Shown: positions 1 to 26,263 of the stretch, one piece after another
Numbering within the stretch: the stretch's first letter is position 1
Layout: every line of letters begins with the position of its first letter
Virus record (IMG/VR): IMGVR_UViG_3300031746_002328
Coordinates: 1 to 26,263 of that record
From: a virus
Strand: one strand, 5' to 3'
Length of the DNA: 26,263 nucleotides
Program-made: the position numbers and the translations under genes
Notes under the pieces: model-generated
Seen by the model: the letters and a program-made list of their open reading frames with translations, nothing else
Told to the model about the DNA's origin: nothing
Database searches by the model: none

Positions 1-920
1 TCAGTAACCAAATCCTTTATCGATTCTCTATAGGCATCATCCTTACCGTTCAACTTAAGCCATTCACCTACTATACCGTCAAACGTATTCGCCTTTATCC
101 TTTCCTCGAAAACTTCCGGTTTTCTTACCGATATTACATTCTGCTTATTTATCTTCTCCTTACAGTTCAATACACGATAATAATTTCCATCTTCTTTCAC
201 TTCATCCGGATTTTCAACAGTTACAAACTCAGGATACTTTAGCTTACGAAATTCTATACTAAAATCTTCTGTATCTAAAATCCAAATGCCTCTTTCTCCC
301 TCATCGCCAAACGTAAACGGCATTGGTGAACCAAGTATTATACAATTCTTTGCCAATACTTGCTTTTGATGAATATGTCCAAATAGCACTAAACGATTTG
401 TATCAGCTAACCTCTTCCAATCAACACCGTCCTCAAATATAAATGAACCAATCTTTGCACCACAAGGTGTCTTATGCAATAGTACTAAATCATAGCCCTT
501 AATCTCGTCATAGTCTACTTCATCATAGTAATTTACAATCTTTATTTTCAGTTCTTTCTCTAATTCCCCAGTCGACCTTGCAAATCTTTCTATTACATTT
601 GTTATAATATTATGGTCGTCAGGCTTTATTCTTACAGCAGTATCATGATTTCCATGCACATAGGTCCAATCAAAATCTTGTCTTTCAAGCAATTCAACCA
701 AAGCATTTAATTCTTCATTCTTTGTTATCCCTACAGAGTGCGTCCAATCCCCAAGATGGCATACATAATCTACTTTTGATTTCTCAAATATATCAAAAGC
801 CTGTATTAACACATTAAGCTGAGACTGCATCCTTCGTGATATCCTACCCCGCTGAATGCCGGTATCACCAAAGTCTCGCCAGTTGCATAAATGGCTGTCT
901 GTTATAAATCCTATCTTCAC
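1..920 (-). CDS. SbcD/Mre11-type metallophosphoesterase nuclease subunit, C-terminus cut off by the window edge
   Basis: The reading frame starts at GTG 920 and is still open at base 1, so the 3' end lies outside the window (306 codons seen). The calcineurin-like phosphoesterase motifs appear in order: DSH near residue 8, GDWTHS near 65, GNHD near 91, a histidine in LLHK near 150 and GHIH near 180. These are the metal ligands of SbcD, Mre11 and T4 gp47, which trim DNA ends together with an SbcC/Rad50 ATPase. An SbcC partner would be expected just beyond base 1. The GTG start overlaps the stop of the small gene before it (GTGA), and a GAGG ribosome site sits 7 bases upstream. The nuclease role in recombination or repair is inferred from the family and the nearby RecA and SSB genes. 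The family is clear, the exact subgroup is not. Confidence 0.85.
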   Translation of the reverse strand, partial: MKIGFITDSHLCNWRDFGDTGIQRGRISRRMQSQLNVLIQAFDIFEKSKVDYVCHLGDWTHSVGITKNEELNALVELLERQDFDWTYVHGNHDTAVRIKPDDHNIITNVIERFARSTGELEKELKIKIVNYYDEVDYDEIKGYDLVLLHKTPCGAKIGSFIFEDGVDWKRLADTNRLVLFGHIHQKQVLAKNCIILGSPMPFTFGDEGERGIWILDTEDFSIEFRKLKYPEFVTVENPDEVKEDGNYYRVLNCKEKINKQNVISVRKPEVFEERIKANTFDGIVGEWLKLNGKDDAYRESIKDLVT

Positions 921-1099
921 TCTGTAACCTCTTCCTTTCTTTCTTTGCCTTTTGGCAATGAGCAATTGCAAGACGAATAGCGTATACACTTACAGTTGCT
1001 ACATTTATACGTAGGCTCCTTTCCAGTCCTATTGCGCATCTTCTTTAATCCTTGTAAACCTCTTGAACTAGATATTACACTCGTCACAAACTCGTTCAT
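917..1099 (-). CDS. Small Cys-rich protein, possible zinc binder
   Basis: A 60-residue protein with a cysteine cluster in its middle (CSNCKC, then CNC about eleven residues later) and a charged Lys/Glu tail. The pattern suggests a small zinc knuckle, but I recognise no family. A GGAGG site lies 4 bases before the ATG, and its stop overlaps the GTG of the SbcD-like gene, so the two are probably translated together. A role as an accessory of the nuclease is only a guess from this coupling. Confidence 0.6.
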   Translation of the reverse strand: MNEFVTSVISSSRGLQGLKKMRNRTGKEPTYKCSNCKCIRYSSCNCSLPKGKERKEEVTE

Positions 1100-1128
1100 T
1101 TAGCCTCCAAAAGCCTCGCGGGCTATCG

Positions 1129-1452
1129 CTATTCCTTAGGTGATAAAGAGGTCGGATTAGCCGCTTCACCGGGTTGCGCAGTAGGTTTCTGGCCGATTTC
1201 CGGAGTTTCTGGCGTCGCTTTAGCTATCCGCCAGTTGCCAGATACCTTCAAATGCGTATACCCGCCCCTAACCACGCTCTCATTGACAAACTTACCTACA
1301 GACTCCACAGTTCCAATTTTATCAAACACTTCCCTTTTCACATCATCGTAGCGATAGTGCCCACCGCTATGAAAGCGTATCTCAAGAACAGCGTTCTTCT
1401 CATCGTACCCAACTGAGTGTACATTCGACGATTTAACGGTTAAAAAGTTCAT
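1129..1452 (-). CDS. KTSC-domain protein
   Basis: A 107-residue protein. Residues about 6-67 match the KTSC domain: an SSN-x-SVGYD start, a strand with FHSGGHYRYDDV, and GKFVNESV near the end. KTSC domains are common in phages and plasmids. They occur alone or fused to nucleic-acid enzymes, and their function is not well defined. The last 35 residues are rich in Pro, Glu and Thr and look disordered. A GGGAG ribosome site precedes the ATG. The domain call is firm. No biochemical role can be read from the sequence. Confidence 0.8.
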   Translation of the reverse strand: MNFLTVKSSNVHSVGYDEKNAVLEIRFHSGGHYRYDDVKREVFDKIGTVESVGKFVNESVVRGGYTHLKVSGNWRIAKATPETPEIGQKPTAQPGEAANPTSLSPKE

Positions 1453-1481
1453 TGTCTTCTCCCATCAAATTTTTTTCTCTA

Positions 1482-2117
1482 TCAAAATAGTCGTCGTGAT
1501 TCTCTCGCAGAGTACCTAATATGCGACATCAAGCAATAGTTCCATACTTCCTTGCACTCATCCTTATTGTCAATATCCTTAGGGATAAGGATTACCCTGC
1601 CCTCACTTACATCCTCAATGACATCTTTGCTTAAACAGAAGCGAAAGAACGTTGATATTAAATCGTTAGTCTTCTCAACATTTCCTTGCCACGAAAATTT
1701 CCAGTACACGCTACTAAAACGATAATGAGCTAACCACTCGTATTCCTTACTGTTTATATTGCCAACCCGAGGCTTAATAACCAAAGTAGTCTTCGATACA
1801 ATAGGAACAATAAGCTCTCTCTGCTGCATCTCCTTCGATATTCTTCCAGATGTCTCTATAAAAATCTTCTTATCTCCTTTGCAAGAATAAAAAGACGTAA
1901 CCAGCTCTGCTAAAGCAGGTAGCTGAGTAAACGGCCTACCGATGAACGTGACAACCTCTCCTACGCTATCCTTTACTAAATCGCAAAAAGCATCCGCGTT
2001 AATCTCCCTCTCACTTTCAGGGTCAACATTTAATACAAGTGACGGCACACCAGACGATGGCGACTCACCACGGATAGTGTCAACGATTGACTCTACAACT
2101 AAGACATTTTTTGACAT
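1482..2117 (-). CDS. Degenerate QueE-like protein without the radical SAM cysteines
   Basis: A 211-residue protein that follows the QueE encoded at 5738-6394 along its length but lacks the CX3CX2C iron-sulfur motif. TIRGESPSSGVPSLVL (residues 14-29) matches the QGEG-x-x-x-G-P-x-VFV region of QueE. EVVTFIGRPF (54-63) sits where QueE has VVLTGGEPL, and IFIETSGR (85-92) corresponds to IDLETNGD. At the C-terminus EVWNYC...RYSAR parallels VWNQC...FSGR. The region that should hold the cluster reads VDPESEREINAD, with no cysteines. QueE makes 7-carboxy-7-deazaguanine. This copy cannot bind a canonical cluster, so it is likely a pseudoenzyme, a regulator or a binding partner. The start overlaps the end of the preceding gene by 19 bases. 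The frame is intact and the protein nearly full length, which argues against simple decay. Confidence 0.6.
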   Translation of the reverse strand: MSKNVLVVESIVDTIRGESPSSGVPSLVLNVDPESEREINADAFCDLVKDSVGEVVTFIGRPFTQLPALAELVTSFYSCKGDKKIFIETSGRISKEMQQRELIVPIVSKTTLVIKPRVGNINSKEYEWLAHYRFSSVYWKFSWQGNVEKTNDLISTFFRFCLSKDVIEDVSEGRVILIPKDIDNKDECKEVWNYCLMSHIRYSARESRRLF

Positions 2118-2614
2118 AAGCGACCCCCCGCTAAAAAATCTGCAACCCTAATTCCACTTTCCATACCAACACAATATAAATCCAATACCTTTACAATGCT
2201 ATCAAACTTTGAAAGGTCAAGAATATAGTCTTTCACTATAAATACCTCCCTCTCCTTGTTTAATATCTTAATTATGCGTAAATCCCTCTTAACATACCTC
2301 TGCATTATAATACTACCTTCAACCATCTTAAAAGTATCTACACGTTCACCAGAGCAATCAACAACTATCTCATCTCCATTCGTAATATAAGCCAATGAGA
2401 TATATGCTGCCGACCCAAATTGATTGATTATATCATGTACTGTTCCATCAGTCAATCCTACCCAATCTACCGGCATACTCAAAACTATACGATTGTCAGA
2501 ATCAACAATCGTATAACGCTTAAGCAGCTCTTCCATCCACACAGGCATAGAAGGCGCTTTCTGCTTCTTAATAATCACATTGACAACAAACTTTGCTAAT
2601 ATTCTATCCTCCAT
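2099..2614 (-). CDS. Unknown protein, possibly a second and more diverged QueE-like pseudoenzyme
   Basis: A 171-residue protein of uncertain family. ATG 2614 is preferred because an AGAGGAG site lies just before it. The in-frame ATG at 2641 has no such site. The C-terminal half can be laid against the neighbouring QueE-like protein: GDEIVVDCSGER against GDKKIFIETSGR, VKRDLRIIK against SKTTLVIKP, and a following hydrophobic strand plus helix. No cysteine cluster, GGEP motif or other catalytic signature is visible. The alignment is by eye and weak, so QueE ancestry is a hypothesis only. It overlaps the genes on either side or nearly so, and is certainly part of the same operon. Confidence 0.5.
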   Translation of the reverse strand: MEDRILAKFVVNVIIKKQKAPSMPVWMEELLKRYTIVDSDNRIVLSMPVDWVGLTDGTVHDIINQFGSAAYISLAYITNGDEIVVDCSGERVDTFKMVEGSIIMQRYVKRDLRIIKILNKEREVFIVKDYILDLSKFDSIVKVLDLYCVGMESGIRVADFLAGGRLCQKMS

Positions 2615-2624
2615 TGTACTCCTC

Positions 2625-3431
2625 TTAAAACCTTTTGTCATGTCTATATGGTCTGTCCAAATTGATAGCTAGCTTTGCTATAAAGCCATTCTCAAATCTA
2701 TCAGGATACTTGCCGTCACAATAGTCAAACACACGTACACAAGTATCAACCAATTCCTCTATAATAGCATTCTCACTTCTTTCTTTCGCCCTCATTGCTT
2801 CAAGTGCCTCAGACAATTCTGAGTGCATTAACGCTATAGCTTCTCCCTCACTACGCTTATCATCCCACCAACCTTTCTTTTTCGCTATGGCATGGCAAAG
2901 TTTTGCGGCATTTCTTATTCCATACACATAAGCCTGAATTAGTACTTGCAGTAGCTGAAACGGGTCTTTTATTCTTGTATCAGCTTTTATTTCTCTATTG
3001 TAAGCCCTATCAATAAGCGTAATGCCTTGATAGCTCTTAAACTTAGGGTAATCTTCTATTAGCGTTGCAGGTGCTCCTGCGAGTCTAAGCATATTGAGTA
3101 TCTCAATCTTATCCTCAGGCGTGTCGGTAAAAACAATCTTAGCATTCGGAAATCTAGCCTTAATCCAACGTTCAGTATACGGCCTCCACGTCACCGGCTG
3201 ACTAGTCAAAAATGTAACGTTACTTATGCCAACAAGAGCATCCCAATCTTTCAATGTCTGACAATACTCTGTCTCGGGGGCATTAACGAGATACTTCTCT
3301 AAGTCCTTCTCGATAAACTCCCTAAATGGTACTCCATCAACGTCTTTTACCCATACCTCATTATATTTACCCCAGACTGAGACATCAAGCGCACGAATAA
3401 CATTATCAACATCTATTAGCAAAGTTACCAT
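2625..3431 (-). CDS. HAD-family 5'-nucleotidase fused to a MazG-like pyrophosphohydrolase domain
   Basis: A 268-residue two-domain protein. Residues 1-150 look like a HAD 5'(3')-deoxyribonucleotidase: LLIDVDNVI with the nucleophile pair D7 and D9, FLTSQP as motif II, a basic linker, and LIEDYPKF then LIDRAYN as the late acidic motifs. Residues 175-255 carry the MazG-like pattern, with SELSEALEA followed about 18 residues later by EELVD, the acidic metal-binding helices of all-alpha NTP pyrophosphatases. Together they could take a nucleoside triphosphate to monophosphate and then to nucleoside, that is, remove a specific nucleotide from the pool. A GGAGGGG site precedes the ATG. The start lies inside the end of the upstream HNH gene (26-base overlap). 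The substrate cannot be told from sequence. Confidence 0.75.
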   Translation of the reverse strand: MVTLLIDVDNVIRALDVSVWGKYNEVWVKDVDGVPFREFIEKDLEKYLVNAPETEYCQTLKDWDALVGISNVTFLTSQPVTWRPYTERWIKARFPNAKIVFTDTPEDKIEILNMLRLAGAPATLIEDYPKFKSYQGITLIDRAYNREIKADTRIKDPFQLLQVLIQAYVYGIRNAAKLCHAIAKKKGWWDDKRSEGEAIALMHSELSEALEAMRAKERSENAIIEELVDTCVRVFDYCDGKYPDRFENGFIAKLAINLDRPYRHDKRF

Positions 3432-3903
3432 TTAATTCCCCTCCATTAAAAATAATCTCATCTATTCTAACCCTCAATGGGTCCGCATGATATTTTAAAT
3501 GCGCGCCATTGCTACTAAAGACCATTAAATTTTCTACACAATTGTCTGCTCTATCTTCATTGATATGGTGTACAACTTCTCCGCGCCGCAACTTTCTTCC
3601 AAGGTGCTGTTCTACTATCAAACGCTGCTCATATACCCAAAAATTTTTCTCACCAATCCTAATTTTAATCTGCGTATACCCGCCAACTTTCTGTGTACTG
3701 CCTATAGCCCTCAACGTAGGATTATTTTCCCTCATTTTTCTTAATTTTTCTTCTGAACATGGTCGACCAGTATTCCAAAGACTTATCTTTCTATTTCCTT
3801 CTTTCGTATTCCTATAAGTGTGACTAGCCGGATTATGTCCACGACAATACTTCTTACCACTTGTTACTTCCCTTCCACAGTACCTACATCTCATACTAAA
3901 CAT
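3406..3903 (-). CDS. HNH homing-type endonuclease with N-terminal zinc ribbon
   Basis: A 165-residue protein. The N-terminus has CRYCGRE...KKYCRGH, a small zinc ribbon. The middle carries the basic 'SEEKLRKMRENNPT' type module found in intron and free-standing endonucleases. Residues about 100-140 hold the HNH core: LGRKLRRGEVVHHINEDRADNCVENL, in the order HH, N, N with a closing H in HLKYH. Such proteins are mobile DNA nucleases in phages. The AGGAGG site is only 2 bases from ATG 3903 but 11 from ATG 3894, so either start may be used. The gene overlaps its neighbours at both ends and sits in the operon like a cargo gene. Confidence 0.8.
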   Translation of the reverse strand: MFSMRCRYCGREVTSGKKYCRGHNPASHTYRNTKEGNRKISLWNTGRPCSEEKLRKMRENNPTLRAIGSTQKVGGYTQIKIRIGEKNFWVYEQRLIVEQHLGRKLRRGEVVHHINEDRADNCVENLMVFSSNGAHLKYHADPLRVRIDEIIFNGGELNGNFANRC

Positions 3904-4840
3904 TTCCTCCTACGCCTGCACTACAAACTGGGCAGCGACAATCTTCCTTATCCAATATCTCCATTGCCACCGGAGTGCTTAACATCTTATATCTAAAACT
4001 ACCAAGCGACCGATTAGCTACATTTGTTACATCGTTAAGCACATCTGCCCAAGTTAGCTCGCCAAGGTCACATTTCTCACTCCAGCCGCGCCAAAAAAGT
4101 CGTTCAATTTTGCCAGGATAATCCCGCATAACCACACTAAGCTCACGTATGCTCTCAACTTTTCTATCTTGCTGCGTGGTGAACCATTGTGCTAGCTCTA
4201 CGCCTCTTTTAATGAAGTCCGCACCAAACTTAAAATCTGTCCCTTTCCATACATCCAGTCTCCGTATCATCCCATTCGTACAAATTAAGCGATTTATTCC
4301 TGCTGCAACCCTTACTCTACCATTAAACGTAACAAACAAACCAGCATCAACAAAATCTCCGGCTTTAACCTCGACCCTATTTGCCGAACTTAAAAACTGA
4401 ACCTCAAGAGTATTCTCATCGCTACCTATAACTACCCGGTCATACTCAACAGATTCATTTACATCACTTATTACTCTATTTACGTCAATCATTCTATCAA
4501 CCGTCTTAGCCTTAACGAACTTACTACGAAGGTATATACTTTCTGTCTCAGAGCAAAGAGCATCAGCGAATATCTTAGGCTTTCCTTCGTGGGACCAATA
4601 CACAGCCAAAGAGTCACGTAGCTCTTCCCTCGCATCTACATTCATGAGCGTTTGACCATAACGACCAAGAGGGCTAAAAAATCTTCCCATATCGACAGGT
4701 ATCTCAACATCCTCTTTGTCTATTACTGCTATACCTGTTTGCTTATCCCAATCAGTCTTTAGCACTTCTGCCGCATCCACTTCAACAGTCTTTAATCCGG
4801 TTAGTCTCGTATCCACCTTATGCCATACTACTTTAGCCAT
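3896..4840 (-). CDS. DUF932-like phage protein with C-terminal CxCxxC motif
   Basis: A 314-residue protein. Its centre resembles DUF932 phage/plasmid proteins, with the segment INRLICTNGM (near residue 185) matching the typical 'RVVCSNGL' signature, followed by a helical region. The last 20 residues have CRCPVCSAG, a possible zinc knuckle. No catalytic motif is recognised, and the function of the family is not established. This is the first gene after a genuine intergenic gap that carries the recurrent bipartite element and a strong AGGAGG site, so it probably heads a transcription unit running down to the SbcD-like gene. Confidence 0.5.
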   Translation of the reverse strand: MAKVVWHKVDTRLTGLKTVEVDAAEVLKTDWDKQTGIAVIDKEDVEIPVDMGRFFSPLGRYGQTLMNVDAREELRDSLAVYWSHEGKPKIFADALCSETESIYLRSKFVKAKTVDRMIDVNRVISDVNESVEYDRVVIGSDENTLEVQFLSSANRVEVKAGDFVDAGLFVTFNGRVRVAAGINRLICTNGMIRRLDVWKGTDFKFGADFIKRGVELAQWFTTQQDRKVESIRELSVVMRDYPGKIERLFWRGWSEKCDLGELTWADVLNDVTNVANRSLGSFRYKMLSTPVAMEILDKEDCRCPVCSAGVGGNV

Positions 4841-4857
4841 ATTAAATCCTCCTTAAT

Positions 4858-4886
4858 ATATAAACAAATTTAACAGCTTAACACTC
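4858..4886 (-). promoter_or_regulatory. Bipartite upstream element, copy a
   Basis: On the coding strand this reads GAGT-GTTAAGC, 10 bases, GTTTATAT, then ATTA and AGGAGG. It is one of five copies (others at 12208, 16964, 18615 and 24826) with the same 10-base gap, all in short gaps before a gene. It partly overlaps the end of the SleB-like gene. It could be a phage-specific promoter whose transcript starts at the ribosome site, or an mRNA leader element. Confidence 0.6.
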
Positions 4887-5295
4887 AATTTCTAAAAAAA
4901 GTATGTTCTCCAATCTTTACCGTCTTCCTATGACAAAACTTCGGTTTTCCGTACTTTTGCGTATTCTCAAAGTATATTGCCCCTCCAGTCGTATCAGGAG
5001 TATTCTCAGCGAACACCATCTCAACTATCCTTTTAGCTCTTTGTTTATATTCCTTAGGCTGCTTATAAACATAGTCACTTAAGTCTTTACGCTTCATCGC
5101 AACTAATCCATGCCACATACCCTTGCGTAAACGATTTCTAACACAACAAGCTACAGCATACTGGCCATTAAAACCATCATCAGCCGCTTCTCCAAGTAAA
5201 CCTTTATACAGATACTTCGGCGGCTCCTTTATAGATGCTGCCGACATAGGTAGCGTAATAACTAAAAATAAGAATAGCACAAATATACTTCTCAT
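4885..5295 (-). CDS. SleB-type cell wall hydrolase with signal peptide
   Basis: A 136-residue protein with a hydrophobic N-terminal signal (about residues 1-20, ending PMSAAS) and the Hydrolase_2/SleB fold. It shows GEAADDGFNGQYAVACCVRNR near residue 35, with the catalytic Glu in the first GEA, and DTTGGAIYFEN followed by a closing IGEHTFFR. The family cleaves peptidoglycan, as in spore cortex lytic enzymes, and also occurs as phage lysins. A signal peptide suggests export through the host Sec system rather than release by a classical holin. The start overlaps the phosphoribosyltransferase stop (ATGA). Lysis or entry-side wall remodelling is inferred. Confidence 0.8.
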   Translation of the reverse strand: MRSIFVLFLFLVITLPMSAASIKEPPKYLYKGLLGEAADDGFNGQYAVACCVRNRLRKGMWHGLVAMKRKDLSDYVYKQPKEYKQRAKRIVEMVFAENTPDTTGGAIYFENTQKYGKPKFCHRKTVKIGEHTFFRN

Positions 5296-5741
5296 TCATG
5301 CTCCCACGGAAATACCACCCACTGATTCTTCCCCGCTTTAAGCAAATATTCCACGTGCATCTTTTTTGTTTTCTCTCTATCCTTAGATAACATAGTTACG
5401 CTTTGAACATTTTTAAACTTTAAACCATCCAAAAATCTTAAACTAAACTCTAATGTTTTTCCAGAGTCAAATATATCATCTACAAGTAAAATTCTTCCTT
5501 TAGGGTTATCCATAGGAAGCAAACAAGTTTCCATCTCAACTCTTCCACACTTTCTTCCCTTATAGCTTTTTAGATATAGCCAATATATCGGAACGTCCAA
5601 AGACAAACCAGCAACTATAGCGGGTATTCCACCACCATTCATTATACCTACAACAAAATCAACCTTCCCAAAGTAATTAGCCAAAATAAGGCTTCTAAAT
5701 GAATCTAACAGCTTCCAAGGAATAGCTACATCCTTCTTCAT
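5292..5741 (-). CDS. Purine-type phosphoribosyltransferase
   Basis: A 149-residue protein from ATG 5741, whose ATGA overlaps the QueE stop. A GAGGGG stretch lies just upstream. Residues near 95-110 are the PRPP-binding loop RILLVDDIFDSGKTL, and VVGIMNGGGIPA earlier fits the PPi loop of type I phosphoribosyltransferases such as xanthine/hypoxanthine enzymes. The usual reaction joins a free base to PRPP to give a nucleotide. Its place between queE and the rest of the preQ0 genes raises the possibility that it handles guanine or a 7-deazaguanine base, but nothing in the sequence fixes the base. It could equally be a general salvage enzyme. Confidence 0.8.
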   Translation of the reverse strand: MKKDVAIPWKLLDSFRSLILANYFGKVDFVVGIMNGGGIPAIVAGLSLDVPIYWLYLKSYKGRKCGRVEMETCLLPMDNPKGRILLVDDIFDSGKTLEFSLRFLDGLKFKNVQSVTMLSKDREKTKKMHVEYLLKAGKNQWVVFPWEHE

Positions 5742-6394
5742 ACACCCCTCTTCTTTGGTCCCCATACTTCTACATGCTGTCGACCGGAAAAAATCAAACC
5801 ATGCTGAATACATTGATTCCATACACGCTGTCTTATTAGCTTATTCTCTTTTTCATTTTTTGTCGTTAAAGGCATAAGCATTGTCGCGAATCTTAGCATA
5901 TCCATACCAAGCATTTTTCCATCTGTGACAATCTTTATATCATATCTTTTAGAGTCTGTTCTCTCAAACAACTTTGCCACTCTTCTTCCTACTTCATAGA
6001 CTTTAGGCGATATCGCGATGTAAGCAAAGTCCCAATATAATTCATACCAATCATTGTACGTCTTAATCAAATCACCATTCGTTTCTAAATCTATTTGGTA
6101 TACACCCTCCGACGCTAAACAGTCAGTGAAATCAAAAAGTGCTTCTTTACTTAAAAGAGGCTCACCACCAGTCAATACTACCCTATAATCCTTTAGGTCT
6201 TTTCCACACTTTTTTATTTCTGCCAATATATCTTCAGGGCTAAGCTTAGCTATCGGTTGACGATGAAAAGAACTATCACAATAGGAACAATGTCTCGTGC
6301 ACCCAGATACCCTCACAAAAACCGCAGGGTGTCCAGTATAACGTCCTTCCCCTTGCAATCCCATAAATATTTCAGATATCGGAATAAGTTTCAT
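5738..6394 (-). CDS. queE: 7-carboxy-7-deazaguanine synthase (QueE)
   Basis: A 218-residue radical SAM enzyme of the preQ0 pathway that converts 6-carboxy-tetrahydropterin to 7-carboxy-7-deazaguanine. FMGLQGEGRYTGHPAVFVR at the N-terminus is the QueE signature. The cluster cysteines are C32, C36 and C39 (CTRHCSYC), GGEP lies at 76-79 and the ribose-binding strand is DLETNGD near 103. The C-terminus ends with FSGRQHVEVWGPKK, as expected for QueE. It follows queD by one base and overlaps the phosphoribosyltransferase start, so the three are one unit. All key residues are present, so it should be active, unlike the QueE-like protein at 1482-2117. Confidence 0.93.
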   Translation of the reverse strand: MKLIPISEIFMGLQGEGRYTGHPAVFVRVSGCTRHCSYCDSSFHRQPIAKLSPEDILAEIKKCGKDLKDYRVVLTGGEPLLSKEALFDFTDCLASEGVYQIDLETNGDLIKTYNDWYELYWDFAYIAISPKVYEVGRRVAKLFERTDSKRYDIKIVTDGKMLGMDMLRFATMLMPLTTKNEKENKLIRQRVWNQCIQHGLIFSGRQHVEVWGPKKRGV

Positions 6395-6395
6395 A

Positions 6396-6797
6396 TTACA
6401 AATCTTTTTTAGTCAAAGCTATTTCTTCAGCATATGCATTCTCTGTTTCCCAAATCCTTACACGTATTTCAGTTATCGTATCATTTATGCTATAAAGCTT
6501 TTTCATAAGCATATCTTTCATTAAGCTAACAAGATTTTCTGCTGTCGGAATTGTGGGCATAATATTATTCAATGTCTCATGGTCAAAAGTATCAATAACG
6601 TTCTTTATCTCATTAAAGTTTACAACCATACCTGTATCTTCATCAGTAAGTCCATCAACCCATACCTGAACCAAAAAGTTGTGGCCATGAATCGCATGAT
6701 TGCATTTACCAAAAGTATTCTTATTCCATTCGGCATCCTTCGACTTATTCTCTAAAATATGGCCTGCCGCTATTGTTCTCTTCAAATATACCTTCAT
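6396..6797 (-). CDS. queD: 6-carboxy-5,6,7,8-tetrahydropterin synthase (QueD)
   Basis: A 133-residue member of the 6-pyruvoyl-tetrahydropterin synthase family. Zinc ligands are H13 (AAGH), H37 and H39 (HGHNF). The catalytic Cys is C32 in FGKCNH. FDHETLN near 71-77 holds the conserved histidine, and the glutamate in WETENAYAEE near 117 binds the pterin. It turns dihydroneopterin triphosphate, the product of FolE (16365-16943), into the substrate of QueE. Placed directly before queE with a strong AGGAGG site 7 bases from the ATG. The FGKCNHAIHGHN arrangement is closer to QueD than to the animal enzyme. Confidence 0.92.
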   Translation of the reverse strand: MKVYLKRTIAAGHILENKSKDAEWNKNTFGKCNHAIHGHNFLVQVWVDGLTDEDTGMVVNFNEIKNVIDTFDHETLNNIMPTIPTAENLVSLMKDMLMKKLYSINDTITEIRVRIWETENAYAEEIALTKKDL

Positions 6798-6808
6798 CCT
6801 TCTACCTC

Positions 6809-7120
6809 CTATTCTACCTTTATTCCACCAAAGATGCCACCAAGAAAATCGAATAATCCTGGTCTTCTCTTTCTTCTTAAACTATGCCCATGCTTATAAC
6901 CAAGCTGTTGAAGCATCCACACATAAATCTCCAACCTGTCGCCCATCGTCTTTCCCAAATCTTTAATACCTAATCTGTCGCAGTTAATCGCAGCCGAGGC
7001 TAAAAATCTTACATTCGTATACATCTCTTGTCTATCTGGCACTTCCTTCTGAGCGAAATATGCTTCATAAAAACTATTAAGAAACGAATCAGCCTTAGCC
7101 TGCTCTTCAAAATAGGTCAT
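6809..7120 (-). CDS. Small helical protein between queC and queD
   Basis: A 103-residue protein, mostly predicted helix by eye, with a basic RRKRRPG stretch near the end followed by a short Gly/Phe-rich hydrophobic tail (LFDFLGGIFGGI). No family recognised. Two adjacent ATGs (7123 and 7120) are possible. The AGGAGG site is 5 bases from 7120 and 2 from 7123, so 7120 is preferred. The position within the preQ0 block may be functional or incidental. Confidence 0.6.
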   Translation of the reverse strand: MTYFEEQAKADSFLNSFYEAYFAQKEVPDRQEMYTNVRFLASAAINCDRLGIKDLGKTMGDRLEIYVWMLQQLGYKHGHSLRRKRRPGLFDFLGGIFGGIKVE

Positions 7121-7169
7121 CATCTCCTCCTATTTTCACTAAACAAATCTTCTGCCAATCTTCTTTTCT

Positions 7170-7949
7170 TCATAAAAATCTTTTATCACCTTGATAGTAA
7201 TCTCTAAGCACACTTATAGTTCCAATACGTCTTTTCTTAGCGTACTTTCCAGCTAAACATCTTCTATAATAACTAAGAGCAAGTTTTCTATCGTAAAAGT
7301 CTATAGCTATTCCATTTGCTCTTAGAGCTATAAATCTTCTAAAACAACTAGGGCACTTATTACAACACCCTCTTTCTTTAAAACTGTAACAAGACACTGT
7401 CTCTTTTAACTGTTCAATACTTCCACCAGCATCTATGTACCATTTTACTAGTTCAATCTTGTCTAAATTCCAAAATGGTGAAAATACTCTAATCTTATAT
7501 CTACTAATGCCCGACAATACATCAGATACTTCATTAAAAAACTCAGGATTTTTATCCTCAACTTCGTCACCACTTATTCCCGCAATAAGTACATTATGAG
7601 CATACTTAATACTTGCTACAGAAGCGAGTAACAAATTTCTCTGTGGAATAAAAGCATTACTACCTTTCTCACATTCCCCCAACCACGCCAATCTGTCATC
7701 TATCTTATCAACGCCATTAAGCTTATACTGTATTGTAGTAACCTCTTTACGAGTATACTTCGTACATAAATTAAAATACACACTCAAATATTCAGCTTTT
7801 AATCTTTTTAAATAGAATTCGGCTATAAAACTATCAACACCAGAACTTTTGCATAAAACCACAGAACCCTGTATTCCAAGCCGTTTTAAGGTAGGCGGTA
7901 TAGGGCTAGCGCTTGATTTGGCCAAAGATTTACACCTCGGTAATGCCAT
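7170..7949 (-). CDS. queC: 7-cyano-7-deazaguanine synthase (QueC), variant P-loop
   Basis: A 259-residue ATP-dependent enzyme that converts 7-carboxy-7-deazaguanine to preQ0. The PP-loop near residues 30-40 reads VVLCKSSGVDS where most QueC have FSGGxDS. AFIPQRNLLLASVAS (near 99) and the GDEVEDKNPEFF region (near 128) are typical of QueC substrate and nucleotide contacts. A C-terminal zinc site is formed by SCYSF...GCCNKCPSC. The Gly-to-Ser change in the loop is unusual and might alter activity, but all other landmarks are kept. The start shares one base with the radical SAM gene stop (TAATG), pointing to coupled translation. Confidence 0.88.
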   Translation of the reverse strand: MALPRCKSLAKSSASPIPPTLKRLGIQGSVVLCKSSGVDSFIAEFYLKRLKAEYLSVYFNLCTKYTRKEVTTIQYKLNGVDKIDDRLAWLGECEKGSNAFIPQRNLLLASVASIKYAHNVLIAGISGDEVEDKNPEFFNEVSDVLSGISRYKIRVFSPFWNLDKIELVKWYIDAGGSIEQLKETVSCYSFKERGCCNKCPSCFRRFIALRANGIAIDFYDRKLALSYYRRCLAGKYAKKRRIGTISVLRDYYQGDKRFL

Positions 7950-8884
7950 TATATATCTCCCTTATGGATAATGTTTCCGCCGTAGCACAATTGCACTTCA
8001 TGATTATACGCACACGTCAATTGGCACTCTTCCCTATCTTCCTTACATACCTCAAGCCACTTCTTCATACCAATCTCAGGCAAATCAAACACACTAAGCT
8101 TAGTCGTTCTCTCTCCCCAAAAGTCATTGCAAGCTATAAGCATCCCATTATTTGCTATCGTAAGGTATTCAGGATTCCGAGGATTCTTAGAACAATGCCA
8201 ATTCATCATTCCCATATACCTTGACATCTCTTTAACATAAGCATCAACATTATGCCTTTTCTTTGCCTTATAAAATACTTCCTTGAATGTCTGAAAGTCT
8301 TCAGCGGTCAATGTCAACCGTGGGCAGTAGCTTCTAAACATTGCTTTCTCTTCTTTATTTCTCGTACTATGGACATACCCAAAGATAATCCATATCCCAA
8401 GCTCGTTAAGCTGGTCGACTATCTTTTCCAAGTCGTCTATATTGTCATGCGTAACAGTAATATTTGCTACTAAGTCAGGGACGATATCCTTATACTTCTT
8501 AAGCATTTTCCAACTAGACTTGCATGCTTCAGATACGCCATCCTTAACCTCATCCGGTCTATCAATGGACAAAGTGAAGCCTCTCAACTTTTTTATGACA
8601 AACTCCCTATCGATAGTTCCATTCGATATAAGAGTATACTCGAAGTCTCTTTTATTTACCTCGTCAATAAGGGAGCTAATATCATCTCTCAACAAAGGTT
8701 CACCACCAAATAAAACAAGAAACTGAGGCTTAACCACGTTCTTAACTATGTCAAGAGTCTCACATACTCTACCAATAGACATTTCTCTTTTAGGCCAATT
8801 CTTAGCTACCGAGCAATAGCTACAAGCTAGATTACATTTTGATGTTACGTAAAAACAACAATGTCTCGGATTATAATTCTTCAT
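7949..8884 (-). CDS. Radical SAM protein with SPASM/Twitch-like C-terminus
   Basis: A 311-residue protein. The radical SAM cluster is CNLACSYC (C17, C21, C24), followed by GGEPLL near 60 and TLISNGT near 85. The C-terminal third has further cysteines (NWHC, IACN, EECQLTC, LCYGG) placed like the auxiliary cluster ligands of SPASM or Twitch domains. Such enzymes often modify peptides or small molecules, and the substrate here is unknown. It is wedged between queC (TAATG overlap) and a glycosyltransferase, so a role in tailoring the 7-deazaguanine product is attractive but unproven. It is not QueE: the QGEG signature is absent and the length is much greater. Confidence 0.85.
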   Translation of the reverse strand: MKNYNPRHCCFYVTSKCNLACSYCSVAKNWPKREMSIGRVCETLDIVKNVVKPQFLVLFGGEPLLRDDISSLIDEVNKRDFEYTLISNGTIDREFVIKKLRGFTLSIDRPDEVKDGVSEACKSSWKMLKKYKDIVPDLVANITVTHDNIDDLEKIVDQLNELGIWIIFGYVHSTRNKEEKAMFRSYCPRLTLTAEDFQTFKEVFYKAKKRHNVDAYVKEMSRYMGMMNWHCSKNPRNPEYLTIANNGMLIACNDFWGERTTKLSVFDLPEIGMKKWLEVCKEDREECQLTCAYNHEVQLCYGGNIIHKGDI

Positions 8885-8887
8885 ATT

Positions 8888-9694
8888 CTAACCATGCTTA
8901 GCCTTATGGTAAGCGTATAAAGCTTCAACCACTTTTTTGCTACAACCATCTTCTAATATAGGAAACATCCAAGAAAAGTCTCTTACAAAGTTTCTTTTCT
9001 CAGCAGGATAATGAAATACTCTAGCATCACTTGTAAATAAGCACTGGCTAACACTAGCCAACTTTGCTCCTAAATACGTATCAGCATTGCCAAGGTGCGC
9101 TTCAAATGGTCTATCTCCTTTATAAGTATAACCACCAACATCCTTAGCAATTTTAACATTTAAGAGCACATTTGCATTAGTCATTTTTATAGTCGGAACC
9201 CTATAACTTTCTTTATACCAGTAATACCAACAAGGTGTTCCTCCTATCTCAACAAGTTTATCTTTCTTAATACTCCAATCACTAAATCCTTCAGTGTTGT
9301 CACAATCAATCACAGCACCTTGAACAAATCCATAGCTGTCATTCGCATACCGCATTGTACCCAACATTATAGCCAAGGGGTCTCTAACAATTATACAATC
9401 ATCATCCAAAAACCAAAGGTACCGCGACTCACACATGTCTAAAACCATTTGCCTAAGCTGATATATAGTAAACCCATGCGAAATCTTAGTATACCTCATA
9501 GTAAATCCACACAACGTTAAGACAGTAAGCATCGCGTTCCATTCTCTACTACTTACCGGTCCATCATTAACAGAATTGTCTAAAACAATAATCTCTGTCT
9601 TGTGGGCAGTAACGTGGTCAATTGTAGCCAACGAACGTAATAAGGATAGCAACATCGGATATCTATCCGCGGTTACAATCCCTATCGTCACCAT
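8888..9694 (-). CDS. Family 2 glycosyltransferase
   Basis: A 268-residue protein from ATG 9694, two bases after the RecA stop. TIGIVTADRYPMLLSLLRSL at the start and IIVLDNS near 35 form the GT-A nucleotide-sugar fold, and FLDDDCII near 95 is the DXD metal site. A later PFEAHLGNADTYLGAKL segment fits the acceptor/catalytic region of GT2 enzymes. Members transfer sugars from UDP- or GDP-sugars. The acceptor could be modified DNA bases, a virion or host surface glycan. The location between the radical SAM gene and RecA favours a DNA-linked role but does not prove it. The upstream in-frame extension to 9733 would overlap recA and is not needed. Confidence 0.8.
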   Translation of the reverse strand: MVTIGIVTADRYPMLLSLLRSLATIDHVTAHKTEIIVLDNSVNDGPVSSREWNAMLTVLTLCGFTMRYTKISHGFTIYQLRQMVLDMCESRYLWFLDDDCIIVRDPLAIMLGTMRYANDSYGFVQGAVIDCDNTEGFSDWSIKKDKLVEIGGTPCWYYWYKESYRVPTIKMTNANVLLNVKIAKDVGGYTYKGDRPFEAHLGNADTYLGAKLASVSQCLFTSDARVFHYPAEKRNFVRDFSWMFPILEDGCSKKVVEALYAYHKAKHG

Positions 9695-9695
9695 C

Positions 9696-10760
9696 TTAGT
9701 CTTCTTTCTTTTCTTCGTCATCCGCAACCTCAATTGACTCTTTTCCTTCTCTTACAGCTGTTATTAACTTTCCCATCATTTCAGGCGTTTCTAAAGTCTT
9801 ACTGCGAAACTTATCTTTCCCAGTTAAGCGAGTTGTATACCACCCGCCGCCTTCGCTAACTATCCCCATCTTTTGGAGAATATCAAAGGTTCCAGAATAA
9901 AGGTCAACACCAGAAGCAAAAAACATATTGAAGTTGACCTTCTTATACGGTGGGGCTACTTTATTTTTTGTTACTTCGGCATAAATCTGATGCCCAGTCG
10001 GGCCTTCATTGTTCTCGAACTTCTTTCCTTTGTTCAAGTCTATCCTAACAGATGCGTGAAACTTAACCCCTGTTCCTCCTGGCGTCGTTGTTGTCGGTCC
10101 ATACATTACCCCAATCTTCTGTGTCACGTGATTAGTGCAAATGTATAAAACATCTTCCTTCATAAAGCGTGATGCTAATACTCTCATTGCCCCTCTGATT
10201 AGCTGTGCCTTAGTCATATCACGCTTATCAAGATTGACATCTGGAATTATTTCGTTCGCAACATCTGCTTCAAGCTTCTCAGGTGAGCCTCTTTCATGCG
10301 TTGTTGACAATGCTGCCAAGCTATCTAAACAAATCAAGATGGGCGTCTCAGCATCAGCTTCACGTATTTTCTTTATGCAACGAGAAACTCTCTTTACATG
10401 GCCCTCGATTGTCTCAGAATTAACAATCGATAAGTCATTCCTTACGCCAAGCTTCTGCATAAAGAACGAATCCAAAGAGTTTTCTGCATCATCATAAATA
10501 ACATACCAGCCAAGCTTTTGCGCATTAGCTATAGCATGGGCTATTAACAAACTTTTACCAGTTGACGGGTCCCCATACAGTTCAACTATACGACCACGAG
10601 GATATCCGCCATCCCAAAGCTGACCTCGAATAGCGTAATCAAGTGAAATACTGCCAGTAGACAAAAAGCCTCTAACAGGTATCTCAGCCATCGTACCCCC
10701 GCCAAGGTCTTTTCTTAAACCCTCTTCAAGCTTTTCTCTTTCCTTCTGTGTTATACTCAT
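9696..10760 (-). CDS. RecA/UvsX-family recombinase
   Basis: A 354-residue strand-exchange ATPase. Walker A is GDPSTGKS near residue 64, Walker B is LICLDSLAAL near 143, and the L2 region with PGGTGVKFHASVRIDL follows near 228. The N-terminus (GSISLDYAIRG) is typical of RecA-type proteins, and the acidic C-terminal tail (DDEEKKED) resembles the regulatory tail of RecA. It forms filaments on ssDNA for recombination-dependent replication and repair. It sits directly after the ssDNA-binding protein and a UvsY-like gene, the same functional trio as in T4. An AGGAG site precedes the ATG. Confidence 0.92.
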   Translation of the reverse strand: MSITQKEREKLEEGLRKDLGGGTMAEIPVRGFLSTGSISLDYAIRGQLWDGGYPRGRIVELYGDPSTGKSLLIAHAIANAQKLGWYVIYDDAENSLDSFFMQKLGVRNDLSIVNSETIEGHVKRVSRCIKKIREADAETPILICLDSLAALSTTHERGSPEKLEADVANEIIPDVNLDKRDMTKAQLIRGAMRVLASRFMKEDVLYICTNHVTQKIGVMYGPTTTTPGGTGVKFHASVRIDLNKGKKFENNEGPTGHQIYAEVTKNKVAPPYKKVNFNMFFASGVDLYSGTFDILQKMGIVSEGGGWYTTRLTGKDKFRSKTLETPEMMGKLITAVREGKESIEVADDEEKKED

Positions 10761-10774
10761 CTTCTTTCTCCTTC

Positions 10775-11701
10775 TTATGACGCAAATACCTTATCTCTAC
10801 AAGTAACTTTCAAAGAACATGCTTGGCAATCTTTTGTCCTTGGAGCAAAGTCTACTCCCCAACATTTAGGCTTCTCACCGCTAACAGTTTCCTCAACCTT
10901 CTTCTCAACCGTAGCAGGAGCATCTGTACCTTTCCCTGGCTCTTCCTTCTTAACTTCACCTTTAGTCTCTGCCGGTTTTGCTTCAGATACTGTCTCTGCT
11001 TCTTCCTCTACCTCTTTCTCTTTCTTAATCTCACGGGGCTCAGGAAGTTTACCACTACGCAGGCAATCTACAACCGTCAAGTAAACTGCATCTTCCTCTA
11101 TACTCGGAACTAAGTCAGCTAAATTATTTATTTGCGTCTCCCAATCTTCCGGAAGCTGGTCAACTACATCTGTTCTATCAGGTACTGCCATAACTGAATA
11201 CAAATCAGGATTAGGCTTGCCTGGGGTGATTGTTCCTTTCTCAATAGTAATGTCCCGACCATTCTTAATCTGCAAGATTGAATCTTGATAGCGAGGATTC
11301 GTTAAAATCTTAACTATCTGGTCATGGATTGACGGACGAGTGTCCAATACCATAATCTTCTTGCTCTTGTAATCGTAAATATTGAACAAGTACGTTGTCG
11401 TTGGGAAAAGCTTCTTTGCCTTCGGGTCGCCCTTCATACCAAAAGCGTACTCACAAATAGGGCACTTCTCACCAATCGACCTCTTGCAAATAAGGCGCTT
11501 GTAACCCTTCACATCGAATATCTTGAAATGTATGCGGTAGTCATAAGCAAAATCATCGTCACCTTTGTCCGTAAAAAAAGCAGTACTTCTTGGAAGCAAG
11601 CGTATCTGGTGCGTCTGTCCTTCCTGCAACTTATAGAACTGAGAGCTACCAGAATGCTTCTCTTCCATTTTCTTCTTAAAGTCATCGATGCGTAAACCCA
11701 T
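10775..11701 (-). CDS. gp32-like single-stranded DNA-binding protein with extra C-terminal Cys cluster
   Basis: A 308-residue protein. Residues 1-200 resemble phage gp32-type OB-fold SSBs, with QIRLLPR early, then ICKRSIGEKCPICEYA (near 70-85), a zinc-binding insertion, and TTYLFNIYDY. An acidic, Lys/Glu/Pro-rich linker (about 220-275) matches the disordered acidic tails of SSBs. It is followed by an unusual end, KCWGVDFAPRTKDCQACSLKVTC, with four cysteines that could hold a metal ion. The protein coats ssDNA during replication and recombination. It lies between recA and a UvsY-like candidate. The AGGAGG site is 6 bases from the ATG. Confidence 0.78.
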   Translation of the reverse strand: MGLRIDDFKKKMEEKHSGSSQFYKLQEGQTHQIRLLPRSTAFFTDKGDDDFAYDYRIHFKIFDVKGYKRLICKRSIGEKCPICEYAFGMKGDPKAKKLFPTTTYLFNIYDYKSKKIMVLDTRPSIHDQIVKILTNPRYQDSILQIKNGRDITIEKGTITPGKPNPDLYSVMAVPDRTDVVDQLPEDWETQINNLADLVPSIEEDAVYLTVVDCLRSGKLPEPREIKKEKEVEEEAETVSEAKPAETKGEVKKEEPGKGTDAPATVEKKVEETVSGEKPKCWGVDFAPRTKDCQACSLKVTCRDKVFAS

Positions 11702-11740
11702 AAACTACCTCCTCTGGTAATCACCGCCACTAATAGTCAC

Positions 11741-12190
11741 CTATAACCTACTCTGCTCATTTTTGTAAAGTGTGCAAAGCTGCACTAACATACTATCCTT
11801 CTTAGATAGGGCACTTAAAATAGCTTTTATCTTGCCTTCAAGATACCGCATCTCTGATAACCTTCTTCGGTATTCCTGGTACGTTGCGTTGCCATAAATG
11901 TTGCTCTTTACCTCTCTGTCCATTTCCCGAGCTTTCTTTCCTTCCAAACTATCCCTATACTTTAAATCAAGCGAAGCGTAAAGCTTATCAACCTCAAACT
12001 CTAGGTCGCCAAGCTGCTTAGATACTGCTTCCTTTATGCTACCAATCCATGCCACATTCGACGCGTATCTAAGCAATTCTTCTTTAATCTGAAAGTAGTC
12101 TATCTTCAAATATTCATTTGGGTCAATCTCAAACTGATGCCCATCTACCTCGACTACTATCTGTGACCACTGCCTATTCTGTTCTGCCAT
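11741..12190 (-). CDS. UvsY-like recombination mediator candidate
   Basis: A 149-residue, almost entirely helical, charged protein. It shares general layout with T4 UvsY (137 residues): N-terminal helix, a long Lys/Glu-rich helical pair with a Tyr-rich stretch (KLYASLDLKYRDSL), and a C-terminal helix of similar size. UvsY loads UvsX onto SSB-coated DNA. The position directly before the SSB and recA genes supports the idea, but sequence similarity alone is weak. ATG 12190 is used because the AGGAGG site lies 8 bases away. ATG 12196 is only 2 bases from it. Preceded by a copy of the bipartite element. Confidence 0.45.
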   Translation of the reverse strand: MAEQNRQWSQIVVEVDGHQFEIDPNEYLKIDYFQIKEELLRYASNVAWIGSIKEAVSKQLGDLEFEVDKLYASLDLKYRDSLEGKKAREMDREVKSNIYGNATYQEYRRRLSEMRYLEGKIKAILSALSKKDSMLVQLCTLYKNEQSRL

Positions 12191-12207
12191 CTTCATATCC
12201 TCCTATC

Positions 12208-12236
12208 ATATAAACAATTAGCTAGCGTTATCACTC
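12208..12236 (-). promoter_or_regulatory. Bipartite upstream element, copy b
   Basis: The coding strand reads GAGT-GATAACG, 10 bases, GTTTATAT, then GAT and AGGAGG. It has the same 10-base spacing as the other copies. It overlaps the last codons and stop of the polymerase gene and precedes the UvsY-like/SSB/RecA genes, so it may start a recombination sub-operon. Confidence 0.6.
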
Positions 12237-14669
12237 AACCTCTTTAAGTTCGCTCCAACTCTTTCCAACCTTAACATCAAATATAAAAGGCACTTTAAGC
12301 CAATCATTATTCTTTTGAACCTGCTGTGCGCTCTCTTTAATCAAAGCCAATACCTCCTGTATCTTATCATCACGGCATTCCAACATAAATTCGTCATGCA
12401 CTGTTAGCAAAAATCGACAATAACTACTATCTATTTTTTCCCAAATTACGCGCATAGCCTGTAAATTCAAGTCAGATGCCGCTGACTGAACGGGCGTATT
12501 TAACGCTTGCCTTATTTTATGTCCAAGCTCCTGCTCACCTGAAAATCCAGGAAGGAACTCCTCATCTTTTAGATACCTTATCCTACCCATAACCGTACGA
12601 ACTTCATTCATGCCATGTCGCATTTTAGTTTCAACTTCTAAGTGCCATTCTCTTATTCCAGGATACTTCTCAAAGAACGTTTGTCTAAACTGCTGTGCTT
12701 GCTCATTAGTCAAAATAATATCATACTCATTTTTTGCGTATGCTTTATAGCCTTGCCAAGACATGCCATATATCAAACCAAAGTTAATCGACTTTGCAGT
12801 CTGTCTTTGTTCTTTCGTTATCTGCTCCAAAGGCACTCCGGAAACTAAACTTGCAGTTAATCTATGCAAGTCAGTGCCTCTATTATAAGCATCAATCATT
12901 ACCTGCTCTGGAGCGATAGAAGCAACTACCCTTAACTCAATTTGGGACAAGTCTGCTTCTATCAATGAATAGCCATCTTCAGCGACAAATATAGACTTAA
13001 TAATACTTCCTCTTGGAATATTTTGCAAGTTTGGGTCAAATGAAGACAACCTCCCTGTCGCAGTTCCAATTAAGGAAAAGTTACCCCTAAGCCTGCCATC
13101 CGAACTTAAACGCTTTGTCAAACCTTCTACGTATGTTCCTAAAAGCTTGGAAGCTCCTCTCAGCTTCAAAAGTCTCTCACAAATAAATATTATATTTTCT
13201 CTACTTGGCAATTTCTCATTACTGTCACATCTCTCTAAACAAGCCTTCAAAGCACCTTCATCAGTACTTATCTTACCTCCAGGAGTCTTCTTAACATCTT
13301 CTGTGTCAAGCAATCCCGCAAATATTTCTTGAAGCTGTTTCGTACTATTCCAATTCCTTTCACCAAACTTATCTGTTAACTCTTCGGTCAGTATCGATAT
13401 CTGCTTAGTTAACCTCTTTCTAATTACATCTAATCCTGCTACATTTATCTTAACGCCATAACGTTCCATATCACCAATGATAGGTATTGCTGGTGCAGTT
13501 ACTTTCTTTGCAACATTAGCCAAGCCATTTTTAGACATCATTTCTTTCTGCTCAAAGTAAAGCTTCCAAGTATTGATTAAGTCTTCTGCATTATAAGCAC
13601 AAAGCTTTTTAAAGTCTTGCTCTGTTGCCGGATTCAAAACTAAGTTTGCCCATCTAAAGCCAAACTCAACTGCAACACTTTTTAACTTATATCCAGCCCG
13701 TCCTTTTCCTTGCGTAATCAAATAAGCATTTATCATCGTATCATCATAGTGTATTCTTGAGTCACAAAGCCCGTTACTATTCAACATCTTATACTCAAAT
13801 GTCGCATTATGTGGTACGTAAGTTATATCTTTTACCGATAGGCATTTCTTTACTACCTCAATATTTTCCATAAACTTGCCTATAATCGGTACAACAAATG
13901 CGCCATCATTGGTGCAAAAGCCGACGAGAGTTATCTGGTCTGTTACTTCTAGTCCAGTAGTCTCTATATCAACAACTACTATCTTTAATTTTAATACGCT
14001 AGCATAAAGGGCATTTCTTGTTTCTATACTGTCAACCAAAGTGTATTTCGGCTCGTAGTCATCAATGAATACGGACTTAAAGAAACGAAAGTCCATTACA
14101 TACTCATCTGCTGCGTTAGGATTTCTTAAAATAGATGCTGGGTGATGCGTTACAGCCACACGCTTTTCCCCATGCCAAACAACATTCCCTCTTGCAAAAG
14201 AATTCGTTTCACCTAAAACCGCCTCTTCCGCGGTCTTTCCAACAACAATAATATGCTTAAAGCGTTCTATATCTCTAGCTAAATAAAGCTTGGAACATAC
14301 GCCAATTTCTTTTCCCTCAGGTGTTCGATTATCACCACGCTCATTCGACGGTCGACAATTACATACATTCGTAAACTGTACATCCTTATCAACTGATATG
14401 CCAACTCTATCCAAACAAGAACGAAGTAGCTGTCCGCTTTTTCCAACAAATCGTTTACCTTGGGCTTCTTCTTCCTTTCCAGGAGCCTCTCCAACAATGA
14501 GAATACTTGCAGCTGTCTTAGGCGGGTCTATAACCTTTGTCTTTCCATTAAGAGGGCAATTTTCACAAGACACTCTAGCGGACTTGCCTTTCTTCTTTTC
14601 ATCAGTTACCTCAGCCACAGAACCGCCAAGGATAGACTGCATTGTCATTTTTATATTTTGCTTCTTCAT
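12231..14669 (-). CDS. Family A DNA polymerase with N-terminal uracil-DNA glycosylase domain
   Basis: A replicative-type polymerase of about 812 residues. Residues 35-215 are a family 4-like uracil-DNA glycosylase: CENCPL and NVCNCRP supply four iron-sulfur cysteines, GEAPGKEEEAQGKRFVGKSG is the active-site loop and HHPAS is motif 2. Residues 230-400 are a 3'-5' exonuclease with DIETTGL, HNATFEYKML and YNAED. The polymerase domain has TGRLSSFDPNLQNIP, motif A EADLSQIELRV, motif B RQTAKSINFGLIYG and motif C LTVHDEFMLE. There is no 5'-3' exonuclease. Phe in motif B is as in E. coli Pol I. ATG 14669 shares a base with the dpdA stop (TGATG), and AGGA lies 7 bases upstream. Confidence 0.92.
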   Translation of the reverse strand: MKKQNIKMTMQSILGGSVAEVTDEKKKGKSARVSCENCPLNGKTKVIDPPKTAASILIVGEAPGKEEEAQGKRFVGKSGQLLRSCLDRVGISVDKDVQFTNVCNCRPSNERGDNRTPEGKEIGVCSKLYLARDIERFKHIIVVGKTAEEAVLGETNSFARGNVVWHGEKRVAVTHHPASILRNPNAADEYVMDFRFFKSVFIDDYEPKYTLVDSIETRNALYASVLKLKIVVVDIETTGLEVTDQITLVGFCTNDGAFVVPIIGKFMENIEVVKKCLSVKDITYVPHNATFEYKMLNSNGLCDSRIHYDDTMINAYLITQGKGRAGYKLKSVAVEFGFRWANLVLNPATEQDFKKLCAYNAEDLINTWKLYFEQKEMMSKNGLANVAKKVTAPAIPIIGDMERYGVKINVAGLDVIRKRLTKQISILTEELTDKFGERNWNSTKQLQEIFAGLLDTEDVKKTPGGKISTDEGALKACLERCDSNEKLPSRENIIFICERLLKLRGASKLLGTYVEGLTKRLSSDGRLRGNFSLIGTATGRLSSFDPNLQNIPRGSIIKSIFVAEDGYSLIEADLSQIELRVVASIAPEQVMIDAYNRGTDLHRLTASLVSGVPLEQITKEQRQTAKSINFGLIYGMSWQGYKAYAKNEYDIILTNEQAQQFRQTFFEKYPGIREWHLEVETKMRHGMNEVRTVMGRIRYLKDEEFLPGFSGEQELGHKIRQALNTPVQSAASDLNLQAMRVIWEKIDSSYCRFLLTVHDEFMLECRDDKIQEVLALIKESAQQVQKNNDWLKVPFIFDVKVGKSWSELKEVE

Positions 14670-15733
14670 CAAAGAATCCTACAGCTATCGATAGCTTCAA
14701 TTGCTGATACTCTTCCCATCAAACCCCTACGGTCTATCTCTTTACACAACCCCTCCACTCCAAGTTCCTTCCAAGTATCATAAACAAACTTGGCGCCACT
14801 ACTAACTACCAAACTATCATACTCTTCTCCTTTCTCTCTAACAACTCTCTGAACATTCTTTTTCCAAGCATTTACAGCATTCTCCATATTTGTTCTCATC
14901 ACATGATATAATCTTTCACCGCCAAGCTTAGCCGGTATATCAACAAGCTTCTCGCCATTCCAAAGAAAAAAAGGCCTGCCTTCACGAACATCCTTGAAAG
15001 ATAAGCCATCCCCATTCTCATCTATAAGCATACCAAACCGATGCGCCGATGAACTAGATGCATCAAAAGATAACATCTCAGTTTCTATTCCTAACTTCTC
15101 AACGAGATAATGCATCCCAACAGCGACTTTTCTTGATGTTGCTCCTAAACAATGGATTATCTTCTGCTTCTGCTTAAATGCCCCTAACTCATAAAGAGCT
15201 ATCAATTGCAAAGCGAAACCATACACAGAAGTCTTTAAAGCAGAACCAAATGCCCAACCAATACTAGGGAATTTTTTTACTCCGCTATACCAATAACGAA
15301 TTATCTCAGGCTCTCTACCATGTATAACATTAACGTAACGACCCTCTGCACCTAAATCAAATTGGAGCTGCATATTATTCAATGATAACTCTAACGTATT
15401 TTTAATAAACTTAATATCCTTAGTTATACCAATCGGGATATCCCCACCAATGATATAGTCACCATACTCACACTGCCAACGATAATACTTTTCTCTCAGA
15501 CTAAGAAACTCACCTCGTCTATGTAGGTTAGCCCGACCGCGAAACTGGAAGCCCGCGGAATCTACCATTATCTTACCTTTTTTCTCAAAGAGAGTATGCG
15601 GATACCAAAATCCTGCGCTGCAAAGTATCGCATCAAAATTCCATAAAAATTCAGGGATTACTACCTTCCCATCTTTTTCGTCAAAATCTATATTCATTAC
15701 TACAGTTATAAATGTCGGTAAAGGTACATTCAT
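14669..15733 (-). CDS. dpdA: DpdA-type DNA 7-deazaguanine transglycosylase
   Basis: A 354-residue protein of the tRNA-guanine transglycosylase superfamily. Active-site features follow the family order: DSAGFQ at 58-63 (general base Asp58), GGDIPIG with D98, NVIHGRE near 138, GWAFGS at 159-164, LGATS at 196-200 and SFDASSSS with D224 as the likely nucleophile. DpdA exchanges guanine in DNA for preQ0. The zinc site of bacterial tRNA enzymes (CxCxxC and His) is not seen. Location next to the polymerase and FolE, with QueC, QueD and QueE in the same window, supports a DNA rather than tRNA target. A structured leader precedes it, and AGAAGG lies 8 bases before the ATG. Confidence 0.85.
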   Translation of the reverse strand: MNVPLPTFITVVMNIDFDEKDGKVVIPEFLWNFDAILCSAGFWYPHTLFEKKGKIMVDSAGFQFRGRANLHRRGEFLSLREKYYRWQCEYGDYIIGGDIPIGITKDIKFIKNTLELSLNNMQLQFDLGAEGRYVNVIHGREPEIIRYWYSGVKKFPSIGWAFGSALKTSVYGFALQLIALYELGAFKQKQKIIHCLGATSRKVAVGMHYLVEKLGIETEMLSFDASSSSAHRFGMLIDENGDGLSFKDVREGRPFFLWNGEKLVDIPAKLGGERLYHVMRTNMENAVNAWKKNVQRVVREKGEEYDSLVVSSGAKFVYDTWKELGVEGLCKEIDRRGLMGRVSAIEAIDSCRIL

Positions 15734-15855
15734 ATCTTATACCTTCTTTAATCGCTTTTAGCGTATCCTAAACCAGGGGTATCCTGGGATATGGTTATGC
15801 CTAGCAAACCATGTGCTAGGCCATTCGCCGCGTGATTTCTAAGGGTCTTTACGGG
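15734..15855 (-). promoter_or_regulatory. Structured leader upstream of dpdA
   Basis: The 122-base gap before dpdA contains an 8-bp perfect hairpin (GCCTAGCA at 15799-15806 and TGCTAGGC at 15814-15821) with a 7-base loop. The loop bases 15807-15812 (AACCAT) can also pair with 15791-15796 (ATGGTT), giving competing hairpins or a strained pseudoknot. A second hairpin (CCAGG/CCTGG, around 15771-15787) and a short CGCT/AGCG loop follow before the ribosome site. No U-run terminator and no known riboswitch consensus is recognised. A regulatory leader is inferred. Confidence 0.4.
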
Positions 15856-16368
15856 CTATTTAGGGATTATACCTAACTCAGGGAAAGCCTTAGCAAGTAC
15901 CTTTTTCGCATTCTGCCGCATGTCCTCACGCCGTTTTTCCAGGTCGTCAGGATTTCTGGAACGCACCTTAGTCATTACAATCTCTTCTACAACAGCCATA
16001 AAGGGCGTTACTGTCTTTGCTCCTGCAGCATACCTACCAATAAGTATTGCTTTCCATTTCTTAGTGTAGGCCATCTTCATTACAGCTTTCTTAAGTGTCT
16101 CTTCCTCGAGGACTTGTTCAGGCTGTCCTTTTACTCCCTGTTCCTCAACTATTCCAGGCTGTTCATTCTTCTGTTCATCCATAGTGGCTCCCTCCTTTAC
16201 AATACTACCTTTCGGAATAACTCTATCCTTATGATGCAAACCACACGTCCACGTTCTTCTAACCTCTTCAGTATACAAATGCAAATGGTTCGTCGTTATA
16301 CTAAACCACTTACCGCAAGTAATGCACTTTAAGCGTATCTGATTTCTAACGGCGCTACCAAGTCTCAT
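15856..16368 (-). CDS. Unknown protein with N-terminal zinc ribbon and internal start
   Basis: A 170-residue protein. The N-terminus has CITCGKWF and TWTCGLHH, a probable zinc finger, and the last 90 residues are a basic helical region. The first ATG overlaps the FolE stop (ATGA) but has only a weak ribosome site. An in-frame ATG at 16182 (residue 63) has a perfect AGGAGG 8 bases upstream and would give a 108-residue product without the zinc ribbon. Both forms may be made. No family recognised. Its location between folE and dpdA is suggestive of a link to DNA modification, but nothing in the sequence shows it. Confidence 0.6.
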   Translation of the reverse strand: MRLGSAVRNQIRLKCITCGKWFSITTNHLHLYTEEVRRTWTCGLHHKDRVIPKGSIVKEGATMDEQKNEQPGIVEEQGVKGQPEQVLEEETLKKAVMKMAYTKKWKAILIGRYAAGAKTVTPFMAVVEEIVMTKVRSRNPDDLEKRREDMRQNAKKVLAKAFPELGIIPK

Positions 16369-16943
16369 ACTCTAGTTCGTGCTTCCAAAAGAAACTCACT
16401 TCTAGTCTTCTCATCTTTACGAAAGCACCCCAATACTTCTGTTGTTGTCATAATAGCATCTCTCTGCATAGCACCACGCATAGTCTGGCAATAGTGTACC
16501 CCTTCAACGTATATACCAACACCTTTAGGCTTTAACACCGCCATCATTATCCTTGCCAAATCACGTGTATAGTCTTCCTGGATTAGTGGTCGCTTAGCCA
16601 TTGTCACAGCAACGCGTGCCAGCTTCGATAAGCCAAGCACTTTATCAGTAGGAATATAAGCTAATGTCACATCTAGAATTATCGGTAGCAAGTGATGTCC
16701 GCATACAGAATATGCACGAATTCCTCTGCTAATTACCATGCCATCATACTGACTAGGAAACGTCTTTGATAAGTACGTCTTTACTTGTTCCTCTATCTCT
16801 TCTTTAGGCAAGCATATCTCATCGTACATTCTAGCTATCCGACTAGGCGTATCTACAAAATTAGGGTCATGCAAATCCAATTCAAGTGCGTCAATTAAAG
16901 CAATTGCCGCTTTTTCTAATTTCTCTTTATTAAACTTTCGCAT
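16365..16943 (-). CDS. folE: GTP cyclohydrolase I (FolE)
   Basis: A 192-residue enzyme that opens GTP to dihydroneopterin triphosphate, the first step toward preQ0. Zinc ligands C81 and H84 (SVCGHHLLPI) and C152 (HYCQTMRG) are present, with the GLSKLARV and QEDYTRDLA motifs between them. The length is normal for the bacterial enzyme. It is preceded by a copy of the bipartite element and an AGGAGG site, so it heads the unit that includes the zinc-ribbon gene, dpdA and the polymerase. Carrying its own FolE lets the phage supply the pathway independently of the host. Confidence 0.93.
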   Translation of the reverse strand: MRKFNKEKLEKAAIALIDALELDLHDPNFVDTPSRIARMYDEICLPKEEIEEQVKTYLSKTFPSQYDGMVISRGIRAYSVCGHHLLPIILDVTLAYIPTDKVLGLSKLARVAVTMAKRPLIQEDYTRDLARIMMAVLKPKGVGIYVEGVHYCQTMRGAMQRDAIMTTTEVLGCFRKDEKTRSEFLLEARTRV

Positions 16944-16963
16944 TTACTCTCCTCCTTACATAA

Positions 16964-16992
16964 GTATAAACAAACATCGCAGCTACTCGAAC
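16964..16992 (-). promoter_or_regulatory. Bipartite upstream element, copy c (weakest)
   Basis: The coding strand reads GAGTAGC, 10 bases, GTTTATAC, then TTATGT and AAGGAGG. The downstream box is well kept, and the upstream box departs from GTTAAGC at several positions. It lies in the 53-base gap between the clamp loader stop and the FolE start. Confidence 0.45.
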
Positions 16993-16996
16993 AACC

Positions 16997-17887
16997 CTAA
17001 ACAATATATCTAGCTAGAGCTTGTAAAAAGAAAATAAAGTTTATACGCGGCTCAAAAGTATTCGAATGCTTATACGTATACTCTTCTATAATCGGTAAAA
17101 TCTTTTCACGATTCATACCTGGCGTCATCCAATGTTCCTCAAATACATCGCGATAAACTTGCTCATAGTCTATTTCCTTTCTAAGCTCTATGTTAAGCTC
17201 TTCAAGCTTATTTGCATGAACAAGTTTAATCAATTCACCCACGCTTGCCGCATAAGCAAGAAACACACCAGAATACTTAAAAACTTTTTTAACCGTATCT
17301 CTTTCAAGTATTCCTATGCCCTTTCGTAAATCACCTTTGCAGTCAGTAGCAAGATTAAATAAATCATTAGGCATATATGCTACCTTTTCCTTCTCAAGAA
17401 TTGTCTTAAAAAGCTTTGCAGCATTAGCAACAGACTGACTTTCAAACTTATATACCTGACATCTACTTACCAATGGGTCAATCATTTTCCTGGGGTAGTT
17501 TAACGAAAATATTACACTCGTATTTACATGGTGAGCTTCAAGCATATTGCGTAAAGATGTCTGTGCATCTTTTGTTAACTGGTCGGCTTCATCGAATAAT
17601 ACAACCTTCATGCTCTTTCCAACAATCATCTCAGTACTCATAAACGACTTTACCTTCTCACGTATTATGTCTATACCTCGCTCATCTGATGCGTTAAGTT
17701 CCATGGCCTCAGCCTTAATCTCCCGACAAAGTATTCTTGCAACAGTCGTCTTTCCAGTTCCCGGTCCACCAACAAAAAATAAATGAGGAAACGTTTTCTC
17801 AGCAATAAATCTTTCGAAAGCAGCCTTATTTTCCGGGCCAAGAAGCATGTCATCTAATCTACGTGGTCTATACTTCTCAATTAGCAT
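16997..17887 (-). CDS. Clamp loader small subunit, RFC/T4 gp44-like
   Basis: A 296-residue AAA+ ATPase. Walker A is GGPGTGKTT near 40, Walker B is VVLFDEADQL near 94, and the arginine finger motif is SRCQVYKF near 141. ELNASDERGIDIIREKV resembles archaeal and eukaryotic RFC and T4 gp44 more than bacterial DnaX. It loads the adjacent sliding clamp onto primed DNA. Only one loader subunit is seen here; a gp62-like partner could be elsewhere. The start shares a base with the clamp stop (TAATG), showing coupling. Confidence 0.9.
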   Translation of the reverse strand: MLIEKYRPRRLDDMLLGPENKAAFERFIAEKTFPHLFFVGGPGTGKTTVARILCREIKAEAMELNASDERGIDIIREKVKSFMSTEMIVGKSMKVVLFDEADQLTKDAQTSLRNMLEAHHVNTSVIFSLNYPRKMIDPLVSRCQVYKFESQSVANAAKLFKTILEKEKVAYMPNDLFNLATDCKGDLRKGIGILERDTVKKVFKYSGVFLAYAASVGELIKLVHANKLEELNIELRKEIDYEQVYRDVFEEHWMTPGMNREKILPIIEEYTYKHSNTFEPRINFIFFLQALARYIV

Positions 17888-18585
17888 TATTCACCAAGCT
17901 TCTCAATTTTAGTGACAGCACCGACTAACCAGCTAAACTTCGACATCGCAAATCGAATAACCTTCGCCTTGTCGACATGAAACTGAAGCTTTATGTTCGG
18001 TTCATCAATCTTGCTAACTATCTCTACAAATCTTGCTGCGGGGACCTTTATCTCAAAATCCATTTCAGGCGATACCTCTAAATCAATTATACCAGAATAG
18101 GTATCCTCTTCTCCAACCACAACTTTTATCTTTCCATCGTTCGAAACAAAATGGATATACTCAGCACATACCACAGACTGTGTCGTTGATATTCTCTTCA
18201 AAGTATCAACCGTCGTAGGTATACTTAACTTAGGCTTACCAATAGCACCTATCACATCATCCAACGAAGTTGTAGCCAAACTTTCATAATTTCCAAGACG
18301 ATACTTCCATTCCACACCGTCACCACTTAAAGCAAAGCTACTCCGCTTACGAACAATTTCTATCTTAGCAGACGTAAAACTACGTAGCATACGAATAAAT
18401 AATGCAACGTCTGGTAATGCCCAATTCTCATCCATATCCTCAATGCCAACATTACCAACAACGATATTCACAGCATCTGTACTTCTTGCACAAACCTCTC
18501 CTTGCTGAGATATGGCTATAGCACTTATATCTCCAACTGTTACCAAACCCAATCCTCTTAGAATCTTTGCTCTATCAGCTCTCAT
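17887..18585 (-). CDS. Sliding clamp, gp45/PCNA-like
   Basis: A 232-residue protein of the size of T4 gp45. Strand-rich sequence with an internal duplication in outline: two blocks each ending in a hydrophobic strand pair, as in trimeric clamps. Similarity is low, so the call rests on length, fold pattern and the direct coupling to an RFC-like loader gene. It would ring DNA and tether the polymerase. It follows a copy of the bipartite element, and a GGAGAG site lies just before the ATG. Confidence 0.8.
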   Translation of the reverse strand: MRADRAKILRGLGLVTVGDISAIAISQQGEVCARSTDAVNIVVGNVGIEDMDENWALPDVALFIRMLRSFTSAKIEIVRKRSSFALSGDGVEWKYRLGNYESLATTSLDDVIGAIGKPKLSIPTTVDTLKRISTTQSVVCAEYIHFVSNDGKIKVVVGEEDTYSGIIDLEVSPEMDFEIKVPAARFVEIVSKIDEPNIKLQFHVDKAKVIRFAMSKFSWLVGAVTKIEKLGE

Positions 18586-18614
18586 GTCTCTCCTTTCTTT
18601 TAATGTTCCTTACA

Positions 18615-18643
18615 ATATAAACAAAGAAAAGCGCTTAACACTC
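18615..18643 (-). promoter_or_regulatory. Bipartite upstream element, copy d
   Basis: The coding strand reads GAGT-GTTAAGC, 10 bases, GTTTATAT, then TGT and AAGGA. The upstream box is identical to copy a. It overlaps the stop of the 49-residue zinc-ribbon gene and precedes the clamp and clamp loader. Here the true ribosome site is further downstream, leaving room for a normal transcript start. Confidence 0.6.
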
Positions 18644-18784
18644 ATTTACTTCCATCTCTAACCTACAGCGAACACATTTCCAATAAGGGGTCATATCTAT
18701 AGCATTCCCCTCACTATCCATGCCAACTTTAACTAATTCCATACGTTCTCCACAATCCGGGCAAAACTCTTCTTCATATTCCAT
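18635..18784 (-). CDS. Small zinc-ribbon protein (49 residues)
   Basis: The frame runs from ATG 18784 to TAA at 18635. The protein has CPDCGER near the start and WKCVRCRLE near the end, a typical two-knuckle zinc ribbon, with acidic residues around them. GAGGTGG lies 5 bases before the ATG, and the gap to the preceding gene is 13 bases. It fits the tight packing, and codon content looks coding. A role in nucleic-acid or protein binding is possible. No specific family is recognised. Confidence 0.65.
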   Translation of the reverse strand: MEYEEEFCPDCGERMELVKVGMDSEGNAIDMTPYWKCVRCRLEMEVNEC

Positions 18785-18797
18785 AGCCACCTCGTCA

Positions 18798-19460
18798 TTA
18801 AATACACCAAAGAGCTGCTTTCTCTTTCTTTATATCTTTTATTCTAGCAACCAAACTACCCGCCTCATGGCCATGAAACTCAGCAGTAATATGCTCAAAA
18901 CAATCATCTATTTCTTTATCAGTAAGACTTTTAAAAAATCCGTGCTCTCCTCCCTCACAGTCCATCTTTAACAAAGCAAATCTTGAAATGCCAATTATCT
19001 TAAACAACTCTTTAGGCGTTACCATTCTAACAGTATTCTCAGTAGCATAACTTTTTATATCCTCAAACTTCTTATAGCAATGAGCACCACCACTCATCTC
19101 TTCACCGGCTGCAGCATAGCACTCAGTATTCTCATCACCAACTGCTAAATTATACGCAAAAATATTGCTTGTGCCATTCTCACTAATAGCTTTACACAAA
19201 TTATTGTAGCTACACTTTAAAGGCTCTATCGCGTATATCTTAAAGCTTGGGAACATCTTAGCAAACAAAATCGACATTATGCCAATATTCGCACCTACAT
19301 CAAGAATATTACCGTCAATTCCATTAAACTTTTTTAGCTTATACATATCTTGTTCACGTATATCTCTCATTATGTACTCATGACTTATTGACTTCTCAAA
19401 GTCATAAACATGAAACTTATAACCAAGTACATCGCAATCTATCCTTACCATCTTCAACAT
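18798..19460 (-). CDS. FkbM-family methyltransferase
   Basis: A 220-residue SAM-dependent methyltransferase. GNILDVGANIGIMSILFAK (near 50-68) is the SAM-binding motif I, IYAIEPLKCSYNNL follows near 75, and LLKMDCEGGEH near 163 is the FkbM signature. The family mostly O-methylates sugars or small molecules. No DNA methyltransferase motif (DPPY or NPPY) is present. It might act on a glycan added by the phage glycosyltransferase, though the two genes are 9 kb apart. AGGAAG precedes the ATG. Confidence 0.82.
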   Translation of the reverse strand: MLKMVRIDCDVLGYKFHVYDFEKSISHEYIMRDIREQDMYKLKKFNGIDGNILDVGANIGIMSILFAKMFPSFKIYAIEPLKCSYNNLCKAISENGTSNIFAYNLAVGDENTECYAAAGEEMSGGAHCYKKFEDIKSYATENTVRMVTPKELFKIIGISRFALLKMDCEGGEHGFFKSLTDKEIDDCFEHITAEFHGHEAGSLVARIKDIKKEKAALWCI

Positions 19461-19469
19461 TTTTACTTC

Positions 19470-19613
19470 CTACTTCATTAACAATACGCCAATATTCAAT
19501 AAACAAGCTCCTAACCAATATAAAGACTTACTTAAACTTTTGTCAACAAAAATTGAAATTACACACATTATGGCAAACTGGGTGACTAAACAAACTAAAA
19601 ACTTTTGACTCAT
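19470..19613 (-). CDS. Small membrane protein (47 residues)
   Basis: The frame from ATG 19613 to TAG at 19470 encodes two hydrophobic stretches (about residues 5-23 and 31-46) separated by DKSLSKS, a hairpin-like membrane protein. AAGGA lies 6 bases before the ATG, and the stop is close to the ribosome site of the FkbM gene. No family recognised. Holin or superinfection-type functions are typical for such proteins, but nothing specific can be claimed. Confidence 0.55.
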   Translation of the reverse strand: MSQKFLVCLVTQFAIMCVISIFVDKSLSKSLYWLGACLLNIGVLLMK

Positions 19614-19615
19614 TG

Positions 19616-19801
19616 CTAATCCTTCGTTCGTAACTTTACCCTTCCTACACCGCCAATAAAGTTCTTACTCCTTCTAAGCGACCGAGTATACCTACTTGTC
19701 GCCTTATACTTAGCAGCAAACTTAAACGAAGCGCATCCATAAGCCCTCAATATATCATCAGTCTTGCACTTCTTAGAACAAATGGTACAGCGTTCAATCA
19801 T
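19616..19801 (-). CDS. Small basic protein with CxxC motifs
   Basis: A 61-residue protein from ATG 19801, which overlaps the preceding stop (ATGA). CTICSKKC at residues 5-12 and one more cysteine near 23 suggest zinc binding. The C-terminal half is strongly basic (YTRSLRRSKNFIGG...VKLRTKD), so it may bind nucleic acid. An upstream extension is open in the same frame but would lie deep inside the neighbouring gene. Family unknown. Confidence 0.55.
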   Translation of the reverse strand: MIERCTICSKKCKTDDILRAYGCASFKFAAKYKATSRYTRSLRRSKNFIGGVGRVKLRTKD

Positions 19802-20238
19802 TGCTGGCCTATCTTCTCTTTCTGTACGCAAGATATTCCATACCCATAGTATACAGCACACTTAGTCCCATCACTAAGGGTCAGTTCTTCTACTTTCCCG
19901 CCTAAGCCAGAATGCAAATCGTGTGATAGCACACTAGCACGACTATCTTCAACATTTGAAGCACTCCAAATACTGCCTTTTCTCTCTCCATACTTCCTAA
20001 CTTTCTTAATATTATTCACTAATATAACTGTAAGAATACCAATTATCACTAGTACCACTATCAATTCCATTAACGTAAAAGCTTTCTTCATATCTTTCTC
20101 CTTCTTTAATAAACTTGGGTCTTCATAAATCGACTGCTCATTATTCTTCGGGCAACCACAAGAATCCAGATTGTCCGGTTTGCATATACCTCGCTTATTG
20201 AACTTACAAATCTCTAAATCGCAATAATAACCATTCAT
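19798..20238 (-). CDS. Type IV prepilin-like signal protein, with Cys-rich N-terminal extension
   Basis: The open frame from ATG 20238 encodes 146 residues. Residues 50-72 read as a class III (prepilin) signal: MKKA, then FTLMELIVVLVIIGILTVIL, with Glu at +5 and Ala instead of the usual Gly at -1. AAGGAG lies 7 bases before the internal ATG 20091, while ATG 20238 has no ribosome site. The pilin-like protein of 97 residues is therefore the likely main product. Its C-terminus has SDGTKCAVYYGYGISC, a short domain with two cysteines. The 49-residue leader (CDLEICKFNKRGICKP...CGCP) resembles small DUF1540-like Cys-rich proteins and could be a fused or separate gene remnant. The prepilin signal is clear. 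Its role in a phage is unknown. Confidence 0.65.
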   Translation of the reverse strand: MNGYYCDLEICKFNKRGICKPDNLDSCGCPKNNEQSIYEDPSLLKKEKDMKKAFTLMELIVVLVIIGILTVILVNNIKKVRKYGERKGSIWSASNVEDSRASVLSHDLHSGLGGKVEELTLSDGTKCAVYYGYGISCVQKEKIGQQ

Positions 20239-20256
20239 AAAGACTTAATAAAAAGA

Positions 20257-20431
20257 GGTTAGCTGGTGGTGGCTCGGTTGCTTGCACCCTACTTTCGGTC
20301 CAGAGGCGGCTACCACGTTCGTAGCTTCGGGCGTTCCTCCGCGCTTACGACCTTACTGTTTCTTGGGCAACCTCGGGTAATCCCTGCTTGGCCATTCGCA
20401 TCATTAGTTTAATACCTCACCAGCTAACCAA
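20257..20431 (-). ncRNA. Structured RNA candidate closed by a 12-bp stem, with U-run
   Basis: The 204-base gap between the HNH and prepilin-like genes holds a perfect inverted repeat, GGTTAGCTGGTG at 20257-20268 and CACCAGCTAACC at 20420-20431. On the minus strand it closes a 175-nt RNA and is followed by TCTTTTTATT, like a terminator. Inside, GGUUGC pairs with GCAACC, and UCGUAAGC pairs with GCUACGA (one bulge) around a GCG/CGC hairpin. A C-GAAA-G tetraloop is also visible. The stretch looks much more GC-rich than its surroundings. I recognise no group I intron core, RNase P, tmRNA or 6S consensus. Adjacency to an HNH gene suggests comparison with HEARO/omega-type RNAs. Confidence 0.6.
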
Positions 20432-20442
20432 ATTGTCAATTA

Positions 20443-20913
20443 CTACCAGCTAATTCTGTTTCTTCTACTGTTCCTTTTATTTCTATTTTGCTCAGAACGG
20501 GAGGCCCATTTACAATTTGACGGCTCGTAATTGCCATCATTGTCTATTCTTTCAATCGTAAACTTCGGTGGGCATTCCCCCATGTCTTCAACAAAATAAT
20601 CAAAAGACTTTTCCCACCTCTCACAAACACTTATTCCTCTAGCCCCATAATTCTTATAAGCTTGGTCAGTAGGCAAATTACACCTATTTTTCATAGCTTG
20701 CCAAACCCAATATAGCCTATTCTTAGCCCTATTGTCCATAAAATTATGAGGTACTTGGCCTTTCTTAAAGGCAGTTTTAGGAACTAATCCTGTCCTTAGC
20801 CCTTTATTCCAAGGAATTCGACCCTTCTTAAAAGCAGTTGTAGGCACAACCCCTTTTTTGAAGTGACTGCTGTTAAATGCTGTCTTACCTCTAACGTAAA
20901 TACCTCTAGGCAT
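20443..20913 (-). CDS. HNH-type endonuclease with repeated N-terminal modules
   Basis: A 156-residue protein. The N-terminus repeats a short module (TAF or HF, then KKGxxPxx) three to four times, as in NUMOD-type DNA-binding segments of homing endonucleases. Residues about 68-150 match a common phage HNH-like domain: YWVWQAMKNRC, YKNYGARGISVCERW, and ERIDNDGNYEPSNCKWA. There is no ribosome site before ATG 20913, and the upstream bases are AT-rich, unlike neighbouring genes, consistent with a recently inserted gene. The stop lies within ATTAGCTGGTAG, which resembles the first arm of the adjacent RNA. Confidence 0.8.
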   Translation of the reverse strand: MPRGIYVRGKTAFNSSHFKKGVVPTTAFKKGRIPWNKGLRTGLVPKTAFKKGQVPHNFMDNRAKNRLYWVWQAMKNRCNLPTDQAYKNYGARGISVCERWEKSFDYFVEDMGECPPKFTIERIDNDGNYEPSNCKWASRSEQNRNKRNSRRNRISW

Positions 20914-20918
20914 AATTT

Positions 20919-21929
20919 TTAATTAGTTTTTTCCGTACTTGTACCACTCGAAGTAAACATTTTTCCAAATATCCCCGACATATCCATTAAGCTTGTACTG
21001 CTACTTCCAGTAGGTATTCCCCAAATCTGTAGCTTACTCGGAATATTCTCAGCCCATTTTAAAGCAACAAAGTTCTTACCACCTTCGCCAACCAATGCCT
21101 GGGATGTCAATCTACGACCTTCCGCTTCCGCTTTAAATATCGCCAAGTTACCCGCAGCTTCCTGTTCCAACTTATAGCGTTGAGCATCCGCCTCAATCTT
21201 AGCCGATTCTGCTCTACCAGAAGCTTCTTGGACAGCCTTCAATTTACCGCCGCGAGCTTCTGCTTCCTGCCTCTTAGCTTCTTCTTCCTGCGCTAAAGCT
21301 CTATTCTTATTTATTTCAACCTGCTGTGCTGCCAATTTCTTTTGCTCAATAGCCTTCTCAAACTCAGGACTAAAAGCAAAATGCCTAATTAAAGCATCTT
21401 GCACACATATAGCTGGATACTTAGCAAGATTGTCTTTTAAACGCTTTCCAATCTCAAGCTGAATGCTGTCACGAACCTTACCCTGATATAACTCTTCAGC
21501 GGAGTATGAGCCAATGACTATTCGGGCTTCGGACTTAACCTGGGGCAGGAATATCTGGTCTTCATAATTATGACCTATCTGTGCATGCAGCTTAGGCACA
21601 TCATTACTCGTTAAAGAATAAATTATTGTCAGGTCAACATTGATATTCTGTCCATCATTAGTTTTTAAATCCAAAGAATATTGCTTACTTTCTTCATTGC
21701 TTTGGGTATCACCAGGAAAAGCACGTGCCGCTATATTATACGTAATAACGTCAGTAGCCCAACGATTAAAGAAGTGATAGCCAACTCCAAGTGGCATATC
21801 CTCAACTTTACCTTGTATCTTATTTACAACAACCCCAACCTCAGTAGGCTTAATGTCAACCCAACCAAAGGTCATTATAAATCCAAGCAAAAGTAACGTA
21901 GCTATTATTCCTCCTATAATCCCTTTCAT
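20919..21929 (-). CDS. SPFH/prohibitin-like membrane protein
   Basis: A 336-residue protein from ATG 21929 (GGGAGG 8 bases upstream, one base after the preceding stop). One N-terminal membrane segment (GIIGGIIATLLLLGFIMTFG) is followed by an SPFH/Band 7 domain, with KPTEVGVVVNKIQGKV, PLGVGYHFF, and LDLKTNDGQNINVDLTIIYSL near residues 25-110. After it comes a long Ala/Glu/Gln-rich coiled coil (about 210-290), as in prohibitins. Such proteins form ring-like membrane assemblies that guard proteases or organise membrane domains. Phage members are known but their roles are unclear. The C-terminus is Ser/Thr/Gly-rich. Confidence 0.85.
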   Translation of the reverse strand: MKGIIGGIIATLLLLGFIMTFGWVDIKPTEVGVVVNKIQGKVEDMPLGVGYHFFNRWATDVITYNIAARAFPGDTQSNEESKQYSLDLKTNDGQNINVDLTIIYSLTSNDVPKLHAQIGHNYEDQIFLPQVKSEARIVIGSYSAEELYQGKVRDSIQLEIGKRLKDNLAKYPAICVQDALIRHFAFSPEFEKAIEQKKLAAQQVEINKNRALAQEEEAKRQEAEARGGKLKAVQEASGRAESAKIEADAQRYKLEQEAAGNLAIFKAEAEGRRLTSQALVGEGGKNFVALKWAENIPSKLQIWGIPTGSSSTSLMDMSGIFGKMFTSSGTSTEKTN

Positions 21930-21930
21930 C

Positions 21931-22128
21931 TTACTTTCCTCCCTTCTTTGTTGCTGTTGTTTTCTTCTCATCTTCCTCCATCCACTTGCCGGATAAGCCA
22001 AACAGCCATCCACAATTAGGGTCTGTCCCCATCTTCAAAGTCTTGGCCGTAAAGTACCTGCATAGGTTTATAACCAAGTACAGTAAGACCGCAACAATGA
22101 ATAACTCGAACACCCGAAATACCATCAT
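21931..22128 (-). CDS. Small membrane protein upstream of the SPFH gene
   Basis: A 65-residue protein with one N-terminal membrane helix (FELFIVAVLLYLVINL) and a charged C-terminal tail rich in Lys, Glu and Thr. Its ATG overlaps the preceding stop (ATGA) with AGGAGG 7 bases upstream. It may act with the SPFH protein, whose gene follows one base later, but this is inferred only from the arrangement. Confidence 0.6.
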   Translation of the reverse strand: MMVFRVFELFIVAVLLYLVINLCRYFTAKTLKMGTDPNCGWLFGLSGKWMEEDEKKTTATKKGGK

Positions 22129-22307
22129 CCTTTCACCTCCTTCTTAGGATACCAAGTTACTACAGCCATCATAGAAAATCCCGCTACAAACGTATGATTT
22201 TTTCCAAATATAATAAAATTGCCTGTACCATCATTTCCGCTAAAATAAAAACTATCAGCATCAACTTTCACATCGTTAGTATGATTACGTAGTTCAACTA
22301 TAAACAT
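22125..22307 (-). CDS. Small hypothetical protein, probably beta-rich
   Basis: A 60-residue protein with alternating hydrophobic strands (FIVELRN, SFYFSGN, NFIIFGKN, MMAVVTWY), compatible with a small beta domain. No cysteines or known motif. The AGGAGG site is 3 bases before the ATG, rather close. The C-terminus EVKG is encoded by the ribosome site of the next gene. Confidence 0.55.
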   Translation of the reverse strand: MFIVELRNHTNDVKVDADSFYFSGNDGTGNFIIFGKNHTFVAGFSMMAVVTWYPKKEVKG

Positions 22308-22473
22308 AAACCTCCTCTTGATTTAACTCACCCTTACTAGTCTTTCTGGTCAGAGTAAACTCACCCTTGTGCACTCTCCAGATATGGTTACAAGGCAACT
22401 GCTCTATCTTGCCGCACTTGCACCAAAGAGTTCTTCCATCCTTCTGAAACTCATGCCTGTGAAATAAGCTCAT
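22294..22473 (-). CDS. Small Cys/His zinc-binding candidate
   Basis: A 59-residue protein from ATG 22473, overlapping the previous stop (ATGA). HRHEF, WCKCGK and PCNHIW could together form a zinc site. The short HE...WCKCGK pattern is frequent in small phage proteins of unknown role. A GGGAG site lies 6 bases upstream. The gene overlaps the next start by 14 bases. Confidence 0.55.
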   Translation of the reverse strand: MSLFHRHEFQKDGRTLWCKCGKIEQLPCNHIWRVHKGEFTLTRKTSKGELNQEEVYVYS

Positions 22474-22676
22474 ATGCTCTCCCAAGCTTTCTTAAGGCTT
22501 GACAAGATATCGCAATCAACAGTATTCTTTGAGTACCCAAAATGCTTTCTAGCAAGCTTACAAAGTAATTTACTATTCACAATCTCAGCTGTGCTAATGC
22601 CTTCAAAAGCAAGTTTAGCTATCATGTAGCTTTTCATAAGGAACTGCTTTTTATCTTCAAGAAGTAATTTTTGCAT
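22470..22676 (-). CDS. Small helical hypothetical protein
   Basis: A 68-residue, largely helical protein from ATG 22676 with AAGGAAG 6 bases upstream. The start lies 20 bases inside the preceding gene. Contains FEGISTAEIVNSK, reminiscent of a helix-turn-helix turn, but not enough to assign one. No family recognised. Confidence 0.5.
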   Translation of the reverse strand: MQKLLLEDKKQFLMKSYMIAKLAFEGISTAEIVNSKLLCKLARKHFGYSKNTVDCDILSSLKKAWESI

Positions 22677-23097
22677 TCCCAACTTCCTTCAGCTTAAACA
22701 AACCAGCAATAATATCACGCAAACTTCTCTTGTTCTTAATCTCTTTCTTATAGCATGTTCCATCTTGCCTTTTTGGCGTATTGACGATGCAACTCTTAGC
22801 ATCCTCTTCAATCGGCACAGTGCTTGAAGTTCCAACTTGCAAATTGCTATCTCCCCAGCCAAAATTAGCGTACTTAAAAGCCTCATCAGCCATATTTACA
22901 AAACGCGACCTAACCACATTACTCGAAAAACAAGTAGGCTCTACAGTATAATTAGGACATTTTTCTGCCTGTCTTAACTCAGCGAGAGTAACATAACAAG
23001 CCCTATGGGTAAGATGACAACCGAATATCCGTCCATCAGCCATCAGTCTAAAATTAGTGCAACTACTACAACTCTTTCTTAATGGCTCATCACGCAT
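22657..23097 (-). CDS. Cys-rich hypothetical protein
   Basis: A 146-residue protein. The N-terminal 60 residues have CSSCTNFR, GCHLTHRACY and KCPNYT, a Cys/His cluster that could bind metal. The remainder lacks recognisable motifs, apart from two further cysteines. Only a weak GAAAG-type ribosome site precedes the ATG. It follows the 23101-23508 gene by three bases and seems part of the same unit. Function unknown. Confidence 0.5.
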   Translation of the reverse strand: MRDEPLRKSCSSCTNFRLMADGRIFGCHLTHRACYVTLAELRQAEKCPNYTVEPTCFSSNVVRSRFVNMADEAFKYANFGWGDSNLQVGTSSTVPIEEDAKSCIVNTPKRQDGTCYKKEIKNKRSLRDIIAGLFKLKEVGNAKITS

Positions 23098-23100
23098 AAC

Positions 23101-23508
23101 TTACTTTCTTTCACTTCTAAATGCATCTTTCTTACCTTTCTTTCCAACTCTAACAGATACGTTTATACCTTCACTAAAATAATTGTCAATCGTATCCCAA
23201 AGCCATTCAGATAGCAGGTCTTCAAACTTACTTTCCTCCACCCACTTCATTAGTCCACCTTTAATATGAGATTCATATTCCTTCTTTAGCACAACTTCAA
23301 GCGTCTTTTGAAGTTCCTTGCCAACCAACTCATCAGAACGTTGATAAAGATACTTATAGTCAATCTTATCAGCAAGCTGTCTTGTAATTTTTTCAATTAC
23401 CTGACTCTTAACATTCTGGACTATCTCATCCTCAATTTCTTTGGTAGTCATCCCATCAAGAACCTTCTTCATTATTCTTGCATTGTCAATCTCAACCTTT
23501 ATCTCCAT
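23101..23508 (-). CDS. Charged helical hypothetical protein
   Basis: A 135-residue protein from ATG 23508 with AGGAGG 6 bases upstream and one base after the previous stop. Mostly amphipathic helix with many Lys and Glu residues (MTTKEIEDEIVQNVKSQVIEKI and similar), then a basic tail. A coiled-coil or oligomeric protein is possible. No family recognised. An upstream in-frame extension to 23550 would overlap the neighbouring gene and is not supported. Confidence 0.55.
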   Translation of the reverse strand: MEIKVEIDNARIMKKVLDGMTTKEIEDEIVQNVKSQVIEKITRQLADKIDYKYLYQRSDELVGKELQKTLEVVLKKEYESHIKGGLMKWVEESKFEDLLSEWLWDTIDNYFSEGINVSVRVGKKGKKDAFRSERK

Positions 23509-23509
23509 C

Positions 23510-23779
23510 TTAATCCTCCTTGTCAAACAAAACCTTACGAGTCTGTACATCCTTCAGCATATGTTTAAGCACCCATATCAAATCTTCCTTCGTATCGCCA
23601 ACAGGGGCAATAGAATCAGCAGTCCAGCCTCCGCGAGGCTTTCGACTTGGCTTTTCAACTTTTTCTCGAATTGTCTTACAGGTATTGGGCGAGAAATACT
23701 CAACGACGTCCCAAAGGACTTCTTTAGTCTTTAGCAACCTATTCTCAATAATTCTTTTTCTTGCGCGGTAATGCCACAT
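23510..23779 (-). CDS. Basic hypothetical protein
   Basis: An 89-residue protein starting at ATG 23779, 11 bases after AAGGAGG. The N-terminal half is rich in Arg/Lys, the middle has KPSRKPRGGW, and the C-terminus is helical. In the same frame the open region extends to 23875, but the upstream part lies in a structured region and lacks a ribosome site. It may bind nucleic acid. Family unknown. Confidence 0.5.
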   Translation of the reverse strand: MWHYRARKRIIENRLLKTKEVLWDVVEYFSPNTCKTIREKVEKPSRKPRGGWTADSIAPVGDTKEDLIWVLKHMLKDVQTRKVLFDKED

Positions 23780-23813
23780 ACTATCTTCAACCTCCTTTAA
23801 AAACACCGATGTA

Positions 23814-23947
23814 AAGGACTGACAACAAAGCAAATTATGTTTTAGCATAATAGGGCATCGACAACATAACAACAAAATAAGTTTTTGTTATTGCCCTGCC
23901 AACAATCCAACCACAACCATACAACAAGATAATCATTGTCAGTCCTT
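23814..23947. repeat. Nested inverted repeats with a G-rich tract
   Basis: AAGGACTGACAA (23814-23825) and TTGTCAGTCCTT (23936-23947) form a perfect 12-bp inverted repeat around 110 bases. Inside are a 6-bp hairpin (ATTATG/CATAAT), an AGGGCA/TGCCCT stem and an ATAACA/TGTTAT stem. The minus strand also has four GG pairs (from 23918 down to 23899: GGTTGTGGTTGGATTGTTGG) that could fold into a two-layer G-quadruplex. Candidates are a replication origin or a regulatory RNA. Part of the region may also encode a small protein. Confidence 0.45.
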
Positions 23948-23966
23948 CGTCACCGCTTACGCCCAT
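23835..23966 (-). CDS. Possible small membrane protein (43 residues)
   Basis: The frame starts at ATG 23966, overlapping the preceding stop (TAATG), and ends at TAA 23835. It encodes a hydrophobic core (LTMIILLYGCGWIVG and YFVVMLSM) typical of a small membrane protein. There is no ribosome site, so translation would depend on coupling. The same bases form the nested inverted repeats, so the frame may be accidental. Confidence 0.35.
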   Translation of the reverse strand: MGVSGDEGLTMIILLYGCGWIVGRAITKTYFVVMLSMPYYAKT

Positions 23967-24250
23967 TATTCAATGGGTTTCAGAAGTAATGCTACATCGG
24001 CTTCTAATTCAATAGTCACAACCGCATTCGACTGCTTAATCTTTGTCTCGGCCTCAAGAAGCCAATTCTCAATCTCAACGCACCTTCTATCCAACATCTT
24101 CACATCATACTGAGGCTCAATAGTCTTCTTTGCGCCAGCATCATAATAAGACACTACATTCGCTACAGACGAACGTAAGCCAGACAACTCTGCTAACCGT
24201 CCACGAACCGCTTTCATTAGCACCATCACCTCATTCACCGTCTTCTTCAT
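23966..24250 (-). CDS. Helical protein, possibly DIP1984-like
   Basis: A 94-residue helical protein. AVRGRLAELSGLRSSVA at the start and VKMLDRRCVEIENWLLEAETKIKQSNAVVTIE later resemble short coiled-coil proteins of the DIP1984 type, which have RIAEL and LIxxIN segments in this order. The resemblance is by eye. The ATG follows the GroES stop directly (TAAATG), with AAGGAGGG upstream. Function unknown. Confidence 0.5.
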   Translation of the reverse strand: MKKTVNEVMVLMKAVRGRLAELSGLRSSVANVVSYYDAGAKKTIEPQYDVKMLDRRCVEIENWLLEAETKIKQSNAVVTIELEADVALLLKPIE

Positions 24251-24559
24251 TTAGCCCTCCTTCACTTTCGCAGCTATCTCACCGTCTTTGATTAGTAAAT
24301 ACTTTACCACCTTTCCGTTCTCATCTTCCTGCTCTATCTCCTGCCCTGAACCTCTAGCGAATAAAACCTTATCTCCTACCGAAAATCCCATTGGCTTGGG
24401 CTTGCCATACTTATCTTTATCGCCTGTGCCAACCAAAACAATTGTGCCCTTCCTGGGCGTGGCTCTCGATATTTCCGGAAGCACCAAACCAGCCTTCTCC
24501 CATTCAGGCTCTTCAATCGGAACGACCAATACTCTTGCTCCTAGCAACTGCTTAATCAT
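24251..24559 (-). CDS. groES: GroES-like co-chaperonin
   Basis: A 102-residue Cpn10 homologue. The start ARVLVVPIEEPEWEKAGLVLPE carries the first strand and the mobile loop that binds GroEL, then KGTIVLVGTGDKD and SVGDKVLFARGSGQEIE complete the beta barrel. Phage co-chaperonins, such as T4 gp31, refit the host GroEL for folding phage proteins. The mobile loop is EWEKAGLVLP rather than the usual xxGGIVLP, so host specificity could differ. No GroEL gene is present in this window. AAGGAG lies 7 bases before the ATG. Confidence 0.88.
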   Translation of the reverse strand: MIKQLLGARVLVVPIEEPEWEKAGLVLPEISRATPRKGTIVLVGTGDKDKYGKPKPMGFSVGDKVLFARGSGQEIEQEDENGKVVKYLLIKDGEIAAKVKEG

Positions 24560-24562
24560 CTT

Positions 24563-24808
24563 TTATCTCCTTCTGCTTATTGTGCCACCAATTATCATGC
24601 TCGAAACAATCAAGCCAACGTAGACCACCCAAAACTTATTTGCCCAGTCAATATTAAATAGCCCCTTCGCAACGAATATGATTCCTTTCACCAAAAGCCA
24701 ATTCATTACGTGCCATATCGCTAGCACTATCGGTAGTAAAATCCACATAATCAATGCAACCTCCTTTCCAAAATCGCACTCTTCCAAAGCATCAAATCCA
24801 ATGTCCAT
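24563..24808 (-). CDS. Two-helix membrane protein
   Basis: An 81-residue protein from ATG 24808 (AAGGAG 5 bases upstream). An acidic N-terminus is followed by a hydrophobic stretch near 17-45 (ALIMWILLPIVLAIWHVMNWLLV) and another near 58-76, then a basic end (SRRR). This layout fits a small holin-like or other membrane protein, but no family is identified. It lies immediately downstream of a copy of the bipartite element. Confidence 0.6.
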   Translation of the reverse strand: MDIGFDALEECDFGKEVALIMWILLPIVLAIWHVMNWLLVKGIIFVAKGLFNIDWANKFWVVYVGLIVSSMIIGGTISRRR

Positions 24809-24825
24809 GTTAGCTCCTTGCAATA

Positions 24826-24854
24826 ATATAAACGAACCTACAAGCTTATCGTTC
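24826..24854 (-). promoter_or_regulatory. Bipartite upstream element, copy e
   Basis: The coding strand reads GAAC-GATAAGC, 10 bases, GTTTATAT, then TATTGC and AAGGAG. The spacing matches the other copies exactly. It overlaps the stop of the 103-residue membrane protein gene and precedes the two-helix membrane protein and GroES genes. Confidence 0.6.
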
Positions 24855-25157
24855 AACCATTTCTCTTACATCTTTCTTCTGGTCATTGTTAATCCTTTCC
24901 AAGCGTTCAAGCAATTCTTTCTTATAGGCCCTCAATGGCTTCCAAAATGTCATCATCATAGTACTGTAAGACACCCCATCAATAACCGCATGAAAGCATT
25001 CCCAATCCATATTCTGTTCTATCGCCTCTGTCGCATATCGATGCACCTCGTTGAGAATGCGCATTCTCAACTCATAAACAAGATTGTTTCTTAAAAGCAT
25101 ATAAGAACTAAAACCAAACAAGACAACAACCAAAGTAAAAATAATGCTAAGTATCAT
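24846..25157 (-). CDS. Membrane-anchored hypothetical protein
   Basis: A 103-residue protein with one N-terminal membrane helix (about residues 2-21) and a charged, helical cytoplasmic or periplasmic domain rich in Glu, Arg and Lys. The ATG overlaps the preceding stop (ATGA). No family recognised. It resembles spanin- or Rz-like proteins in layout only, and no lipobox or partner gene is evident. Confidence 0.5.
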   Translation of the reverse strand: MILSIIFTLVVVLFGFSSYMLLRNNLVYELRMRILNEVHRYATEAIEQNMDWECFHAVIDGVSYSTMMMTFWKPLRAYKKELLERLERINNDQKKDVREMVER

Positions 25158-25438
25158 CTACACCTCACTTTGTCCATGAGCATCTGGACGGTTAAGCCCT
25201 TAGGCAACTTTATCTTACCACAAATTTCCTCAACACTTTTTGGTTTTGTGTATTTTACCTGCTGAATCTCAATCCGAATAAACTTCGAGCTATATCGGGC
25301 AATGAGATTTATCGCTTTCAAATCTTTCATAGTATCCTGCAAAGCCTCAACGATAGAATAGCACCTGGCATTGTGATAGCAGGTACTGCCCATTATCGAG
25401 GATATTCGAACCTCAAACATCTTTTTGGTCTTTCTCAT
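25154..25438 (-). CDS. Small hypothetical protein
   Basis: A 94-residue basic protein with two cysteines near the N-terminus (STCYHNARCYS) and mixed helix/strand content (FIRIEIQQVKY). No recognised family. The ATG overlaps the stop of the DnaJ-like zinc finger gene (ATGA), and GAGGAGG lies just upstream. Confidence 0.5.
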   Translation of the reverse strand: MRKTKKMFEVRISSIMGSTCYHNARCYSIVEALQDTMKDLKAINLIARYSSKFIRIEIQQVKYTKPKSVEEICGKIKLPKGLTVQMLMDKVRCR

Positions 25439-25575
25439 TCTACCTCCTCGTAGGATATTACTTCATAGACCTGCTCAATAAACCCTTCTCCAAAGCAATA
25501 GGAGCATTCATCTGTCGTTCCTTTCCTTCCGTCACCGGAGCATCCTGGGCAAGATAATTTTAATTTAAGCTTCAT
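25435..25575 (-). CDS. Mini DnaJ-type zinc finger protein (46 residues)
   Basis: The frame from ATG 25575 to TGA 25435 encodes CPGCSGDGRKG and CSYCFGEGFIEQ, two CxxCxGxG-like repeats of the DnaJ cysteine-rich domain, enough for one zinc site. Flanking genes overlap at both ends (ATGA), and GGAGG lies 4 bases before the ATG. The J domain and C-terminal domain are missing. It may act in protein folding or assembly, as similar single-module phage proteins might, but this is inference. Confidence 0.65.
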   Translation of the reverse strand: MKLKLKLSCPGCSGDGRKGTTDECSYCFGEGFIEQVYEVISYEEVE

Positions 25576-25751
25576 GAAACCTCCGCTTTACTCCTCACAT
25601 TTACCCTAAAATACCACGTAGGATTGTTTGTCTTGTCGAATTTTATTCCAATCAACTCCTCCGGCGTTTTCTTCCATTTTCCGTCTAAGCACAAAGTTTC
25701 GCTATCTTCAGGGATAACTTCTCCGTCTGCTATAAATCTATAATCGTTCAT
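25572..25751 (-). CDS. Small hypothetical protein
   Basis: A 59-residue protein from ATG 25751, with GGAGG 7 bases upstream. Contains YRFIADGEVIPEDSETLCLDGKW and TWYFRVNVR, a small beta-like domain reminiscent of short phage proteins that begin 'YRxLxxGExI'. No defined function. The in-frame extension upstream has no ribosome site and is not used. Confidence 0.55.
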   Translation of the reverse strand: MNDYRFIADGEVIPEDSETLCLDGKWKKTPEELIGIKFDKTNNPTWYFRVNVRSKAEVS

Positions 25752-25755
25752 CCCT

Positions 25756-25878
25756 TCACCTCCGCCTCTTAACCAATACCACCCCGATATTGAACTCACA
25801 AATTTGTATACCTATCCCAAATACGATATACCACTCAAAATCCAACCCTTCCGTACCGAATAGTAGTTTTAATCTCAC
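25756..25878 (-). CDS. Small hypothetical protein (40 residues)
   Basis: The frame from GTG 25878 to TGA 25756 overlaps the preceding stop (GTGA), and GGAGG lies upstream within the previous gene's end. It encodes a hydrophobic, aromatic segment (WYIVFGIGIQIC) and a basic end (KRRR). It fills the gap between two real genes with the same overlap style, which is the main support. Function unknown. Confidence 0.45.
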   Translation of the reverse strand: MRLKLLFGTEGLDFEWYIVFGIGIQICEFNIGVVLVKRRR

Positions 25879-26159
25879 CCCTTCACCTCCTCGTAAGTCA
25901 TTTCAAAAATATCTGGTTTGCAGGGGTAAAACTCACCTTTAACGCCCTTGATAATCATATCGCCAGGCGTTGCTAAAAGATTTGAGCCTTCAAGAGAAAA
26001 TATCTTTAATCCTTTTTTAACAACTTCCTCATATTCTTCCCACGTCCATTTTTGGACTGACGGATTTAAACCTGTAAAGGCTATGACCTCTTTCAAATTA
26101 TCTCCAGTCCATTTTATCGCCTCAACAACTACTGGTATTTTCCTATACTTTTTTCTCAT
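25875..26159 (-). CDS. Common phage hypothetical protein with PGDxIIKGVKGEFYPCKP motif
   Basis: A 94-residue protein. It begins with KYRKIPVVVEAIKWTGDN and ends with PGDMIIKGVKGEFYPCKPDIFEMTYE, a pattern I recognise from many tailed-phage proteins of unknown function. GGAGG lies 7 bases before the ATG, which overlaps an upstream stop (ATGA). Function is not established, but it is a reliable marker of phage DNA. Confidence 0.8.
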   Translation of the reverse strand: MRKKYRKIPVVVEAIKWTGDNLKEVIAFTGLNPSVQKWTWEEYEEVVKKGLKIFSLEGSNLLATPGDMIIKGVKGEFYPCKPDIFEMTYEEVKG

Positions 26160-26263
26160 CCCCTCACCTCCGCTATTTCATACCCCCTGCTCACGACCCC
26201 GACCCCGACCCCGACCACGTCCACAACCCAGACCCCGACCACGACCCCGACCACGTCCACCAC
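26156..26263 (-). CDS. End of an upstream gene with Val/Gly-rich or Arg/Gly-rich repeat tail, truncated
   Basis: A minus-strand frame open at the window edge ends at TGA 26158-26156, overlapping the next ATG as elsewhere. It reads VVDVVGV repeats, then SRGYEIAEVRG. The neighbouring frame, ending at 26178, reads a Gly-Arg repeat (GRGRGRG) and is also open to the edge. Only one can be real; the ATGA overlap favours the first, while low-complexity RG tails are known in nucleic-acid proteins. Not resolvable from 108 bases. Confidence 0.35.
   Translation of the reverse strand: MVDVVGVVVGVWVVDVVGVGVGVVSRGYEIAEVRG
26194..26263. repeat. GC-rich tandem repeat at the window edge
   Basis: The plus strand is built of GACCCC and GACCAC hexamers. 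An 18-base unit (gaccccgaccacgtccac) occurs at 26207-26224 and exactly again at 26243-26260, a 36-base period. The stretch is far more GC-rich than the rest of the window and continues past its end. Confidence 0.8.

Follow-up and report, generated by a model that had tools for sequence, protein, structure and literature searches.

A candidate stem-closed intercistronic RNA element next to an HNH endonuclease gene of an uncultured phage

Introduction

Is the GC-rich stretch between an HNH endonuclease gene and a prepilin-like ORF of an uncultured phage an RNA element, possibly one that serves the adjacent nuclease, or is it a spacer in which two short sequences are complementary by chance? Phage intercistronic RNAs are poorly catalogued. 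If the stretch is transcribed into a functional RNA, this ncRNA would belong to no known family, and the phage encoding it bears a 7-deazaguanine gene set as well. The original prediction, made from the nucleotide sequence by eye, described a stable structured RNA and suggested a comparison with HEARO/omega guide RNAs. Herein, the locus is examined with regard to its closing stem, base composition, fold, homologues, and neighboring genes.

Gene context of the element

The window analyzed is a 26,263-base IMG/VR virus record, and all genes called in it are located on the minus strand, forming an operon that runs leftward. The candidate element lies in a 204-nt gap (20239–20442)—one of two gaps of more than 200 nt in the window—with the HNH gene on one side and the prepilin-like ORF on the other (Table 1). 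It is positioned 3′ of the HNH gene, the stop codon of which lies 13 nt before the start of the element; the HNH gene itself starts 5 nt past a Band_7 gene. The distance from the end of the element to ATG 20238 of the prepilin-like ORF amounts to 18 nt. This ATG has no Shine–Dalgarno sequence, and AAGGAG precedes an internal ATG at 20091. The ORF encodes a prepilin N-methylation signal, with a Cys-rich segment of ~50 aa ahead of it in the same frame. The element occurs as a single copy within the record.

Table 1. Features of the element and its flanking genes (window coordinates).
Feature	Position	Strand	Remarks
HNH endonuclease gene	20443..20913	-	PHROG 374/3377/8790, E 1e-36 to 1e-38
Candidate structured element	20257..20429	- favored	173 nt; stretch of highest GC, A-rich minus sense, operon strand, U-run on minus only
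Closing stem, 5′ arm (minus reading GGTTAGCTGGTG)	20418..20429	-	perfect 12-bp inverted repeat
Possible 19-aa ORF MMRMAKQGLPEVAQETVRS	20345..20404	-	start region: GAGGT 9 nt upstream of ATG (20404)
Closing stem, 3′ arm (minus reading CACCAGCTAACC)	20257..20268	-	perfect 12-bp inverted repeat
U-rich stretch TCTTTTTATT	20247..20256	-	immediately 3′ of the stem on minus; from sequence
Prepilin-type ORF, downstream of element	19798..20238	-	PF07963 E 1e-6; TIGR02532

Closing stem and base composition

The two arms of the closing stem are separated by 149 nt. When the gap was subjected to dinucleotide shuffling, a perfect 12-bp repeat arose in 16 of 20,000 shuffles, which renders a chance origin of the stem unlikely. 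For the eight larger gaps taken together, shuffles gave an expectation of 0.004 such 12-bp repeats, and two were seen. Under a first-order Markov model for the full 26-kb window, 0.18 perfect repeats of at least 12 bp with a loop of at most 200 nt are expected, and no simulation out of 60 yielded such a repeat with at least 7 GC. Real viral DNA (1.74 Mb) contains 0.77 such repeats per 26 kb with loops of 60 to 200 nt. Hence, the stem alone is not rare, and its placement within a gap is the significant part. The stem had been predicted to be followed by a U-run; this holds for the minus strand only, and the plus strand has AAATTGTC there. An intrinsic terminator was considered and rejected, since a 149-nt loop is not of the normal short-loop type and a terminator scan made no call.

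With a GC content of 55.5%, the element is the 173-nt stretch of highest GC in the window (mean 39.4%), confirming the predicted enrichment over its surroundings. The borders of this maximum coincide exactly with those of the stem. In minus sense, the composition is A51 C43 G53 U26, meaning that G and C are about equal and that A is in excess of U. No sigma70-like site was found on the plus strand near the element. A minus-strand transcript is moderately favored by the side of the U-run, the direction of the operon, the A-rich and U-poor sense, and this lack of a plus-strand sigma70-like site.

In AT-rich genomes, structured RNAs sit in gaps that are longer than average and raised in GC (PMC8632094), and by length and GC content, the element qualifies as a candidate RNA in the sense of that work. 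It shares with the candidates of this GC-IGR pipeline the long GC-enriched intergenic region, the AT-rich genome, and the closing helix. Those candidates were, however, analyzed by comparison of homologues, and none was found for the element.

Fold inside the stem

Over its full length, the element reaches an MFE z score of −3.2 on the plus strand and of −1.9 to −2.4 on the minus strand. Among 164 ordinary windows per strand, three on plus and two on minus have a z score at least as good, and none has a lower energy than the element. Upon deletion of the 12-bp closing stem, the z scores rise to −0.5 (plus) and +0.5 (minus)—i.e., to the level of shuffled sequence—so that the several internal helices of the original prediction find no support. 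The best control, a locus from a Verrucomicrobia bin (L211) where a chance 13-bp repeat is located inside a coding ORF, gives z scores of −2.9 and −3.2, which equal those of the full-length element. The plus strand folds slightly more stably than the minus strand (−61.5 versus −59.1 kcal/mol), with pair probabilities of 0.9 for two inner helices. A nested minus-strand fold drawn by hand was discarded, as it is less stable (−52.3 kcal/mol) than the MFE structure. The proposed GAAA tetraloop is not formed in the predicted folds either: in the minus-strand MFE structure, GAAA is part of a loop of 8 nt that ACC/GGU closes, and the plus strand reads UUUC. Of the stable 175-nt structured RNA initially described, support remains for the stem that closes it, for its raised GC content, and for its base composition, whereas the internal fold is no better than chance.

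Searches for families and homologues

Rfam returned no match to the element at gathering score. With relaxed filters, the sole match reached 9 bits to a vertebrate lncRNA block, the gathering score of which is 55. Neither ARAGORN nor Rfam detected a tRNA or tmRNA in the element. Group I and group II introns were rejected, as Rfam gave no match and the flanking genes appear complete. Its description as an unrecognized element, outside known intron and tRNA-like families, therefore holds. The peptides from the seven stop-to-stop frames tested have no protein-family (Pfam) match.

Two sequences of the same phage lineage, one 99.8% identical over 17.5 kb (L035) and the other about 95.7% identical over 8.7 kb (L036), end at window positions 19714 and 18433, respectively, short of the element. 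A blastn search against phage and plasmid records gave no match, exact-pattern scans of viral contigs with three pieces of the element gave seed-only chance matches, and a two-anchor pattern scan of genome contigs gave no match. Covariance models built from the single sequence showed no match above noise, be it for both strands against the HNH loci or for the minus strand over related records. Used as bait, the prepilin ORF found no relatives, and Band_7 found one relative of 61% (L034), in which the element is absent. Scanning two collections for 10- to 11-bp portions of the arms at similar spacing yielded three loci (L209, L210, and L211), a number close to chance expectation; none is alike inside. 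The repeat in L211 sits within a 78-aa ORF, and L209 and L210, which resemble coding DNA, have nothing but the arms in common with the window.

An intercistronic RNA element as the preferred reading

Our preferred reading, which we put forward tentatively, is that of an intercistronic structured-RNA element of the leftward operon, read in minus sense and with a possible role in processing or as a boundary. The element would be cotranscribed with the HNH gene, and the 12-bp stem would close the 149-nt insert. The closed stem and the U-run behind it may then act in cis and, by way of processing, stability, or partial termination, set a boundary between the HNH mRNA and the prepilin-like message; a stem-closed small RNA could possibly be released. 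This reading builds on the improbability of the stem in its gap according to the shuffles, on the GC maximum lying in one of only two gaps longer than 200 nt, on the minus-sense A/U of 51/26 at about equal G and C together with the minus-only U-run and the missing plus-strand sigma70-like site, and on the seven frames without a protein-family match. It also builds on the second gap, 23781–23965, which likewise contains a 12-bp stem, so that two were found where 0.004 were expected. It is opposed by the inner fold with z about 0 on both strands and the slightly better fold of the plus strand, by the equal z of L211 and the rate of such repeats in viral DNA, by the lack of any homologue in the searches, and by a loop unlike that of a normal intrinsic terminator. 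The element is thus an orphan candidate, which probably serves for processing or insulation or as a leader.

RNase III–type intercistronic processing stems occur in phage mRNAs. The element resembles them in that its stem measures approximately one helical turn and lies between cistrons of the same operon. They have a short loop, whereas the element, a candidate for processing, holds an insert of 149 nt.

Alternative readings

The main rival is a chance repeat in a GC-rich spacer that has no fold and is otherwise functionless or horizontally acquired. It would explain the inner z of about 0, and both the equally good z of chance repeats in coding DNA and the frequency of such repeats in real viral DNA speak for it. 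We nevertheless regard it as unlikely, given the shuffling result for the gap of the element, the occurrence in two gaps, the exact match between the GC maximum and the stem borders, and the strong A skew on one strand.

Less probable still is an element at the DNA level, meaning a MITE-like short inverted-repeat insert or a replication or recombination site by the HNH gene. Perfect terminal repeats and a GC content unlike the surroundings point in this direction, as does TTAGCTGGT, which occurs a third time at the HNH stop codon. The element is, however, single-copy in the record, a target-site duplication is not obvious, and the arms recur at about chance frequency. On the basis of this arm scan, in which one of the three loci lies in a coding ORF and no interior is similar, a mobile element with terminal inverted repeats was rejected.

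Two further readings are improbable to a similar degree. The first, a small antisense RNA transcribed from the plus strand against the operon, gains from the slightly more stable and better defined plus-strand fold; its sense would be U-rich and A-poor, the U-run lies on the opposite strand, and no sigma70-like site was found on plus. The second takes the stretch not as a noncoding RNA but as a small coding region or as a 5′ leader belonging to the ORF downstream, to which the GAGGT and ATG of the 19-aa ORF as well as the proximity to ATG 20238, itself without a Shine–Dalgarno sequence, would fit. The 19-aa ORF is too short to be judged and has no family match, and the better start at 20091 with its AAGGAG puts the element far upstream.

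A wider proposal, to which we assign a low probability, is a new class of stem-closed small RNAs that one phage lineage would encode in several of its operon gaps and that would act in trans during infection, with 20257–20429 and 23808–23950 as perhaps two of its members.

The HNH neighbor and the comparison with HEARO/omega RNAs

The HNH protein comprises 156 aa and matches the phage HNH families phrog_374/3377 and the endonuclease PHROG 8790. It has no match in Pfam, NCBIfam, or PDB, and no RuvC family was detected in it; the phage HNH and endonuclease PHROGs are its only matches. It is an ordinary free-standing phage type. Many of its relatives extend with a C-terminal segment beyond the end of this protein. 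Their downstream flanks contain no inverted repeat of comparable length: repeats of 9 to 10 bp were found downstream in two types of HNH loci, at about or below chance expectation, and none of the 20 loci scanned contains an Rfam RNA.

HEARO/IscB proteins combine RuvC with HNH, and their RNA is the 5′ UTR (PMC9755519). The likeness to this system consists of a structured-looking region adjoining an HNH gene. In contrast to IscB, the HNH protein described here is too short for RuvC plus HNH, the element is on the 3′ side of the gene, and neither an Rfam match nor a co-occurrence with the HNH family exists. The HEARO/omega covariance model RF02033 does not match the element at gathering or at relaxed E value. 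The size of the HNH protein, the 3′ position, and the relatives lacking the element disfavor a HEARO/omega relation, and the suggested comparison finds no support. A guide RNA of the adjacent nuclease, for which adjacency is the one argument, is thus highly improbable. There is no link of the element to RNA-guided nucleases; as one unreplicated sequence with the closing stem as its sole firm feature, it is a lead and not evidence of a new RNA-guided system.

The second gap element and other features of the phage

The second gap element (23808–23950, minus strand) is closed by a perfect 12-bp stem, AAGGACTGACAA/TTGTCAGTCCTT, with the repeat at 23814–23947, and has an extra inner 10-bp hairpin. 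Its gap has z scores of −4.0 to −5.5 on both strands. The element belongs to no Rfam family and folds better than the one at 20257–20429.

Genes resembling QueE, QueD, QueC, and FolE are located at 5738–7949, 14669–15733, and 16365–16943 of the window. The same gene set includes a 354-aa protein that appears TGT/DpdA-like by eye and has no PHROG or NCBIfam match. Judged by these sequences, the set suggests a 7-deazaguanine modification of the phage DNA. One 813-aa ORF (12231–14672) encodes a family A DNA polymerase that carries, at its N terminus, a domain similar to uracil-DNA glycosylase. At the end of the contig (26192–26260), a 6-base repeat, CGACCC/CACGAC, is arranged in tandem, and the sister contig contains a different, G/S/Y/D-rich repeat ORF at L212 6613–6843.
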